A stretch of 64,000 nt of DNA. Source: Agrococcus sp. Marseille-Q4369. GTDB taxonomy: Bacteria; Actinomycetota; Actinomycetes; Actinomycetales; Microbacteriaceae. The DNA lies in NCBI RefSeq assembly GCF_018308945.1, contig NZ_CP070501.1:620001-684000 (forward strand), written 5' to 3'. The notes beneath the pieces are model-generated. The model saw only the letters and a program-made list of their open reading frames with translations. It made no database searches and was not told where the DNA came from. Positions 1-64,000 of this stretch are shown piece by piece; position 1 is the first letter of the stretch; each line of letters begins with the position of its first letter. The translations under genes were made by a program, and so were the position numbers.

Positions 1-451
1 AGACCAGCGCTGCGATCGCGACGACGACGACGCTCGGCGCGAGAGCCTCCGCCTGCGCACTGTCGGCGAGCATGCGAGCGAGCGGCGCGTCCGCGTCGAC
101 CGCGGTGCCGTCGACCAGCACCGCGAGCGCGATCGCGGCAGCCGTCAGCACGAAGCCGGAGACCGCGGCGAGGCGCGCTCGAGCGGCGAGCAGCACGGTC
201 GCGAGGGCGGAGACCACGAGCGCGACGACGGCGGACGCCCACGGCAGGCCGGTCGTGAGAACGAGCGCGACCGCAGCGATCACCCAGGCGGCGCCAGCCC
301 ACCCCCAGTCGGGGCCACGCAGCGCGAGGCGCGGTGCTCGCGATGCACCGGCGGTCCGCGTCTCGTCAGCTACGTGCCCCGTGGCGAGCGAACGGGCGCT
401 CAGCGCGAGGTGCCCGAGCCCCATGACGAGCATGATCGCTGCCGCGGTCAC
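1..451 (-). CDS. Membrane protein, SatD partner (partial, runs off left edge)
   Basis: The minus strand is open from a GTG at 449-451 to the window edge, about 150 codons, with no stop. The translation has several hydrophobic stretches rich in Ala, Val and Leu that look like membrane helices, linked by short Arg-containing loops. I do not recognise a catalytic motif. The GTG overlaps the TGA of the SatD-family gene (GTGA), so the two are translationally coupled. SatD-family genes are often followed by a small membrane protein, so this is probably its partner. The C-terminus lies outside the window and the function is unknown. Confidence 0.6.
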   Translation of the reverse strand, partial: MTAAAIMLVMGLGHLALSARSLATGHVADETRTAGASRAPRLALRGPDWGWAGAAWVIAAVALVLTTGLPWASAVVALVVSALATVLLAARARLAAVSGFVLTAAAIALAVLVDGTAVDADAPLARMLADSAQAEALAPSVVVVAIAALV

Positions 452-1083
452 GACCGGGCTCCCTCGAGCTGACGCAGCATCTCGACGACCGCCGCAGCGC
501 CGGAACGGTGCCAGCTCTGCGAGACGGCCGACTGGCGGATGCCCTCAGCCTCGGCGGTGCGCGCTTGCGGCACCTCCTCCAGGCCCGCTAGCGCGATTCG
601 GCGATCCCGCGGCCGCATGCCCGACACGACGTGGTCCCGCAGCAGCAGGAGGCCGCGAACGGCCTTCTCCTCGCTTCCGCCGTCGGGCACGAAGCCCGTC
701 GTCGCACGGCTCCGCCCCGAGCGCTGCGCTTGCTTCACGTGATCGATCGCCTCCCGAGCGCGCCACCAGGCGCTGCCGTCTCGGATGGGGACCGTGCCAG
801 TCGCGTCGACGACGCGGTCCTCGCCGACCCCGATGCCGAAGCGCAGCTCGAGCCCCTCGGGAAGCGACAGCCCGACGACGGTCGTCGCGACGACGGCGTG
901 CTCGACGCTCGCGTAGACCGCCTGGAACTCATCCCCCACGGCCGCATACGCCGGTACCGCCGCCGGAGCGTGAACCTCAGCGCGTTCGAACGCATGCAGC
1001 ACATGCTCCTGCGCCGCGCTGCGGTCAGCCAGGTCCCGGGACCCGACGATGTCGGCGATCACCGCCGCGGATGCTCTAGCCAC
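448..1083 (-). CDS. SatD family protein
   Basis: This 211-residue protein opens with the SatD-type start MARASAAVIADIVGSRD. Central segments (YAAVGDEFQAVY, LRFGIGVGE, DGSAWWRAREAID) resemble the family's nucleotide-cyclase-like fold. The C-terminal 45 residues (EGIRQSAVSQSWHRSG) look like a sigma-region-4-type helix-turn-helix, suggesting a DNA-binding end. Its stop overlaps the start of a membrane protein gene, forming a two-gene operon. SatD proteins are poorly characterised; a DNA-binding regulatory role is inference. Upstream, a perfect 7-base inverted repeat (ATCAGCC-TAC-GGCTGAT, 1144-1160) lies between this gene and the divergent hydrolase and could be an operator. Confidence 0.65.
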   Translation of the reverse strand: MARASAAVIADIVGSRDLADRSAAQEHVLHAFERAEVHAPAAVPAYAAVGDEFQAVYASVEHAVVATTVVGLSLPEGLELRFGIGVGEDRVVDATGTVPIRDGSAWWRAREAIDHVKQAQRSGRSRATTGFVPDGGSEEKAVRGLLLLRDHVVSGMRPRDRRIALAGLEEVPQARTAEAEGIRQSAVSQSWHRSGAAAVVEMLRQLEGARS

Positions 1084-1143
1084 GCAGATAAGTCTACAAC
1101 TGATACCCCCGAACCATCACCTCTCCACTTATATTCTGGACGA

Positions 1144-1160
1144 ATCAGCCTACGGCTGAT
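1144..1160. promoter_or_regulatory. Perfect inverted repeat between divergent genes
   Basis: ATCAGCC and GGCTGAT are separated by TAC. The site lies between the SatD-family gene (start 1083, minus) and the hydrolase (start 1267, plus). Symmetry and position fit an operator or a small hairpin; nothing identifies the binding protein. Confidence 0.3.
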
Positions 1161-1266
1161 CGGCGCCGCTCGCTGACCAGCCCGCACACCGCGCATCCGG
1201 GTCATGCCCAGGTCGGCCGCATGGCGCGTCGGCAGACTGGCGATCGAGCGAGCGATGAGGAGAGTC

Positions 1267-2112
1267 ATGGCAGAGATCAGTGTGAACAAGCGGATGCTCG
1301 GGCTCAAGGACGTGCACGTCCACGTCGAGGAGCACGGCGCAGGGCGACCGGTCGTCCTCATCCACGGCTGGCCGCTCTCGGGCGCCTCATGGGAGGCGCA
1401 GGTGTCCGCCCTCGTCGACGCGGGCTACCGCGTCATCACCTACGACCGCCGTGGCTTCGGCCGGAGCGACAAGCCGAAGACCGGCTACGACTACGACACG
1501 CTCGCCGACGACCTCGCGGGTCTGCTCGACGCGCTCGACCTGCGCGACGTCACGCTCGTCGGCTTCTCGATGGGTGGCGGCGAGGTCGCCCGCTACATCG
1601 CCCGCCACGGCGAGGAGCGGCTGCGCAGCGTCGTCTTCGCCGCCGCGGTGCCGCCGCGCATGATGCGCTCGGCCGACAACCCGGAGGGCCCGCTCACGGC
1701 GGAGCAGGCGGGCGAGATGACGGCGCAGCTCACCGCCGACCGCGAGGCCTTCCTCGACGACTTCACGAAGCAGTTCTTCTCGCCGAACGCCGACGGCAAC
1801 GTGCTCGTGAGCGAGCCGCAGCGGCAGCAAGCGATCGGGCTCGGCCTGCAGGCCGACAAGCTCGCGATGCTCGAGGCGATGCAGTCGTTCGGGCTGGCCG
1901 ACTTCCGCGAGGACCTCACGAAGGTGACCGTGCCGACGCTCGTGCTGCACGGCGACGCCGACGGCATCGTGCCGTTCGAGGGGTCCGGCGCGCGCACGCA
2001 CCGGGCGATCCCCGGGAGCGAGCTCGAGCTCATCGCGGGCGCGCCGCACGGCCTCAACGTGAGCCACGCATCCGAGTTCAACGCCGCGCTGCTGCGCTTC
2101 CTGGAGCGCTGA
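1267..2112 (+). CDS. Alpha/beta-hydrolase, non-heme chloroperoxidase/perhydrolase-like
   Basis: This is a 281-residue alpha/beta-hydrolase of the haloperoxidase/arylesterase type. The start at 1267 is chosen because a purine-rich GAGGAGAG sits just before it; the longer reading frame upstream lacks this. The oxyanion region is IHGWPLSG, the nucleophile elbow is GFSMGG (Ser101), the acid is in HGDAD (Asp232 most likely) and the base is His261 in GAPHG. All triad positions are present, so the enzyme should be active. Substrate is unknown; relatives hydrolyse esters or form peracids without metal. The gene stands alone, convergent with the ABC importer, and shares a terminator hairpin with it. 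Confidence 0.85.
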   Translation: MAEISVNKRMLGLKDVHVHVEEHGAGRPVVLIHGWPLSGASWEAQVSALVDAGYRVITYDRRGFGRSDKPKTGYDYDTLADDLAGLLDALDLRDVTLVGFSMGGGEVARYIARHGEERLRSVVFAAAVPPRMMRSADNPEGPLTAEQAGEMTAQLTADREAFLDDFTKQFFSPNADGNVLVSEPQRQQAIGLGLQADKLAMLEAMQSFGLADFREDLTKVTVPTLVLHGDADGIVPFEGSGARTHRAIPGSELELIAGAPHGLNVSHASEFNAALLRFLER

Positions 2113-2126
2113 GCGCGCCTCAGCGC
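2106..2126. terminator. Bidirectional hairpin over two convergent stop codons
   Basis: GCGCTGAG and CTCAGCGC form a perfect 8-bp stem around CGCGC. Each arm contains one stop codon, that of the hydrolase (2110-2112, plus) and that of the ABC ATPase (2120-2122, minus). No T-tract follows on either side, so efficiency is uncertain. Confidence 0.5.
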
Positions 2127-3196
2127 ACGCGGTGCCCCGTCGAGGGCTCGAACGCGATGACGCTCGACGGGCGCACCGCGAACGCGAGCGCTTCGCCGAT
2201 CGCGGGCCTGCTGCCCTTCGGCAGCCGTGCGGTCCAGCGCGCGCCGTGCCCGGTGCCGTAGACGAACGTGTCGGAGCCCAGCTCCTCGACGAGCTCGACC
2301 TCGATGCGCACGAGGCGCGCATCCGCTCCCGGGTGCGGCACGAGCTCGAGGTCCTCGGGGCGGATGCCGTAGGTCAGCGCGGGCGCGGAGTGCGGGGCGG
2401 CCGGGTGGAACGGCAGGGTGAGGTCGCCCACCCGGGCGCCCTCCGCATCCGACCAGGAGCCCTCGACGAGGTTCATCTGGGGCGAGCCGATGAAGCCCGC
2501 GACGAACAGCGTCTCGGGCTCGTCGTAGAGCTCGCGGGGCGAGCCGACCTGCTCGATGCGGCCCTGGTTCATGACCACCACGCGGTCGCCCATCGTCATC
2601 GCCTCGGTCTGGTCGTGCGTGACGTACACGGTCGTGACGTCGAGCGTGCGCTGCAGCGCCGCGATCTGGCCGCGCGTCTGCACCCGCAGCTTCGCGTCGA
2701 GGTTCGACAGCGGCTCGTCCATCAGGAAGACGGCCGGGCGGCGCACGATCGCGCGGCCCATCGCGACCCGCTGCCGCTGCCCGCCGGAGAGCTCGCGCGG
2801 CTTGCGGTCGAGCAGGTCGCCGAGCTCGAGCAGCTCGGCCGCCTCGGCGACGAGCCGCTGCCGCTCGGCGGCCGGCACCTTCGCGTTCTTCAGCGAGAAC
2901 TCGATGTTGCCGGCCACCGTCATGTGCGGGTAGAGCGCATAGCTCTGGAACACCATGGCAACATCCCGCTGGCTGCCGTCGACGCCCGTGACGTCGCGGT
3001 CGCCGAACGCGATGCGGCCGGAGTCGGGGAACTCGAGTCCCGCGAGCGCGCGCAGCGTCGTCGACTTGCCGCACCCGGAGGGGCCGACGAGCACGAGGAG
3101 CTCGCCGTGCTCGATCTCGAGCTCGATCCCGTCGATCGATGGCCGCGAGGCGCCCGGGTAGGTGAGCGTGACGTCGTGCAGCGAGACGTTGACCAT
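2120..3196 (-). CDS. ugpC: Sugar ABC transporter ATP-binding protein, UgpC/MsmK-like
   Basis: This is the cytoplasmic ATPase (358 aa) that powers carbohydrate uptake. Walker [10 protein letters not shown] is at residues 38-46, the Q-loop at Q84, the signature LSGGQ at 136-140, Walker B VFLMDEP at 156-162, and the switch region follows in YVTHDQ. The C-terminal third matches the TOBE/MalK-type regulatory domain of CUT1 importers. It is the last gene of the four-gene importer operon, 25 bases after the binding-protein gene, with its own strong GGAGGAAG site. In many actinobacteria one such ATPase serves several importers. Assignment to UgpC rather than MalK/MsiK is by similarity of type only. 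Confidence 0.85.
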
Positions 3197-3221
3197 GGTG
3201 TGCTTCCTCCAGCGGTGTGCG

Positions 3222-4568
3222 TCAGCCCTCGAGCTGCGGCTTCAGGTCGTTCTCGTAGAGCCCCTCGAGCTCCGCCTGCATCGAGGCGAGCTCCTGCGCG
3301 ACATCCCCGTCGGTGGTGAGGATGCGCTGCAGGCCGGTCGCGAGCACGAGGTCGCCGCCCGGCAGGAACACGCGCATGTAGTCCTGCGTGCGCGTGCGGG
3401 TGTTGAGCTGGTCGACCGCCACCTGGAAGTTCGGGTTCGCCTCGTAGAGCGAGCTCGCGTCGGCGTCGGCGCGCACCGGCACGTAGCCGGTCTCGGCGGA
3501 GAACGCGACGGTGCTCTCGGCGCTCGTGATGAAGTCGGCGAGCATCGCGGCGGCGAGCTGCTCCTGCGGGCTCGAGGCGGCGGCGATCGCGATCCCGGCG
3601 CCGCCGGTCGGCACCACGAGCTCCTGCTCGACCGGGCCGCCGGGCAGCATCGCGACGCCGACCTCGAAGGTGGCGGCCGCGGTCACGCCGCCGAGCGAGC
3701 CGGTCGAGCCGATGAACTGGCTCGTCGCGCCCGCCGCGAAGTCGTCGGCGGGCGAGTTGCTCGAGACGTTCGCCCACCCGTCCTGCACCGCGTCGCGGGC
3801 GAACTGCACGGCCTCGACGGTGCCGTCGCTCGTGATGAGGCTCGCGTCCCACTCGTCCGACCAGCCGCCGCCGTAGCCCCACACGAGGTTGTTCATCATC
3901 CAGGCCGGGTAGTCCTCGGCGGGCGGGAAGCTGAACGCGGTCTGCGTGATGCCGGCGTCGACGAGCGCCTGCGAGTTCGCCCGCACCTCGTCCCACGTCG
4001 TGGGCGCCTCGGCGATGCCGGCCGCCGCGTAGTGGTCCTTGTTGTAGTAGTAGATCGTCGTCGAGCGCGAGTACGGCACCGCGTAGTGGGCGCCCTCGTA
4101 GAGGTAGTCGTCGAAGAGCGTCGCGTTGTAGGTCGACGCGTCGCCGCCGGCTGCCTCGAGCACGTCGTCGAGGGCCAGGAGCGAGCCGTTCACGTAGTTC
4201 GTGAACCACGTCGCATCCGACATGATGACGAGGTCGCCGACGTCGCCGGAGGTCTGCGCGGTCTGGAAGCGCTGCGACACCTCCTCGTAGTTGGCGCCCG
4301 CGGTGACGATCTCGACCTCGATGCCGGTCTCCTCGGTGAACGCGTCGACGAGCTGCCGCTCGATCTCCTGTGAGCCGCCCGGGTGGTTGGTCCAGAAGGT
4401 GATCGACTCGGCGGGCTCGATCGAGGCCCAGTCGACCTCGGTCGCGGCGTCGGCGGAGCTCGCGCCGACGCTGGGGCCGCAGGCCGTCAGGGCGAGCGCG
4501 GCGACGCCCAGTGCGGCGATCGCGGTGGTGACGCGCCGGGTGCGCGCCGCGGGGATGCTCATGGACAT
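3222..4568 (-). CDS. Carbohydrate ABC transporter substrate-binding lipoprotein
   Basis: This 448-residue extracellular receptor belongs to family 1 solute-binding proteins (UgpB/MalE type). It has a twin-Arg-containing signal peptide and lipobox LTAC, with Cys30 as the predicted lipidated residue. The mature part begins with the family-typical [12 protein letters not shown] and contains [12 protein letters not shown]. The start at 4568 is preceded by AAGGAG; ATG at 4562 is an alternative. It lies between the permease and ATPase genes on the same strand. The ligand cannot be read from sequence: glycerol-3-phosphate, oligosaccharides or other sugars are all possible. Confidence 0.85.
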
Positions 4569-4612
4569 GGTGCTCCTTCGGTGGATGAGCGGGTGGTGGT
4601 GGGGAGGAGGCG

Positions 4613-5482
4613 CTACTTGACGGCGCCCTGCGTGAGGCCGCTCACGATGAAGCGCTGCAGGGCGGCGAAGACGACCAGCACGGGCACGATGACGAGCACC
4701 GCGCCGGCCATGAGGTAGCCGTAGCTGCCGGTCTGGCCCTCGATCGACTGGAGGAGGTTGAGGCCGACGGGCAGGGTCATCGTGTCGACGGAGTCGGTGA
4801 TGATGAGCGGCCACATGAAGCTGTTCCACTCGCCGACGATCGTGACGAGCGCGACGGTGGCGATCGTCGGGGCCGAGACCGGCACGATGATGCGCGAGAG
4901 CCGCTTGAGGTGGCCGGCGCCGTCGAGCCGTGCCGCCTCGACCAGGTCCTTCGGCAGCGTCTTGAAGTGCTGACGCAGCAGGAAGGTGCCGAAGGCGGTG
5001 CCGAGCCCGGGGAGGATAATGCCCCAGAGGGTGTTGCGTCCGCCGAGCGCCGAGATCGTCAGGTAGTTCGGCAGCAGTGCGGCCTCCGGCGGCACCATGA
5101 GCGCGACGAGCACCGCGATGAAGACCGCGTCCTTGAAGCGGAAGTCGACGAACACGAGCGCGTACGCGGTCGTGATGGCGAGCAGCACCTTGATGGCCGA
5201 GCCCACGACCGTGACGATCACGCTGTTGCGGAGCACGGTGAGCAGCGGCACGGTGTCGGCGACGTGGCGGTAGTTGTCGAGCGTCGGCTCCTGCGGCCAC
5301 AGCGTCGGCTGCATCGTGATGATCTCCGACGCCGGCTTGAACGACGCGATCGCCATCAGGGCGAGCGGCAGCACGATGACCGCCGTCGCGAGCAGGATCG
5401 GCAAATAGCCGCCCAGGAGCGTCGACGCGAGGTTGCGGCGCGAGAACGCCTGCCGCCAGTCGCTCAGGTGGGTGGAGCTCAT
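4613..5482 (-). CDS. Carbohydrate ABC transporter permease 2 (UgpE/MalG-like)
   Basis: This 289-residue inner-membrane permease has about six hydrophobic segments. The conserved cytoplasmic EAA loop reads DLVEAARLDGAGHLKRLSR, the contact point for the ATPase. It forms a heterodimer with the upstream permease. The ATG at 5482 overlaps the TGA of that gene (ATGA), showing translational coupling, and the binding-protein gene follows 44 bases downstream. Confidence 0.87.
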   Translation of the reverse strand: MSSTHLSDWRQAFSRRNLASTLLGGYLPILLATAVIVLPLALMAIASFKPASEIITMQPTLWPQEPTLDNYRHVADTVPLLTVLRNSVIVTVVGSAIKVLLAITTAYALVFVDFRFKDAVFIAVLVALMVPPEAALLPNYLTISALGGRNTLWGIILPGLGTAFGTFLLRQHFKTLPKDLVEAARLDGAGHLKRLSRIIVPVSAPTIATVALVTIVGEWNSFMWPLIITDSVDTMTLPVGLNLLQSIEGQTGSYGYLMAGAVLVIVPVLVVFAALQRFIVSGLTQGAVK

Positions 5483-6378
5483 GCGTAGTGCACCCGCTTC
5501 TCGACGAACCGCATCTGGAAGGCGGTGATGGCGAAGAGCACGACGAACAGCACGACCGAGATCGCGGCGGCGTAGCCGGCGTTCTGGTACGGCCCGAAGC
5601 CCTGCAGGTAGAGCTCGAAGACGATCGTGTTCGTGCCGTTCCCCGACGGCGTCATGATCTTGAGGATGTCGAACGCCTGCATCGAGCTCAGGATGGTCGT
5701 GACCGTCAGGAAGAAGACCGTCGGCGACAGCAGCGGCAGCGTCAGCTTGACGAAGCGGGTGAGCGCGCCCGCCCGGTCGATCCGCGCCGCCTCGATGAGG
5801 TCCTTCGGGATCGACTGCAGGCCGGCGAGGAAGACGACGGCGCAGAAGCCAACGTTCTTCCAGACGTAGACGATCATCACCATCAGGAGCGCGAGGTCCC
5901 CGTCGAGGTACCACTCGGGCGAGCGAGCGCCGAGAGCGCGGAAGGCGTGGCCGAGCAGCCCCAGCTGCGGGTCGAAGATGAAGTTCCACACCATGCCGAC
6001 CCCGACGCCCGAGAGCACGTAGGGCGAGAAGATCGCCGTCCTGCCGGCGGTGACGCCGGGGATGCGGTGGTTGAGCGCGAGGGCGACGAGGAGCCCGAGC
6101 ACCATGGATGCGACGACGGTGACGAGCGTGAACGTGATCGTCACGCGCCACATCTCGGCGCCCTGCGGCGACGTGAAGAGCCGCACGTAGTTGTCGAAGC
6201 CGGCACTCGTCGCGCTGGTCGAGCCCATCCGCCAGTTGAGCGTCGAGTAGTAGGCGTTGCTCAGCAGCGGGAAGTAGATGAAGGTGCCGATGAGCAGCAG
6301 GTTCGGCCCGGCGAACGCGAGGAAGATCCACGCATCGCGGCGCCGCTGACGGCGGCGATGAGGGTTCTCGACGGGCAC
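5479..6378 (-). CDS. Carbohydrate ABC transporter permease 1 (UgpA/MalF-like)
   Basis: This 299-residue permease starts with a short basic N-terminus followed by about six membrane helices. The EAA loop reads DLIEAARIDRAGALTRFVK. It is the first gene of the importer operon. The start is the only ATG/GTG in the frame near the 5' end (GTG at 6376-6378), although no good ribosome-binding site precedes it. The operon faces away from the NYN-LOTUS gene, and a perfect 8-base inverted repeat 48 bases upstream is a likely operator controlling it. Confidence 0.83.
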   Translation of the reverse strand: MPVENPHRRRQRRRDAWIFLAFAGPNLLLIGTFIYFPLLSNAYYSTLNWRMGSTSATSAGFDNYVRLFTSPQGAEMWRVTITFTLVTVVASMVLGLLVALALNHRIPGVTAGRTAIFSPYVLSGVGVGMVWNFIFDPQLGLLGHAFRALGARSPEWYLDGDLALLMVMIVYVWKNVGFCAVVFLAGLQSIPKDLIEAARIDRAGALTRFVKLTLPLLSPTVFFLTVTTILSSMQAFDILKIMTPSGNGTNTIVFELYLQGFGPYQNAGYAAAISVVLFVVLFAITAFQMRFVEKRVHYA

Positions 6379-6425
6379 CCGCTGAGGCTCGCTGGCCGCG
6401 CTGAATCGTAACTGTCCTCACAGCG

Positions 6426-6446
6426 ACCTGAAGGGGTGCTTCAGGT
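6426..6446. promoter_or_regulatory. Perfect inverted repeat, likely operator of the sugar importer
   Basis: ACCTGAAG and CTTCAGGT flank GGGTG. The site lies in the short space between the importer operon (start 6378, minus) and the NYN-LOTUS gene (start 6524, plus). No repressor gene lies adjacent, so the regulator is elsewhere. The 8-bp arms with a 5-bp spacer do not have the CG centre of a classic LacI site. Confidence 0.5.
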
Positions 6447-6523
6447 GAACTGGACGTTATCTGATCGAACCGCATGCAGCGCCGCCGCGCGGGATCGCTC
6501 GCCGCTCCTGCCATGCTTGCCGC

Positions 6524-7252
6524 GTGGCGCATCCCAACGACCTGCTCGCCGTCCTGATCGACGCCGACAACGTGCCGCCTTCGCGCGCCGCCGCGGTGCT
6601 CGCGGAGGTCGCACGCTTGGGCACCGCCTCCGTGAAGCGCGTCTACGGCGACTGGACCAAGCCGAACCTCGGAGGCTGGAAGAAGGTCGCGAGCGAGCAC
6701 GTCATCCAGCCCATGCAGCAGTTCGCGAACACGGCGGGCAAGAACGCCACCGACAGCGCACTGATCATCGACGCGATGGATCTGCTCTACACGCGCCGGT
6801 TCCAGGGGTTCTGCATCGTCTCCTCCGACAGCGACTTCACGAGGCTCGCCTCGCGCATCCGCGAAGAAGGAGTGACGGTCTACGGCTTCGGCGAGCGCAA
6901 GACCCCCGAAGCCTTCCGCAACGCGTGCGATCGGTTCACCTACTTCGAGGTGCTCGACGTGCGAGACCAGCTCGTCGACGGGAGCGCCGCGGCTGTCGTA
7001 CGCGATCGCGTGCCTGTGGCGCAGCTGCAGGCCGACTCCCGGCTCATCGCACAGCTGCGAGGCAGCGCGGCGACCGCGTCCGGCGAGGATGGCTGGGCGA
7101 ACCTCGCGACCGTCGGATCGCTGCTGCGCAAGCAGCACCCCGATTTCGACTCTCGCAACTGGGGCTATGCGAAGCTCTCCGACTGGTGCGGGCAACGGAG
7201 CTGTTCGCGATCGAGCCACGCGCTGGCGGCGGCCTACAGCTCCAGCCGCTGA
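6524..7252 (+). CDS. NYN domain protein with LOTUS/OST-HTH end, frameshifted
   Basis: The N-terminal 150 residues are a NYN (PIN-like) nuclease domain: AVLIDADN with the first acidic residues, NATDSALIIDAMDLL, and the SSDSDF motif. These proteins are thought to cleave RNA. The C-terminus should be a LOTUS/OST-HTH RNA-binding domain (SLLRKQHPDFDSRNWGYAKLSD). The frame then reads WCGQRSCSRSS to a stop at 7252, whereas the +1-shifted frame reads LVRATELFAIEPRAGGG, the expected LOTUS end, to a stop at 7269. One base therefore seems missing near 7184. The start is GTG at 6524. The gene stands alone, next to the island boundary. Confidence 0.75.
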   Translation: MAHPNDLLAVLIDADNVPPSRAAAVLAEVARLGTASVKRVYGDWTKPNLGGWKKVASEHVIQPMQQFANTAGKNATDSALIIDAMDLLYTRRFQGFCIVSSDSDFTRLASRIREEGVTVYGFGERKTPEAFRNACDRFTYFEVLDVRDQLVDGSAAAVVRDRVPVAQLQADSRLIAQLRGSAATASGEDGWANLATVGSLLRKQHPDFDSRNWGYAKLSDWCGQRSCSRSSHALAAAYSSSR

Positions 7253-7337
7253 AGACGGCGACGAGTTGACTGCACGCGGCGAGGCCTCTCCACCCACACC
7301 GTCGACCCCGACCGCACCTACTGGCGCAACCAAGAAA

Positions 7338-7364
7338 GGAGCCCCGGCCGCTGGCCAGAGCTCC
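7338..7364 (-). terminator. Relict terminator of the original tRNA-Ala locus
   Basis: On the minus strand GGAGC...GGCC-AGC-GGCC...GCTCC is followed by CTTTCTT. It lies downstream of the duplicated tRNA-Ala 3' end (7423-7458) and has no gene of its own reading into it. I infer that it terminated tRNA-Ala transcription before the island separated the two. Confidence 0.4.
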
Positions 7365-7378
7365 TCCCCGATATGAAC

Positions 7379-7417
7379 GATGACGCGGAACATCTATGAA
7401 CGATGTCCCGCGTCATC
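7379..7417. repeat. Inverted repeat next to the island end
   Basis: GATGACGCGG (7379-7388) and CCGCGTCATC (7408-7417) are perfect inverted arms around 19 bases that contain AACATC and GATGT. GAACGATG also occurs twice in direct orientation. Similar GAACGATGTC units occur near IS481-type insertion sequences in related genera; that link is from memory and no transposase is present here. Confidence 0.4.
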
Positions 7418-7422
7418 ACATC

Positions 7423-7458
7423 GTGGATCTGGGGGGGACTCGAACCCCCGACCCCCTG
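7423..7458 (-). repeat. attR-like duplicate of the tRNA-Ala 3' end
   Basis: These 36 bases repeat the 3' part of tRNA-Ala(GGC) at 16616-16650 in the same orientation. The only difference is seven instead of six Gs in one run. The match covers the discriminator side, acceptor 3' strand and T-arm, and stops at the edge of the anticodon stem. Such a duplication marks the far end of an element integrated by a tyrosine recombinase into a tRNA 3' end. Confidence 0.8.
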
Positions 7459-7759
7459 ACGAGCGCAACAGTACCCTTCATGCCCGGATTTCCGCTGTTG
7501 TCATGGTGTTTCGCACGCCACATGTCTACACGCATCACTGGGCATCTACTGGTTTTCCGGGCACAATTCCGGGCACTCGGCGTCACAGACCGCCGACAGC
7601 CCTTGCTCGATCGCCACGACGATTCGAGGACAAGCGGAGAATCAGCGGCGCTCGCCGAGCTCTCCGCCGGTCGTCTCGCGGCGGCGCGCCACAGCCCCCG
7701 ATCGGCGCTTCGCATGGGCTCTCACCGCGGCACGGCATCGTGCAGAGAGCTTCTCGGGC

Positions 7760-8515
7760 CTAGACGGGCACCGAGTGACACCACCCGCTATGGAGCTCGT
7801 CAAGCACTGAACCGTCGCTGACTGCTCGCGCCTGAGCCTTGGTGCGATCGGCTATTGGCACCGGATTCATCCGCGCGTCGTGGGCCGCAGCAAGCCGACC
7901 TGGATAGGCAGAGGGAGTCTCGTAGAATCGCGCGTCACCCAGGAGGCGCTTCACGACCGGCGGGCTCGCGCCGAGTTCGCGAGCGATCTGAGCATGTGAC
8001 AGACCCGTTCGTTGGAAGCTCAGAGCGGCGCGACAGCGATCGATTCGCCCCCTCATGGCAGCAAGCGCTTGATCCGACATGCCGCGTCGCTTCGCGGAGT
8101 CGCTCGGGGCGTTCCCTGCAATGTGTTGCGTCTCTGCCGCCGTGACACCCAACTGCGCTGCGACCTCCGCTGGAGCCGCTCCTTGGGTGGCCAAGGCTCG
8201 AAGTCGCGGCTCCAACAGCGCGGACCGCTGGCTCCTGAGGTGTGTCACTGACACACCCCGCTCTCTTCGCACGCTGTCTACAGTGCTCTTCGCGAGCCCG
8301 ACAAGCCTGGCGATTTCGGCGCTGTCTAAGCCTTGCCTCGCCAGGTCCACGATTCGCGCCTTGCGCTTCTCACGAGCTCTGTCCTCCGCCTCCCGCGCTT
8401 CCCATCGCACCTCCTGCAGGAAGGTGTGCGCATAGAACGGCAGAGCATCGGCGACCGGTCGGGTCGGGATCGCGAGCTGAAGTTCGGGGCGGTTAGCTCT
8501 TAAGACTGCGGGCAT
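7760..8515 (-). CDS. Uncharacterised protein with three helix-turn-helix segments
   Basis: I do not recognise this 251-residue protein. Three stretches look like helix-turn-helix units: residues 54-87 (LDSAEIARLVGLAKSTVDSV), 104-136 (APAEVAAQLGVTAAETQ) and 163-193 (LSHAQIARELGASPPVVKRLL). A charged segment (REAEDRAREKRKARI) before the first could be a helix. The ATG at 8515 is inside the 3' end of the HIRAN gene (16-base overlap), so the two are coupled. The frame stays open further upstream, but that part is antisense-like overlap with the HIRAN gene. A sequence-specific DNA-binding or recombination-directionality role is possible. Nothing catalytic is visible. Confidence 0.6.
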   Translation of the reverse strand: MPAVLRANRPELQLAIPTRPVADALPFYAHTFLQEVRWEAREAEDRAREKRKARIVDLARQGLDSAEIARLVGLAKSTVDSVRRERGVSVTHLRSQRSALLEPRLRALATQGAAPAEVAAQLGVTAAETQHIAGNAPSDSAKRRGMSDQALAAMRGRIDRCRAALSFQRTGLSHAQIARELGASPPVVKRLLGDARFYETPSAYPGRLAAAHDARMNPVPIADRTKAQARAVSDGSVLDELHSGWCHSVPV

Positions 8516-9174
8516 CTCGTCATCGCTGAAGTGGAAGCCCCCGCCACCACAGCGGCGCGGACTTCCTCCGAGAGTTGCTGCCACAGCACGCCGAAGCGCT
8601 TCGTCATGGTGTCGATCGACGGCATATGCCGGCGGAGCACATGAAACGTAGGGAGAGCTACAAACATCTGCGCGCTTGCGGAAGTGGATTCGCTGCGGAA
8701 GAACGTGCCTGCGACGAGCACTCGGTGCCCGAGCACGTTCAGCTGCCGCACCATCCAATGAGCGTGCTCCGCGTAACTCGCCGGTGCATACCCGATCTGG
8801 TGCCCGTTGAGGTAGATAGCGACCGCCGTCGAGTCGTACGGATTCCCGGGTTGCGGCACCAGTTCGGCATAGACCTGGTGCGGCTCTCCTGAGCCGAGGC
8901 TGCTCCATGTCTCCGCCCGCCGGAACTCCGTGCCGCGAACCGCCCTCCAGATCGCAGGAAGGTCGTCGAAAGGGCGCTTGTCGTGCGGAGCCACAGTCGC
9001 AGCTGCGCTATGGTCGACGACCACGAGCTGGCCCGCGGGGGCGACGTACTCCCCTGGGCCACTGACATATTGCGCGTCCATCGCGCGTTCCCATGCGCGC
9101 AGTTCAGCACCGCTCTTCAGACCAGCGAGCTCTTCGAACTGGAACTGCGATCTGGGCTTCTTCGGGTCTTTCAC
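8500..9174 (-). CDS. HIRAN-domain protein
   Basis: This is a 224-residue protein. Residues 98-135 carry a HIRAN-type motif: AELVPQPGNPYDSTAVAIYL followed by GHQIGYAP. HIRAN domains bind DNA ends or damaged DNA, usually fused to helicases or nucleases; here the domain stands in a small protein with no helicase. The N-terminal half and the last 80 residues are not recognised. The GTG start at 9174 has only a weak ribosome-binding site. It is the first gene of a pair with the triple-HTH protein and sits in the tRNA-Ala island, so a role in defence or element maintenance is a reasonable guess. Confidence 0.6.
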   Translation of the reverse strand: MKDPKKPRSQFQFEELAGLKSGAELRAWERAMDAQYVSGPGEYVAPAGQLVVVDHSAAATVAPHDKRPFDDLPAIWRAVRGTEFRRAETWSSLGSGEPHQVYAELVPQPGNPYDSTAVAIYLNGHQIGYAPASYAEHAHWMVRQLNVLGHRVLVAGTFFRSESTSASAQMFVALPTFHVLRRHMPSIDTMTKRFGVLWQQLSEEVRAAVVAGASTSAMTRCPQS

Positions 9175-10199
9175 GTGCTCAGGCTATGGCTTCCCGGTAC
9201 CGCGCTTGGGTCAGCGACTCCTGCGTCCCGGGCGACTACGACGCGCCGCCATTGGGATCCGTCCCTCGTGTGGGCCCGGTGTGCGGGCCGGCAGTCCGAC
9301 ATGGCGCTTACGTTCCGGCGCTATTCGTACGACGCGGGGGTCACTGTCTCCGCGCCTAGAGGGTCGAGCGCCAGCTCTCACGGGCCGTCATCGGTGCCCT
9401 CAGGGGGTAGCTGAAACCCCGGACTTGGCACGAGGCGGTGTGCGCTGAAGAGCCATGCTCGCTCGGTACAGCAGGATGCCCTCGAGCTCACCGTCCGCCT
9501 ACTCGATACGCAAGTCCAGGCTGTGCGCTTGCGGGAAGCCACGTGAGTGCGCCTGGGCTCGCTTATCGAGGAGATGACCGAGGCGCACGACGCACCCGAC
9601 CATCTGCATGATGTCCCGGTGGTAAGTCCGGTCCGCTTCACTCGCATCGTGACTCGGCCTTACGTAGCGGTAAGCCGGACTCGCATGGCATGCCCCCTGC
9701 ATGCCACGCTGCGCCGATAACGCTCGGAAATGGCCAATTCTGCCTCCCGCATCTACCCCCACGTACGCCTACGCGCTCGTTGCACTCTTGACCACACTCT
9801 TTACTCATCCCACATCAATCAGCGAAGGCCGAAAGTCATGCAAGTGTGTGAGAGCGCGCTGGCCTGGCAAGCACCGGTCGCCTGACTCACGGCACGTACG
9901 TTCCACATCCACGAAAGTAGTCCCCGGCCGCGCAAGCGCCTTTCGCATCTGCCGCATGACCTCGTAGACGTGGCATCGCGCACGATGGTTTCAGCACTTC
10001 ACTTCGATGCGTGGTCTCACGCTCGACATGGTTCAGGGCCGGTCGGTCGGGCTGCGTACGCCCGAGCGAGGCTTAGGTTGCTCGCTCTGGAGTAGCTCCA
10101 CCGCCCGCCAGCGAGCCTCCATTGCCGCAGCACGAGCCTCACGCGGCCTGGCCCGCGGGCCGCGTGCTGAAGAGGACGGGCGCGTCGGGCGTGCCATCG
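9175..10199. other. About 1 kb without a convincing gene
   Basis: Short open frames exist (for example 9499-9762 minus, 87 codons; 9701-9967 plus, 88 codons), but none shows consistent third-position GC or a recognisable motif. The stretch probably contains the promoter of the HIRAN operon and gene debris. One notable piece is a tRNA-Ala-like fragment at 9693-9714 (see findings). Confidence 0.5.
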
Positions 10200-12752
10200 T
10201 CAGGTCGTGATCGCGATGCCGCCGCGCACCTGCTGATGAACGGGCGTCCACAGGTCGACCTCGACCTCGGGGGACTCGATGCTGATGATCAGCGAGTAGT
10301 CGACGCCCTGCTCGCTCTGGTCGTCCTTCGCGCGGTTTTTCCACCAGCCGGCCACCGGATAAACGGCGATCGCTCCCTTACTCGCGAGGGCTGCGGCGCT
10401 CCCGGACCAGATGTCGGTGTGAAGGGAGCCTGCGGCTTGCTGCTGGTTGCTGCCGAAAAGCCACCCCGACTCGGTGTCGAGGGTGGGTGGCTTCTCACCG
10501 TCGATGCGGGCGCGAGTGTTGATGCGTTGACGGAACGACTCCACGCTGTCCTCGGGGCGACGTGTCGCGAACCGGAGTCCGTGTGAGGGGTAAATGTAAC
10601 GACCCGTCCAGCCGCGACTGGACGGGTTTGGCTCCACAAAGTAGGAGAGGGTGACCCGCATGCGGACTTGGGCAGCACCAAGTGCCTCGAGCTCCGCGAT
10701 CGGCCACGGCAACTCGTGCAGGTTCATCTCACGGGTCTTGCCGGCGTTGCTCATCCCCTGGCGTTCGTACGGGCGGATCGTCGCCTCCGCAACGAGCGTG
10801 AGCGCATCGGCGGCGCTGTAGAGCGCGCGACTCGCATCGGGTACCCCCATCCCATAGCGACGCAGGAGCGCGGTCAGCGCGGTCTTATTGGAGCCTGCGT
10901 CGAGGCGGGCCCGCATGGCGTCGGTCCACTCCGCGGAGTGCACCACGAGCGCGCGGATCGTCTCGGGGCGGAGGTCGGGGTAGGCGGCATAGATGTCGGC
11001 GGCGATCGCGGCGACGGAGGCGGTGGCGGCGGACGTGTCGCGTGTCGTAGTGAAGAAGCCGTCCCCCGGCGTGCGAAAACGCGTCGTCAGCAGCGCGAGA
11101 TTCTCCGGCGTGTCTGCCGTGGTCTTGTCGGGTGACGCGGCCACGTTGCCGCCGTCGGCGACCACGTCGGGCTTGAAGGGCCACTTCTTGCGATCGAACA
11201 GCACCGAGGTGCGGCTAACCGGGGAGAGCTCGCCGCGCGCGGCTATGGGCTGGTACCCGGCGAAGCTCGCGGGCGCGCCGGACATGTCGTCGTGTGCGGA
11301 GTAGGCCCCGACGGTGAGGGCGTTCCACGATTGGGCTGGATCCTCGACGGGTTCCAGGTCGCTGCGCTCAAGATGATCGTCCGTGACAGCGATATCGCGG
11401 ATGTTGCCGGCTGAGACGACGAACAGCCGGGGCCGCCGTGGCTCGTCTCGGTCGAGATAGGTGAACTTGGGGTCGGTGTCGTCGATCGCGCGGCCGAACG
11501 CCAGCGCATCGATCGACGCTGACCAAGAGGTCGGCTTCCCCGCTTCGCGCGCCGCCGTAGCATCACCGTCGGCTCGCGGCGTCGGGTGCCGCGCGGTGAT
11601 CGCGAGCATGAAAACCCGTGGTCGGTCCACGGCTTGGATCTCCGGCTGGTCGACCGCGCGGGCCGTGACAGCGCCATAGAGGTCTCGGTCGTTGTCTCCA
11701 CGGTCTGGAAGAAACTTCACCGACTCTAGGCGATGGCGGAGGTCGATCACATCTGAACTCAGCACAGCGGCGTGGAGGTCGCCATAGAGCGCCAGCCCGG
11801 CCATCTCGGTGCCGTGACGGTTCACGGGCGGGAGCTGCCACAGCGGGTCTGCGACATGCAGATCCGGAGCGGCTATCGAATCGGCCAGTAGCGGATGCTC
11901 GTCTTGGACGCCCGTGTCCAGAATGCAAACGACGGGCGCACCGGGCGCTGCTGGGCGCAGACGCTGACGGAGCTCGTCGATCCAGTCGGCCTGTTCGGAG
12001 GCGGGCAGCTCACTGAGGAAGTTCGCGACGTCGTGGGGCTGCCGAAGCTCGGCGATGTCATCCAGCGAACGGAAGGCCTCGGCGAGCTGGTCCGCCGTCG
12101 CGTGAAGCAGCACGACAGTCCTGTCGCCGAAGCCCAAATAGTGATCGCTCGTTCGTAGTCCGTGGGCCTTCGCGAAGGCGGTGAAACGCTGCAGTTCGTG
12201 GCCATCGCGGTTACGCAACCAAACCTCCCACCATCGCGCTTGCAAAGGATCGGCAGGGTACGCGTCGTCCGCGTCCGTCCAGAGCTCGCGGACCGTCGCG
12301 CGCCGGATGGCCTGGATGCCCTCCACCAGAGTCGCGTTGCGCGCCTTGTCGTCCTGCGCGGTCTCCACGTACTGCGTGAGGCGCTTGAGGAAATACTCCT
12401 TCTTCCCGTCCGGGATGTAGACAGTCGCGATCTGGACTGCGCCATCGGCGGAGTCGTCCTCCCGCACCGCGACGAGCTCAGGTTGCTCACCGGCCCGCTG
12501 CACATCCAAACTCTCCAACGCGAGTTCGAGGCCCGGAAAGGAGACAAATGCGAGATATGTGCCTTCGACCGCCTGTGCATCCGGTGCAGCCGTCACCGCG
12601 TTCTCGTATTGCTGGACGAGCGCCGCGCCGTGGCGACGGCGATCTCCCGAGAAGCCCGGCTCGTCGCTGCCGCCGCCACCGGTGGGGGTGGTGAAGGGCT
12701 CGGAGTCTGGCCGAGTAGGCACGACGATGTGCGGACGGTCACGTTCAGCCAT
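10200..12752 (-). CDS. ietS: S8 subtilisin-like serine protease, IetS-like
   Basis: This 850-residue subtilase has a complete catalytic set: Asp279 in CILDTGV, His313 in NRHGTEMAG, oxyanion Asn450 in VVSAGN, and Ser574 in RDTSAATAS, where the usual GTS is DTS. There is no signal peptide, so it acts in the cytoplasm. The N-terminal 260 residues and C-terminal 250 residues are family-specific. The ATG lies 2 bases after the AAA+ ATPase stop, giving a tight operon. An AAA+ ATPase next to a large intracellular subtilase is the layout of the IetAS anti-phage system. I infer that the ATPase senses or unfolds targets and the protease cuts them. The symbol reflects that similarity, not a proven orthology. 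Confidence 0.72.
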   Translation of the reverse strand: MAERDRPHIVVPTRPDSEPFTTPTGGGGSDEPGFSGDRRRHGAALVQQYENAVTAAPDAQAVEGTYLAFVSFPGLELALESLDVQRAGEQPELVAVREDDSADGAVQIATVYIPDGKKEYFLKRLTQYVETAQDDKARNATLVEGIQAIRRATVRELWTDADDAYPADPLQARWWEVWLRNRDGHELQRFTAFAKAHGLRTSDHYLGFGDRTVVLLHATADQLAEAFRSLDDIAELRQPHDVANFLSELPASEQADWIDELRQRLRPAAPGAPVVCILDTGVQDEHPLLADSIAAPDLHVADPLWQLPPVNRHGTEMAGLALYGDLHAAVLSSDVIDLRHRLESVKFLPDRGDNDRDLYGAVTARAVDQPEIQAVDRPRVFMLAITARHPTPRADGDATAAREAGKPTSWSASIDALAFGRAIDDTDPKFTYLDRDEPRRPRLFVVSAGNIRDIAVTDDHLERSDLEPVEDPAQSWNALTVGAYSAHDDMSGAPASFAGYQPIAARGELSPVSRTSVLFDRKKWPFKPDVVADGGNVAASPDKTTADTPENLALLTTRFRTPGDGFFTTTRDTSAATASVAAIAADIYAAYPDLRPETIRALVVHSAEWTDAMRARLDAGSNKTALTALLRRYGMGVPDASRALYSAADALTLVAEATIRPYERQGMSNAGKTREMNLHELPWPIAELEALGAAQVRMRVTLSYFVEPNPSSRGWTGRYIYPSHGLRFATRRPEDSVESFRQRINTRARIDGEKPPTLDTESGWLFGSNQQQAAGSLHTDIWSGSAAALASKGAIAVYPVAGWWKNRAKDDQSEQGVDYSLIISIESPEVEVDLWTPVHQQVRGGIAITT

Positions 12753-12754
12753 CC

Positions 12755-13753
12755 CTACGCGCTCCGGTCACCGAGGCCAGTCGACCGGGGCCGCTCCTCG
12801 AGGGCCGAGACCATGTCGCCCGTGAGGACCCGCATCCTGCCCGCAAGGACGCTGCGCTTCGCCGCGTTCTCCGCGCCCGTCGCGATCTCGGCATGGCTGA
12901 GTCCGCGGGCGGCCTCAAGTACGCGTGGCCAGCTGAGGTTGCTGATGTTGAACGTCGCGAGCCGGTTCCTGATGACCGCCTGGGCGCTGACGTCGTCGGG
13001 AAGCGTGAAGCTCATTACAGTGTCGAACCGTCGATACAGCGCATTATCCAGCAGCTGCGGATGGTTCGTTGCAGCGACGATCACGCTCTCCGAGGTGTCC
13101 TCTTCGAGGAACTGCAGGAACGAGTTCAGCACCCGACGTATCTCACCCACATCGTTAGCGGCGGCGCGGTCGCCAGCGAGGGCGTCCACCTCGTCGAACA
13201 GGTACACCCCACGGGTCTCGACTAGCGCGTCGAAGATCAGCCGCAGCTTCGCCGCCGTCTCCCCCATGAACTTCGTGATGACCGTATCCAGGCGGATCGC
13301 GAACAGCGGAAGGCCGAGCTCGGCCGCGAGTACGCGAGCCGTGGAGGTCTTCCCGGTGCCGGGGGGGCCTAAGAGCAGCAGCCGCCGCGCCGGACTGAGT
13401 CCATGCCGCGCAAGGGTGTCCCGCTGACGCTGCTCGAGCAGGACATGCCGCAGGCGCTCTCCGAGATCATCCGAAAGGACGAGATCGCCCAGTCTCGCGT
13501 CGGGATAGCTGACCGTGAGCAGCGAGCTCAGCTCGCCGCGAGGCTGCGTTACGGGGACCACCGATGCCACGCGTGAGGACACGGTGCCGCGCTGACGAAG
13601 ATCCTCGACGAGGTCGCGGAGGTCCTGCGCGAACTTGGACTGACCTGACCGTGCTGCCTTCGCCGCGACCTGCATAGCGACCGCGTAAAACTGTGGGTCG
13701 TCGCCGTCGGCGTGACTCTTTACGAGAGCTCTGAGCTGATCGTTGGTTGCCAC
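12755..13753 (-). CDS. ietA: AAA+ ATPase, IetA-like
   Basis: This 332-residue AAA+ ATPase has Walker A GPPGTGKT at 129-136, Walker B VYLFDEVD at 183-190, sensor-1 in AATN at 227-230, and an arginine-finger pair at 241-242 (YRRFD). The N-terminal 90 residues form a helical family-specific domain. I place the start at GTG 13753, preceded by AAGGAGGT; the open frame extends to 13876 but lacks a comparable site. It is followed 2 bases later by the subtilase gene. AAA+ ATPases of this type act as hexameric unfoldases or switches. With its partner it matches the IetAS defence architecture. The pair sits in an island, as expected for defence genes. Confidence 0.75.
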   Translation of the reverse strand: MATNDQLRALVKSHADGDDPQFYAVAMQVAAKAARSGQSKFAQDLRDLVEDLRQRGTVSSRVASVVPVTQPRGELSSLLTVSYPDARLGDLVLSDDLGERLRHVLLEQRQRDTLARHGLSPARRLLLLGPPGTGKTSTARVLAAELGLPLFAIRLDTVITKFMGETAAKLRLIFDALVETRGVYLFDEVDALAGDRAAANDVGEIRRVLNSFLQFLEEDTSESVIVAATNHPQLLDNALYRRFDTVMSFTLPDDVSAQAVIRNRLATFNISNLSWPRVLEAARGLSHAEIATGAENAAKRSVLAGRMRVLTGDMVSALEERPRSTGLGDRSA

Positions 13754-14126
13754 CGCCTGACCTCCTTGCGCGACGAGTACGGTCCTGACTGGGTCTGGCA
13801 GGCTGAAACCCGAGTGTAGCGATGAGCCCGGTGCCAGTCCGGACACCACGCCCCGGCCTGCGGCGACATCGCCCACTCACATGGACCGTGTCCACTCGCG
13901 CCGCACCATCCCGATGGAGAGCGTTGGATCCAAAGACGAACACCTCGTTTTCGCCCAGCTCATCGATTCACACGGACGCCCCTTTCGCCAACTCGACCAG
14001 TCCACACCAGGCAGACCCAAGCGCATCTTTCGTTGGCCGAGGCACGAGGCTCGCGAGCCGCACGGAACGAAGCGTTGATCCTCTTGCATAAGTCCGTCTT
14101 CACCCCAGCGAGCGCTCACCACATGG
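13754..14126. other. Gap upstream of the ATPase gene, with one gene fragment
   Basis: This holds the presumed promoter of the ATPase-protease operon. On the minus strand at about 13899-13969 a short open stretch reads NEVFVFGSNALHRDGAA. It resembles the opening of phage-linked proteins that begin ENEVFVFGSN. It has a stop directly upstream and loses similarity afterwards, so it looks like a remnant. Nothing else is evident. Confidence 0.35.
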
Positions 14127-14142
14127 TGAACCGTCCCCGGTT
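14127..14142 (+). repeat. Left terminal inverted repeat of the IS3 element
   Basis: This is TGAACCGTCCCCGGTT. It is perfectly complementary to 15451-15466 and marks the left end of the IS. Confidence 0.85.
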
Positions 14143-14183
14143 TGATGCCGGTTCCTTTCGAGTCTGGAAGGAAGATAGTCATC

Positions 14184-14495
14184 ATGCCGAAGCAGATCCC
14201 GGAGGAGACGAAGCAGCGAGCGGTCCGGCTCGTGCTCGACCATCTCGATGAGTACCCGAACCTGACGACCGCGTGCGAGACGGTCTCGAAACGGCTCGGC
14301 TTCGGTGCCGAGTCGCTGCGCCGCTGGGTGCGGCAGGCGCAGGTCGACGCCGGCGACCGGCACGGTGCCTCGACGAGCGAGTCGGAGCGGGTGCGGCGGC
14401 TGGAGCGGGAGAACCGTGAGCTGCGCGAGGCGAACGCGATCCTGCGGGACGCGGCGGTTTTCTTCGCCGGGGAACTCGACCCCCGACGCCGCTGA
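14184..14495 (+). CDS. IS3-family transposase OrfA
   Basis: This 103-residue DNA-binding subunit has a helix-turn-helix (TTACETVSKRLGFGAESLRRW) followed by a leucine-zipper-like helix (SERVRRLERENRELREAN), the standard IS3 OrfA layout. The ATG at 14184 has a GGAAGGAAG stretch upstream. Near the end, GTT TTC (14457-14462) allows a -1 slip to TTT CTT and fusion with OrfB, which has no start of its own in the expected place. The C-terminal FFAGELDPRRR is a usual OrfA ending. Confidence 0.85.
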   Translation: MPKQIPEETKQRAVRLVLDHLDEYPNLTTACETVSKRLGFGAESLRRWVRQAQVDAGDRHGASTSESERVRRLERENRELREANAILRDAAVFFAGELDPRRR

Positions 14496-15439
14496 TCGTC
14501 GGCTTCATCGACGGTCAGCGAGCCAAGGGCCGCGCGGTCGAGTCGATCTGCCAGGTCCTGCGTCAGCAGGGCGTGCGGGTCGCCGCGCGGACCTACCGGG
14601 CGTGGAAGCGCGCCGAGCCCAGCAGCCGAGACCTCGCCGACGCGGTCGTGATCGACGCGCTCCTGGCGACCGTGGGCACGCCGGAGGGCATGTACGGGCG
14701 GCGGAAGATGACGGCGCATCTGCGCCGGCAAGGCCACGACGTGTCCCAGCGGCGCGTGGACCGGCACATGCGGGATCTCGGCCTCAACGGCCGGGTCCGC
14801 GGACGCGGCGTGCGCACGACCGTCCCGGATCGGAACGCCGAGCGCGCGCCGGATCTGCTCGAGCGCGACTTCACCGCGCCGGCCCCCAACCAGCGCTGGG
14901 TGGCGGACTTCACCTACGTGCGCACCTGGGCCGGGTTCGTGTACGTGTCGTTCGTGATCGACTGCTTCTCGCGCGCGATCGTCGGCTGGCAGGCCGCGAC
15001 CACGAAGACGACGCCGTTGGTGACCACCGCGCTGCGCATGGGCCTGTGGCGACGCGACCGGACCGGACGTGCGGCCGGCGACGGCTTGATCCATCACAGC
15101 GATGCCGGGTCCCAATTCACGTCCGTGAGCTTCGCCGAGACGCTCGCGCTCGAGGGCATCGCCGCCTCGATCGGGTCGATCGGCGACGCCTACGACAACG
15201 CGCTGGCCGAGTCGACGATCGGGCTGTTCAAGACCGAGGCGATCCGCGACGACTCGCCGTTCCGGACCGGGCCGCTCAAGCAGCTCGAGGACGTCGAATG
15301 GGTCACCGCCGAATGGGTCGACTGGTACAACGCCAGACGCCTGCACTCGACCCTCGGCGACGTCCCGCCCGAGGAGTTCGAGACCGCGTACTACGCTCAC
15401 CTCGAAACGCCATCCCACCCGGTGCTGGCACCCGCATAG
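14459..15439 (+). CDS. IS3-family transposase OrfB, DDE integrase, via -1 frameshift
   Basis: The catalytic part of the transposase is read in the -1 frame relative to OrfA. An HTH_21-like segment (GMYGRRKMTAHLRR) is followed by the rve/DDE core: first Asp in RWVADFTYV, second Asp in HHSDAGSQF, and Glu in DNALAESTIGLFKTE. All three acidic residues are present, so the element may still be active. GTG at 14573 is the first conventional start, but it would remove the N-terminus that aligns with other OrfB proteins. I therefore favour synthesis as an OrfAB fusion. The coordinates mark the frame after the slip, not a start codon. Confidence 0.8.
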   Translation, partial: FLRRGTRPPTPLIVGFIDGQRAKGRAVESICQVLRQQGVRVAARTYRAWKRAEPSSRDLADAVVIDALLATVGTPEGMYGRRKMTAHLRRQGHDVSQRRVDRHMRDLGLNGRVRGRGVRTTVPDRNAERAPDLLERDFTAPAPNQRWVADFTYVRTWAGFVYVSFVIDCFSRAIVGWQAATTKTTPLVTTALRMGLWRRDRTGRAAGDGLIHHSDAGSQFTSVSFAETLALEGIAASIGSIGDAYDNALAESTIGLFKTEAIRDDSPFRTGPLKQLEDVEWVTAEWVDWYNARRLHSTLGDVPPEEFETAYYAHLETPSHPVLAPA

Positions 15440-15450
15440 GAGCGGCAGAG

Positions 15451-15466
15451 AACCGGGGACGGTTCA
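15451..15466 (-). repeat. Right terminal inverted repeat of the IS3 element
   Basis: This is AACCGGGGACGGTTCA, the complement of the left repeat. On the minus strand it contributes the TGA that ends the interrupted integrase. Confidence 0.85.
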
Positions 15467-16195
15467 GAGCGTTGGCATGGCGTCGTCGAGGTGCAGGTCG
15501 CAGTGGCGCAGTGCGAGCAGCTCTCCGATCCGGAGCCCCACGGCGAGCAGGACGTCGAGCATGTCCGCGACTCGTGGGTCGGGTTTGGGGCCGGGCTTGT
15601 CGCGCTTGCTGAGCCATTCGCGGTACGCCCCGCTCAGGATCGCTGCTTGTTCCGGGGCCAGCGTGTAGATCTCCGGCTTCGGGAGCCTAGGAGCCGCGAA
15701 TGCTGCGAGCGGATTCGTCTTGCGCGCGTCGATCCGCACGGCATCGGCGAGCATCGCCTTCAGGGTCCTGTGCACTCGTCGGGCCAGCGGCGCGTCGCGC
15801 TTCGCGAGTGTCCGGATGATGGTCTCGCACCGGGCGATCGTCAGTTCACTCAGCCGCAACTGGCCGAAGTGCTCGACGACATGCTTGGCGTCGGTGGTGT
15901 AGTTCTCGAGCGTGCCGGCGGCGAGGGGGCCGAGTGAGCGCTTGCGGTCGAGCCACCAGAGCGCCAGTTCGTCGACGGTGGAGTGGTCGGAGACATAGGC
16001 GTCCTCCCGCGTGAGGAACGCCGTCCGAGCGCGCAGCGCCGCCTCTGCCGCTTCCGGCGTATCCCCGATCGCGCTCGGCCGGCGGTCGCGGCCGTCCAGC
16101 TCGCGGAAGTGCCCGCGCGCCTGGTAGCGACCGCCCGGCAACGGCGTGATGCTGACGACGCCCCAGGTGCCCGGCTCGAGTCGTGGCCTAGGCAC
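15464..16195 (-). pseudogene. int: Tyrosine recombinase (integrase), truncated by IS3
   Basis: The 243-residue remnant contains an arm-binding N-terminus (GGRYQARGHFRE), the SAM-like core-binding domain (TVDELALWWLDRKRS, LRLSELT) and the first catalytic Arg (R222 in VGLRIGELLAL). The frame ends in a TGA made by the IS right repeat. The HxxR, second His/Trp and Tyr nucleophile are missing, and I find no matching C-terminus on the other side of the IS. The GTG start at 16195 overlaps the excisionase stop. It originally catalysed insertion of the island into tRNA-Ala; it should now be inactive. Confidence 0.8.
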
Positions 16196-16424
16196 GGTTC
16201 GCCTCGATCCACGCGACCACGTCACCGGCGTAGTACCGCACGTGCCTGCCCAACCGGACAAAGCGGGGACCCGTGCCGCGCTGCCGGTGGTGTTGGAGCG
16301 TCTTGACGCTGATGTGGAGGGCAGCAGCCACGTCGCGTTCGCGTAGGAGGACGCCCGGCGAGAGCTGGAGCAAGTCGATCGGCACGAGGTGGACTCCGGT
16401 GGGAGCGGATGGGGCGCTGGTCAC
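16188..16424 (-). CDS. Excisionase / helix-turn-helix domain protein
   Basis: This 78-residue protein has a MerR/Xis-type winged helix: VLLRERDVAAALHISVKTLQ, then GPRFVRLGRHVRYYAGDVVAWIEA, the usual ending of actinobacterial excisionase-like proteins. It lies directly upstream of the integrase with an 8-base overlap and 190 bases from tRNA-Ala. Its likely job is to set recombination direction and perhaps autoregulate the operon. The GTG at 16424 is the longest start; a shorter start would not affect the domain. Confidence 0.75.
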   Translation of the reverse strand: MTSAPSAPTGVHLVPIDLLQLSPGVLLRERDVAAALHISVKTLQHHRQRGTGPRFVRLGRHVRYYAGDVVAWIEANRA

Positions 16425-16586
16425 GCTAACTGCATAGACGGCGCTCGGCGGGCCACTCCGGCGAAGTCGAGGAGCTACCGGTACTGGAGGGGCGTGGCCG
16501 GGACGTACCGGGACATCAGCGCGGGACCCGCGAAACCTGCCGTGAATCCTGACTTCAGGACGGCACCCGAGCAGGTGCTCTCAGGG

Positions 16587-16610
16587 AAAAACCCCCGGTC
16601 AGACGGGGGT
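16587..16610 (-). terminator. Terminator of tRNA-Ala
   Basis: On the minus strand ACCCCCG-TCTGAC-CGGGGGT is followed by TTTT. It lies directly downstream of the tRNA 3' end and is a textbook intrinsic terminator. It would have been supplied by the integrated island. Confidence 0.75.
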
Positions 16611-16613
16611 TGT

Positions 16614-16689
16614 TGGTGGATCTGGGGGGACTCGAACCCCCGACCCCCTGCATGCCATGCAGGTGCGCTACCAGCTGCGCCACAGACCC
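16614..16689 (-). tRNA. tRNA-Ala (anticodon GGC)
   Basis: The minus strand folds into a complete cloverleaf. The acceptor stem GGGTCTG/CAGATCC contains the G3-U70 pair that identifies alanine tRNAs. The anticodon stem is CCTGC/GCAGG with loop ATGGCAT, giving GGC. The T-arm reads GGGGGTTCGAGTCCCCC. The discriminator is A and CCA is encoded (16614-16616). Its 3' part is repeated at 7423-7458, so this gene is the integration site of the island and stays functional because the element restores its 3' end. Confidence 0.95.
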
Positions 16690-16814
16690 GTGGTGTGCTC
16701 CTCGAAGCAACCTGAACAGCATACAGGATGCCCGGCTTCGAAGTCACATCGACCGAGGAGATGGCGCATCGTCAGGCACGATGCTATCGTCTAAGTGATA
16801 TCAAGGGGGTCGAG

Positions 16815-17042
16815 GTGGAGCAGCTCCTGATCCGCAACCTGCCGGTCGGCACCAAGGCAGCGCTGCGCGCTCGCGCACAGCAGCACGGTCGATCGGTCGA
16901 AGCGGAAGCGCGCGAGCTCCTCGCGGCCGCGGTGCGCCAGCAGGGCCTGACGCTGGTCGACCTGCTCAGCGTCGACGAGGGCACCGACATCGAGGTCGAG
17001 CCCGTCCGCCTCGGTCTCAGCGCGCGAGCCGCCGAGCTGTGA
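16815..17042 (+). CDS. FitA/VapB-type antitoxin
   Basis: This 75-residue protein begins [20 protein letters not shown], a ribbon-helix-helix fold typical of FitA-like antitoxins ([13 protein letters not shown]). It would bind and silence the PIN toxin encoded next and repress the operon. The GTG at 16815 is chosen because AAGGGGGT lies just upstream. A palindrome TGATATCA at 16796-16803, directly before the ribosome-binding site, is a plausible operator. The stop overlaps the toxin start (GTGA). Confidence 0.82.
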
Positions 17043-17464
17043 GGTTCGTGCTCGACACGAACGTCGTCTCGGCGCTGCGCGTCCGGGGGCGCAACCCCGC
17101 CGTCGAGCGATGGGCGGCCTCGGTGCGCGTCAGCGACCAGTTCGTGACCGCGATGACGCTCGCGGAGCTCGAGCGCAACGTCGCGAAGATGGAGCGGCAG
17201 GATGCAGCGCAGGGTGCCATCCTGCGGCGCTGGTTCGACGAGCGCGTGCTGCCGGCCTTCGTGGGTCGCGTGCTCCCCTTCGATCTCTCTTCGGCCCGCG
17301 TGCTCGCGAGCTTCCGAGTTCCGGAACGAGCTCCGCTCGACGACGCGCTCATCGCTGCGATCGCTCATGCCCAGGGCATGGTCGTCGTGACTCGGAACAT
17401 CGAGCACTTCGCACCGCTCGGCGTGCCGACGCTGAACCCGTGGGAGCCGCTCACCTCGGAGTGA
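17039..17464 (+). CDS. PIN-domain toxin, FitB/VapC type
   Basis: This 141-residue PIN ribonuclease has acidic residues of the active site in [15 protein letters not shown] and PLDDALIAA, and the late VTRN motif. As a VapC/FitB homologue it should cleave RNA (often tRNA or rRNA) when its antitoxin is lost. The GTG start overlaps the antitoxin TGA, the standard coupled arrangement. The pair lies just outside the tRNA-Ala gene, so it is next to the island but on the chromosome side. Confidence 0.83.
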
Positions 17465-17497
17465 CGTCGGCGCGCCTCGGCCCCGAGAGGGGTCGGG

Positions 17498-18367
17498 TCA
17501 GTCCGGGCGCTCCTCCGCGCTCACCGCCGCCCGCGCGACGACGCTCCGCGCATGGCGCAGGATCGGCTCGTCGACCATCTGCCCCTCGAATGAGAAGACG
17601 CCCGGGTTGTGCATCGCCGCATCGAGGATGCGGCGCGCGCGGTCGAGCTCCTCGTCCGCAGGTGCGAAGGCGCGGCGGTACGGCTCGACGTGGCTCGGGT
17701 GGATCGCCGCCTTCGCGCCGAAGCCCGACGCGGCCGCGTCGACCGCCTCGGCGTGCGCGCCCTCGAGGTCCTGGATGTCGGCGCGGATCGCGTCGATCGC
17801 GGTGATGCCGAACGCGGCGGCGGCGAGCAGGATGCGGCTGCGCGCGTGCATCGCGACGTCGCGGTAGGCGCCGCTCTCGTCGCGGCTCGAGGTGCCGCCG
17901 ATCGAGGCGACGAGATCCTCGGCGCCCCACATCATGCCGACGACCGCGTCGTGCGCCGCGAGCTGCTCGGCGGCGAGCACGCCGCGCGCCGTCTCGCACA
18001 GCACGACGACGCGCGCGCCCGGCACCGCAGCGACGACCCGGTCGACCTGCGCGGCCGACTCGGCCTTCGCGAGCATGACGGTGCGGAACTGCGACGCCGC
18101 GACCGCCGCGAGGTCGTCGTCGAAGCCGGGGGCGGATGCGTCCTGCACCCGCACGATCGTGCGCTCAGGGTCGAGGTCGGCGGCTCGCACCGCCTCGCGC
18201 GCCTCGGCCTTGGACTCGGCGCCGACGGCGTCCTCGAGGTCGAGGATGACCGCATCCGACCGCTCGGCCGCCTTCCGGAACCGGTCGGGCCGGTCGCCGG
18301 GGCAGAACAGCAGCGCGGGACCCATGCCCAAGGCAGACGAGCTCAGCGCCGCCATGCCGGCGCTCAC
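17498..18367 (-). CDS. HpcH/HpaI aldolase-family CoA ester lyase (CitE-like)
   Basis: This 289-residue TIM-barrel lyase has a start [10 protein letters not shown], metal-binding [15 protein letters not shown], and [13 protein letters not shown] near the end, all typical of CitE-like beta subunits. Relatives cleave malyl-, methylmalyl- or citramalyl-CoA. The GTG start overlaps the MaoC hydratase stop. The pairing with a mesaconyl-CoA-hydratase-like protein fits a beta-methylmalyl/citramalyl-CoA step in C5 acyl-CoA breakdown. Exact substrate is not readable from the sequence. Confidence 0.8.
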
Positions 18368-18842
18368 GCCTCCGCCTCGGGCTTGCCCTGCATGAGCACC
18401 TTCCGCACGGCAGTCGCGACGACCTCGCCGTGCTGGTTGAGCGCCCGGTGCTCGAACGTCGCGATGCCCTGCCCCGGCCGCGACCTCGAGGCGCGCTTCT
18501 CGAGCACGCGCGTCTCGCAGTAGATCGTGTCGCCGTGGCGCACGGGCGCGGGGAACGTCACCTCGCTGAAGCCGAGGTTCGCGACGATCGTGCCCTGCGT
18601 GAGCTGCCCGACCGAGAGGCCCACCATGGTCGCGAGCGTGTGCATCGAGTTCATGAGCGGCTCGCCGAACTCGGTGCCCTCGCTCCAGGCGCGGTCGAGG
18701 TGCAGCGGCTGCGGGTTCATCGTGAGCGTCGTGAAGAGCACGTTGTCGGTCTCGGTCATCGTGCGGCCGGGACGGTGCTCGTAGACGACGCCCTCCTCGA
18801 GCTCGTCGAAGTAGAGGCCCCGCTGCGTGATTCGGCGCTCGC

Positions 18843-18846
<4 letters not shown>
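18364..18846 (-). CDS. MaoC-family acyl-CoA dehydratase
   Basis: This 160-residue hot-dog fold protein contains [19 protein letters not shown], the MaoC-type active-site segment with Asp and His, and [16 protein letters not shown]. Such enzymes hydrate enoyl-CoAs such as mesaconyl-CoA. Its ATG overlaps the stop of the carboxylase alpha subunit and its stop overlaps the CitE-like gene. The five-gene run from 22516 downward is therefore likely translated from one mRNA. Confidence 0.8.
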
Positions 18847-20842
<1,996 letters not shown>

Positions 20843-20843
<1 letters not shown>

Positions 20844-22516
20844 CACATCCGGAAGACGCCGAAGCGCGGCTCGGGCATCGGCACGGCGGTGACGACGTCG
20901 AGCGCCATGCCGAGGATGCGGCGGGTGTCGGCGGGGTCGATCACGCCGTCGTCCCAGAGCCTCGCGGACGAGTAGTAGGGGTTGCCCTGCTGCTCGTACT
21001 GCTCGCGCACGGGGCGCTCGAACTCGGCCTGCGCATCCGCCGACCACTCCTCGCCCGCGGCCTCGAGCTGCTCGCGCTTGACGGTCGAGAGCACCGACGC
21101 GGCCTGCGGGCCGCCCATGACGCTCACGCGCGCGTTGGGCCACAGCCACAGGAAGCGGGGGTCGTAGGCGCGGCCGCACATCGAGTAGGTGCCGGCGCCG
21201 AAGGAGCCGCCGACGACGACGGTGAGCTTCGGCACGCGCGTCGTCGCGACGGCGGTGACCATCTTGGCGCCGTGCTTGGCGATGCCGCCGCGCTCGGCCT
21301 CCGAGCCGACCATGAAGCCGGTGATGTTCTGCAGGAACACGAGCGGCACGCCCCGCTGGTCGCACAGCTCGATGAAGTGCGCGCCCTTCATCGCCGACTC
21401 CGAGAAGAGCACGCCGTTGTTCGCGACGATGCCGACGGTGTGGCCGTGCAGCTCGGCGAAGCCGGTCACGAGCGTGTCGCCGTAGCCGGCCTTGAACTCG
21501 TGGAACTCGCTGCGGTCGACGATGCGCGCGATGACCTCGCGCACGTCGTACGGCGTCTGGAGGTCGGGCGGGATGACGTCGTAGAGGGTGGATGGGTCGA
21601 CGGCGGGCGCGCTCTCGTCGTCGAGCGCGCTGAGGGGCGCGTAGGCGAACCAGCCGAACGATTGCGCCTTCGCCGGCACGGCGCTCGCGGCGGCGCGGTC
21701 GCCCGGCGGGAGCGCCTCGACCATGTCGCGCACGATCTCGAGCGCGTGCTCGTCGTCGTCGGCGAGGTGGTCGACGACGCCAGAGACCTCGGCGTGCAGC
21801 TCGCCGCCGCCGAGCGACTCCGCGTCGACGACCTCGCCGGTCGCAGCCTTCACGAGCGGCGGTCCGCCGAGGAAGATCGTGCCCTGCTCACGCACGATGA
21901 CGGTCTCGTCGCTCATCGCCGGCACGTAGGCGCCTCCCGCGGTCGACGAGCCCATCACGGCCGCCAGCTGCGGGATGCCCTGGGCCGAGAGCTGCGCCTG
22001 GTTGAAGAAGATGCGGCCGAAGTGCTCGCGGTCGGGGAACACCTCGTCCTGCATCGGCAGGAACGCGCCGCCGGAGTCGACGAGCGCGATGCACGGCAGC
22101 CGGTTCTCGCGCGCGATCTGCTGCGCGCGCAGGTGCTTCTTCACCGTGAGCGGGTAGTAGGTGCCGCCCTTGACGGTCGCGTCGTTCGCGATCACCATCA
22201 CGTGCCGGCCGTGCACGAGGCCGATGCCCGCGACGATGCCGGCGCTCGGCGCATCCTGCCCGTCCTCCCCGTAGACCTCCCACGCCGCGAGCGGCGCGAC
22301 CTCGAGGAACGGGCTGCCGGGGTCGAGCAGCTGGTCGATGCGGTCGCGGGCGAGCAGCTTGCCGCGCGCGACGTGCCGCTCGCGCGACTTCTCGGGTCCG
22401 CCGAGCGCCACTTGGGCGAGCCGCTCGCGCAGCTGCGAGACGAGCGCCTCCATCGCCGCGCGGTTGGCGCGAGCCTGCTCCCCCGCGAGGTCGACGCGGG
22501 TTTCGAGTCGGTGCAT
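20843..22516 (-). CDS. Acyl-CoA carboxylase beta subunit, methylcrotonyl-CoA carboxylase-like
   Basis: This is a 557-residue carboxyltransferase. The N-half includes [16 protein letters not shown] and [12 protein letters not shown], characteristic of the methylcrotonyl-CoA type, where propionyl-CoA carboxylases read differently. The C-half has [11 protein letters not shown] and [19 protein letters not shown], the second crotonase domain. Together with the alpha subunit it would convert 3-methylcrotonyl-CoA to 3-methylglutaconyl-CoA. It starts 36 bases after the E2 gene stop, so it may share the dehydrogenase transcript. Confidence 0.85.
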
Positions 22517-22552
22517 GGCCCTACCGTGCCATGCCGAGGCCGAGAGCCGGCA

Positions 22553-23878
22553 TCAGCGCGCCAGCGCGAGCGCCGGGCGCTCGAGCACAGCGGCGATGTC
22601 GGCGAGGAAGCCCGCCGCCTCGCGGCCGTCGAGCACGCGGTGGTCGAACGAGACGGTCACGGTGCACACGTCGCGCAGCACGATCTCGCCCTCGTGCTCC
22701 CACGGCATCCGCCGCACGGCGCCGAGCGCGATGATCGCCGACTCCCCCGGGTTGAGGATCGGGATGCCGCCGTCGACGCCGAAGACGCCGACGTTCGAGA
22801 TCGTGATGTTCGACGACGTGAGCTCGGCCATCGTGAGCGAGCCCTCGCGGGCGCGCGTCGCGCGGTCCTTGATCGCGGTCGTGAGCGCCGACGCATCCAT
22901 CGACTCCGCCTCGTCGATCGAGGCGACCACGAGCCCGCGGTCGGTCGAGACGGCGATGCCGAGGTTGATGTGGGCGAAGCGCTCGAGCTCCATCGTGTCG
23001 GCGTGGAAGGCGGCCGTCACGTCGGGCCAGCGCTTCGCGGCGAGCAGGATCGCCCGGCTCGCGAGCGCGAGGAACGACGCGTCGCCCGAGCGGGCGAGCG
23101 CGAGCGTCTCGGTCACGTCGACCTGGTGGAACGTCGCGGCGTGCGGCACGGTGAGCGCCGATTGCGTCATCGCGGCGGCGGTGTGCTTGCGCAGCCCCGT
23201 GACCTTCTCGCGCGTCGACGCGGGCTGCGGCTGGGCCTGGGGGCCGGATGCGGTGCCTGCGGTCTCGAGGTCGGCGCGCGTGACGAGGCCGTCACGGCCC
23301 GAGGGCCGCACCGACTGCAGGTCGATGCCACGCTCCTTCGCGAGCTTGCGGACGGGCGGCATCGCGCGGTTGGGGCGGCCGCTCGGCCGCTCCTGCCGTG
23401 TGAAGGGCTCGACGTCCCACGCGCGGCGCTTCCTGGTGGGCTTGCCGCCGTGCACGGTGATGTGGCCGACGAGCACCGAGACCTTCTCGGGCTTCTCCTC
23501 CGGCGCCGGGGCGTCGCGCACCTCGGCGACAGTCTCGTCGGGCGTCGCGACCGGGCCGCCCGCGGGCGAGGGTGCTGGATCGTCGTGCGCCGACGCATCC
23601 GTGGCCGACGCATCCGACCCCGACGGCGCAGGCGCGTCATCGCCCGCGACATCGAAGTCGATGAGCGGCGCGCCGACGTCGACCGTCTCGCCCTCGGCGG
23701 CGTGGAGCTTCGCGATCGTGCCCTCGTAGGGGCTCGGCAGCTCGACGACGGCCTTCGCCGTCTCGATGTCGGCGAGCGGCTGGTTGAGCTCGACCGCGTC
23801 GCCCTCCTTGACGCGCCACGCGACGATCTCGCTGTCGGTGAGGCCCTCGCCCAGGTCGGGCAGCAGGAACGTCTTCAT
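22553..23878 (-). CDS. bkdC: 2-oxoacid dehydrogenase E2, branched-chain acyltransferase
   Basis: This is a 441-residue acyltransferase core. A single lipoyl domain (LPDLGEGLTDSEIV, lipoyl Lys42 in DIETAKAVVEL) is followed by an Ala/Pro/Asp-rich linker, a peripheral subunit-binding domain (PVRKLAKERGIDL) and the catalytic domain ending in FDHRVLDG with the HxxxDG motif. It passes acyl groups from the E1 pair to CoA. Its ATG overlaps the E1-beta stop. One lipoyl domain and the leucine-catabolic neighbours suggest a branched-chain rather than pyruvate complex. No E3 gene is in the window. Confidence 0.83.
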   Translation of the reverse strand: MKTFLLPDLGEGLTDSEIVAWRVKEGDAVELNQPLADIETAKAVVELPSPYEGTIAKLHAAEGETVDVGAPLIDFDVAGDDAPAPSGSDASATDASAHDDPAPSPAGGPVATPDETVAEVRDAPAPEEKPEKVSVLVGHITVHGGKPTRKRRAWDVEPFTRQERPSGRPNRAMPPVRKLAKERGIDLQSVRPSGRDGLVTRADLETAGTASGPQAQPQPASTREKVTGLRKHTAAAMTQSALTVPHAATFHQVDVTETLALARSGDASFLALASRAILLAAKRWPDVTAAFHADTMELERFAHINLGIAVSTDRGLVVASIDEAESMDASALTTAIKDRATRAREGSLTMAELTSSNITISNVGVFGVDGGIPILNPGESAIIALGAVRRMPWEHEGEIVLRDVCTVTVSFDHRVLDGREAAGFLADIAAVLERPALALAR

Positions 23879-24906
23879 CGGGCGGCTCCCAGTGCGGTGA
23901 CGGATGCGTAGTCGAGGTCGGTGCGCGAGTTGCGGCGGCCGAGGGTGCGGTCGACCGCGTCGAGCAGCCGGTCGAGGCTCGGCAGGTAGTCGTGCTCGAC
24001 GGCCGACGGCGGGTAGGGCGTGTCGTAGCCCGTGACGCGCTCGGGCGGCGCCTCGAGGCTCGAGAAGGCGCGCTCGACGACGGAGGTGATGAGCTCGGAG
24101 GAGACCGACGACTCGGCGGGCGCCTCGTGCGTGACGACGAGCCGGCCGGTGCGGCGCACCGACTCGACGACCGTGTCGACGTCGAGCGGTGAGATCGAGC
24201 GGAGGTCGATCACCTCGACCTCGATGCCCTCGTCGGCGGCGGCGATCGCCGCGCGGAGCGCTGTCTCGACCGTCGGGCCGTAGGCGGCGATCGTCACGTC
24301 GCGACCGCTCGCGACGACGTTCGCCGTCTCGAGGTCGCGGACGACCGAGCGGTCGACCTCGCCCTTCGTGTAGTACTTGCCCTTCGGCTCGAAGAACAGC
24401 ACGGGGTCGTCGCTCGCGATCGCGGCGCGCAGTGTCGAGTACGCCTCCTGCGGCGTCGACGCGGTCACGACGCGGAGGCCCGCGGTGTGGGCGAAGTACG
24501 ACTCGGGGCTCTCGGAGTGGTGCTCGACCGAGCCGATCGCACCGCCGTAGGGCACGCGGATCGTGAGCGGCATCGTGACGCGGCCGCGCGAGCGGTAGCG
24601 GAGCTTCGCGACCTGCGCGACGATCTGGTCGAACGCGGGGTAGATGAAGCCGTCGAACTGGATCTCGGTCACGACGCGGAAGCCGCGGTAGCTCATGCCG
24701 ATCGCGGTGCCGATGATCGCCGACTCCGCGAGCGGCGAGTCGATGACCCGTTGCGTGCCGAAGCGCGCCTGCAGGCCGTCGGTGACGCGGAAGACGCCGC
24801 CGAGCTGGCCGATGTCCTCGCCCATGAGCAGGACCCGGTCGTCGCCCTCGAGGGAGTCGGCGAGGGCCGCGTTGACGGCCTTCGCGAGCGTGAGCGTCTC
24901 GGTCAC
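23875..24906 (-). CDS. bkdB: Branched-chain 2-oxoacid dehydrogenase E1 beta subunit
   Basis: This 343-residue transketolase-like beta chain has MGEDIGQLGGVFRVT, DSPLAESAIIG and SVEHHSESPE, and a C-terminal transketolase domain with VIDLRSISPLD. It binds thiamine diphosphate jointly with E1-alpha. The GTG start overlaps the E1-alpha stop (GTGA), and its own stop overlaps the E2 start. This keeps the subunits in stoichiometric coupling. Gene symbols vary between species. Confidence 0.85.
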   Translation of the reverse strand: MTETLTLAKAVNAALADSLEGDDRVLLMGEDIGQLGGVFRVTDGLQARFGTQRVIDSPLAESAIIGTAIGMSYRGFRVVTEIQFDGFIYPAFDQIVAQVAKLRYRSRGRVTMPLTIRVPYGGAIGSVEHHSESPESYFAHTAGLRVVTASTPQEAYSTLRAAIASDDPVLFFEPKGKYYTKGEVDRSVVRDLETANVVASGRDVTIAAYGPTVETALRAAIAAADEGIEVEVIDLRSISPLDVDTVVESVRRTGRLVVTHEAPAESSVSSELITSVVERAFSSLEAPPERVTGYDTPYPPSAVEHDYLPSLDRLLDAVDRTLGRRNSRTDLDYASVTALGAAR

Positions 24907-26027
24907 TCGGCCACCTCCGCGAGGCTCGCGACGAAGGCGAGGTGCTCGGCGCGCTGGCGCTCGAGCCGGCGGCTCGGCTGCGCGTAGACGTTGTCGAAGA
25001 TCTCCTCGGCGGCGGGCGGCTCGGCGTGCTCCGCGGCGGCGCGGAACTCCTTCGCGAGCCGGTCGGCGCGCACCTTCGCCTCGGCGCGCACAGCATCCAT
25101 GTCGACGCCGCAGCGAGCGAGCGCGCGCTCGACGCGGTCGATCGGGTCCTTCGCGACCCACTCCTCGACCTCCGCCTCGTCGCGGTAGCGCTTCGGGTCG
25201 TCGGTCGTCGTGTGGGGGCCTCGGCGGTAGGTGACGGCCTCGATGAACGTCGGGCCGCCACCCGAGCGCGCGCGCTCGACGGCGATGCGGCCGGCGGCGA
25301 GCATCGCGAGCACGTCGTTGCCGTCGACGCGCATCGACGGGATGCCGAAGCCGGTCGGGCGCAGCGCGAGCGGCAGACCGCCCGACTGCACGGCGACGGG
25401 CTCGGAGATCGCGTACTGGTTGTTCTGGCAGAGGAAGATCACGGGCGCCTGGAACGCGGATGCCCACACGAGCGCCTCGTTGACGTCGCCCTCGCTCGTG
25501 GCGCCGTCGCCGAACGCCGTGAGCGCGACCTCGTCCGACCCATCCATCTTCGCCGCCATCGCGTAGCCGACGCCGTGCAGGGACTGGGCGCCGATGATGA
25601 TCTGCGACGGCGCCATGTTGATCTCGTGCGGGTCCCAGCCGGCGTGCGCGTAGGCCTTCCAGATGCGCGCGAACTCGGCCATGTCGGCGCCGCGCAGGAG
25701 CGCGAAGCCGTGCTCGCGGTAGGAGCCGAAGACCCAGTCGCGCTGCTCGAGCGAGCGGGCGGCGCCGACCTGGGCGGCCTCCTGGCCGAGCAGCGGCGGC
25801 CACAGCACGAGGTGGCCCTGGCGCGTGAGGGCGAACGCCTCGGTGTCGAGGCGTCGCACGCGCACCATGTCGAGGTAGAGGTCGGCGAGCGCCGACTCGT
25901 CGATGTCGCCGAGGTGGGCGTCGAGCAGCGGGTCGTGCAGGCGGGTGCCGTCGAGGTCGAGGACGCGCAGCGGGCAGTCGAGGCCGGCGGCGAGCGCGGG
26001 GTCGGGAGCGGGCACGGTGATCGACAC
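24903..26027 (-). CDS. bkdA: Branched-chain 2-oxoacid dehydrogenase E1 alpha subunit
   Basis: This is the 374-residue E1-alpha. The thiamine-diphosphate motif runs from FGDGATSEGDVNEAL to CQNNQYAIS. RRGPHTTTDDP is typical of branched-chain or pyruvate E1 alpha chains. The GTG start at 26027 is set by a strong AAGGAGGT six bases upstream. First gene of the E1a-E1b-E2 operon, divergent from an Lrp-type regulator 176 bases away. I call it branched-chain from the neighbouring carboxylase and Lrp genes; in sequence alone, PdhA is possible. Confidence 0.83.
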   Translation of the reverse strand: MSITVPAPDPALAAGLDCPLRVLDLDGTRLHDPLLDAHLGDIDESALADLYLDMVRVRRLDTEAFALTRQGHLVLWPPLLGQEAAQVGAARSLEQRDWVFGSYREHGFALLRGADMAEFARIWKAYAHAGWDPHEINMAPSQIIIGAQSLHGVGYAMAAKMDGSDEVALTAFGDGATSEGDVNEALVWASAFQAPVIFLCQNNQYAISEPVAVQSGGLPLALRPTGFGIPSMRVDGNDVLAMLAAGRIAVERARSGGGPTFIEAVTYRRGPHTTTDDPKRYRDEAEVEEWVAKDPIDRVERALARCGVDMDAVRAEAKVRADRLAKEFRAAAEHAEPPAAEEIFDNVYAQPSRRLERQRAEHLAFVASLAEVAE

Positions 26028-26130
26028 GAGCGAACCTCCTTGTTCGAAGCGCCTCGTGGGCGCCGGTCGGATCGGCCAGGCTGGTGCGCCTCGTCGATCG
26101 TGGACCGACCGTACCGCCGGAAGTCACTCC

Positions 26131-26200
26131 GCGCAATCTGCGACACGCAGGCTGCGCGGTGCGCGCATTCCACGGGCGCATCGGCTGCGCTAGATTGCGC
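26131..26200. promoter_or_regulatory. Lrp-type inverted repeat between bkdA and lrp
   Basis: GCGCAATCT (26131-26139) and AGATTGCGC (26192-26200) are perfect inverted 9-mers with centres about 61 bases apart. The right copy ends 3 bases before the lrp start. Lrp/AsnC proteins often bind spaced sites in the shared region of a divergent target gene, so this is the probable control region of both the dehydrogenase operon and the regulator. Confidence 0.55.
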
Positions 26201-26203
26201 AGC

Positions 26204-26677
26204 ATGCGCATCGTCGATGACACCGACCGCCGGATCCTGCTCGAGCTCACGCGGCATCCGCGGATCACGAACGCCGCGATCGCCGAGCAGCTCGGCCTCG
26301 CGCGCAACACGGTGCAGAACCGGGTGGCGGCGCTCGAGGCGTCGGATGCGCTGCAGGGCTTCGACCGCAGGTTCCACGCCGCGGCCCTCGGCTACCCCCT
26401 CACGGTGTTCATGGCGACGCACGTCGACCAGCCGCGCATCGACGAGGTCGTCGAGCAGCTGCGGCGGATCCCGGAGGTTGTGCAGGCGTTCGGGCTCTCG
26501 GGCCAGGCCGACGTGCTCGTGCGCGCGGTGTGCCGCGACGCGGAGGACCTCTACCGCATCAACAAGCTCGTGCTCGCGTGCGACGGCGTCGAGCGCACCG
26601 AGACGTGGCTGTCGATGGGCGAGCTCATCCCCTTCCGGCTCGCCCCCGTGCTCGAGCGGGACCTGCAGGCGCACTGA
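26204..26677 (+). CDS. Lrp/AsnC-family transcriptional regulator
   Basis: This 157-residue regulator has an N-terminal winged helix (TNAAIAEQLGLARNTVQNRV) and a C-terminal RAM-like ligand domain (VVQAFGLSGQADVLVRAV). BkdR/Lrp proteins sense branched-chain amino acids and control their breakdown. It faces the 2-oxoacid dehydrogenase operon across 176 bases that contain a perfect spaced inverted repeat. It most likely activates or represses that operon in response to leucine, isoleucine or valine (inference). Confidence 0.85.
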   Translation: MRIVDDTDRRILLELTRHPRITNAAIAEQLGLARNTVQNRVAALEASDALQGFDRRFHAAALGYPLTVFMATHVDQPRIDEVVEQLRRIPEVVQAFGLSGQADVLVRAVCRDAEDLYRINKLVLACDGVERTETWLSMGELIPFRLAPVLERDLQAH

Positions 26678-26729
26678 GCCTCGGCGCGCGCAGGCTGCGG
26701 CCGCCTCCGCGGACCCATGCTCGGCAGCG

Positions 26730-26749
26730 GGACCCGAGATCTCGGGTCC
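26730..26749. terminator. 20-bp palindrome after lrp
   Basis: GGACCCGAGATCTCGGGTCC is a perfect palindrome 52 bases after the lrp stop, in the space between convergent genes. It lacks a T-tract. It may terminate transcription or serve as a binding site. Confidence 0.4.
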
Positions 26750-26786
26750 GCGCGCCGAAGAGGGGTCCGCTTCGCGTTTCGGCGGG

Positions 26787-26855
26787 CGACTCGACCGGCT
26801 CGCGCCGACTCGACCGGTTCCGGCAGCGACTCGACCCGCTCTCGCCGAGTCGACC
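26787..26855. repeat. Four CGACTCGACC-type repeats spaced about 20 bp
   Basis: CGACTCGACC starts at 26787, 26806 and 26827, and CGAGTCGACC at 26846. Spacings of 19, 21 and 19 place them on one helix face. They lie between the convergent lrp and cyclodeaminase genes, where no gene is found (26678-26944). Function unknown. Confidence 0.6.
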
Positions 26856-26944
26856 TGCTGCAACGGCTCGGCTCGGCGAGAACGGGTCGCGTCGCCGCGG
26901 CAAGTCGATTGGCGCGGTTCCGGGTCGCGTCGCCGCTCAGCGGG

Positions 26945-27484
26945 CTACTCCGCCAGCCGCTGCCGGAGCGCGTCGAGGCGCTGCCGCAGCGCGGGTGCGT
27001 CGGCGGCGTCGCGGTCCTCGAGCGACGCCACGTTGAGCTCGGCCGCCCGCAGCGCGACCGTCGAGGCGCCGCGCACGAGGTCGGCGCCGCCCAGCACGTC
27101 GCTCTCGAGCGTCGGCTTCACGAGCGGCTCCGCCTCGCGAGCGAGCTCGAGCGCGTCGACGAAGGCTGCCGCGAGGTCGAGCGGCACGGCGGCGGCTCGG
27201 GCGAGCGCCCGCTCGGCGTCCGCACCACCGTCCGCGTCGATCACCTCGGCGAACGCTTCGACGTCCGCGTCGGCAGCCGCCACCACGCGCTCGACGAGGG
27301 CCTCTCCCCTCGCGCGCGCCGCAGCGCATCCGTCGTCGCCGGTGATCGTGAGCGCCTCGAGCACGAGCGCGATGCCGAGCGCGCCGGCGACCGCGGCCGC
27401 CGCGCCGCTGCCCGGCGTCGGCTCGGCCGAGGCCGTGCGCAGCAGCAGCTCGTCGGCACGGCCCGACCACACGCTCTCGCCCAT
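26945..27484 (-). CDS. Cyclodeaminase/cyclohydrolase family protein (FTCD C-terminal type)
   Basis: This 179-residue all-helical protein has the FTCD cyclodeaminase signature region PTPGSGAAAAVAGALG and VKPTLESDVLGGADL. Family members act in folate one-carbon metabolism (formiminotetrahydrofolate cyclodeaminase or methenyl-THF cyclohydrolase). No other histidine- or folate-interconversion gene is adjacent, so the reaction is uncertain. The start (ATG 27484) faces the CatE gene; the two share an 84-base divergent promoter region. Confidence 0.7.
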   Translation of the reverse strand: MGESVWSGRADELLLRTASAEPTPGSGAAAAVAGALGIALVLEALTITGDDGCAAARARGEALVERVVAAADADVEAFAEVIDADGGADAERALARAAAVPLDLAAAFVDALELAREAEPLVKPTLESDVLGGADLVRGASTVALRAAELNVASLEDRDAADAPALRQRLDALRQRLAE

Positions 27485-27568
27485 GGAGCGCGACCATACC
27501 CGGCGGTTCCCGAGTGCCCGCCCGGAATGCCCGGCGGCGGGCGGCGTTGCCCTCTCGTGGAGGAACTC

Positions 27569-28447
27569 ATGGACACCATCGACCTGCTGCCCGACGCCAC
27601 CGACATGGGCCCGGTGATGCTCAAGACCGCGAAGCTCGCTCGGCTCGTGCACTGGTACACCGCCGGGGTCGGCCTCGAGCACATCGCCGAGCGCCCGGGC
27701 GTCGTCGAGCTCGGCGTGGGCGGCCGCACGATCCTCGTGCTCGAGGAGGCGCCCGACCTGCGCGGCCCGAACCCGGCCGACGCGGGCCTGTTCCACACCG
27801 CGATCCTCTACCCGACGCACGCCGCCCTCGCCGCCGCGGTCGTGCGGATGACGCAGATCCCCGGCATCCAGTTCGCCGGCACCGGCGACCACCACGTCTC
27901 CGAGGCGTTCTACTTCGCCGACCCCGACGGCAACGGCGTCGAGCTCTACGTCGACCGGCCGCGCGACCAGTGGCGCTGGGAGGGCGGCAAGGTCTACATG
28001 ACGACCGAGTTCATCGACCCGAACCGCTTCGTCAGCGAGCACCTCGACCGCGGCTCGTTCGGGCAGTCGGCGACGGCGCCGGTCGGCGCCAAGGTCGGCC
28101 ACGTGCACCTGCAGGTCGGCGACGTCGCGACCGCGCGCGACTTCTACGTCGGCGCGCTCGGCTTCGCCGAGACCGCCTCGCTCGGCAGCACGGCGCTCTT
28201 CGTGAGCGCGGGCGGCTACCACCACCACATGGCGATGAACGTGTGGAACTCGCGCGGCGCCGGGCGCCGCGCCGACACGCTCGGGCTCGGCCGCGTCGAG
28301 ATCCGGGTGCCCGATGCGGATGCGCTCGGCTCGGCGCGCGAGCGGCTCGCGTCCGCGGGCGTCGCGGTCGCCGACGACGGCCAGAGCCTCCGCTTCGAGG
28401 ACCCGTGGGCGAACGTCATCACGCTCACGCCCTCGCTCGCCCGCTAG
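27569..28447 (+). CDS. Catechol 2,3-dioxygenase-like VOC protein (CatE type)
   Basis: This 292-residue protein has two vicinal-oxygen-chelate domains. The first spans about residues 10-130 (LARLVHWYTAGVGLEHIAE, FYFADPDGNGVELYVDRP). The second starts at about residue 170 (KVGHVHLQVGDV, SAGGYHHHMAMNVW). The layout matches B. subtilis-type CatE extradiol dioxygenases, which need a divalent metal held by His/His/Glu. GGAGG precedes ATG 27569. Its native substrate is not known and no aromatic-degradation operon surrounds it. Confidence 0.78.
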   Translation: MDTIDLLPDATDMGPVMLKTAKLARLVHWYTAGVGLEHIAERPGVVELGVGGRTILVLEEAPDLRGPNPADAGLFHTAILYPTHAALAAAVVRMTQIPGIQFAGTGDHHVSEAFYFADPDGNGVELYVDRPRDQWRWEGGKVYMTTEFIDPNRFVSEHLDRGSFGQSATAPVGAKVGHVHLQVGDVATARDFYVGALGFAETASLGSTALFVSAGGYHHHMAMNVWNSRGAGRRADTLGLGRVEIRVPDADALGSARERLASAGVAVADDGQSLRFEDPWANVITLTPSLAR

Positions 28448-28461
28448 GCAGGCAGGCAGCG

Positions 28462-28508
28462 CGGATGCGTCCGGCTCGGTCCGTGGGGACCCGAGCCGGA
28501 CGCATCCG
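28462..28508. terminator. Bidirectional terminator, 18-bp perfect stem
   Basis: CGGATGCGTCCGGCTCGG (28462-28479) pairs perfectly with 28491-28508, and GGTCC/GGACC extends the stem. It lies between the convergent dioxygenase and permease genes. The long stem and placement make a shared terminator likely even without a T-run. Confidence 0.65.
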
Positions 28509-28523
28509 TCGTCGTGGACGCCG

Positions 28524-30068
28524 CTACTTGATGAAGAGCGCCTTCGTGTCGAGGTCGCCCCGGTTGAAGCCCATCGGGAGCACCTCGCCGCGGAAGAACG
28601 CCGGGCGCAGCTTGCGCATGATGAGCATGAGCACGACGCCGAGCAGCAGCATGCCGACGCCGAGGATGCCGACGAGGCCGACGCCGCCGATCTCGGAGCC
28701 CGAGCCGTAGGCCGGGTCGAGGCTGTCGACGAGCGTCTGCACGAAGAGCACCACGAGCATGATGCCGCCGAGCAGCGGCGCGAGCAGCTGCACCAGGAAC
28801 GCCTTGACCCCCGACGACGTCGACGTCTTGCGGAAGTACCAGACCGCGCTCAGCGCCGTCAGGCCGTAGTAGAAGCACACCATCATGCCGAGCGCCGTGA
28901 TGGTGTCCCACAGCACGTTCTCGCTCACGAAGCGCATGACCGCGTAGAAGCCGCTCGCGACGAGCGCCGAGACGACCGCCGCGAAGCCGGGCGTGCGGAA
29001 GCGCGGGTGCACGGTCGCGAAGCGTGCGGGCACGGCGCGGTAGTGCCCCATCGCGAGCAGCGTGCGCGCCGGTGAGAGCGCGGTCGACTGCAGCGACGCC
29101 GCCGACGACGTGAGCACCGCGAGCGAGATGAGCCAGGCGAGCGGCCCCATGATCGGGTCGGAGAGGAAGAACAGCACGTTCTCCTGGATGTCGGCGTTGC
29201 CGAGGCCGAGCCCGGTGTCGCCGACGCCGGCGAAGGCGAGCAGCGCGATCGCGAGCAGCAGGTAGAGGCCGAGCACGATGACGATCGTGATCGCGGCGGC
29301 GCGGCCGGGCGTGCGCGCCGGGTCCTTCGCCTCCTCGTTCATCGTCAGCACGACGTCCCAGCCCCAGAAGATGAAGATCGAGAGCGACAGGCCCGCGATG
29401 ACCGCGCTGACCGACGGCGCCTGGAACACGCTGAACCACGACGGGTCGATCGGCGTGTGGTCGAGCGCCTCGCCGGAGGAAGCCCGCACGAGCGCGGTGA
29501 TGCCGAAGGCGAGCAGCACGAGCACCTGGAAGGCGACGAGCGCCAGCTGCAGGCGCTGCGTGGTCTCGATGTCGCGGTACGAGATGAACGTCGCGGCCGC
29601 CATGAACGCGAGGCACGTGATGACGTTGATGAAGGGGTTCGCCGCGAGCTCGGCGATCGACTCGTTGCCCGTGATCTGCGCGAGCAGCAGGTAGAGGAAG
29701 TCGACCGCGATGCCCGCGAGGTTCGAGAGCACGAGCACGGTCGCGATCACGAGGCCCCAGCCGGCCATCCAGCCGACGTACGGGCCGAAGGCGCGCGTGG
29801 CCCACGTGAACGAGGTGCCGGCGTCGGGCATCGCGCGGTTGAGCTCGCGGTAGCCGAACGCCACGAGCAGCATGGGCACGAAGCCGAGCAGGATGATGGC
29901 GGGCACCTGCACGCCGACGGCGCTCACCGTCGGGCCGATCGCCGCGGTGAAGGTGTAGGCGGGCGCGATCGTCGAGACGCCGATCACGACGGCCCCGAGC
30001 ACCCCGACGGTGCCGGGCGCGAGGCCCTTGTTCGAGACGGCGGCGTCGGCCGCTCGTGTTGCAGTCAC
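28524..30068 (-). CDS. APC-family amino acid/polyamine permease
   Basis: This 514-residue integral membrane protein has about twelve helices and belongs to the APC superfamily (GTVGVLGAVVIGVSTIAPAYT at the start, RELNRAMPDAGTSFTW in helix 2-3). The GTG start follows GAGGAG. It lies 31 bases downstream of the putrescine oxidase gene on the same strand, so the two form an operon. The shared operator with the agmatine deiminase operon suggests import of putrescine or agmatine (inference from context). Confidence 0.83.
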   Translation of the reverse strand: MTATRAADAAVSNKGLAPGTVGVLGAVVIGVSTIAPAYTFTAAIGPTVSAVGVQVPAIILLGFVPMLLVAFGYRELNRAMPDAGTSFTWATRAFGPYVGWMAGWGLVIATVLVLSNLAGIAVDFLYLLLAQITGNESIAELAANPFINVITCLAFMAAATFISYRDIETTQRLQLALVAFQVLVLLAFGITALVRASSGEALDHTPIDPSWFSVFQAPSVSAVIAGLSLSIFIFWGWDVVLTMNEEAKDPARTPGRAAAITIVIVLGLYLLLAIALLAFAGVGDTGLGLGNADIQENVLFFLSDPIMGPLAWLISLAVLTSSAASLQSTALSPARTLLAMGHYRAVPARFATVHPRFRTPGFAAVVSALVASGFYAVMRFVSENVLWDTITALGMMVCFYYGLTALSAVWYFRKTSTSSGVKAFLVQLLAPLLGGIMLVVLFVQTLVDSLDPAYGSGSEIGGVGLVGILGVGMLLLGVVLMLIMRKLRPAFFRGEVLPMGFNRGDLDTKALFIK

Positions 30069-30099
30069 CTTTGACTCCTCTATCCGGATCTGGCTCGGT

Positions 30100-31461
30100 C
30101 TAGTCGCCGAGCTCGTCGATGACCTCGTCGGCCGCGGCCCAGCCGCGACGGATCGCGCCGTCGACGTGCTGGTAGCCCTCGGCGGCGATGTCGCTGCACG
30201 CCCAGTGCAGGGGGCCGAGCGGCTCGCGCTGCATCGCGCCGTAGCGCGAGAGGCCGCCGATGTCGAAGCTCGCGGCGTAGGCGCCGCGCGTCCACTCCTC
30301 TGCGCCCCAGTCGGAGAGGTAGAAGACCTCGGGCTCGAGCGCGCGCGGGCCGAAGTACTCGGCGAGCTGCTCGAGGATCGCGGCGCGCTGCGCCTCCGGT
30401 CCGAGCCCGAACGACGCATCCGCCTGCAGGTCGGAGATGAAGGCGACGAGCGTGCCCCGCTCATCCTCGTGGTTCGTGTTGTCGTAGACCTCGTGCACGG
30501 GGCTGTGCGGGGCGAAGACCGTGCCCGAGAGCCCGTCCTCGCGCCAGAACGGCGAGGCGTAGACGGCGTGCACCTTGATGACGAGGCCGAGCGAGACGTG
30601 CTGGTGCATCTGCTGGTGCAGGCGCGGCAGCGGCGGCTGGAAGTCGATGCGCGAGTAGAGGTTCGGCGGCACCGCGACGACCGCGCGCTTGGCGCGGACG
30701 ACCACGCCGCCGTCGGCGTGCGCGACGACCCCGTCGGCCGAGTGCTCGAGGCGACGCACGGGCGCGTTCAGCACGACCGAGTCGCCGAGCTGCTCGGCGA
30801 GCCGGAGCGAGACCTGCTGCATGCCGCCGACGACGCGGCGGTCGAGGATGAAGTCCTCGTCGACGAGGTTGGCGAAGCCGCCGGCCGAGGCCGCCATGAG
30901 CAGCGCCTGCAGCAGGCTGAACGAGTGCGCGGGCTTCGTGAGCATCGCCTCGGCGACGTAGATCGAGACGATCTCGCACGCGGATTCGTCGTCGGACTGG
31001 GTGCGGAGCCAGTGGTGCCACGAGATGGCGTCGAACTCCGCCGCCCGCGGGTGCGCCCAGGGCGCGGTCGCGCCGACCTCGGTCGCGAGCCCGTCGAGGA
31101 TGCCGATCAGGCGCTCGATCTCGGCCTCGGTCTCGGCGCCGGCCGGGAAGATCTCACCCGTGTAGCGGTGGCGCTGCCCCTCGCGGTCGACGTAGATGCT
31201 CTCGCCCTCGCGGTAGCGCGCGTAGGTCTCGAGCCCGAGCCGGTCGAGCGTCTCGAGCAGCGCCTCCTGGTCGGGCGAGACCCACTGGCCGCCGATCTCG
31301 AGCACGGCGCCGTCGATCTCCCGAGTCCACGTGCGCCCGCCGACGCGGTCGCGCGCCTCGAGCACCGTGACCGTCAAGCCCGACTCGACGAGGCGCGTCG
31401 CTGCGCTGAGGCCAGCGGCCCCGGCGCCGATCACGAGGACGTCGCAAGCGCGTTCCAGCAT
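30100..31461 (-). CDS. puo: Flavin monoamine oxidase, putrescine oxidase-like
   Basis: This 453-residue FAD enzyme has the dinucleotide motif VIGAGAAGLSAA at the N-terminus, ARDRVGGRTW, and GQWVSPDQ. Segments such as RYREGESIYVD, AMLTKPAHSFS and VDEDFILDRRVVGGMQ are characteristic of actinobacterial putrescine oxidases. It would oxidise putrescine to 4-aminobutanal with hydrogen peroxide and ammonia. The gene is followed by the permease and preceded by a palindrome that matches the one before the agmatine deiminase. It therefore fits the last step of an agmatine-to-aminobutanal route. Confidence 0.84.
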   Translation of the reverse strand: MLERACDVLVIGAGAAGLSAATRLVESGLTVTVLEARDRVGGRTWTREIDGAVLEIGGQWVSPDQEALLETLDRLGLETYARYREGESIYVDREGQRHRYTGEIFPAGAETEAEIERLIGILDGLATEVGATAPWAHPRAAEFDAISWHHWLRTQSDDESACEIVSIYVAEAMLTKPAHSFSLLQALLMAASAGGFANLVDEDFILDRRVVGGMQQVSLRLAEQLGDSVVLNAPVRRLEHSADGVVAHADGGVVVRAKRAVVAVPPNLYSRIDFQPPLPRLHQQMHQHVSLGLVIKVHAVYASPFWREDGLSGTVFAPHSPVHEVYDNTNHEDERGTLVAFISDLQADASFGLGPEAQRAAILEQLAEYFGPRALEPEVFYLSDWGAEEWTRGAYAASFDIGGLSRYGAMQREPLGPLHWACSDIAAEGYQHVDGAIRRGWAAADEVIDELGD

Positions 31462-31519
31462 GGTGTCGATCCCTCCGTCGTCGGCGCTGCTCCGCGCCGC
31501 GCGAGCGAGTGTCGCACAC

Positions 31520-31539
31520 TATTGGCCAAATGATCAATA
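31520..31539. promoter_or_regulatory. TetR-type operator copy 1 (before putrescine oxidase)
   Basis: TATTGGCC-AAAT-GATCAATA is an imperfect inverted repeat that overlaps the tetR stop codon and lies 59 bases upstream of the oxidase start. It matches the half-site TATTGATC of copy 2 in all but two bases. The shared design indicates one regulator acting on both operons. Confidence 0.75.
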
Positions 31540-32160
31540 GGCGCCGCGCGCGAGCGCCGAGGTGGGGATGCCGAGCAGGCCCGCGACGGTGCGGGTGACG
31601 TAGCGCACCGTCTCCTCCTCATGCCCCGCCCACACCGTCGCCTGGGCGCTCAAGCCGTCGGTCGCACCGATGACGAAGCGCGCGAGCGCGAGGGAGTCGG
31701 GCGCGCGGAAGGCACCCGAGGCATCCCCCCGCTCGAAGACGCCGGCGACGAAGTCCTCCCACGCCCGCGCCTGGTCGACGAGCGTCGCGGCGAGCTCCTC
31801 GTTGCGTCGCGACAGGCTCCAGCCGTCGAGCCAGACGAGCGCGACGTCGCGTCGGTAGTCGCGGATGAGCCCGTGCAGCAGCGCGATCACGCGCTCGACG
31901 TCGCCGCCGTCGACGGCCTCGACGCTCGCCCGCACGCTCTCGAGCTCCTCTTGCGCGATGTCGCGGAAGACCTCGGCGACGAGGAGCTCCATGCGGTCGG
32001 CGTAGTGCGTCACGAGGCCGGGCGCGACGCCCGCGCGCTCGGCCACCGCGCGCTGCGTGACGGCGCTCAGGCCGGATTCGAGCGCGATCGCTCGCGCTGC
32101 GCCGTGCACGTCGGCACGCCGCTCCTCGGGACTCTTCCGGACTCGCTTCACTGGGGTCAT
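31534..32160 (-). CDS. TetR-family regulator of agmatine/putrescine genes
   Basis: This 208-residue regulator has an N-terminal TetR DNA-binding domain (VTQRAVAERAGVAPGLVTHYADR) and a helical ligand domain. It sits between the oxidase-permease operon and the divergent agmatine deiminase operon. Two copies of the same 20-bp palindrome flank it, one in each direction. It is therefore the likely repressor of itself and both operons; the inducer may be agmatine or putrescine (inference). Confidence 0.85.
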   Translation of the reverse strand: MTPVKRVRKSPEERRADVHGAARAIALESGLSAVTQRAVAERAGVAPGLVTHYADRMELLVAEVFRDIAQEELESVRASVEAVDGGDVERVIALLHGLIRDYRRDVALVWLDGWSLSRRNEELAATLVDQARAWEDFVAGVFERGDASGAFRAPDSLALARFVIGATDGLSAQATVWAGHEEETVRYVTRTVAGLLGIPTSALARGAY

Positions 32161-32200
32161 TGCTTCCTCGCCGCGACCACAGTAACTTGTCGAGCCAGGC

Positions 32201-32220
32201 TATTGATCAACCGATCAATA
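32201..32220. promoter_or_regulatory. TetR-type operator copy 2 (between tetR and aguA)
   Basis: TATTGATC-AACC-GATCAATA is a perfect 8-bp inverted repeat with a 4-bp spacer. It lies 23 bases before the agmatine deiminase ATG and 40 bases before the divergent tetR start. Its AT-rich arms stand out in this very GC-rich DNA. Confidence 0.8.
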
Positions 32221-32243
32221 CCGATCGCGACGATGGGAGACGG

Positions 32244-33269
32244 ATGTCCTGGCGCATGCCCGTGGAGTCGGACCCGCACGAGCGGCTGTGGATGGCGTTC
32301 CCGCACGGCCCGAACGCCGGCGACACGCCCGCTGAGGCCACGGCGGCGCACGAGGCGTGGGCCGCGGTCGCCAACGCCGCGAGCGAGTTCGAGCCCGTGA
32401 CGATGATCGTCGACGCCGAGGAGGTGGGCGTCGCTCGGCGGCTGCTCTCGAGCGCCGTGACGCTCGTCGAGGCGCCGCTCGACGACGCGTGGATGCGCGA
32501 CATCGGCCCCACGTTCGTGCTCGACGAGCACGGCAGGCTCGGCGCCGTCGACTGGGTCTTCAACGGCTGGGGCGCGCAGGACTGGGCGAGCTGGGAGCAC
32601 GACTCGCGCATCGGCGCGATCGTCGCCGACCTCGCCGGCGCCGAGCGCATCCCCTCGGAGCTCGTGAACGAGGGCGGCGCCATCCACGTCGACGGCCGCG
32701 GCACCGTGCTGCTGACCGAGACGGTGCAGCGCGACCCGGGTCGGAACCCCGGCATCTCCCGCGCCGAGGTCGAGGCCGAGCTCGCGCGCACGATCGGCGC
32801 GACGCATCCCATCTGGCTCCCCCGCGGCCTCACGCGCGACTACGAGCGCTACGGCACGCGCGGCCACGTCGACATCGTCGCGTCGCTCGTCGGCGACGGG
32901 CGCGTGCTCGTGCACGAGCAGCGCTCCCCCGAGCATCCCGACCACGCCGTCTCGCGCGACACCGCGAAGCTGCTCGCCGAGGCGGTCGACGCGAGCGGCG
33001 CTCGGCTCGAGGTCGTGCCGCTGCCCGCGCCCGCGACCCTCCGCGACGACGAGGGCTGGGTCGACTGGTCGTACGTCAACCACGTGATCGTGAACGACGG
33101 CATCATCGTGTGCGGCTTCGGCGACCCAGCCGCCGACCAGGCCGCGCGCGAGGTGCTCGAGGCGGTCTACCCCGGGCGGCGCGCCGTGACGGTCGACGCC
33201 CGCGAGCTCTTCGCCCGCGGCGGCGGCATCCACTGCATCACGCAGCAGCAGCCGAGGAGCGCCGCGTGA
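32244..33269 (+). CDS. aguA: Agmatine deiminase
   Basis: This 341-residue member of the peptidylarginine-deiminase-like fold hydrolyses agmatine to N-carbamoylputrescine and ammonia. Typical segments are WMAFPHG, APLDDAWMRDIGPTFV, ELVNEGGAIHVDG, RGHVDIVA and the C-terminal GGGIHCITQQQP, with Cys331 as nucleophile. The ATG at 32244 follows GGGAGA and begins 23 bases after a perfect palindrome. The stop overlaps the start of an amidase gene (GTGA), indicating an operon. Confidence 0.9.
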   Translation: MSWRMPVESDPHERLWMAFPHGPNAGDTPAEATAAHEAWAAVANAASEFEPVTMIVDAEEVGVARRLLSSAVTLVEAPLDDAWMRDIGPTFVLDEHGRLGAVDWVFNGWGAQDWASWEHDSRIGAIVADLAGAERIPSELVNEGGAIHVDGRGTVLLTETVQRDPGRNPGISRAEVEAELARTIGATHPIWLPRGLTRDYERYGTRGHVDIVASLVGDGRVLVHEQRSPEHPDHAVSRDTAKLLAEAVDASGARLEVVPLPAPATLRDDEGWVDWSYVNHVIVNDGIIVCGFGDPAADQAAREVLEAVYPGRRAVTVDARELFARGGGIHCITQQQPRSAA

Positions 33270-35209
33270 GCGAGGCGGGCTCGGTGCGCGGAGCGCGGCT
33301 CGTCGAGGCGAGCGTGCGCTCGCTCCGGGCCGAGCTCGACGCGGGGCGGACGACCGCGACCGAGCTCGCGGCGCTCACGCTCGCGCGGATCGCCGCGTTC
33401 GACGTGGCCGGTCCGCGGCTGAACGCCGTGCCCGTGCTCGCGCCCGACGTCTTCGAGGCGGCCGCGGCCGCCGATGCGAGGATCCGCGCGGGCCGACCCG
33501 CGGGGCCGCTCGACGGCATCCCCTTCACCGCGAAGGAGAGCTACTCCGCGCGCGGCATGACCGTCTCGGCCGGCAGCCCGGCGTTCGAGCACCTCGTCGC
33601 GGGCGAGGACGCGTTCGCGATCGAGCGGATGCGCGAGGCGGGCGCGGTGCTCATCGGCCTCACGACGATGCCCCCGATGGCGAACGGCGGCATGCAGCGG
33701 GGCCTCCGCGGCCGCGCCGAGAGCCCCTACAGCGCCGCGTGGCTCACAAGCGCATTCGGCTCGGGGTCGTCCAACGGCTCCGGCAGCGCGACCGCCGCGT
33801 CGATCGGGGTCATCGGGCTCGGTGAGGAGACGTGGTCGTCGGGCCGCGCGCCGGCGAGCTGCAACGCGCTGTGCGCCTACACACCCTCCCGCGGCCTCAT
33901 CTCGATGCGCGGCAACTGGGCGCTCGTGCCGACCATGGACGTCGTCGTGCCGCACACCCGCTCGATGGCCGACCTGCTCGCGGCGCTCGACGCGCTCGTC
34001 GTGCCGGACGAGCGCACCGACGGCGACTTCTGGCGGCAGCAGCCGTGGCTCGACGTGCCGGCCGTCGCCGACGTGCGCCCCGCATCCTTCGCCGCGCTCG
34101 AGCCCGCGCCGCTCGCGGGCCTCACGATCGCGGTGCCGCGCATGTACATCGGCGCCGACCCCGACCTCCGCGCCCCCATTCCGACGCGCGAGAGTGTGCT
34201 GGAGCTGTGGCGCGCGATGGCCGACGACCTCCGCGCCGCCGGCGCGACGGTCGTCGAGACCGACCTGCCGCTCGTGTCGAACTACGAGGGCGATCGCGAC
34301 GGCGCCCCGCACCTCCTCGACCGCGGCATCGTGCCGCCGCGCTTCATCGAGAGCGAGCTGCGCGAGCTCGCGGTGTGGGCGTGGGAGGGCTTCCTGCAGC
34401 GCAACGGCGATCCCGCCCTGCCGCACCTGCGCGACGTCGACGGCGAGCGCATCTTCCCGCATCCGCCCGGTGCCCTCCCCGACCGCTTCGAGCGCAGCTC
34501 GCCCGCGTTCGAGCCTGCGGCGAGCATCGACCTCGCGGAGTTCCCGTCGCTGCCCGTGCCCGAGCTCGAGGACATCCCGGCGATGGCAGCCGGCATCGCG
34601 GGGCTCGAGGAGACGCGCCGCCTCGACTGGGACGAGTGGCTCGACGCGAACGGGATCGACGTCGTCGTGATGCCGACGCTCGCCGACGTCGCACCGGCCG
34701 ACGCCGACACGAACCCGGCCTCGGCCGAGCTCGCGTGGCGGAACGGCACCTGGGTCGCGAACGGCAACCTCGTCTGGCGGCACTTCGGCATCCCGACCGT
34801 CACCGTGCCGATGGGCACGATGCACGACATCGGGATGCCCGTGGGACTCACGATCGCCGGCCGACCCTACGACGACGAGCGCCTGCTGCGCATCGGGCTC
34901 GCGATCGAGGCGCAGCGGCAGCGGCGCACGGTGCCGCCCAGGACGCCGGAGCTGCCGGCCACGCAGTGGACCGCGCTGCGGGGCACGGGCGACGCCGCCG
35001 CGAGCATCGAGCTGCGGGCGACCCGCGACGGCGACGAGCTCGTCGTCACCGGTCGCGCGGCGGGCGAGGCGATCGCGCTCTGGATGGACGGCGCCCAGGT
35101 GGAGCCGACGCTCGAGGGCGAGCGCTTCACCGCCCGCGGGCGCGGGCGCATGGTCGTCGCGCTCGTGCGCGCTCGGCGCGGCGACGCGGGCGCGTTCGCG
35201 CGGGCCTGA
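33266..35209 (+). CDS. Amidase-signature family hydrolase, coupled to aguA
   Basis: This 647-residue amidase-signature enzyme has catalytic Lys in PFTAKESY, the cis-Ser in GSSNGSGS, and the nucleophile Ser in EETWSSGRAPAS, so the Ser-cisSer-Lys triad is present. About 80 extra C-terminal residues (after PELPATQWT) form a small unrecognised domain. It starts within the aguA stop. No AguB-type nitrilase is nearby, so it may hydrolyse N-carbamoylputrescine to putrescine, CO2 and ammonia. That role is inferred from position only; other amides are possible. The repeat array follows. Confidence 0.78.
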   Translation: MSEAGSVRGARLVEASVRSLRAELDAGRTTATELAALTLARIAAFDVAGPRLNAVPVLAPDVFEAAAAADARIRAGRPAGPLDGIPFTAKESYSARGMTVSAGSPAFEHLVAGEDAFAIERMREAGAVLIGLTTMPPMANGGMQRGLRGRAESPYSAAWLTSAFGSGSSNGSGSATAASIGVIGLGEETWSSGRAPASCNALCAYTPSRGLISMRGNWALVPTMDVVVPHTRSMADLLAALDALVVPDERTDGDFWRQQPWLDVPAVADVRPASFAALEPAPLAGLTIAVPRMYIGADPDLRAPIPTRESVLELWRAMADDLRAAGATVVETDLPLVSNYEGDRDGAPHLLDRGIVPPRFIESELRELAVWAWEGFLQRNGDPALPHLRDVDGERIFPHPPGALPDRFERSSPAFEPAASIDLAEFPSLPVPELEDIPAMAAGIAGLEETRRLDWDEWLDANGIDVVVMPTLADVAPADADTNPASAELAWRNGTWVANGNLVWRHFGIPTVTVPMGTMHDIGMPVGLTIAGRPYDDERLLRIGLAIEAQRQRRTVPPRTPELPATQWTALRGTGDAAASIELRATRDGDELVVTGRAAGEAIALWMDGAQVEPTLEGERFTARGRGRMVVALVRARRGDAGAFARA

Positions 35210-35230
35210 GCAGTCGGGAAGCTCCGCCTC

Positions 35231-35377
35231 TGAGCGGTCATCCTGGCGCGTGAGCGGTCACTTCGGCGTGTGAGCGGTCACTTCGGCGTGTGAGCGGTCA
35301 CTTCGAGTGACCGTTCACGCGCGGATTTGACCGCTCACGCGCGGAGCTGACCGCTCACGCGCGGAGTCGACCGCTCA
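35231..35377. repeat. 4+4 array of 20-bp repeats, opposite polarity
   Basis: TGAGCGGTCA begins at 35231, 35251, 35271 and 35291; its complement TGACCGCTCA (one copy TGACCGTTCA, one CGACCGCTCA) begins at 35308, 35328, 35348 and 35368. The period is exactly 20 bp within each half. The two innermost units form a hairpin with an arm of about 13 bp around TCG. The array fills the gap between the convergent amidase and rsfS genes. Function unknown: terminator, binding array or REP-like element. Confidence 0.85.
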
Positions 35378-35427
35378 CGTGCCGGTGCAGCGCGCGAGCG
35401 TGGAGGCGAGGTCAGCGCCGGCGGGCG

Positions 35428-35808
35428 CTACTCGGCGGTGGCGGGAGCCTCGGGAAGCTGCAGGTCGACGACCGGCGCATCGCGCCAGAGCCGCTCGAGC
35501 TGGTAGTAGGTGCGCTCCTCCTCGTGGAAGATGTGCACGACGATGTCGGAGAAGTCGAGCAGCACCCAGCGGCCGTCAGCGCGTCCCTCGCGGCGGATCG
35601 GCTTCGCGCCGTCGACGATGAGCGCATCCTCGATGTCGCGCGCGATCGCGCTCACCTGCCGCTCGTTGCGGCCGGTCGCGATGAGGAACACGTCGGTGAG
35701 GGGCAGCTGCCCCGAGACGTCGAGCGCCACCTGGTCGACGGCGAGCGCCTTGTCGGCGGCGCGCGCCGCGGCTCGGGCGAGTTCGATCGCCCGCTGATCG
35801 GCACTCAT
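35428..35808 (-). CDS. rsfS: Ribosome silencing factor
   Basis: This 126-residue RsfS/Iojap protein contains DVFLIATGRNERQVSAIA and GRWVLLDFSDIVVHIFHEEER, the family's conserved blocks. It binds ribosomal protein L14 and blocks subunit joining during starvation. It is the last gene of the rplU-to-rsfS run, 16 bases after a proline-rich membrane protein gene. Confidence 0.92.
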   Translation of the reverse strand: MSADQRAIELARAAARAADKALAVDQVALDVSGQLPLTDVFLIATGRNERQVSAIARDIEDALIVDGAKPIRREGRADGRWVLLDFSDIVVHIFHEEERTYYQLERLWRDAPVVDLQLPEAPATAE

Positions 35809-35824
35809 CGTGCACTCCTGATGT

Positions 35825-37030
35825 TCAGAGGATCCCCTGCGAGAGGGCCCAGACGATGACGCCGACGACGCCCGCGACGAACACGCCGGCGCCGGCGCCG
35901 ATCGCGACCGGGACGACGTTCGTGCGCTGCTTCTGCGGCGCGATCTGCACGCGGGCGTTCGCGTAGGACGAGACGGCCTTCGAGGCGCGCACGGGCGCCG
36001 TCTCGGGGCTCGACACCTCACCCTCGGCGACCTCGGCGTCGACGTCGCTGCCGTCGATCGAGGCGCTGCCGCGACCGGACGACGCGAAGCCCTCGGGCAC
36101 GTCGATCGAGCCGGTGACGAGCAGCCCGTCCTCGCCCTCGAGCTGGAAGTCGGGGCTGTCGGTGCCGGCGGGCAGCACGAGCGCGTTCGCGGTGAAAGAC
36201 GAGGTGGAGGAGCCGCTGCCGCTCGTCGCGACGCCCTGGTCGCGGAGGTCGGCGATGTGGTGCTCGGACGTGTCGGAGACGACGTTGACGATGACCGGCA
36301 GTCGCTGCGACTGGCCGCGGCTCGGCCCCGTCGGGGTCGGCTCCTCCTCGGCCTCGGCGGCGCGCTTGTCCTCGAGCTGCGCGGGGGTCGACTCGGCGAC
36401 GCGGTGCGCAGAGACCCGCGGCTGCTCGACGATGACCTCGTCGATCTCGAGGCTGTCGAGCTCGTGGTCGTCGACGGTGTCGAGGCCCTGCACGTCGTCG
36501 ACCTGCACGCTCGAGCGGCGCGCCGACCAGGGTGCGGGCACGGATGCGGTGGGCTGCTGGGCGGGCGGGGCCGGCTCTATCTCGGCCTCGATGACCTCGG
36601 CGCGCTCGGCCTCGTCGGCGTCGACCCGATCCATCGCGACGGTCTCGGGCAGGTCGATGGGCGCCTGCTGTGCCGGGGCGGCCTTCTTGCGGCCGAAGAA
36701 GCGGCCGAGCGGCTTCGAGGGCTGCGGCGCGGGCTCGGGGGCGAGCTCAGGCTGCGGCGCGAGCTCGGGCTCGGGCTCGGGCTCGGGGGCAGGCTCGGCC
36801 TCGGGCGCGTCGACGGCGAGCTGCGCCTCGAGCGGCTGCATCTCCTCCGGCGCCGCCGGGACGCTCGGGGTGGAGTGGCGGCCGAGCCGCTCGGGCTCAT
36901 CGCTCAGCTGCTCGTGCTCGGCTGCATCGGGAACCGGCGGGACTCCGCCGGTGCGGGCCAGCTCTGCAGCGCGCTCGAGCTCGCGAAGCTGACGCCGGGT
37001 GAGCGGGCGCCCCTCGTTCGCATCGGTCAT
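35825..37030 (-). CDS. Uncharacterised membrane-anchored protein with disordered N-terminus
   Basis: This 401-residue protein begins with [15 protein letters not shown] and continues with a long acidic, Pro/Glu-rich tract ([15 protein letters not shown]), which is probably unstructured. A single hydrophobic helix ends the protein ([16 protein letters not shown]). It should be a cytoplasmic protein tethered by its C-terminal tail. Similar proteins lie between nadD and rsfS in related actinobacteria, but I know of no function. Its ATG overlaps the nadD stop. Confidence 0.7.
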
Positions 37031-37623
37031 GCTGTCAGTCTCCGGTACAGGTCGTGCTTGCTGATGTATTGAACCACTCCGTCGGGCACGAGGTACCAGA
37101 CGGGATAGCCGGCGCGAACGCGCGCACGGCAATCGGTCGAGGATATCGCAAGGGCGGGAATCTCCAGCTCCGAGACACGCTCTCGCGGATAGTCCTGCAC
37201 CGACAGGTGGTGGCCCGGGCGGGTGACGGCGACGAAGTGCGCGAGCTCCCAGAGCTCGTCGGCGTCCTTCCACTCCACGATCGAGGTGAACGCATCCGCC
37301 CCGGTGATGAAGAAGAGCTCGGCATCGGGATGCGCCGCACGCACGTCGCGGAGCGTGTCGATCGTGTAGGTGGGCCCGCCGCGGTCGATGTCGATGCGGC
37401 TGACGCGGAAGCGCGGGTTGGAGGCCGTCGCGATTACCGTCATGAGGTAGCGGTCCTCGCTGGGCGAGACGTTGCGCTTCTGGTAGGGCTCGCCGGTCGG
37501 CACGAAGACGACCTCGTCGAGCGCGAAGTGGTGCGCGACCTCGCTCGCGGCGACGAGGTGGCCGTTGTGGACGGGATCGAACGTGCCGCCCATGATGCCG
37601 AGGCGTCGGCGGCGCTCAGCCAC
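37027..37623 (-). CDS. nadD: Nicotinate-nucleotide adenylyltransferase
   Basis: This 198-residue nucleotidyltransferase has the [10 protein letters not shown] motif at residues 13-22 and ISSTDCR near the C-terminus. It joins nicotinate mononucleotide with ATP to form deamido-NAD in NAD synthesis. The GTG start is at 37623. The gene lies in the conserved proA-nadD-rsfS order, and its TGA overlaps the next start. Confidence 0.92.
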
Positions 37624-37632
37624 GGAGGCGGA

Positions 37633-37827
37633 TCAGGCGTTGCCGTGCACGTCGTGCCGCTCGGAGCGGTGCGCGACGTCGCGGAACGATCGCAGCACGA
37701 TCGCCGAGATGATGAAGACAGCGGCGGTGATGCCCGCGGCGATGTAGGGCCCGAATGCCGAAGCGGAGTCGCCCTCGGCCTCGAGCGAGGCCTCGAGCAG
37801 GGCCGAGGTCAGCGTGATCAGCGTCAT
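37633..37827 (-). CDS. Small single-helix membrane protein
   Basis: This 64-residue protein has one clear membrane helix (YIAAGITAAVFIISAIVL) and a His-rich tail. It lies between proA and nadD, a place where related genomes have a similar small gene. Function unknown. Confidence 0.65.
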   Translation of the reverse strand: MTLITLTSALLEASLEAEGDSASAFGPYIAAGITAAVFIISAIVLRSFRDVAHRSERHDVHGNA

Positions 37828-37854
37828 GGTGCAAGCCTATCGCGGTCGGATCGG

Positions 37855-39102
37855 TCAGGCCCGCACCTGGCCGGAGCCCCGCACGATCCACTTCGTGCTC
37901 GTGAGCTCCGGCAGGCCCATCGGGCCGCGCGCGTGCGCCTTCTGCGTCGAGATGCCCACCTCGGCGCCGAAGCCGAACTCGCCGCCGTCGGTGAACCGGG
38001 TGGATGCGTTGTGCATGACGACTGCGGAGTCGACCTCGGCGAGGAACCTGGCCGCCGCATCCGCGTCGTCGGTGATGATCGTGTCGGTGTGGTGCGTGCC
38101 GAAGGCGTTCACGTGCTCGATCGCGGCGTCGAGGTCGTCGACGACGCCGATCGCGACGTCCATCGAGAGGTGCTCGGTCGCCCAGCCGCCGTCGCGGAGC
38201 GGCTCGGCGCCGTCGACGCCCGGGAGCGCGCCGTCGGCGTGGATCGTGACGCCCGCCTGCTGCAGCGCGACCGCGATCGTCGGCACGGCGGTCTCGGCGA
38301 TGTCGCGGTGCACGAGCACGGTCTCGAGCGCGTTGCAGACGCTCGTGCGCTGCGTCTTGGCGTTGAGCACGATGTCGAGCGCCATCGGGAGGTCGGCGGC
38401 GCGGTCGACGAAGGCGTGCACGACGCCGGCTCCGGTCTCGATGACGGGCACGGTCGACTCGGTCACGACGCGGTCGATCAGCGCGGCGCTCCCCCGCGGC
38501 ACGAGCAGGTCGATGAGGCCGCGGGCGCGCATGAGTCGCCCGGCGCCGTCGCGGCCGAAGCGGTCGATCGTCTGCACGACCTCGCGCGGCAGTCCCTCGC
38601 CCGCCACCGCATCCTGGATCGCCTCGACGAGCGCGGCGTTCGTGCGCTCGGCGGCCGAGCCGCCGCGGAGCACGACGGCGTTGCCGGAGCCGAGCCCGAT
38701 GCACGCGAGGTCGACCGTGACGTTCGGGCGCGCCTCGTAGATGACGCCGACGACGCCGAAGGGCACGCGCACCTCGGTGAGCTCGAGCCCGTTGGGCAGC
38801 GTGCGCTCCCGCAGCACCTCGCCGATCGGGTCGGGCAGCTCGGCGAGCGCGCGCGCGGCGGCGGCGAGCCCGGCGATGCGGCGCTCGTCGAGCAGGAGGC
38901 GGTCGAGCAGACCGTCGGCGAGGCCGCTCGCGCGGCCGCGCTCGAGGTCTTCGGCGTTGGCGGCGAGGATGCGGTCGGTCGCGCGCTCGATCGCGGTCGC
39001 GATCGCGCGGATCGCCTCGTGCCGCTGGCCCGCCGGCGCGACGCCGAGCGCGCGGGAGGCCTGCTTCGAGTCGGTCAGCAGCGCATCGAGGTCATCGGCC
39101 AT
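37855..39102 (-). CDS. proA: Gamma-glutamyl phosphate reductase
   Basis: This 415-residue aldehyde-dehydrogenase-fold enzyme reduces gamma-glutamyl phosphate to glutamate semialdehyde with NADPH in proline synthesis. Characteristic segments include PFGVVGVIYEARPNVT, RGGSAAERTN, the active-site Cys in QRTSVCNALET and STRFTDGGEFGFGAEVGIS. It follows proB by 9 bases on the same strand. Confidence 0.93.
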   Translation of the reverse strand: MADDLDALLTDSKQASRALGVAPAGQRHEAIRAIATAIERATDRILAANAEDLERGRASGLADGLLDRLLLDERRIAGLAAAARALAELPDPIGEVLRERTLPNGLELTEVRVPFGVVGVIYEARPNVTVDLACIGLGSGNAVVLRGGSAAERTNAALVEAIQDAVAGEGLPREVVQTIDRFGRDGAGRLMRARGLIDLLVPRGSAALIDRVVTESTVPVIETGAGVVHAFVDRAADLPMALDIVLNAKTQRTSVCNALETVLVHRDIAETAVPTIAVALQQAGVTIHADGALPGVDGAEPLRDGGWATEHLSMDVAIGVVDDLDAAIEHVNAFGTHHTDTIITDDADAAARFLAEVDSAVVMHNASTRFTDGGEFGFGAEVGISTQKAHARGPMGLPELTSTKWIVRGSGQVRA

Positions 39103-39111
39103 GCCTCGATC

Positions 39112-40002
39112 CTAGGAGCCGCCGCGAGCTCGATCGGGCTGTGCGAGCGCTCTGCCGGTCCCGGAGCCCGGGACGGGCTCCGGCGCTGGGGTCGCGGCAG
39201 AGGCACGGACGTGCCTCGGCTCCGAGCTCCACCGCGCGGGGTTCGCCTCGAACTCGGTGCCGAGCCGCTCGCCCGAGAGCAGCCGGTCGAGCAGCGGCGT
39301 CGCGGTGACGGTGACCGTGACGCCCGCCTCGGCCGCGAGCCGCGCCGCGTCGACCTTCGTCATCGCGCCGCCCGAGCCGATGTGCGAGCCGGAGGCGCCG
39401 AGGCGCACGCCCTCGAGCGGGTCGCCGAAGGGCACGTGCTCGATCGGCTCGGAGCCGGCCTCGTCCGGCGGCGCGGTGCGGAGCGCCTCGATGTCCGAGA
39501 GCAGGATGAGCCGGTCGGCGCCGACGAGCCGCGCGACGAGCGCCGCGAGCCGGTCGTTGTCGCCGAACCGGATCTCGTGCGTCGCGACGGTGTCGTTCTC
39601 GTTGACGATCGGCAGCATCCGCAGCTCGAGCAGCCGCTCGAGCGCGTTGCGCGCGTTCACGCGGTGCGAGTCGAGCTCCATGTCGGAGGCCGTCAGCAGG
39701 ATCTGCGCCGCGACGACCTCGTGCCGCGAGAGGCTCCGCTGGTAGCGGTTCATGAGCACGTTCTGCCCGACCGCGGCCGCCGCCTGCTGCATCGGCAGGT
39801 CGACGGGCCGCGATTCGAGCCCGAGGTAGGGCATCCCGGTCGAGATGGCGCCGGAGGAGACGAGGATGACCTCGGCCGAGCGGTGGAGCCGGGCGAGGGC
39901 GTCGACGAGCGGCTCGATCTGGCCGCGGCGCTCGCCCGAGATGGACGAGGAGCCGACCTTGACGACGACGCGCTCGCCGGCGGTGAGGTCGAGCCGCGTC
40001 AT
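39112..40002 (-). CDS. proB: Glutamate 5-kinase, short form without PUA domain
   Basis: This 296-residue amino-acid kinase phosphorylates glutamate to start proline synthesis. Motifs are [30 protein letters not shown] and [12 protein letters not shown]. The E. coli-type C-terminal PUA domain is missing. Instead the protein ends in an Ala/Pro-rich tail ([12 protein letters not shown]). The short form is common in actinobacteria. Its ATG overlaps the obgE stop (ATGA). Confidence 0.92.
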
Positions 40003-41531
40003 CCCTCGTCTTCCCAGCGCTGCACCTCGAAGCCCTCGTCGTCCGTCCACATGCCTGCGTCGCGCTCGGTGCCGAGCTCGTCGCGCGCGGCCTGCTTGGC
40101 GTCCATGCGGCGGTGGTACTCGTCGCGCCGCTCGGCGGTCGTGCGCCGGCCGCCCTGATCGAGACGCGGGTCGGTGCCGCGGTTGCCAACGAGCTCGGCG
40201 GCCGAGGCGATCGTCGGCTCCCAGTCGAAGACGATGCCGGCGCCCGGACCGATGACGACCGTCGCGCCGGGGACGGCGCCTGCCTTGAGCAGCGCCTCCT
40301 CGGTGCCGAGCTTCGCGAGCCGGTCGGCGAGGTAGCCGACGGCCTCGTCGTTCTGGAAGTCGGTCTGCTGCACCCAGCGCTCGGGCTTCGCGCCCAGGAT
40401 GCGGTACACGGGCCCGGAGTGGGAGCCCTCGACCTTGACCTTGAAGCCGGCCTCGTCGATCGCGCGCGGCCGCAGCACGATCCGCTCGGGCGCGGGCTCG
40501 GCGGCCTTCGCCGCGCGGTCGGCCTCGACGATCTCGGCGAGCGCGAACGAGAGCTCGCGCAGGCCCTTGTGCGCGACGGTCGAGATCTCGAAGACCCGGA
40601 AGCCCATCGCCTCGATCTCCTCGCGCACGAAGGCGGCGAGCTCCGCGGCCTCGGGCACGTCGATCTTGTTGAGCGCGACGAGCTGCTGCCGCTCGAGCAG
40701 CGGAGTCTGGCCCTCGGGCACGGGGTAGGCGGCGAGCTCGCGCAGGATGACCTGCAGGTCGGTCACCGGGTCGCGGCCCGGCTCGAGCGTCGCGCAGTCG
40801 ATGACGTGCAGGAGCGCCGAGCAGCGCTCGACGTGGCGCAGGAACTCGAGCCCGAGCCCCTTGCCCTCGCTCGCGCCCTCGATGAGGCCCGGCACGTCGG
40901 CGATCGTGTAGCGCGACTGGCCCGACTCGACGACCCCGAGGTTCGGGTGCAGCGTCGTGAAGGGGTAGTCGGCGATCTTCGGCCGCGCGGCCGACATCGC
41001 GGCGACGAGGCTCGACTTGCCGGCGCTCGGGAAGCCCACGAGCGCGACGTCGGCGACGGTCTTGAGCTCGAGCGTGATGTCGCCCTCGAAGCCCGGCGTG
41101 CCGAGCAGCGCGAAGCCGGGGGCGCGGCGCTTCTGGTTCGAGAGCGCGGCGTTGCCGAGTCCGCCCTGGCCGCCCTCGGCGACGACGATCCGCATGCCCG
41201 CTTGCGAGAGGTCCGCGAGCTGCTCGCCCGACGCATCCGACACCACCGTGCCGACCGGCACGGGGAGCACGAGGTCGGAGCCCGTCGTGCCCGAGCGGTG
41301 GTCGCCCATGCCGGGCTGGCCGTTCTCGCTCGCGCGGTGCGGGTTGCGGTGGTAGCCGAGCAGCGTCGTCACCTGGTTGTCGGCGACGAGCACGATGTCG
41401 CCGCCGTCGCCGCCGTTGCCGCCGTCGGGGCCGGCGAGCGGCTTGAACTTCTCGCGCTTGACGGAGACGCAGCCGTGGCCGCCGTTCCCTGCGCGCAGGT
41501 GCAGCGTGACCTGGTCGACGAATGTCGCCAC
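39999..41531 (-). CDS. obgE: GTPase ObgE/CgtA
   Basis: This 510-residue GTPase is linked to 50S ribosome assembly and stress control. The N-terminal Obg fold is glycine-rich ([17 protein letters not shown]). The G domain has P-loop [19 protein letters not shown] and NKID. The C-terminal OCT domain and an acidic extension end in RWEDEG. The GTG start at 41531 lies 68 bases after rpmA, beyond a stable hairpin. Order rplU-rpmA-obgE is conserved in bacteria. Confidence 0.94.
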
Positions 41532-41552
41532 GGAGGTCTCCTCTCGATGCGA

Positions 41553-41582
41553 GAACGGGGCGAGCCGAAGCCCGCCCCGTTC
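41553..41582 (-). terminator. Stable UUCG hairpin between rpmA and obgE
   Basis: On the minus strand GAACGGGGCG pairs perfectly with CGCCCCGTTC, and inside it GC-TTCG-GC forms a UUCG tetraloop. No T-tract follows. It could attenuate readthrough from the ribosomal protein genes into obgE or mark an RNA processing site. Confidence 0.45.
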
Positions 41583-41599
41583 ATCGGGTGTGTCTCGTG

Positions 41600-41854
41600 T
41601 CAGCCAGCGGCGACGATGTTGACGACCTTGCGGCCGCCCTTCGTGCCGAACTCGACCGAGCCCGCCTCGAGGGCGAACAGGGTGTCGTCGCCGCCACGAC
41701 CGACGCCGGCGCCGGGGTGGAAGTGGGTGCCGCGCTGGCGGACGATGATCTCGCCGGCCTTGACGACCTGGCCGCCGAAGCGCTTGACGCCGAGGCGCTG
41801 CGCGTTCGAGTCACGGCCGTTGCGGGTGGACGATGCGCCCTTCTTGTGTGCCAT
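41600..41854 (-). CDS. rpmA: 50S ribosomal protein L27
   Basis: This 84-residue protein starts [16 protein letters not shown] and continues with [11 protein letters not shown] and [20 protein letters not shown], all standard for L27. No cleavable N-terminal extension of the Firmicutes kind is present. It follows rplU by 13 bases. Confidence 0.96.
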
Positions 41855-41867
41855 GTCTGCGGCTCCC

Positions 41868-42176
41868 TTACTTGATGCCGGTGACCTTGAGGCGCGTGAG
41901 CTCCGAACGGTGGCCCATGCGGCGCTTGTAGCCGGTCTTGTTGCGGTAGTGCTGGATGCGGATCTTCGGGCCGCGCAGGTCGGTCACGACCTCGGCCGTC
42001 ACCTTGACCTTGGCGAGCGCGTCGGCGTCGGTCGTGACCTTGTCGCCGTCGACGAGCAGCACGGGGGCCAGCTCGACGTTGCCGTTGTCGTCACCGGCGA
42101 TGCGGTCGACGACGAGCACGGTGCCGACCTCGACCTTCTCCTGCCGGCCGCCGGCGCGCACGATTGCGTACACCAC
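41868..42176 (-). CDS. rplU: 50S ribosomal protein L21
   Basis: This 102-residue protein begins [18 protein letters not shown] and ends with [15 protein letters not shown], matching L21. It is the first gene of the rplU-rpmA-obgE run. The 5' leader (42177-42240) has a CCCGGC/GCCGGG hairpin close to the gene. Confidence 0.96.
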
Positions 42177-42331
42177 GTTGGATCCTCACTGTTGGAACGA
42201 CTCCCGGCAGGGCCGGGACGAAGCTTGTAGCGCGCGCAAGGAATTGCGACGAGCGCCAGCGAACAACGATACACGCCGCGAGCCATGCCGGTCAACAGCG
42301 CCGCCCCGCGTGGCGGCGCTACCGTGAGCGC

Positions 42332-42598
42332 ATGGCGATCCTGGTGGACGAGCCGCTCTGGCCGAACCACGGCACGATGTGGGCGCACCTCGTGAGCGAC
42401 GCGTCGCTCGACGAGCTGCACGCGTTCGCGCGCGCGGCGGGGCTCCCGCGGCGCGGGTTCGACCACGATCACTACGACGTGCCCGCCGAGCGCATCGCGG
42501 AGCTCGTCGCGATGGGCGCCGAGCAGGTGCCGCCGAAGGTGCTCGTGAAGCGGCTCATCGCGAGCGGGCTGCGCGTCAAGGAGCGGGACCGGCCGTAG
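42332..42598 (+). CDS. DUF4031 domain protein
   Basis: This 88-residue protein begins MAILVDEPLWPNHGTMWAHL and contains HAFARAAGLPRRGFDHDHYDV, the usual pattern of the DUF4031 family. His and Asp residues are conserved in the family, but no activity is known. It lies alone on the plus strand between rplU and rne. Confidence 0.8.
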   Translation: MAILVDEPLWPNHGTMWAHLVSDASLDELHAFARAAGLPRRGFDHDHYDVPAERIAELVAMGAEQVPPKVLVKRLIASGLRVKERDRP

Positions 42599-42622
42599 CC
42601 CGCCCCGCTCCCCGCGCGTCGA

Positions 42623-45139
42623 CTACTTGTCGTCGGGCTTCGCCGTGATGACGCCCGACGAGGCGCGGCGCGAGCGGCGCGCGGCCTTGCCGGTGCCCGG
42701 CGCGGGCGCGGCGAGCGCGTCGAGCGCGCCGCCGAGCAGCCCGTCGAGGTCGCGCTCGCTCACCTTTTCGGCCGGCTGCTCCTGCTTGGGCTCGACCGGG
42801 ATGTCGAGGATCGTCACGACCGGCTCGGCGGCGACCGCCTCGACCGCGGCCTTCGAGGGCTGCACCTTGCCGGAGGGGCGCTCGCGCCGGCCCTGCTCGC
42901 CCTTGGGCTGCTCGACGACAGGCTGCTCGACGACCGGCTGCTCGGCGGCCGGCTGCTCGGCGTCGACCGGCTTGCCCTTCGCCGCAGCCGCGATCTGGGA
43001 CAGGCCCTTGCGCATGTCGTCCGTGATCGCGTGCGTGCCGCCGGTGCTGGCGCCCTGCTGCTGCTGGTGCTGCTCGGGTTGCTGCTCGCCCTGCTTGCCG
43101 CGGCCGCGACGGCGACCGCCGCCCTGGCCGCCGTTCTCCTGCTGCTGGCGCTGCGGCTTCGAGACGGGCTCGTGGTGCACGATGACGCCGCGGCCCGCGC
43201 AGATCTCGCACGGCTCGGAGTAGGTCTCGAGCAGTCCGAGGCCGAGCTTCTTGCGCGTCATCTGCACGAGGCCGAGGCTCGTGACCTCCGCCACCTGGTG
43301 CTTCGTGCGGTCGCGGCTCAAGCACTCGATGAGGCGCCGCTGCACGAGGTCGCGGTTCGACTCGAGCACCATGTCGATGAAGTCGATCACGATGATGCCG
43401 CCGATGTCGCGCAGCCGCAGCTGGCGCACGATCTCCTCGGCCGCCTCGAGGTTGTTCTTCGTGACCGTCTCCTCGAGGTTGCCGCCCGCGCCGACGAAGC
43501 GGCCGGTGTTGACGTCGACGACGGTCATCGCCTCGGTGCGGTCGATGACGAGCGAGCCGCCTGAGGGCAGCCACACCTTGCGGTCGAGCGCCTTGTCGAT
43601 CTGCTCCGCGATGCGGAAGTGGTCGAAGGGGTCGTCGGTGCCGTCGTAGGCCTCGACCCGGTCGAGCAGGTCGGGCGCGATGGCTTCGAGGTACTCGCGG
43701 ATCGTGGTGAGCGCCTCCGAGCCCTGGATGATGAGCTTCGAGAAGTCCTCGTTGAAGACGTCGCGGACGATCTTCACGAGCAGGTCGGGCTCGGCGTGCA
43801 GTCGCTGCGGCGCGGAGCCGTTCCGGAGCTGCTGGATGCGCTCCCACTGACGCGTGAGGCGCTCGACGTCGCGCGTCAGCTGCTCCTCGGTCGCGCCCTC
43901 CGCGGCCGTGCGCACGATGACGCCGACGCCCTCGGGCAGCACCTGCTTCAGGATCTTCTTCAAGCGAGCGCGCTCGGTGTCGGGCAGCTTTCGGGAGATG
44001 CCGTTCATCGAGCCGCCGGGCACCGAGACGAGGTAGCGGCCGGGCAGCGAGATCTGGCTCGTGAGCCGGGCGCCCTTGTGGCCGACCGGATCCTTCGTGA
44101 CCTGCACGAGCACGGTGTCGCCGGGCTTGAGCGCGAGCTCGATCTTGCGCGGCTGGCCCTCGAGCTCGGCGGCGTCCCAGTCGACCTCGCCCGAGTAGAG
44201 CACCGCGTTGCGTCCGCGGCCGATGTCGACGAAGGCGGCCTCCATGCTCGGCAGCACGTTCTGCACGCGGCCGAGGTAGACGTTGCCGATGAGGCTCGAC
44301 TCGCTCGCCTTCGCGACGTAGTGCTCGACGAGCACGCCGTCCTCGAGCACCGCGAGCTGCACGCGGTCGTGCTTCGAGCGCACGATCATCTGCCGCTCGA
44401 CGGCCTCGCGGCGAGCGAGGAACTCGGTCTCGGTCACGACCGTGCGGCGACGACCGGCGTCGCGGCCCTCGCGCCGGCGCTGGCGCTTCGCCTCGAGCCG
44501 GGTCGAGCCGCGCACCTTCTGCGGCTCGGTGATGAGCGGCTTCTCGTCCTCGCTGCGGCGCGAGCGCGACCGCGAGCGCGAGCGGCGCGAGCGCCGGCCG
44601 TCCTGCTGGTCGTCGCCCTCGTCGTCCTCGTCGTCCTCGTCGTCGAGCTCCGCGCGCAGCGGCGGCAGCGTCGGGAGCCGCTCGAGGTCGGGGGCGTGGA
44701 AGAGCAGGCCGAAGGGCCCGGCGGGCAGCTCGGGCAGCGTGCGCGCGGCGGCGATGGGGTCGTCCTCGCTCGGCGCGTCCTGGGTCGCCTCCTCCGAGCC
44801 GGATGCGTCCGCGGGCTTGCCGGGGTCGGCGAGGCCGGGCTCGTGGCCGGGCTCCTGCTCCCCCGACTCGGTGAGCGAGTCGGGGGCCGGCGCCTCGGGC
44901 TGCTGCGCGGGCTCGGCGACCGCCGTCTGCTCGGGCGACGCGACCGTCTGCTCGGGCGACGCATCCGCCGTGTCCGTCGACGCATCCGCCGTCTCCGGGG
45001 ACGCGGCCGCCTCGGGCGCCGCCTTGCGGCGCGTCGTGGCGCGCTTGCGCGGCGCCTTCTGCGCCTCGGGCGCGGTCGTCGCTGCTGCTCCCGTCGCCGT
45101 CGTCGGCTCTTCGGGGAGGGTCGTGTCGTTGTCCACCAT
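42623..45139 (-). CDS. rne: Ribonuclease E/G
   Basis: This 838-residue endoribonuclease has a long acidic and Arg-rich disordered N-terminal arm (about residues 1-260), unlike E. coli RNase E where the arm is C-terminal. The S1 domain follows (SLIGNVYLGRVQNVLPSMEAA). The catalytic segment is DVNTGRFVGAGGNLEETV and IDFIDMV, and CEICAGRG supplies the Zn-link cysteines. A second low-complexity tail ends the protein. ATG 45139 is preceded by AGGAG. It starts mRNA decay and rRNA processing. The location beside rplU-rpmA is conserved. Confidence 0.9.
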   Translation of the reverse strand: MVDNDTTLPEEPTTATGAAATTAPEAQKAPRKRATTRRKAAPEAAASPETADASTDTADASPEQTVASPEQTAVAEPAQQPEAPAPDSLTESGEQEPGHEPGLADPGKPADASGSEEATQDAPSEDDPIAAARTLPELPAGPFGLLFHAPDLERLPTLPPLRAELDDEDDEDDEGDDQQDGRRSRRSRSRSRSRRSEDEKPLITEPQKVRGSTRLEAKRQRRREGRDAGRRRTVVTETEFLARREAVERQMIVRSKHDRVQLAVLEDGVLVEHYVAKASESSLIGNVYLGRVQNVLPSMEAAFVDIGRGRNAVLYSGEVDWDAAELEGQPRKIELALKPGDTVLVQVTKDPVGHKGARLTSQISLPGRYLVSVPGGSMNGISRKLPDTERARLKKILKQVLPEGVGVIVRTAAEGATEEQLTRDVERLTRQWERIQQLRNGSAPQRLHAEPDLLVKIVRDVFNEDFSKLIIQGSEALTTIREYLEAIAPDLLDRVEAYDGTDDPFDHFRIAEQIDKALDRKVWLPSGGSLVIDRTEAMTVVDVNTGRFVGAGGNLEETVTKNNLEAAEEIVRQLRLRDIGGIIVIDFIDMVLESNRDLVQRRLIECLSRDRTKHQVAEVTSLGLVQMTRKKLGLGLLETYSEPCEICAGRGVIVHHEPVSKPQRQQQENGGQGGGRRRGRGKQGEQQPEQHQQQQGASTGGTHAITDDMRKGLSQIAAAAKGKPVDAEQPAAEQPVVEQPVVEQPKGEQGRRERPSGKVQPSKAAVEAVAAEPVVTILDIPVEPKQEQPAEKVSERDLDGLLGGALDALAAPAPGTGKAARRSRRASSGVITAKPDDK

Positions 45140-45339
45140 CGCTGGCGCGCTCCTGCCACGACCGGCGCCGCCGGTCGTCATCTCTGTCGCGAACGGGGCG
45201 CGCCCCGGCGCGAATCCTTCCTTCCGCCCCCTCGCGGGGACGACCCGGGTCGGCGGTGCCGCCCGGAAAACCTGTGCGAGCGCCCGTCGGACGCTGCGGG
45301 AAGTCTAGCGCACGTGCTCCGCGGGACCGCTGCCGACGC

Positions 45340-46023
45340 TCAGGGCAGCACGACCCGCACCGCGAGCGCGAGGAAGCCGAGCGCGGCGACGAGGGTGCCG
45401 ATGATGGCGAGCCAGCCGTGCGGCTGCACCCGGCGGCCGATGTTCGCGCCGATGAGCACGAGCACCGTGAGGTACGCCGCCGAGAGGCCCTCGATGATGA
45501 GCATGAGCACGAGCAGGTCGGCGAGGGGTGTCGGCGAAGCCGGGTCGATGAACTGCAGGAAGAACGAGGCGAAGAACAGGATCGCCTTCGGGTTCAGCAG
45601 GCTCGTCACGAGCGCGGTGCGGAACGGGCGCAGGCGCGGCTCGGCGATGATCGGGTTGGGCGCGGTCGGCGGGCTGATGGGGCTCTCGCTCGGCTCCGGC
45701 TCGGCGGTGCGCCGCAGCTTGGCGCGCAGGCGCACGAGCGCGCTGCGCACGAGGCCGAGCGCGAGCCAGCACAAGTAGAGGGCGCCGGCCCAGATGAGCA
45801 CGGTGTAGACGACCGGGTTGGCGGAGAGCGCCTGCGCCGAGAGCACCGCGAGCACCATGAGGATCGCGTCGCCGAGGAAGACGCCGAGCATCGCGCGGAA
45901 GCCGGGCCCGCGACCGGCGCGCAGCGACGTGGTGGCGACGAAGAGGCTGTTCGCGCCCGGCAGCAGCACGATGGCGATCGCACCCAAGGTGAATGCTGTG
46001 AGAGTCGCCGCGTCGAAGCTCAT
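45340..46023 (-). CDS. LysE/RhtB-family amino acid exporter
   Basis: This 227-residue membrane protein has about six helices, starting with the family motif LLPGANSLFVATTSLRAG and continuing with LVTSLLNPKAILFF. LysE-type proteins export amino acids. A charged insert (RRTAEPEPSESP) separates the helical halves. The substrate cannot be assigned. Confidence 0.82.
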   Translation of the reverse strand: MSFDAATLTAFTLGAIAIVLLPGANSLFVATTSLRAGRGPGFRAMLGVFLGDAILMVLAVLSAQALSANPVVYTVLIWAGALYLCWLALGLVRSALVRLRAKLRRTAEPEPSESPISPPTAPNPIIAEPRLRPFRTALVTSLLNPKAILFFASFFLQFIDPASPTPLADLLVLMLIIEGLSAAYLTVLVLIGANIGRRVQPHGWLAIIGTLVAALGFLALAVRVVLP

Positions 46024-46062
46024 CGCGCCCCCGGACTGACAGGATGCTGAGCAGGAGGCTCC

Positions 46063-46680
46063 ATGTCAGACGCTCGACCCGCCCACATCGCCGCGCCCGT
46101 GTGGCTCGGCGTGCTGCTCATCGTTACCGGGCTCGCGGGGCTCGCGGGCGCGTTCGCGCTCTCGGTCGAGCGCATTGAGCTGCTGCTGCACCCGGAGGAG
46201 CTGCTCTCGTGCGACCTCAACCCGTTCCTGTCGTGCTCCGGCGCGATGGAGTCGGAGCAGGGCAGGCTGTTCGGCTTCCCGAACCCCTTCCTCGGGCTCA
46301 TGGCGTTCCCGGCTCCGATCATCATGGGGGCGCTGACGCTCGGTCGCGTCGCGATGCCGCGGTGGGTGTGGACGGTCTTCTCGATCGGCGTGCTCGGCGG
46401 GCTCGTGTTCGTGCTGTGGCTCGCGCAGCAGTCGGTCTTCGTGCTGGGCTTCGTGTGCCCCTGGTGCTTCCTCGTCTGGATGGCGATGTACGCGATGGCG
46501 TTCCCGCTCTGGACGTGGGCGCTCGGCGCCGGCGCGCTCCCCGCGCCCGCGGGGCTGCGGCGCACCGCCGCCCGCTTCTCGAGCTGGGGCTGGGTGCTCT
46601 CGCTCGCGCTCGCCGTGATCGTCGTGCTGACGATCATGATCGTGCTGCCCGGCATCCCCCGGTTCCTCTTCGCCTTCTAG
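46063..46680 (+). CDS. Vitamin K epoxide reductase-like membrane protein
   Basis: This 205-residue membrane protein has four to five helices. Loop cysteines C50 and C58 (LLSCDLNPFLSC) and the CPWC motif (C132, C135) match VKOR family proteins. In bacteria these reoxidise DsbA-type thiol oxidases using quinone. The dedicated DsbA partner is not in the window. It diverges from the LysE exporter. Confidence 0.85.
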   Translation: MSDARPAHIAAPVWLGVLLIVTGLAGLAGAFALSVERIELLLHPEELLSCDLNPFLSCSGAMESEQGRLFGFPNPFLGLMAFPAPIIMGALTLGRVAMPRWVWTVFSIGVLGGLVFVLWLAQQSVFVLGFVCPWCFLVWMAMYAMAFPLWTWALGAGALPAPAGLRRTAARFSSWGWVLSLALAVIVVLTIMIVLPGIPRFLFAF

Positions 46681-46688
46681 CGAGAGTG

Positions 46689-46747
46689 TCGAACTTCCCC
46701 GAACTGCGGGAGTCCGGTCGCGATCGTCGCGCTTGAGGGAAGTTCGA
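46689..46747. terminator. Inverted repeat between convergent VKOR and ndk
   Basis: TCGAACTTCCC (46689-46699) and GGGAAGTTCGA (46737-46747) are perfect 11-bp arms around a 37-base loop. The placement between convergent genes suggests a bidirectional terminator. Confidence 0.5.
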
Positions 46748-46755
46748 TGAACGGG

Positions 46756-47166
46756 TCAGGCGAACCAGAGGGCGAGCTCGCGCTCGGCCGACTCCTCGGA
46801 GTCGGAGCCGTGCACGAGGTTCTGCTGCACCTTGAGGCCCCAGTCGCGGCCGAAGTCACCGCGGATCGTGCCGGGCGCGGCGGTCGTCGGGTCGGTCGTG
46901 CCGGCGAGCGAGCGGAAGCCCTCGATGACGCGGTCGCCCTCGAGGCGGATCGCGACGGACGGGCCCGAGAGCATGAACTCGACGAGCGGCTCGAAGAACG
47001 GCTTGCCGCGGTGCTCGTCGTAGTGCTCCTCGAGCAGCGCCCGCTCGGGCTGCACCATGCGCAGGTCGGCGACGACGTACCCCTTGGCCTCGATGCGCGC
47101 GAGGATCGCGCCGGTCAGCTGGCGCTTGACGCCGTCGGGCTTGATGAGGACGAGGGTGCTCTGCAT
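46756..47166 (-). CDS. ndk: Nucleoside diphosphate kinase
   Basis: This 136-residue enzyme transfers a phosphate from ATP to other nucleoside diphosphates. Active-site His119 lies in QQNLVHGSDS, and the start STLVLIKPDGVKR is standard. It is downstream of folC and the DUF4233 gene, an order common in actinobacteria, but separated from them by a hairpin repeat. Confidence 0.95.
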   Translation of the reverse strand: MQSTLVLIKPDGVKRQLTGAILARIEAKGYVVADLRMVQPERALLEEHYDEHRGKPFFEPLVEFMLSGPSVAIRLEGDRVIEGFRSLAGTTDPTTAAPGTIRGDFGRDWGLKVQQNLVHGSDSEESAERELALWFA

Positions 47167-47227
47167 GGGCTCCAGCCTACCGACGCCATGCGGCCGGGAC
47201 GCCGCGCGGCGGCGCGGCCAGCAGCCG

Positions 47228-47354
47228 TGTGCACGCTGCTGCTGCTCGACCGTCTGTCGCACCGCAAGAGCGTGCACATCGGATCCGCGGCGCACGCGGG
47301 ATGTGCACGCTGTTGCGGCCCGGCGGCGCGGCGAGCCGCAAGAGCGTGCACATG
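47228..47354. repeat. Duplicated GTGCAC hairpin, 74-bp offset
   Basis: (A/G)TGTGCACGCT-type arms start at 47228 and 47302, and their complements AGCGTGCACAT at 47270 and 47344. Both offsets are exactly 74 bp, so an inverted-repeat unit of about 53 bp has been duplicated. The second unit has an 18-bp arm with one mismatch. It lies between the DUF4233 gene and ndk. Confidence 0.75.
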
Positions 47355-47389
47355 CTCGACGGCTCACGGCCGCGCACCCTCGGGCCGGC

Positions 47390-47818
47390 TCAGGTGCCGG
47401 GCGCGCCTCGCGGGTCGAGGCCCGAGGCGCGGCGCCGCCGCTCGATGCCGCGCGCCTTGACGAAGCAGTAGATCCACAGGCCGATGAGCACGAGCGCGAC
47501 GACGCCCCACACGGGCTCGAACGCCGTGAGCGCCGCGACCGCGACCTGCAGCGCGAGGCTCACGAGCCATCCCCACGGGCGCGCGAGCAGCGGCATCGTC
47601 GCGATGAGCGCGACGCCGACCGCGACGAAGGCGACGGGCGCCGGCCAGTCGCGCGTGACGCCCCACGCGGCGAGGGCGCCGAACGCGATGCCCGCGACCT
47701 CGAGGCCGTGCACGATGCGAAGCAGCGCCTCCATCGCGCCGCGCGCCGGGCGGGGGCGACGCTTCGCCGCTCCCTCAGCCTGCGCCGTCGGCTCGTCCTG
47801 CGCCATCGGCTCGCTCAC
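47390..47818 (-). CDS. DUF4233 domain membrane protein
   Basis: This 142-residue protein has a charged N-terminal tail and four hydrophobic helices in two pairs (VAGIAFGALAAWGV, FVAVGVALIATMPLLA, LVSLALQVAVAALTAF, GVVALVLIGLWIYCF), ending in a basic tail. The DUF4233 family regularly follows folC in actinobacteria; function unknown. The GTG overlaps the folC stop. Confidence 0.78.
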   Translation of the reverse strand: MSEPMAQDEPTAQAEGAAKRRPRPARGAMEALLRIVHGLEVAGIAFGALAAWGVTRDWPAPVAFVAVGVALIATMPLLARPWGWLVSLALQVAVAALTAFEPVWGVVALVLIGLWIYCFVKARGIERRRRASGLDPRGAPGT

Positions 47819-49260
47819 GCCTGCCCCTCCTCGTCGGTGACCTCGACCGTCGCCGCCTGCCGGCGCGCGTCGGGCCGCAGCAGCCAGCCCGCCTCGCGCG
47901 CGTGGCCGAGCACGTCGCCGAGCAGCGTGATCGAGCCGGTGACGACGACAGCGCCGCCGCGATCGGTCGCCGCCTCGCGCGCCGCCTCGACCGCGGTCGA
48001 GAGGTCGGGCTCGACGACGACCCGGTCGGCGCCGAGCACGGCCACGGCTTGCGCGGCGAGCTCGTCGGCGTCGAGCGCGCGCTCGGACGTCGACTGCGTG
48101 ATGACGACCTCGTCGACGACGCTCTCGAGCGCGGTCAGCACGCCGGTCGCGTCCTTGCCGGCGAGCACGCCGAGCACGAGCGTGACCCGCTCGAGCCCGA
48201 AGAACTCGCCGAGCGCGGTGCGCAGCGCCGCCGCGCCGTGCGGGTTGTGCGCGGCGTCGAGGATGACGAGCGGATGCGCTCCGACGGCGTCGAGGCGACC
48301 GGGCGACGACGCGGCGGCGAAGCCGTCGGCGAGCACCTCGGCGGTCATCGGCTGCGAGCCGCCGCCGAGGAACGCCTCGACGGCGACGAGCGCGAGCGCG
48401 GCGTTCGCGCCCTGGTGCGCGCCCATGAGCGGCACGAGCTGGTCGATGTACTCGGCCGCGAGGCCGCGCACGGTGATGAGCTGGCCGCCCACGGCGACCG
48501 CTTGCCCCGCGAGCGCGAACTCGCGCCCCTCGACGAGCAGCCGGGCGCCGACCTCGGCCGCGCGCGCCTCGAGCACTGCGAGGGCCTCGGGCTCCTGCCG
48601 CGCCGAGACGACGATCGCGTCGGGCTTGATGATGCCGGCCTTCTCGCGCGCGATCGCCTCGACCGTCGAGCCGAGCCGGTTCGTGTGGTCGAGGGCGATG
48701 GGCGTGATGACCGCGACGTCGCCGTCGGCGACGTTCGTCGAGTCCCACGTGCCGCCCATGCCGACCTCGAGCACCGCGACGTCGACCGGCGCATCCGCGA
48801 GCACCGAGAGCGCGAGCACCGTGAAGGCTTCGAAGAACGTCAGCCGCCGCTGCCCCGCAGCTTCGAGCTCGGCGTCGACGAGCTCGAGCACTGGCCCGAT
48901 CTCCTCGTAGTTGCGCGCGAACGCCTCGTCCGAGACGGGTTCCCCGTCGATGAGGATGCGCTCATTCACCCGCTCGAGGTGCGGGCTCGTGAGCACGCCC
49001 GTGCGCAGGCCGTGCGCGCGCAGGAGCGCGTCGGCGATGCGGGCGGTCGAGCCCTTGCCGTTCGTGCCCGTGATGTGGATCACGCGGTAGGAGCGCTGCG
49101 GATCGCCGAGCAGCTCCACCGCCCGCCGGGTCGCCTCGATGCGCGGCTCGACGGCGTGCTCCCCCGCTCGCGCGAGCAGCCCGTCGTAGGCGGCGCGGGC
49201 CGCCTCGGCGTGCTCGAGCGACTCGAGGATGCGGTCGTCGACGTCGTCGTGCTCACTCAT
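47815..49260 (-). CDS. folC: Folylpolyglutamate/dihydrofolate synthase
   Basis: This 481-residue Mur-ligase-type enzyme adds glutamate to folates. ATP-binding ITGTNGKGSTAR, TSPHLERVNERI, LEVGMGGTWDSTN and ITPIALDHTNRLG are family hallmarks. Its ATG overlaps the ileS stop. This ileS-folC coupling is seen in several actinobacteria. Confidence 0.92.
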   Translation of the reverse strand: MSEHDDVDDRILESLEHAEAARAAYDGLLARAGEHAVEPRIEATRRAVELLGDPQRSYRVIHITGTNGKGSTARIADALLRAHGLRTGVLTSPHLERVNERILIDGEPVSDEAFARNYEEIGPVLELVDAELEAAGQRRLTFFEAFTVLALSVLADAPVDVAVLEVGMGGTWDSTNVADGDVAVITPIALDHTNRLGSTVEAIAREKAGIIKPDAIVVSARQEPEALAVLEARAAEVGARLLVEGREFALAGQAVAVGGQLITVRGLAAEYIDQLVPLMGAHQGANAALALVAVEAFLGGGSQPMTAEVLADGFAAASSPGRLDAVGAHPLVILDAAHNPHGAAALRTALGEFFGLERVTLVLGVLAGKDATGVLTALESVVDEVVITQSTSERALDADELAAQAVAVLGADRVVVEPDLSTAVEAAREAATDRGGAVVVTGSITLLGDVLGHAREAGWLLRPDARRQAATVEVTDEEGQA

Positions 49261-52200
49261 GCGCCCACCTCCACGCGGTCGCGGCCAGCCTCGAAGCGCT
49301 CGAGCGCGATCGCGAGCGGCGAGCCGTCGCCCACGCGGTGCGCGGTGCGGCCGTCGGCGAGCTCGCCCATCGTGTCGTCGATGCGGTCGAGGGTGAGCTC
49401 GAGCGCGAGCGTCTCGGCCATCACGAGCTCGCGGTTCGCCTCGAGCGCCCGCACGCCGTGCTCGTCGGAGCCGAGCTCGAGGCGGATGCGGTCGGAGACG
49501 TCGAGCCCGGCCTCCTTGCGCGCCTGCTGGACGGCGCGCACGACGTCGCGCGCGAGGCCCTCGGCCTCGAGCTCTCGCGTCGTCGCGGTGTCGAGCACGA
49601 CGAAGCCGCCGCCGGGGAGGAAGCCCACCGCGGCCGACTCGTCGGCGACCTCGAGCGCGAGCTCGAACTCGCCCTCCTGCAGCGCGATGCCGCCCGCGGT
49701 CACGACGCCGTCCTCTGCGACCCAGTCGCCGGCACGCGCCGCCTGGATGGCGCGCTGCACGTCCTTGCCGAGGCGCGGGCCCGCGGCGCGCGCGTTCACC
49801 TGCAGCCGGCGCGAGATGCCGTAGCGCTCGAGCGAGCCCTCGTCTGCCTCCTCGAGCACGACCTGGCGCACGTTGAGCTCGTCCTGCAGCACGGCGCGGA
49901 ACGGCGCGACGTCGACGGAGCCGACGACCGTGAGGGTCGGCAGCGGCAGCCGCACGCGCTTCCTCGCCTGCTTGCGCAGCGCGTTGCCGACGCTCGCGAT
50001 CGCGCGCACGGCATCCATCTGCCGCACGAGCTCGTCGTCGGCGGGCAGGTCGGCGACGTCGGGCCAGTCGGTGAGGTGCACCGAGCGGCCGCCCGTGAGG
50101 CCCTTCCAGACCTCCTCGGTGACGAGCGGCGAGAGCGGCGCGGCGATGCGCGAGAGCGTCTCGAGCACGGTCCAGAGGGTGTCGAACGCCTGCGAGCCCG
50201 AGCCGTCCGCGGCCACGCCGAGCCAGAACCGGTCGCGCGAGCGCCGCACGTACCAGTTGGTGAGCACGTCGAGGAACTCGCGCACCGCCCAGGTCGCGCC
50301 CGTCGCGTCGAGCCGCTCGAGCGCATCCGTCGTCGTCTCGACGGTCTTCCGCAGCTTCGCGAGGATGTAGCGGTCGAGCACGTCGGTCGACGCCGTCGAC
50401 CGCTTCGCGAGGTAGGGCTCGCCGTCAGCGGCGCGGTTGGCGTAGGTCGCGAAGAAGTACCACGTCGACCACAGCGGCAGGTGGAACTGCCGCAGCGCCT
50501 CGCGGATGCCCTCCTCCGAGACGACGAAGTTGCCGCCCCGCAGGATCGAGCCCTGCAGCAGGTTCCAGCGCACCGCATCCGAGCCGTAGGCGTCGAACGA
50601 CTCGTTGACGTCGGGGTAGTTGCGGCGCGACTTCGAGGCCTTGAAGCCGTCGTCGCCGAGGATGATGCCGTGGCTGATGACGTTCTCGAACGCCGGCCGC
50701 CCGAAGAGCGCGACCGAGAGCACGTGCATGACGTAGAACCAGCCGCGCGTCTGCCCGATGTACTCGACGATGTAGTCGGCGGGGCTGTGCTCGGCGAACC
50801 ACTGCTCGTTCTCGAACGGGTAGTGGAACTGTGCGAACGGCATCGAGCCCGAGTCGAACCAGACGTCGAGCACGTCCGGGATGCGGCGCATCGTGCTCCT
50901 GCCCGTCGGGTCGTCGGGGTTCGGGCGCGTGAGCTCGTCGATCGCCGGCCGGTGCAGGTCGGTCGGGCGCACGCCGAAGTCGCGCTCGAGCTCGTCGAGC
51001 GAGCCGTAGACGTCGACGCGCGGATGGTTCGGGTCGTCGCTCTTCCACACCGGGATGGGGCTGCCCCAGTAGCGGTTGCGGCTGATCGACCAGTCGCGCG
51101 CGCCCTCGAGCCACTTGCCGAACTGCCCGTGCTTGACGTTCTCGGGCACCCAGGTGATCTGCTCGTTCGCGGCGAGCAGGTCGTCCTTGATCTCGGTGAC
51201 GCGCACGAACCAGCTCGAGACCGCCTTGTAGATGAGCGGGTTGCGGCAGCGCCAGCAGTGCGGGTAGGAGTGCACGTAGGAGGCCTGTCGCAGCACGCGG
51301 CCGGCGTCCTTCAGCAGCTTCGAGAGCGTCTTGTTGGCGTCGAAGACCTGCTGGCCGGCCACGGGCGGCACGCTGTCGAGGAACCGGCCGCCGTCGTCGA
51401 CCGACAGGATCGTCGGCATGCCCGCAGCGGTCGTGACGCGCTGGTCGTCCTCACCGTAGGCGGGCGCCTGGTGCACGATGCCCGTGCCCTCGCCGGTCGC
51501 GACGTAGTCGTCGACGAGGACGCGGAAGGCGCGCTCGGTGCCCCAGACGGATGCGTCGGTGAAGAAGTCGAAGAGCGGCTCGTACTCGAGTCCCGCGAGA
51601 TCCTCGCAGCGCAGCGTGCGCGTCACGGCTGCGAGCGCGGCCTCGGCGTCGTCGTAGCCGAGGTCCTTCGCGTAGGCGGGCACGGTCGCGGCGGCGAGCA
51701 GGAAGGAGCCTTCGCCCGCCGTCGTGCCGTTGGGCCCTGCGGGCACGACGAGGTACTCGATCTCGGGGCCCACCGCGAGCGCCATGTTCGTCGGCAGCGT
51801 CCACGGGGTCGTCGTCCACGCGAGCGCCTTGACGCCCGTCAGGCCCGACGCATCCGCCGACTCACCCCGGAACGGGAACGCGACCGTGAGCGTCGTGTCC
51901 TGGCGATCCTGGTAGACGTCGTCGTCCATGCGCAGCTCGTGGTTCGACAGCGGCGTCTCGTCGCGCCAGCAGTACGGCAGCACGCGGTAGCCCTCGTAGG
52001 CGAGGCCCTTGTCGTGGAGCTCCTTGAACGCCCAGATGACGCTCTCCATGTAGGAGAGGTCGAGGGTCTTGTAGCCGCCCTCGAAGTCGACCCAGCGCGC
52101 CTGGCGGGTGACGTAGTCCTCCCACTCGTCGACGTACTGCAGCACCGACTCGCGCGCGCGGGCGTTGAAGACGTCGACGCCCATCGCCTCGATCTCCGCC

Positions 52201-52556
52201 TTCTCGGTGATGCCGAGCTGCTTCATCGCCTCGAGCTCGGCGGGCAGTCCGTGCGTGTCCCAGCCGAACACGCGCGGCACCTGCTTGCCGCGCATCGTCT
52301 GGAAGCGCGGGAAGACGTCCTTCGCGTAGCCGGTGAGGAGGTGGCCGTAGTGCGGCAGGCCGTTCGCGAACGGCGGGCCGTCGTAGAAGACCCACTCGGG
52401 GCAGCCCTCGCGCTGCTCGACCGACGCCTTGAAGGTGTCGTCGCCCTTCCAGAAGGCGAGGATGCCGCGCTCGAGGGCGGGGAGGTCGGGGCTCGCCACG
52501 ACGCCGGCGGCGTCGGTCGCGCCGCTCGCGAGCGGGTAGCGGTGCTGGTCGGTCAC
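49257..52556 (-). CDS. ileS: Isoleucyl-tRNA synthetase
   Basis: This is an about 1099-residue class I synthetase of the eukaryote-like type. The HIGH-like motif is NGLPHYGHLL, the KMSKS motif FKASKSRR, and a long editing domain lies between them. It charges tRNA-Ile and proofreads valine. The reading frame allows an ATG at 52571, but that codon falls inside the 3' hairpin of the T-box leader. GTG at 52556 has AGGAGA at proper distance, so I use it. Expression is controlled by the T-box leader. Confidence 0.92.
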   Translation of the reverse strand: MTDQHRYPLASGATDAAGVVASPDLPALERGILAFWKGDDTFKASVEQREGCPEWVFYDGPPFANGLPHYGHLLTGYAKDVFPRFQTMRGKQVPRVFGWDTHGLPAELEAMKQLGITEKAEIEAMGVDVFNARARESVLQYVDEWEDYVTRQARWVDFEGGYKTLDLSYMESVIWAFKELHDKGLAYEGYRVLPYCWRDETPLSNHELRMDDDVYQDRQDTTLTVAFPFRGESADASGLTGVKALAWTTTPWTLPTNMALAVGPEIEYLVVPAGPNGTTAGEGSFLLAAATVPAYAKDLGYDDAEAALAAVTRTLRCEDLAGLEYEPLFDFFTDASVWGTERAFRVLVDDYVATGEGTGIVHQAPAYGEDDQRVTTAAGMPTILSVDDGGRFLDSVPPVAGQQVFDANKTLSKLLKDAGRVLRQASYVHSYPHCWRCRNPLIYKAVSSWFVRVTEIKDDLLAANEQITWVPENVKHGQFGKWLEGARDWSISRNRYWGSPIPVWKSDDPNHPRVDVYGSLDELERDFGVRPTDLHRPAIDELTRPNPDDPTGRSTMRRIPDVLDVWFDSGSMPFAQFHYPFENEQWFAEHSPADYIVEYIGQTRGWFYVMHVLSVALFGRPAFENVISHGIILGDDGFKASKSRRNYPDVNESFDAYGSDAVRWNLLQGSILRGGNFVVSEEGIREALRQFHLPLWSTWYFFATYANRAADGEPYLAKRSTASTDVLDRYILAKLRKTVETTTDALERLDATGATWAVREFLDVLTNWYVRRSRDRFWLGVAADGSGSQAFDTLWTVLETLSRIAAPLSPLVTEEVWKGLTGGRSVHLTDWPDVADLPADDELVRQMDAVRAIASVGNALRKQARKRVRLPLPTLTVVGSVDVAPFRAVLQDELNVRQVVLEEADEGSLERYGISRRLQVNARAAGPRLGKDVQRAIQAARAGDWVAEDGVVTAGGIALQEGEFELALEVADESAAVGFLPGGGFVVLDTATTRELEAEGLARDVVRAVQQARKEAGLDVSDRIRLELGSDEHGVRALEANRELVMAETLALELTLDRIDDTMGELADGRTAHRVGDGSPLAIALERFEAGRDRVEVGA

Positions 52557-52584
52557 GCTGGTCTCCTGCATCCTCGGTTCTCGG

Positions 52585-52800
52585 ATGCGGGGACGCTCTC
52601 GCGCGGTACCACCCCGCTTGCTCCCCGTGCCTCTCGGCTCGGGTCGCCGCTCTGCCCCTGGTCGTGCTCGTTGCTCACGACCGGGCCTCCGGCTGTGACG
52701 GGCCTGCCCCGTTCGGATCTACTGAGCGCCACTGCACCTGACGGTGCCTCGTCGCCGTTCTGCCGACCGCTCCCCGGTGATGGCCGGATCGATGCGTGTG
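52585..52800 (-). promoter_or_regulatory. T-box riboswitch controlling ileS (translational type)
   Basis: On the minus strand the T-box core AAGCGGGGTGGTACCGCG is at 52602-52619. A short stem-I region upstream reads GGCCATCACCGGGGAGC with ATC (Ile codon, 52779-52781) as the likely specifier. A 3' helix GCATCC/GGATGC abuts the AGGAGA ribosome-binding site, fitting control of translation start rather than of termination. Short stem I with a translational switch is the actinobacterial ileS type. Uncharged tRNA-Ile would free the ribosome-binding site. The outer boundaries are approximate. Confidence 0.88.
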
Positions 52801-52809
52801 CCTGTGATC

Positions 52810-53658
52810 CTACCGCGACTCGCCCCGCAGCGTCACGCTGCCCGCGCTCACCTCGACGTCGATCGTCGCGGCCGCCTGGCGGTCGGCGTCGACATCGATC
52901 GCGGCGCTGCCCGCGGAGACGTCCTGCGTCACCGCGTACTCGCCGTCGGGGATCGCGAGCTCGATCGCGCCCGCGCTCACGGTCGCGGTGATCGCGTCGG
53001 GCTGCTCGCCCGTCACGGCGCCGACGACGCGGCCCGCGCTCACGTCGAGCTGCACGGTGCGCGGCGAGGCGACGTCGAGCCGCGCCTCGCCGGCCGAGAC
53101 CTGCACGACGAGCTCGTTTGCGGTGCCGCCGAGCTGGGCGCTGCCGGCGCTCAGGTCGAGCTCGGCCCGGCCCCAGTCGGCTGCGGCGTCGAGGCTGCCG
53201 GCGGAGACGTCGGCGACGATGTGCAGCCCGGCGTCCTCGAGCTCGGCGGGCAGCGTGAGCGTCACCTGCTCCTCGCCGAAGCCGCGGTCGCCGAACCCGA
53301 AGCCCCAGCCGCCGCCCCAACCGCCGCCCCAGGGGCCCCACTGCCAGCCGGTGCCGACGACGAGCGCGTCGCCCTGGCGCTCGAGGGTCCACCGCTGCAC
53401 GGGCCCGCCCGTCGAGCTCGCGTCGAGCGTCGCCTCGTCGACGTCGGCGAAGACGACGTCGAAGTCGGCCGCGGAGGTCGAGAGCCGCAGCTCGGCGACC
53501 CCCTCGGCGTCGGCGCTCCACGTGCCGTCCGTCGCCCGGTGCGTCGCGACGCCGTTGACGACGCCGCCGCCGATCGCGAACACCGCGGCGATCGCGCCGA
53601 GCACGACGAGCACGATGCTGATCGCGCGTCCCGCGCGGTTGGTGGTCGGGATGGTCAT
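52810..53658 (-). CDS. DUF4097-type protein
   Basis: This 282-residue protein has an N-terminal membrane helix (ISIVLVVLGAIAAVFAIGGG) and a beta-rich repeat region with recurring SAG motifs (DVSAGSLDAA, QVSAGEARLDV, DVSAGRVVGAV), characteristic of DUF4097 beta-helix-like proteins. A Gly/Trp-rich loop (WGPWGGGWGGGWGFGFG) is unusual. Its ATG overlaps the response regulator stop, so it belongs to the two-component operon, perhaps as envelope sensor or output. Confidence 0.75.
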   Translation of the reverse strand: MTIPTTNRAGRAISIVLVVLGAIAAVFAIGGGVVNGVATHRATDGTWSADAEGVAELRLSTSAADFDVVFADVDEATLDASSTGGPVQRWTLERQGDALVVGTGWQWGPWGGGWGGGWGFGFGDRGFGEEQVTLTLPAELEDAGLHIVADVSAGSLDAAADWGRAELDLSAGSAQLGGTANELVVQVSAGEARLDVASPRTVQLDVSAGRVVGAVTGEQPDAITATVSAGAIELAIPDGEYAVTQDVSAGSAAIDVDADRQAAATIDVEVSAGSVTLRGESR

Positions 53659-54344
53659 CGGATGCCTCCTGGGGCGTCGTGCGGGCGGCTCGGGTCGGAG
53701 CCGGGCGCGTCGAGGTGGGCGAGCACGGCGAGCACGCGGCGGTTGCCGTCCTCGGGGTCGAGCTCGAGCTTCTGGAAGACCGCGGAGATGTGCTTCTCGA
53801 CACTGCCGGCGGAGATGTAGAGGCGATCGGCGATCGCCTGGTTGGCGGCGCCCTCCGCCATGAGCGCGAGCACCTGCCGCTCGCGCGGCGTGAGCCGCTC
53901 CATGCGCGCGTCGCGGCGGCGGCGCGCGAGCAGCTGCGTGACGACCTCGGGGTCGAGCACCGTGCCGCCGCTCGCGACCTGCTCGATCGCGGCGAGGAAG
54001 TCGCGCACGTCGGCGACCCGGTCCTTGAGCAGGTAGCCGAAGCCGGCCGGGCCGCTCGCGATGAGGTCGGCGGCGTAGCGCTCCTCGACGTACTGCGACA
54101 GCACGAGCACGCGCGGCCGGTCGCCGCGGCCGCGGATGCCGATCGCGGCGAGGATCCCCTCGTTCGTGCGCGTCGGCGGCATCCGCACGTCGAGGATGGC
54201 GAGGTCGGGGTCGCATGCGCGGATCGCGGCCTCGAGCGCGGTCGCGTCGGGCAGCTGCGCGACCACCTCGTGGCCCGCATCCGTCAGCAGTCGCGCGATG
54301 CCTTCGCGCAAGAGGACGGAGTCCTCGCAGATCAGGATGCGCAC
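53655..54344 (-). CDS. LuxR-family response regulator
   Basis: This 229-residue NarL/LuxR-type regulator has a receiver domain with phospho-acceptor Asp in LAILDVRMPP and a C-terminal HTH (LTPRERQVLALMAEGAANQAIADR). GTG 54344 overlaps the kinase stop by 13 bases. It likely controls its own operon, including the DUF4097 protein. Confidence 0.88.
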   Translation of the reverse strand: MRILICEDSVLLREGIARLLTDAGHEVVAQLPDATALEAAIRACDPDLAILDVRMPPTRTNEGILAAIGIRGRGDRPRVLVLSQYVEERYAADLIASGPAGFGYLLKDRVADVRDFLAAIEQVASGGTVLDPEVVTQLLARRRRDARMERLTPRERQVLALMAEGAANQAIADRLYISAGSVEKHISAVFQKLELDPEDGNRRVLAVLAHLDAPGSDPSRPHDAPGGIR

Positions 54345-55555
54345 GGGACGTCCACCTCGATCGCGGTCGGGCCCCCGACGGGGCTGGAGAGGGTGAGGGT
54401 GCCGCCGACGCCGGCGACGCGGTTCGCGAGCCCGTCGATGCCGCCGCCCGGCAGGCGCTCGGCGCCGCCGATGCCGTCGTCCTCGATGCGCGCCCACAGC
54501 GCGTGCTCGCGGGTGCGGATCGAGACGCGGATGCGGCTCGCGCGCGCGTGCTTCTGCGCGTTCGTGATGCCCTCGGCGATCGCGAAGTAGACGGCGGTCT
54601 CGCTCTCGCGCGAGCAGCGCCGCTCGAGCCGCGCGTCGACCTCGACGGGAATGGCGCTGCGGGCGGCGAGCGCCGAGACGGCGGCGTCGAGGCCGCGGTC
54701 GTCGAGCACGGCGACGTGGATGCCGCGGGCGACCTGGCGGAGCTCGGTCACGGCGTTCTTCGACGACGCGTGCGCCTCGTCGATGAGCCGCTTCGCGCCC
54801 TCGGGGTCGCTCTCGATGCGGTCGCGCGCCATGCCGAGCTGCATCGCGATCGAGACGAGCCGCGGCTGCACGCCGTCGTGGAGGTCGCGCTCGATGCGGG
54901 TGCGGTCGTAGTCGGCGGCCTGCACGACGCCCTGCCGGCGCTCGCGCTCGTGGAGCGCCTTGGCCTCGAGCTGCGCGCGCTCGTCGGGCACGAGCAGGCC
55001 GAGCGCGACGCCGCGGTGGGCGATCGCGAGGCCGATCGTGCCGGCGATGCCGGCCGCGAGCGCGAGGATCCCGAGCAGCGGCGCCCACTCGACCGGCACG
55101 GCGATCGACGTGAGCGGGATGCGCACGCGCTCGGCGTCGCCGAGCGGCGCGAACGCGAGCGGGATGCCGAGGCCGACGAGCGGCAGCAGGCTCAGCACGA
55201 AGACGCCGAAGAGGCTCGCGAGCGCGAAGCTGAGGATCGCGCGCCAGTGGGCGCCGTCGCTCACGATGCGCAGCAGTCGGTGCGGCACCCGCAGCCAGTC
55301 GGTGCGGTGCGAGCCGCGCAGCACGGCCGGCGGCACGGGTGCGTCGTACAGCGCCGCGATGCGCTCGCGCTCGAACCACGCGACGGCGAACATCCCGAGC
55401 AGCGCGACGGCGAGGAAGAGCACGCCGACGACGACGACGAGGAGCCCGGCGCCGAGGGCGACGAAGGTGAGGATGATCGTGAGGATGGGGAGGCCGATCG
55501 AGCCGAGCACCACGAGGTGCGCGATCGTCGCGAGGAGGGGGCCGAGGCGTTGCAT
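54332..55555 (-). CDS. Sensor histidine kinase, NarL-partner type
   Basis: This 407-residue kinase has two hydrophobic blocks (four to five helices in total), a HisKA_3 dimerisation helix with phospho-His in RIERDLHDGVQPRL, and a HATPase domain (AEGITNAQKHARA, DDGIGGA). It belongs to the LiaS/DesK-like class that usually senses envelope or membrane state. It is the first gene of the kinase-regulator-DUF4097 operon. Confidence 0.87.
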   Translation of the reverse strand: MQRLGPLLATIAHLVVLGSIGLPILTIILTFVALGAGLLVVVVGVLFLAVALLGMFAVAWFERERIAALYDAPVPPAVLRGSHRTDWLRVPHRLLRIVSDGAHWRAILSFALASLFGVFVLSLLPLVGLGIPLAFAPLGDAERVRIPLTSIAVPVEWAPLLGILALAAGIAGTIGLAIAHRGVALGLLVPDERAQLEAKALHERERRQGVVQAADYDRTRIERDLHDGVQPRLVSIAMQLGMARDRIESDPEGAKRLIDEAHASSKNAVTELRQVARGIHVAVLDDRGLDAAVSALAARSAIPVEVDARLERRCSRESETAVYFAIAEGITNAQKHARASRIRVSIRTREHALWARIEDDGIGGAERLPGGGIDGLANRVAGVGGTLTLSSPVGGPTAIEVDVPCAS

Positions 55556-55671
55556 GGCTCCACGCTAGGCGCGGCGCGGGGCTCACGCGCGGCGGTTCCC
55601 CGGAAGCCTCGCGGGGGCTATCCCCCATGCTCGCCGGGCTCGGCCATAGCCTGCATCGGTACCCTCGCGGC

Positions 55672-56151
55672 ATGACCGCCTCCCGCATCCGCCTCGGCGC
55701 CGCAGGCCTCGCAGCCGCGGCGGCCCTGCTCGTGACCGGGTGCGGCATCCTGCCCTCGCCGTCGCCCGCGCCGGTGCCGACGACGCCCGCGACCGTCGAG
55801 CCCGCACCCGGCGATCAGGCGCAGCAGTGCGCGCAGGTGCTCGCGGAGGTGACGGCGATCGCGACGGACGTCGCGCGCGTCGGCGAGCTGCTCGCGACCG
55901 ACCCGTTCGGCGCGCTCGCGCTCGTCGGGAGCATCTCGACCAGGGTCGGCGACCTCGAGACGCGCGTGACCGACCCGGCGCTGCTCGAGCGCATCGGCGA
56001 GATCCAGGCGGGCTGGGATGCGCTCGTCGCCGACGCGCAGGAGTCCCTCGCCGCGGGCGATGCCGCGGGCATCGAGCGCGCCGGCACGGCGCTCGCCGAG
56101 CTCGGCGACCGGGTCGTCGCGCTGCAGGAGTTCTGCGCGGGCACGCCGTGA
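55672..56151 (+). CDS. Putative small lipoprotein
   Basis: This 159-residue protein starts with a signal peptide and lipobox LVTGC (Cys24). A Pro/Ala-rich linker is followed by a helical domain with two conserved-looking Cys (near QQCAQVL and EFCAGTP) that may form a disulfide. Related proteins occur in this family of bacteria without known function. It is divergent from the kinase operon and 31 bases before pabC. Confidence 0.68.
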   Translation: MTASRIRLGAAGLAAAAALLVTGCGILPSPSPAPVPTTPATVEPAPGDQAQQCAQVLAEVTAIATDVARVGELLATDPFGALALVGSISTRVGDLETRVTDPALLERIGEIQAGWDALVADAQESLAAGDAAGIERAGTALAELGDRVVALQEFCAGTP

Positions 56152-56182
56152 CCCGCTCGGCGGGCGCGCCTACGCTGAGCGC

Positions 56183-57052
56183 ATGACCGCTCCGCTGCTC
56201 GCCCTGCTCGACGGCTCGCTCGCCGACGTCACGCATCCGCTCATCCGCGCCGACGACCTCGGGGTCGTGCGGGGCGACGGGGTCTTCGACGCAGCGCTCG
56301 CGCGCCGCGGGCCGGATGGCGCGGGCGTCGTGCGCGACCGCGACGCGCACCTCGACCGGCTCGCGCGCTCGGCGGCGATCCTGCAGCTGCCCGAGCCCGA
56401 CCGCGCGGGCTTCGGCCGGGCGATGGATGCGCTCCTCGCGGCATGGGACTTCGACGCGCAGCCCGAGGCCGTCATCCGGCTGGTGCTCACCCGCGGGCCG
56501 GAGTCGGGCGGCGACCCGACCGCGTTCGCCCTCATGGCGCCCATCTCGGCCGGCGTGCTGCGCGAGCGCGCCGAGGGCGTTTCGATCACGCTGCTCGGCC
56601 GCGGGCACGACGGCGACGAGGTCGCCTCGATGCCGTGGCTCCTGCCCGGTGCGAAGAGCCTCTCGTACTCGATCAACATGGCGGCCAAGCGGCACGCGGC
56701 GCAGCGCGGCTTCGACGACGTCGTCTTCGTCTCGCCTGCGGGGCAGCTGCTCGAGGGGCCGACGTCGACGCTCGTCGTCGACCGCGGCGGGCGGCTCCTC
56801 ACGCCGCCGCAGGACGGCATCCTCGCCTCGCTCACGCTCGAGCACCTCATGGCGGCGGCGCCCTCCGCCGGCATCGAGGTCGCGTTCGAGCGGCTCGAGC
56901 CCGCCGACCTGCTCGGCAGCGACGGCGCGTGGCTGCTCTCGTCGGGCCGGCTCGTCGCGGCCGTCACGAGCGTCGACGGCACCGAGCTGCCGCGCTCGCC
57001 GCTCGATGCGACCGTGCGGCGGTTGCTCGACGCTGAGAGCGAGAACGTCTAG
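56183..57052 (+). CDS. pabC: Aminodeoxychorismate lyase-like PLP enzyme
   Basis: This 289-residue fold-type IV PLP enzyme has DDLGVVRGDGVFDA, the catalytic Lys158 in PGAKSLSYSINM, and LEGPTSTLVV. It would convert aminodeoxychorismate to 4-aminobenzoate for folate synthesis. Branched-chain or D-amino-acid aminotransferase activity cannot be ruled out from sequence alone. Its stop overlaps that of the convergent gene in a shared CTAG. Confidence 0.8.
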   Translation: MTAPLLALLDGSLADVTHPLIRADDLGVVRGDGVFDAALARRGPDGAGVVRDRDAHLDRLARSAAILQLPEPDRAGFGRAMDALLAAWDFDAQPEAVIRLVLTRGPESGGDPTAFALMAPISAGVLRERAEGVSITLLGRGHDGDEVASMPWLLPGAKSLSYSINMAAKRHAAQRGFDDVVFVSPAGQLLEGPTSTLVVDRGGRLLTPPQDGILASLTLEHLMAAAPSAGIEVAFERLEPADLLGSDGAWLLSSGRLVAAVTSVDGTELPRSPLDATVRRLLDAESENV

Positions 57053-57921
57053 CGAAGCCGCTCGGCCTGCGCCGCGATGAGCGTCGCGACGGCCTCGGCC
57101 GGAGCGCGCTCGTGCAGCACCGCGACGACGTGCCGCCCGACGGCCGCGGCATCGACGACCAGCGCCGCGTCGTCGGACTCGAGCGCGACGGCAGCGCCGT
57201 GCGCGGACGGCGGGGCCGCGAAGGTGCCCGATTCGGTAGCCGTGCCCTCGCAGGCGGCGGAGAGCGCCTGCAGCGCCGCGATGGCGTCGGCAGCGGCGGC
57301 TGCGCTCGGGTAGCGCAGCACCGTGACGTTGAAGACGGCCCCTCGCTCGCTGCCGGCCGAGAGCGCGACCATCGCCGCCTCGCTCGCGGCGCCATCGACA
57401 GCGCCGGCGGCCGCGGCGCACTCGGGGCTCGCCGTGCGCGCGACGGCGACGTGCGGGATCGCCTCGCCGACCGGCACGCTCGCGGGCGGCGCGAGCTCGA
57501 CCCACGTCCCTTCGGTCCACGTCGGCGGGGGCAGCGAGCCGGCGTCCACGAGCAGGTCGACGAGCGCACGCGGAGCCGCCGGCGTCGTCGGCGAGGGGGT
57601 CGGGGCTGCGGATGCGGTGGGCGCGGCCGTCGGGGTCGGCGTCGGCCGGGCGGGCTCGGCGGACTGCGAAGGCGCCGGTTCAGCCGCGGGCTCGTCGGGA
57701 TCCGCGCGCTGCTGGTGCGGCCGCGGCCGCACGCCGGGCGCTTCGCCCCCGTGACCGGCCACGGCCGGGAGCGCGTCGGGCGGCGCGACGCCGGGCGCGG
57801 GGGTGCCTGCCTCGAGCCCGGGGTCGGTGGGGCTCGGCATGGCCGCTGCGCCGCAGCCGACGAGCGCGGCGCTCATGAGCAGGGCGGCGGCCACCGTGAT
57901 GATCCAATGCCCGCGCCGCAT
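57049..57921 (-). CDS. Putative secreted lipoprotein, Pro/Thr-rich linker
   Basis: This 290-residue protein has a signal peptide and lipobox LVGC (Cys23), a Pro/Thr/Ala-rich linker (PTPTPTAAPTASAAPTPSPTT) and a C-terminal domain of about 160 residues with several Ala-rich helices. That domain resembles substrate-free sensor or PknH-like periplasmic domains only in general style; I do not name it. ATG 57930 is an alternative start. Stop codons of this gene and pabC overlap. Confidence 0.65.
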   Translation of the reverse strand: MRRGHWIITVAAALLMSAALVGCGAAAMPSPTDPGLEAGTPAPGVAPPDALPAVAGHGGEAPGVRPRPHQQRADPDEPAAEPAPSQSAEPARPTPTPTAAPTASAAPTPSPTTPAAPRALVDLLVDAGSLPPPTWTEGTWVELAPPASVPVGEAIPHVAVARTASPECAAAAGAVDGAASEAAMVALSAGSERGAVFNVTVLRYPSAAAAADAIAALQALSAACEGTATESGTFAAPPSAHGAAVALESDDAALVVDAAAVGRHVVAVLHERAPAEAVATLIAAQAERLR

Positions 57922-57968
57922 GTCCCCCATGATGGGCGGCCCGCCTGGGAAGGCGGGGGTCGGCGCGG

Positions 57969-58616
57969 TCAGGCTCGCGGATCGTTGTGCATTCGTGATG
58001 CGGCGGCGAGCGGCTCGATCGCGGTGCGGACCGCGACCGACGCCTCCGGTCGGCCCGGCTCGAGCGCCCACGCCGCGAGCGCCGCGCATGCCGCGGCGAC
58101 GATCGCGACCGGCGCAACGGCCGCGGCGGGCGACTCGGGCAGCGCGTCGCGCTCGAGCGCGAGCGCGAGCGCCGCTCGCTCGACGAGCGGCTGCAGCCTC
58201 GCGGGGGCGCCGTCGCGCAGCGCCGCCTCGGCCTCCATCGCCCGCGCGTCGCGGAGCGCGACGGGCGGCGTCCGCCCCCACGGCTCGACCGCGGCGACGA
58301 TCGCCTCGACGAGCGCGTCGAGCGCACCGCGCTCGCGGCCGGCCCCGTCCCCCTGGGCTGCCTCGAGCGCGTCGCCGGCCCTCGCGATGGCCGCGTCGAG
58401 GGCGACCCACAGCGCATCCGCCTTGGATTCGCAGTAGGAGAAGACGGTGCCGCGCGAGACGCCCGCACGACGGGCGATGTCGTCGACGCTCACGGCGCCG
58501 TAGCCGCGCTCGAGGAAGAGCTCGAGCGCCGCCTCGTGGATCGTCGCCGAGCTCGAGGCCGGGGGCCGACCGGGCCCGCGCCCCTTGCCCCGCCGCTGCG
58601 TGCGACCCGCCGCCAT
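57969..58616 (-). CDS. TetR-family regulator beside MHS transporter
   Basis: This 215-residue regulator has a DNA-binding domain VDDIARRAGVSRGTVFSYCESK and an Ala-rich ligand domain. It is divergent from the MHS transporter across 76 bases that contain an inverted repeat. It most likely represses that transporter and itself; ligand unknown. Confidence 0.85.
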   Translation of the reverse strand: MAAGRTQRRGKGRGPGRPPASSSATIHEAALELFLERGYGAVSVDDIARRAGVSRGTVFSYCESKADALWVALDAAIARAGDALEAAQGDGAGRERGALDALVEAIVAAVEPWGRTPPVALRDARAMEAEAALRDGAPARLQPLVERAALALALERDALPESPAAAVAPVAIVAAACAALAAWALEPGRPEASVAVRTAIEPLAAASRMHNDPRA

Positions 58617-58637
58617 GGGAATCTCCTTCCGGCGCTA

Positions 58638-58658
58638 TTGTTGCACTCGGTATGACAA
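58638..58658. promoter_or_regulatory. Inverted repeat between tetR and MHS transporter
   Basis: TTGT...ACAA arms with internal partial symmetry (GCA/TAT) span 21 bases, in the middle of the divergent region. This length and position are typical of a TetR operator. The symmetry is imperfect, so confidence is moderate. Confidence 0.5.
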
Positions 58659-58692
58659 TCTGCGCCGCCCCGGCGCCCCGCGAGGAGATCCC

Positions 58693-60021
58693 GTGACCGC
58701 ACGCTCGAGCAGCTCCGCCCGCGTCGCCACCGCCGCGACGGTCGGCACCGCGCTCGAATCGTACGACTTCTACACCTACTCCTACTTCGCCGCGTTCTTC
58801 GCCGGCCCCTTCTTCTTCTCGGCGCTCGGCGAGGCCGGCGCGCTCGCGGCGTCGTTCGCGACGATCGGCATCGCCTTCGTCGTGCGGCCGCTCGGCGCGA
58901 TTCTCTTCGGCCACCTCGGCGACCGCATCGGTCGCCGCTCGACGCTGCTCATCACGATCGCCCTCATGGGCGTCGCGACCGGGCTCGTCGGGCTGCTGCC
59001 GACCGGCGAGGGCTGGGCGCTGTTCGGCGCGGTCGCGCTCGTCGTACTGCGCATCGCGCAGGGCCTCTCGCTCGGCGGCGAGTGGGGCGGCGCCGTGCTC
59101 CTCGCGACCGAGCACGCCGACGCGCGCCGCCGGCCGTTCTTCGCGTCGCTGCCGCAGCTCGGCTCCCCGATCGGCTCGGTCGCCGCGGGCGGCCTCATGC
59201 TCGTGATGTTCTTCGGGCTCGGGCCCGAGGCGATGGCGGCGTGGGGCTGGCGCATCCCGTTCCTCATCGCGATCCCGCTCATCGCAGTCTCGCTCTACCT
59301 GCGCTGGTCGATCGACGAGACGCCGGTCTTCAAGGAGCTCGCCGCGAAGGGGCAGCGCGAGCGCAACCCCGTGTGGGCCGCGATCCGCACGCAGCCGGCG
59401 GCGTTCGGCGTCGCGATCCTCGTGGCGCTGCTCGGCATCGGCTCCTACTCGCTCATGAACACCTACACGATGGGCTACGGCGTCACCGCCCTCGGCTTCG
59501 ACGAGATGCAGTTGCTCACCGCCGCGACGATCGGCGGCCTGCTGCAGTTCGTCACGGTGCCGGGCTTCGGGTGGCTCGCGACCCGCATCGGCTCGGCGCG
59601 CGTCGTCGCGCTCGGCGCGGCGGGCACGCTGCTCATCGCCTTCCCCATCTACTGGCTGCTCGGCAGCGCGACCTTCGCCGTGCTCGTCGCGCTCATGATC
59701 GTCGGCGGCATCCTGCCGACCGCGTCGTGGGCCGCGCTCGGCGGCACGATGCAGGAGCTCTTCCGCGGCCGCCACGCCTACTCGGCGCTCTCGGTCGCCT
59801 ACGCACTCGCCGCCGTGCTCTCGGGCTTCATCCCCTACCTCACGACCGAGCTCGGCGTGCTCACCGGCGGCGCCTGGTGGCACCCGGGGGTCGTGCTCGC
59901 GGCGCTCTCGGCGCTCACGCTCGTCGGCGCGATCCTGGCGGGGCGGATGCGTCGGCTCGGCGACGAGGACGCCGACGCCGCACAAGCCGCCGTCCCCGAG
60001 GAGGCGACCGCGCCGGTGTGA
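58693..60021 (+). CDS. MHS-family MFS transporter
   Basis: This 442-residue transporter has about twelve helices. The metabolite:H+ symporter family motifs are GTALESYDFYTYSYFAAFF at the start, GHLGDRIGRRSTL, and QGLSLGGEWGGAVLL. Members import organic acids such as shikimate, proline/betaine or citrate. The GTG start follows GAGGAGATCC. It is divergent from its probable TetR repressor. Confidence 0.86.
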   Translation: MTARSSSSARVATAATVGTALESYDFYTYSYFAAFFAGPFFFSALGEAGALAASFATIGIAFVVRPLGAILFGHLGDRIGRRSTLLITIALMGVATGLVGLLPTGEGWALFGAVALVVLRIAQGLSLGGEWGGAVLLATEHADARRRPFFASLPQLGSPIGSVAAGGLMLVMFFGLGPEAMAAWGWRIPFLIAIPLIAVSLYLRWSIDETPVFKELAAKGQRERNPVWAAIRTQPAAFGVAILVALLGIGSYSLMNTYTMGYGVTALGFDEMQLLTAATIGGLLQFVTVPGFGWLATRIGSARVVALGAAGTLLIAFPIYWLLGSATFAVLVALMIVGGILPTASWAALGGTMQELFRGRHAYSALSVAYALAAVLSGFIPYLTTELGVLTGGAWWHPGVVLAALSALTLVGAILAGRMRRLGDEDADAAQAAVPEEATAPV

Positions 60022-60047
60022 CGCGCGGCCCCGGGCAGGATGGTGGG

Positions 60048-60338
60048 GTGCTGCTGCAGACCATCGCGAGGGGCGCGAGCGCCGAGGTCGAAATCTCGCG
60101 CTCGCGCTTCGTCGCGACGGCGCACCGCATCGCGAGCCTCGACGAACTCGCGCCGCTCGTGCGCGATGCACGCCGCGCGAACGCCGACGCGCGGTACGTG
60201 TGCACCGCCGCGATCATTGGACGACCGTCACGCAGCACGCGGCGCGCAGTCGCGGGAGTACCGGAACGTAGCGGTGCGATGTGCTTGTATCGGAAGAAGT
60301 TTCCCGGACGCTTGGAGGCACGGTGGAGTCGCAGCTGA
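60048..60338 (+). pseudogene. Broken 5' copy of a YigZ/IMPACT-family gene
   Basis: The first 57 codons encode a YigZ start (LLQTIARGASAEVEISRSRF, ATAHRIASLDELAPLV), then similarity ends after CTAAII near 60216. The frame runs into foreign sequence and stops at 60338. The same segment is repeated, with several substitutions, at 63632 in the complete copy. It overlaps the start of the HD-GHKL gene. It is a remnant left by or carried with the insertion. Confidence 0.75.
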
Positions 60339-63300
60339 AGACAAGAGCGGAGCAGGAGGCTTCGCGCGCTCAGAACTTCCCGGCGTTCTCCGCCCTGAGC
60401 CTTCCCTACGTCCGCGAACAAGTGGAAGAAGCACTCACCGCGTTCGGGAAGTTCAGCATGCTCGAGGAGTACACGAAGCATGACATGAGCCATATCGACA
60501 GCATGCTGAAGATGTACGACTGGTTGATACCGGCCGCGACTGCCGAGAAAATGACCGCCGCCGATTGGCTACTGGTTACGCTCGCAACTTACTTGCATGA
60601 CTTCGGGCTGCTAATAACACGCGACGAATTTGATCGCCGTGAAGCGGTGGAGGGATATACCAGGTTCTCGACCCGGGTCCGAGACAACGACGACCCCGAG
60701 TATATGGACTACCGGGCACAGTTGAATGCCATGCCGGGCGCCGACGCTGAGCGCTTTCTCTATCAGGAATTCGTGAGAGCAAATCATGCCCAGCGAATCC
60801 GAAGTTGGCTGCGCGAGATGCCCGACCCGGCTTTAGGATATGACGACCGAATCGTGGCGCGTCTGCGCGAGATTTTCGGCACCGTCGAGGAGACCTTCCT
60901 GGAAGACGTTGGTTTGGTATGCGAGAGCCACCACGCGGATGACCTGCACGACACGCACAAGTATCGTGTCGACCGCCCCTACGGTCAAGATCAGCAGGAG
61001 GAGGCAAATGTTCAGTATGCGGCCTTCCTACTCCGGACGGCAGACCTGTTGGATATCACGCGGACACGCGTGCCCTCGATGGCCGCGCTGATCGTTAATC
61101 CCCGCAACCCGAAGAGCCAGCTTGAATGGGCTAAACAAAGCGCTGTTCGAAGCGTGCGACCGCAACGCGTCGCTGTCGAGGAGGGCGACCCTATCCCGGA
61201 GCTCGACGTCATAGAGGTTCATGCCGACTTCAAGGAATCAGAGGGATTCTTCGGGTTGACCCAGTACCTGAAGTACGCGAGCGACCAGCTGGCCGAGACG
61301 CACCGATGGGCGAGTTCGAGCGGGACCGCGGCAGCCAAGACGTACTTGTTTCCCTGGCGCCGCATCGATCCGAGCAATGTTGTCGCGAAAGGATTCGTCG
61401 CGGAGCCCTTCAAGTTCACAATCGACCAAGGAAAAATTCTTGATCTGCTGACGGGACACACCCTATACAATGACAGCAGCGTCGTCGTTCGGGAATTGTT
61501 CCAGAACGCCCTGGACGCCGTTCGATTGCAAGAGTTTCTCGTGGCTGATTCCGCCTATGCGCCCACTGTTCAAGTATCGTGGGACTCTGCTAGCAGGATG
61601 CTGACTGTCGCCGACAACGGCACGGGCATGACTCAGTCGGTAATAGAGAACAACTTCCTGCGCGTTGGATCGTCCAGATATCAGGAGCCTGAGTTTCGAA
61701 AGTCCCACCCTGACTTCACTTCCATCAGCCGCTTCGGCATCGGTGTACTGACCGCCTTCATGGTCGCGGACGACGTGGAGGTCATCAGCGTCAATGAACT
61801 CGAGGACCAAGCACGGCAATTAACGTTGCGTGACGTGCACGGCCAGTATCTGGTGCGCCTGCTCGACAAGACCGACGCCCAAGTTCCGAGACTCGTTCGC
61901 AAACACGGAACGAGTGTTCGACTTAAACTCCGCCCGAGTGCAGTCGCGCTGAACGTCGAATCCGTGTTGCGGTACTGGTGCGTATTACCTGGATGTGCGG
62001 TTACTTTATCAATCGACGGGGGAGCGCCGGAGCCCATCGGCTTCCAGTCGATGGCCGACGCGCTCAAGCATGAGCTATTCCGTGCCGATGTCGTGAGTGT
62101 CGCGGAGGATGGTCTGACCAGTTCCTATGGCGACGCGGTAGAAGTCAGAGAGGCGTCGATCGACGGATGCACCTTGGCTTACGCGGTGGTCTGGAGCCAG
62201 TGGCTGCAAGAGTGGCGCTTCCTAAGCATTGATCGAGAGCCTCACTCGCGCAGAGAGCCATTGGTACTAGGGACAGCGATCGGAGGAGTGCGAGTCACTG
62301 AGGACGCTCCAGGCTACAGTCAGCTAGCCGGGATCGCAGCCATGTCGAATGTGACAGGGAAGGGAGCCCCGCGAACGAACGTCGCTCGGAGTGCGATCGA
62401 ACGCACTGAAGAGTATGACCAGTACCTCCAACGAGTCTACGAGATTTATCTCAACCATATTGATCACGAGATGAGTTCTCTGGAGACCGATCGAAGCACG
62501 TCGGCAACAAGGGCTGCAAGTGAGGGCTTTTATATGTTGCAGGATGTCGCGCAAGCGGGAGCTATAGAGTCGGCGGCGAAGTTGCGAACGAACGCTATCC
62601 AGCTACCGTATCTCGTAGTTGAAGATCAAGGGATTCGCGAGCGTAAGTCGCTGGAGGAGATTTCTCGCCTCGGGTCGGTTTGGACCGTCGAGGGGACGGC
62701 TGTCGACAACTTCGAGAGAGTACTGGGCACGATTCGCGGCGTCTCTTCTCCGTCGCTTGGCGCGCTAGCGACCGCTCTAGGGGTTTCGGACTCGTTGCGG
62801 TTGCCTGAGGGCGCTCTGATCTGCGGGCTTCCATCCGCTCGTGCGTATGGTGGGAGGCTGTTCGCCGAGCAGTGGGACCCAGTTGCCTTCGAAACTGACG
62901 ACGAGTCGAGAGTCCTGCGCGCCCGATGGCAGACCCGCGCTTCGGAGTCGGCATGGGCGGAAGTGCACGTTCCTAAGAGTCTTCCGCGAGTCTTACAGGA
63001 ACGCTTCGACGCCGTCGATCGCATGCGGCCGGGCGGCACGACCGATGTCTGTGTACCGACCGGCCCGTCTGTGGAGGTCTCCGGCATCACGCAAAGTGTG
63101 GTGAGGTGCCAGGGTAGGTATTTCGTATTGCCCCGCAGTCCGCTCTTGAACATTGCGCCGGCGAGGAGCGGTATTCCGGTCGATCAAGTGCGCTGGGCGA
63201 TCTCGTTCGTGTTGAACAACGTGGTCGCGGGCCAGCCGACACGAACGCGACTATTCGGCCATGTCGCCCCGACTAGGGAAGCCCGCGCCAGTTTCCTAAC

Positions 63301-63433
63301 CGCGATGCGTGATTACGGCCTATATGAGATCATCGACGAATCCAGCACGGTGGACGCGTTCCTCGATCCGTCGGCCGAAGTCCTGGATGTTAAGCAGTGG
63401 GATCGCCGTTCTCAAGCGGCAGGGCTCGATTAG
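60323..63433 (+). CDS. HD domain plus Hsp90-type (GHKL) ATPase, candidate defence protein
   Basis: This is a large protein of 1036 residues. The N-terminal 250 residues contain an HD-phosphohydrolase-like domain: H53-D54 in TKHDMSHI, H92-D93 in YLHDFG, and late Asp241 in RTADLLD. A GHKL ATPase follows with N-box ELFQNALDAV (391-400), G1 DNGTGM (431-436) and G2 RFGIGVLTAF (470-479), as in HtpG. The rest, about 500 residues, is not recognised. GTG 60323 has GGAGG upstream. Codon use is distinctly less GC-rich than neighbours, showing recent transfer. It lies alone between two yigZ copies. A nucleotide- or RNA-sensing antiviral role is inference. Confidence 0.8.
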   Translation: MESQLKTRAEQEASRAQNFPAFSALSLPYVREQVEEALTAFGKFSMLEEYTKHDMSHIDSMLKMYDWLIPAATAEKMTAADWLLVTLATYLHDFGLLITRDEFDRREAVEGYTRFSTRVRDNDDPEYMDYRAQLNAMPGADAERFLYQEFVRANHAQRIRSWLREMPDPALGYDDRIVARLREIFGTVEETFLEDVGLVCESHHADDLHDTHKYRVDRPYGQDQQEEANVQYAAFLLRTADLLDITRTRVPSMAALIVNPRNPKSQLEWAKQSAVRSVRPQRVAVEEGDPIPELDVIEVHADFKESEGFFGLTQYLKYASDQLAETHRWASSSGTAAAKTYLFPWRRIDPSNVVAKGFVAEPFKFTIDQGKILDLLTGHTLYNDSSVVVRELFQNALDAVRLQEFLVADSAYAPTVQVSWDSASRMLTVADNGTGMTQSVIENNFLRVGSSRYQEPEFRKSHPDFTSISRFGIGVLTAFMVADDVEVISVNELEDQARQLTLRDVHGQYLVRLLDKTDAQVPRLVRKHGTSVRLKLRPSAVALNVESVLRYWCVLPGCAVTLSIDGGAPEPIGFQSMADALKHELFRADVVSVAEDGLTSSYGDAVEVREASIDGCTLAYAVVWSQWLQEWRFLSIDREPHSRREPLVLGTAIGGVRVTEDAPGYSQLAGIAAMSNVTGKGAPRTNVARSAIERTEEYDQYLQRVYEIYLNHIDHEMSSLETDRSTSATRAASEGFYMLQDVAQAGAIESAAKLRTNAIQLPYLVVEDQGIRERKSLEEISRLGSVWTVEGTAVDNFERVLGTIRGVSSPSLGALATALGVSDSLRLPEGALICGLPSARAYGGRLFAEQWDPVAFETDDESRVLRARWQTRASESAWAEVHVPKSLPRVLQERFDAVDRMRPGGTTDVCVPTGPSVEVSGITQSVVRCQGRYFVLPRSPLLNIAPARSGIPVDQVRWAISFVLNNVVAGQPTRTRLFGHVAPTREARASFLTAMRDYGLYEIIDESSTVDAFLDPSAEVLDVKQWDRRSQAAGLD

Positions 63434-63631
63434 GGCGCCGCACCTTGCTTGAGTCGAAACGGCGACACTCGGGGTGCCGTCTTGCGTTCCCCAGCGCCCA
63501 CGTGGTTTTTCTCAGGACGCGGAACTAGCAACGCGTGCGCTGGAGGATGTATCGAGCGCGACGCGTGCCGCGTGCCCCATGGCCAGGGCCAGGCGCGCGA
63601 CCGGCTGGCGAAGCCCGGGCAGGATGGAGGG

Positions 63632-64000
63632 GTGCTGCAGCCGACCATCGCGAGGAGTGCGAGCGCCGAGGTCGAGATCTCGCGCTCGCGCTTCCTCGCG
63701 ACGGCGCACCCCATCGTGAGCCTCGACGAGCTCGCGCCGCTCGTGCGCGACACCCGCCGCGCGCACCCCGTCTCGCGGCACGTGTGCAGTGCCGCGATCG
63801 TCGGCCCGCACGGCGAGTCGAGCCGCTCGAACGACGACGGCGAGCCCGCCGGCACCGCGGGATCGCCGATCCTCTCGGCGATCGCCGGCCGCGGCCTCAC
63901 CGACGTCGCGGTGCTCGTCGTGCGCTGGTTCGGCGGCGTGAAGCTCGGCACCGGAGGGCTCGTGCGCGCCTACGGCGGCATCGCGGCGGATGCGCTCGAC
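63632..64000 (+). CDS. YigZ/IMPACT-family protein (partial, right edge)
   Basis: There are 123 codons from GTG 63632 (after GGATGGAGG) to the window end. The protein has the family motifs: SRSRFLATAHPIVSLDELAP, NDDGEPAGTAGSPIL, VVRWFGGVKLGTGGLVRAYG. These proteins are poorly understood and linked to translation control. The 5' 170 bases are duplicated at 60048. GC content is host-like, so the copy is native or from a close relative. Confidence 0.88.
   Translation, partial: MLQPTIARSASAEVEISRSRFLATAHPIVSLDELAPLVRDTRRAHPVSRHVCSAAIVGPHGESSRSNDDGEPAGTAGSPILSAIAGRGLTDVAVLVVRWFGGVKLGTGGLVRAYGGIAADALD

What the first reader, a model, noticed from the sequence alone, without database searches (positions are those of the whole stretch)
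60048..64000. HD + Hsp90-like ATPase gene inserted at a duplicated yigZ
One 3.1-kb gene of low GC lies between a broken yigZ start and an apparently intact yigZ. The protein fuses an HD phosphohydrolase-like domain to a GHKL ATPase with all boxes kept, plus about 500 unrecognised residues. Single large GHKL proteins in variable loci are often antiviral. This is my best candidate for an undescribed single-gene system.
Basis: partly seen in the sequence, partly recalled or inferred. Interest (0 to 1): 0.75.

Follow-up and report, generated by a model that had tools for sequence, protein, structure and literature searches.

The report
Bacterial HD–Hsp90 fusion, probable phage-defence gene
A rare, probably horizontally acquired bacterial gene joins an HD-type phosphohydrolase domain to an Hsp90-type ATP switch; it looks like a phage-defence protein of a class that has already been predicted from sequence but whose function I could not find tested.

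Summary
A 1036-aa ORF (60323-63433; GC 58.8%, window 71.2%) lies between a truncated yigZ start (60048-60338) and an intact 205-aa yigZ (63632-64249). Congener G022 has the uninterrupted site; 0 of 23 congeners matched the gene. The N-terminal part is Pfam HD-CE (E 8e-46); H53, H92, D93, H155, H203 and D241 are invariant in 8 of 8 aligned sequences. The middle is an Hsp90-type GHKL domain with its motifs kept. The last ~480 residues match no library used; only one relative (G707, 41% identity) aligns over the whole length, and it has a SLATT_2 gene 23 nt downstream. Distant homologues lie on plasmids near a TIR protein, type I restriction, Shedu or recombinases. In another actinobacterial genome (G395) the same HD-CE domain is fused to a NACHT/STAND-type NTPase instead. 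Best reading: an immune sensor-effector in which an Hsp90-type ATP switch, standing where other proteins use a STAND switch, gates an HD phosphohydrolase that attacks nucleotides. I recall HD-CE effectors and HSP90-coupled immune modules as already predicted (Nicastro 2023, not readable here), so this is a new member of a predicted kind. Function is inferred; structure prediction failed.

The parts
60323..63433 (+). HD-CE/Hsp90-like GHKL fusion gene, 1036 aa (GTG start; stop codon included)
60461..61201 (+). HD-CE domain (Pfam PF24391); H53, H92, D93, H155, H203, D241 invariant in 8 of 8 aligned sequences
61412..61981 (+). Hsp90-type GHKL ATPase domain, about residues 364-553; E391/N395, DxGxG 431-435, FGIG 471-474, HGT 528-530
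61982..63430 (+). C-terminal region (residues 554-1036) without a library match; aligns throughout only with G707
60314..60318 (+). GGAGG, ribosome-binding-site-like stretch before GTG 60323
60048..60338 (+). truncated yigZ copy A: 56 codons of yigZ running into the insert; its stop overlaps the new gene's start by 16 nt
60030..60215 (+). left copy of the 186-bp direct repeat (yigZ leader and 5' end), 89% identical to 63614-63799
63614..63799 (+). right copy of the 186-bp direct repeat
63632..64000 (+). intact yigZ copy B (UPF0029), 205 aa, continues to 64249 outside the window

Best explanation
A horizontally acquired anti-phage (or anti-plasmid) immune protein. Shown by sequence: a complete HD metal-phosphohydrolase motif set, then an Hsp90-type ATP-binding domain with its motifs intact, then ~480 residues of its own, inserted at yigZ in one lineage. 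Inferred: the C-terminal region senses an infection cue; the Hsp90-type domain acts as an ATP-dependent clamp or switch, in the place where a related HD-CE protein has a NACHT/STAND NTPase; its closure releases the HD domain, which breaks down nucleotides (dNTPs, NTPs or a signalling nucleotide) and stops phage replication or halts the cell. In the one full-length relative the same switch may also control a SLATT_2 membrane effector.
For: HD-CE (E 8e-46) and HATPase_c_3 (8.5e-12) over their Pfam cut-offs. Both models pass their cut-offs in all seven homologues scanned for them (G707; Hymenobacter, Pseudoalteromonas, Zymomonas, Priestia, G361, G122). 8 of 8 aligned sequences keep H53/H92/D93/H155/H203/D241 and E391/N395/D431/G433/G435. 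In G395 (L087) HD-CE (3.6e-14) is followed by NACHT (1.5e-8) and nSTAND3 (3e-7) in one frame. Patchiness: 0 of 23 congeners; no other match touching the HD part among 398 family genomes searched with the single protein; one full-length relative in the listed matches of 394 class genomes. Foreign GC and empty site. G707 has SLATT_2 (3.7e-33) 23 nt downstream on the same strand. Plasmid homologues lie 1 kb from a TIR-ATPase, 2.4 kb from type I RM, between recombinase and integrase genes, 5 kb from Shedu. PADLOC's RT_UG24 model matches the HD region (3.8e-6 here, 1.5e-16 in L113). By analogy: in VcSduA, a GHKL ATPase fused to a nuclease, ATPase and nuclease variants both abolish phage defence (PMC12137116, passages); the HD dNTPase CloA works in a defence system (PMC12265719, passages).
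Against: No phage test exists here for this protein. Immediate chromosomal neighbours are ordinary: MFS, TetR, aminotransferase IV, fructosamine kinase, tRNA synthetase. PADLOC matches are partial and weak. The neighbourhood evidence is six loci, five of them plasmids picked from 276 matching records, with no background rate. Neighbours of G459, G122, G666 and G302 were listed as frames but not scanned. No substrate evidence. AlphaFold2 on the single sequence gave mean pLDDT 37.
Confidence: 0.62

Rival explanations
1. The real effector of this family is a partner membrane protein (SLATT_2), and the HD-Hsp90 protein is its sensor and regulator, for example destroying or controlling a nucleotide that holds it back. 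The copy here has lost its partner and is an orphan.
For: The only full-length relative has SLATT_2 23 nt downstream on the same strand. A SLATT_2 search of the window's own genome found nothing. The Pseudoalteromonas homologue has a 195-aa protein nearby with a very weak SLATT-type match (PADLOC RTasSLATT 0.006).
Against: Pfam found no SLATT in that 195-aa protein, nor in the neighbours scanned beside the Aliarcobacter, Priestia and Zymomonas homologues or the one scanned beside Hymenobacter. One search's 14 control genomes also gave nothing, so absence in the own genome is not proven. HD residues are kept in 8 of 8.
Confidence: 0.17
2. A specialised Hsp90/HtpG-type chaperone or stress protein with a housekeeping or niche role, not defence.
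For: The GHKL domain is nearest to Hsp90/HtpG/TRAP1.
Against: Profile comparison with HtpG stops at residue 553, so no Hsp90 middle or C-terminal domain was detected. HD-CE fusion. No match in 23 of 23 congeners.
Confidence: 0.1
3. A restriction-type enzyme related to BbrUII/HgiDII or MORC-like GHKL proteins, acting on DNA.
For: Partial matches to BbrUII (3.3e-16, residues 386-549 in numbering) and PADLOC REase_II (7.5e-7).
Against: These cover only the GHKL domain and lie far below the family cut-off (59 against 550 bits). No nuclease domain was found in the libraries used.
Confidence: 0.06
4. A decaying insertion without function in this strain.
For: yigZ copy A is truncated; the simple sigma-70 scan of 59950-64000 shows no promoter-like site in front of the gene.
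Against: 1036-codon intact frame, motifs kept, RBS-like stretch, start overlapping the truncated yigZ frame.
Confidence: 0.05

Closest known systems
HD-CE effectors and HSP90-coupled immune modules (Nicastro, Burroughs, Iyer, Aravind, NAR 2023, doi 10.1093/nar/gkad879; paper not held, content recalled; title seen in reference lists)
   Same: HD-CE domain (Pfam PF24391) joined to an Hsp90-type ATPase
   Different: Long C-terminal region aligning throughout only with G707; sits alone, inserted at yigZ; whether this exact architecture is in that paper could not be checked
HD-CE + NACHT/nSTAND3 protein in genome G395 (L087)
   Same: Same N-terminal effector domain coupled to an ATP-dependent switch
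   Different: The switch is a P-loop NACHT/STAND NTPase, not an Hsp90-type GHKL domain
VcSduA (Shedu with GHKL domain; PMC12137116, passages)
   Same: GHKL ATPase thought to control a fused catalytic domain in one defence protein
   Different: There the effector is a C-terminal PD-(D/E)xK nuclease; here an N-terminal HD domain
Clover CloA, HD dNTPase (PMC12265719, passages)
   Same: HD phosphohydrolase fold used as defence effector on nucleotides
   Different: CloA works with a separate nucleotidyltransferase and forms an octamer; here control would lie in a fused Hsp90-type ATPase
HtpG/Hsp90 chaperones
   Same: N-terminal ATP-binding domain (residues 364-553)
   Different: No detectable Hsp90 middle or C-terminal domain; extra HD-CE domain
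RT_UG24 (PADLOC DRT model)
   Same: Model positions 696-878 match the HD region
   Different: No reverse transcriptase here

Membership tests
HD-CE (Pfam PF24391) | score over the curated cut-off (27 bits) | tested here: met
   157.3 bits, E 8e-46, profile 1-235 of 263
HD-CE (Pfam PF24391) | HD-superfamily metal ligands H...HD...D | tested here: met
   H53, H92, D93, H155, H203, D241 invariant in 8 of 8
HD-CE (Pfam PF24391) | nucleotide phosphohydrolase activity | not testable with these tools
   needs biochemistry
GHKL / Hsp90-type ATPase | N box, G1, G2, G3 motifs | tested here: met
   E391/N395, D431-G433-G435, FGIG 471-474, HGT 528-530; HATPase_c_3 45.7 bits against cut-off 25
HtpG/Hsp90 chaperone | middle and C-terminal domains in addition to the N domain | tested here: not met
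   hhalign against 7 HtpG-type sequences aligns only 364-553; NCBIfam HtpG 73.3 bits against cut-off 371
BbrUII/HgiDII restriction enzyme | full-length family score | tested here: not met
   59 bits against cut-off 550, GHKL part only
HSP90-coupled immune systems (Nicastro 2023, recalled) | HSP90 module coupled to a nucleotide-targeting effector domain | tested here: met
   HD-CE plus Hsp90-type domain in one protein; the definition is from recall, the paper could not be read
HSP90-coupled immune systems (Nicastro 2023, recalled) | demonstrated anti-phage activity | not testable with these tools
   no experiment available
SLATT-containing immune operons | SLATT gene adjacent | tested here: not met
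   next genes are MFS upstream and yigZ downstream; SLATT_2 is adjacent in G707

The most novel reading that the evidence does not exclude
A chaperone fold turned into an immune receptor: the Hsp90-type clamp itself recognises phage proteins as 'clients', and client-driven closure switches on the fused HD nucleotide hydrolase (and, in the relative with SLATT_2, a membrane effector). This would be an NLR-like guard built on Hsp90 rather than on a STAND NTPase, with the ~480-residue C-terminal region forming the client groove.
Probability: 0.12. Interest if true: 0.75.

Novelty: new member of a known kind. Interest (0 to 1): 0.42.

Why it matters
If true, it gives a compact one-protein test case for two predictions for which I found no experiment: that HD-CE domains destroy nucleotides in immunity, and that Hsp90-type ATPases can stand in for STAND/NLR switches in bacteria. 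The HD-CE/NACHT protein of G395 and the G707 pair with SLATT_2 make both ideas directly testable side by side in laboratory hosts.

Tried and rejected
Literature: 'HD-CE' as a whole word gave 12 papers, none relevant by title. Other combinations: 7 papers, 20 listed of 210, 0, 10 listed of 24,615, 0, 15 listed of 2,069, 20 listed of 1,082; I saw no description of this fusion in these capped listings, which cover open-licence PMC papers only. The eLife 2020 conflict-systems paper holds none of the five terms I asked for. The search for related loci in genome contigs gave 17 loci, all matching only the GHKL part; viral contigs gave none for the window protein or the G707 protein; both scans use six short exact patterns and reach close relatives only. 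Phage records: 31 matched, the 20 shown all on the GHKL part. Structure prediction of the window protein alone gave mean pLDDT 37, so no fold search was made; the second job was not used because relatives from the genome search are not accepted there. SLATT_2 in the own genome: empty, but the 14 controls were empty too. The G707 SLATT_2 protein had no match in plasmids. Repeat search found no short duplication at the insert's edges other than the yigZ repeat. Pfam on five genes downstream of yigZ found no integrase, so the mode of insertion is unknown. I first thought the segment near residue 684 resembled the Hsp90 middle-domain catalytic-arginine loop; profile comparison did not extend beyond residue 553, so I dropped it.
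Full report
WHAT IS THERE. The ORF 60281-63433 (+) is open for 1050 codons. Pfam: HD-CE (PF24391) E 8e-46 and HATPase_c_3 E 8.5e-12 (numbered from 60281; subtract 14 for the 60323 start). NCBIfam gives partial matches to HSP90-family/HtpG models (4.1e-27, 1.4e-20) and to BbrUII restriction enzymes (3.3e-16), on the GHKL part and far below their cut-offs. The gene's GC is 58.8% and its GC3 68%, against GC3 96% for the upstream MFS gene and 71.2% GC for the window.

THE SITE. Window 60030-60215 repeats 63614-63799 at 166/186 identical. Copy A (start 60048) keeps 56 yigZ codons, then its frame runs into the insert and stops at 60338, 16 nt inside the new gene. The new gene may therefore be expressed from a yigZ-coupled message; this is inference. 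Copy B is a complete 205-aa yigZ (63632-64249), UPF0029 E 2.5e-31. In congener G022 a 416-nt query spanning the MFS end and the yigZ start (59800-60215) aligns in one piece at 94.5%, so the uninterrupted site exists. One search was given 18 same-genus loci, one of them the window's own. Of the 17 others, 7 had an MFS match over 1 kb in the same locus as a yigZ match, and none of the 17 matched the gene. Copy A is 90.9% and copy B 93.0% identical to G022's yigZ, so the repeat is not a fresh exact duplication; which copy came with the insert is open. Against G022 each copy shows 7 synonymous and 7 non-synonymous codon differences in 56, which does not settle it. No integrase was found among the five downstream genes scanned, and no other short repeat bounds the insert.

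HOW RARE. With the window protein, 4 of 60 genomes match: the own genome and three more distant ones on the GHKL part only; 0 of 23 congeners match (four of these are less than 90% complete). Family: 61 of 398 match, own genome included. No other listed match starts before residue 322, so none touches the core of the HD domain; one is a short C-terminal stretch with three stops. At most two candidates per genome were scored there, and a single protein can miss distant fusions. Phylum: 65 of 396, own included; besides it only G361 reaches into the HD domain (221-525); two hits are on short C-terminal stretches (G216 967-1049, G231 909-1006). The HD-CE profile is more sensitive: 37 of 396 phylum genomes at E <= 0.001, 8 of 396 over the cut-off, own included; one of 14 control genomes rang, below the cut-off. 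G122 and G361 among these carry HD-CE and HATPase_c_3 in one frame. Class, with profile A1: 127 of 394, nearly all listed matches on the GHKL part; G707 (1038-codon frame, E 1e-142), G459 (620 codons) and G666 (one internal stop) reach into the HD domain; the match list was cut. In G707's own family 79 of 180 match, G707 included, and no other listed match starts before residue 310.

RELATIVES AND THEIR NEIGHBOURS. G707's protein is 41% identical over nearly its whole length (426/1040). A SLATT_2 gene (PF18183, E 3.7e-33, 'SMODS and SLOG-associating 2TM effector domain 2') follows 23 nt downstream on the same strand. I opened 5 of 276 matching plasmid records; the two Lachnospira/Eubacterium eligens records that also span HD and GHKL were not opened. 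They are 18-25% identical to the window protein in A1: Aliarcobacter (annotated as two CDS; Shedu gene about 5 kb away), Priestia (type I RM 2.4 kb away), Hymenobacter (recombinase 36 nt before, integrase 130 nt after, AbiEii-type toxin gene 2.4 kb away), Zymomonas (TIR-ATPase protein 1 kb away), Pseudoalteromonas (a 195-aa nearby protein with a very weak SLATT-type match in PADLOC and none in Pfam). These loci were chosen by similarity, no background rate was measured, and plasmids are rich in defence genes anyway. The Aliarcobacter match reaches residue 738 in numbering, so part of the C-terminal region has distant kin; only G707 aligns throughout.

THE SAME EFFECTOR WITH A STAND SWITCH. In G395 (L087) a 688-residue stretch of a 1279-codon frame carries HD-CE (3.6e-14), then NACHT (1.5e-8) and nSTAND3 (3e-7). 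So the same effector domain is joined to an Hsp90-type switch in one set of proteins and to a NACHT/STAND switch in another. This is the best sequence support here for the switch reading.

CATALYTIC RESIDUES. In the 8-row alignment (window, G361, Hymenobacter, Zymomonas, Pseudoalteromonas, Priestia, G122, first Aliarcobacter piece) the invariant positions are H53, H92, D93, R152, H155, H203, D241, R249, R390, E391, Q394, N395, D431, G433 and G435. In six rows including G707, H57, G449, S451, F471-G474, F479, D483 and D896 join them. Both the HD metal-ligand set and the GHKL motifs are thus kept across phyla.

WHERE HSP90 LIKENESS ENDS. Profile comparison with seven HtpG-type proteins aligns residues 364-553 only (99.5% probability). 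PDB searches find Hsp90/TRAP1 chains over about the same stretch (best 60 shown of 151 and of 156). It is an Hsp90-type ATP-binding module in a different protein, not an HtpG chaperone with an added domain.

HOW IT MOST LIKELY WORKS. Inferred: the C-terminal region senses, the Hsp90-type module switches with ATP, the HD domain hydrolyses nucleotides. By analogy: VcSduA variants in the GHKL ATPase or in the nuclease lose phage defence (PMC12137116, passages), and the HD dNTPase CloA acts in the Clover defence system (PMC12265719, passages). bNACHT25 needs the chaperone DnaJ to sense phage (PMC12169576, passages), which makes the bolder client-sensing reading thinkable. PADLOC's RT_UG24 model carries a related HD region.

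KNOWN OR NEW. The Pfam name HD-CE and my recollection of Nicastro et al. 2023 (NAR 51:11479; not held; seen only in reference lists and one citing sentence) say that HD-CE is a predicted nucleotide-targeting effector and that HSP90-related modules are coupled to such effectors. I file this as a new member of that predicted kind. Its own features are the ~480-residue C-terminal region shared throughout with G707, the link to SLATT_2 in that relative, and the insertion at yigZ. I saw no experimental description in the open-licence papers searched (listings capped).

LIMITS. The structure prediction is unusable (mean pLDDT 37). The SLATT_2 search of the own genome is inconclusive.

Noticed in passing
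window 10203-13876 (-): A subtilase gene (850 aa, Peptidase_S8 8.3e-52) and an AAA ATPase gene (373 aa) match PADLOC IetS (2e-34) and IetA (5.2e-73): a likely ietAS defence pair of lower GC3 (~0.8), about 2.7 kb from tRNA-Ala 16614-16689.
   Followed up: partly
window 8503-9174 (-): A 224-aa protein with a HIRAN domain (9.1e-7) and low GC3 (0.75), near the ietAS-like pair; may be part of the same island.
   Followed up: no
window 19260-20480 (+): A 406-aa ORF with low GC3 (0.78) and no Pfam match at 1e-5.
   Followed up: no
L175 6221-9933 (-), genome G707: Full-length relative of the window gene followed 23 nt downstream by a SLATT_2 gene, then a NUDIX-like ORF (label from reading the sequence, no library call): a two-gene candidate immune operon.
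   Followed up: partly
L087 1366-3429 (+), genome G395: HD-CE fused to a NACHT/nSTAND3-type NTPase: an NLR-like candidate immune protein with the same effector domain.
   Followed up: partly
L121-L141, class genomes: 19 of these 21 loci lie in frames of about 1300-2500 codons that contain a related Hsp90-like segment; the frames of G302 and G408 also carry HD-CE over the cut-off.
   Followed up: no
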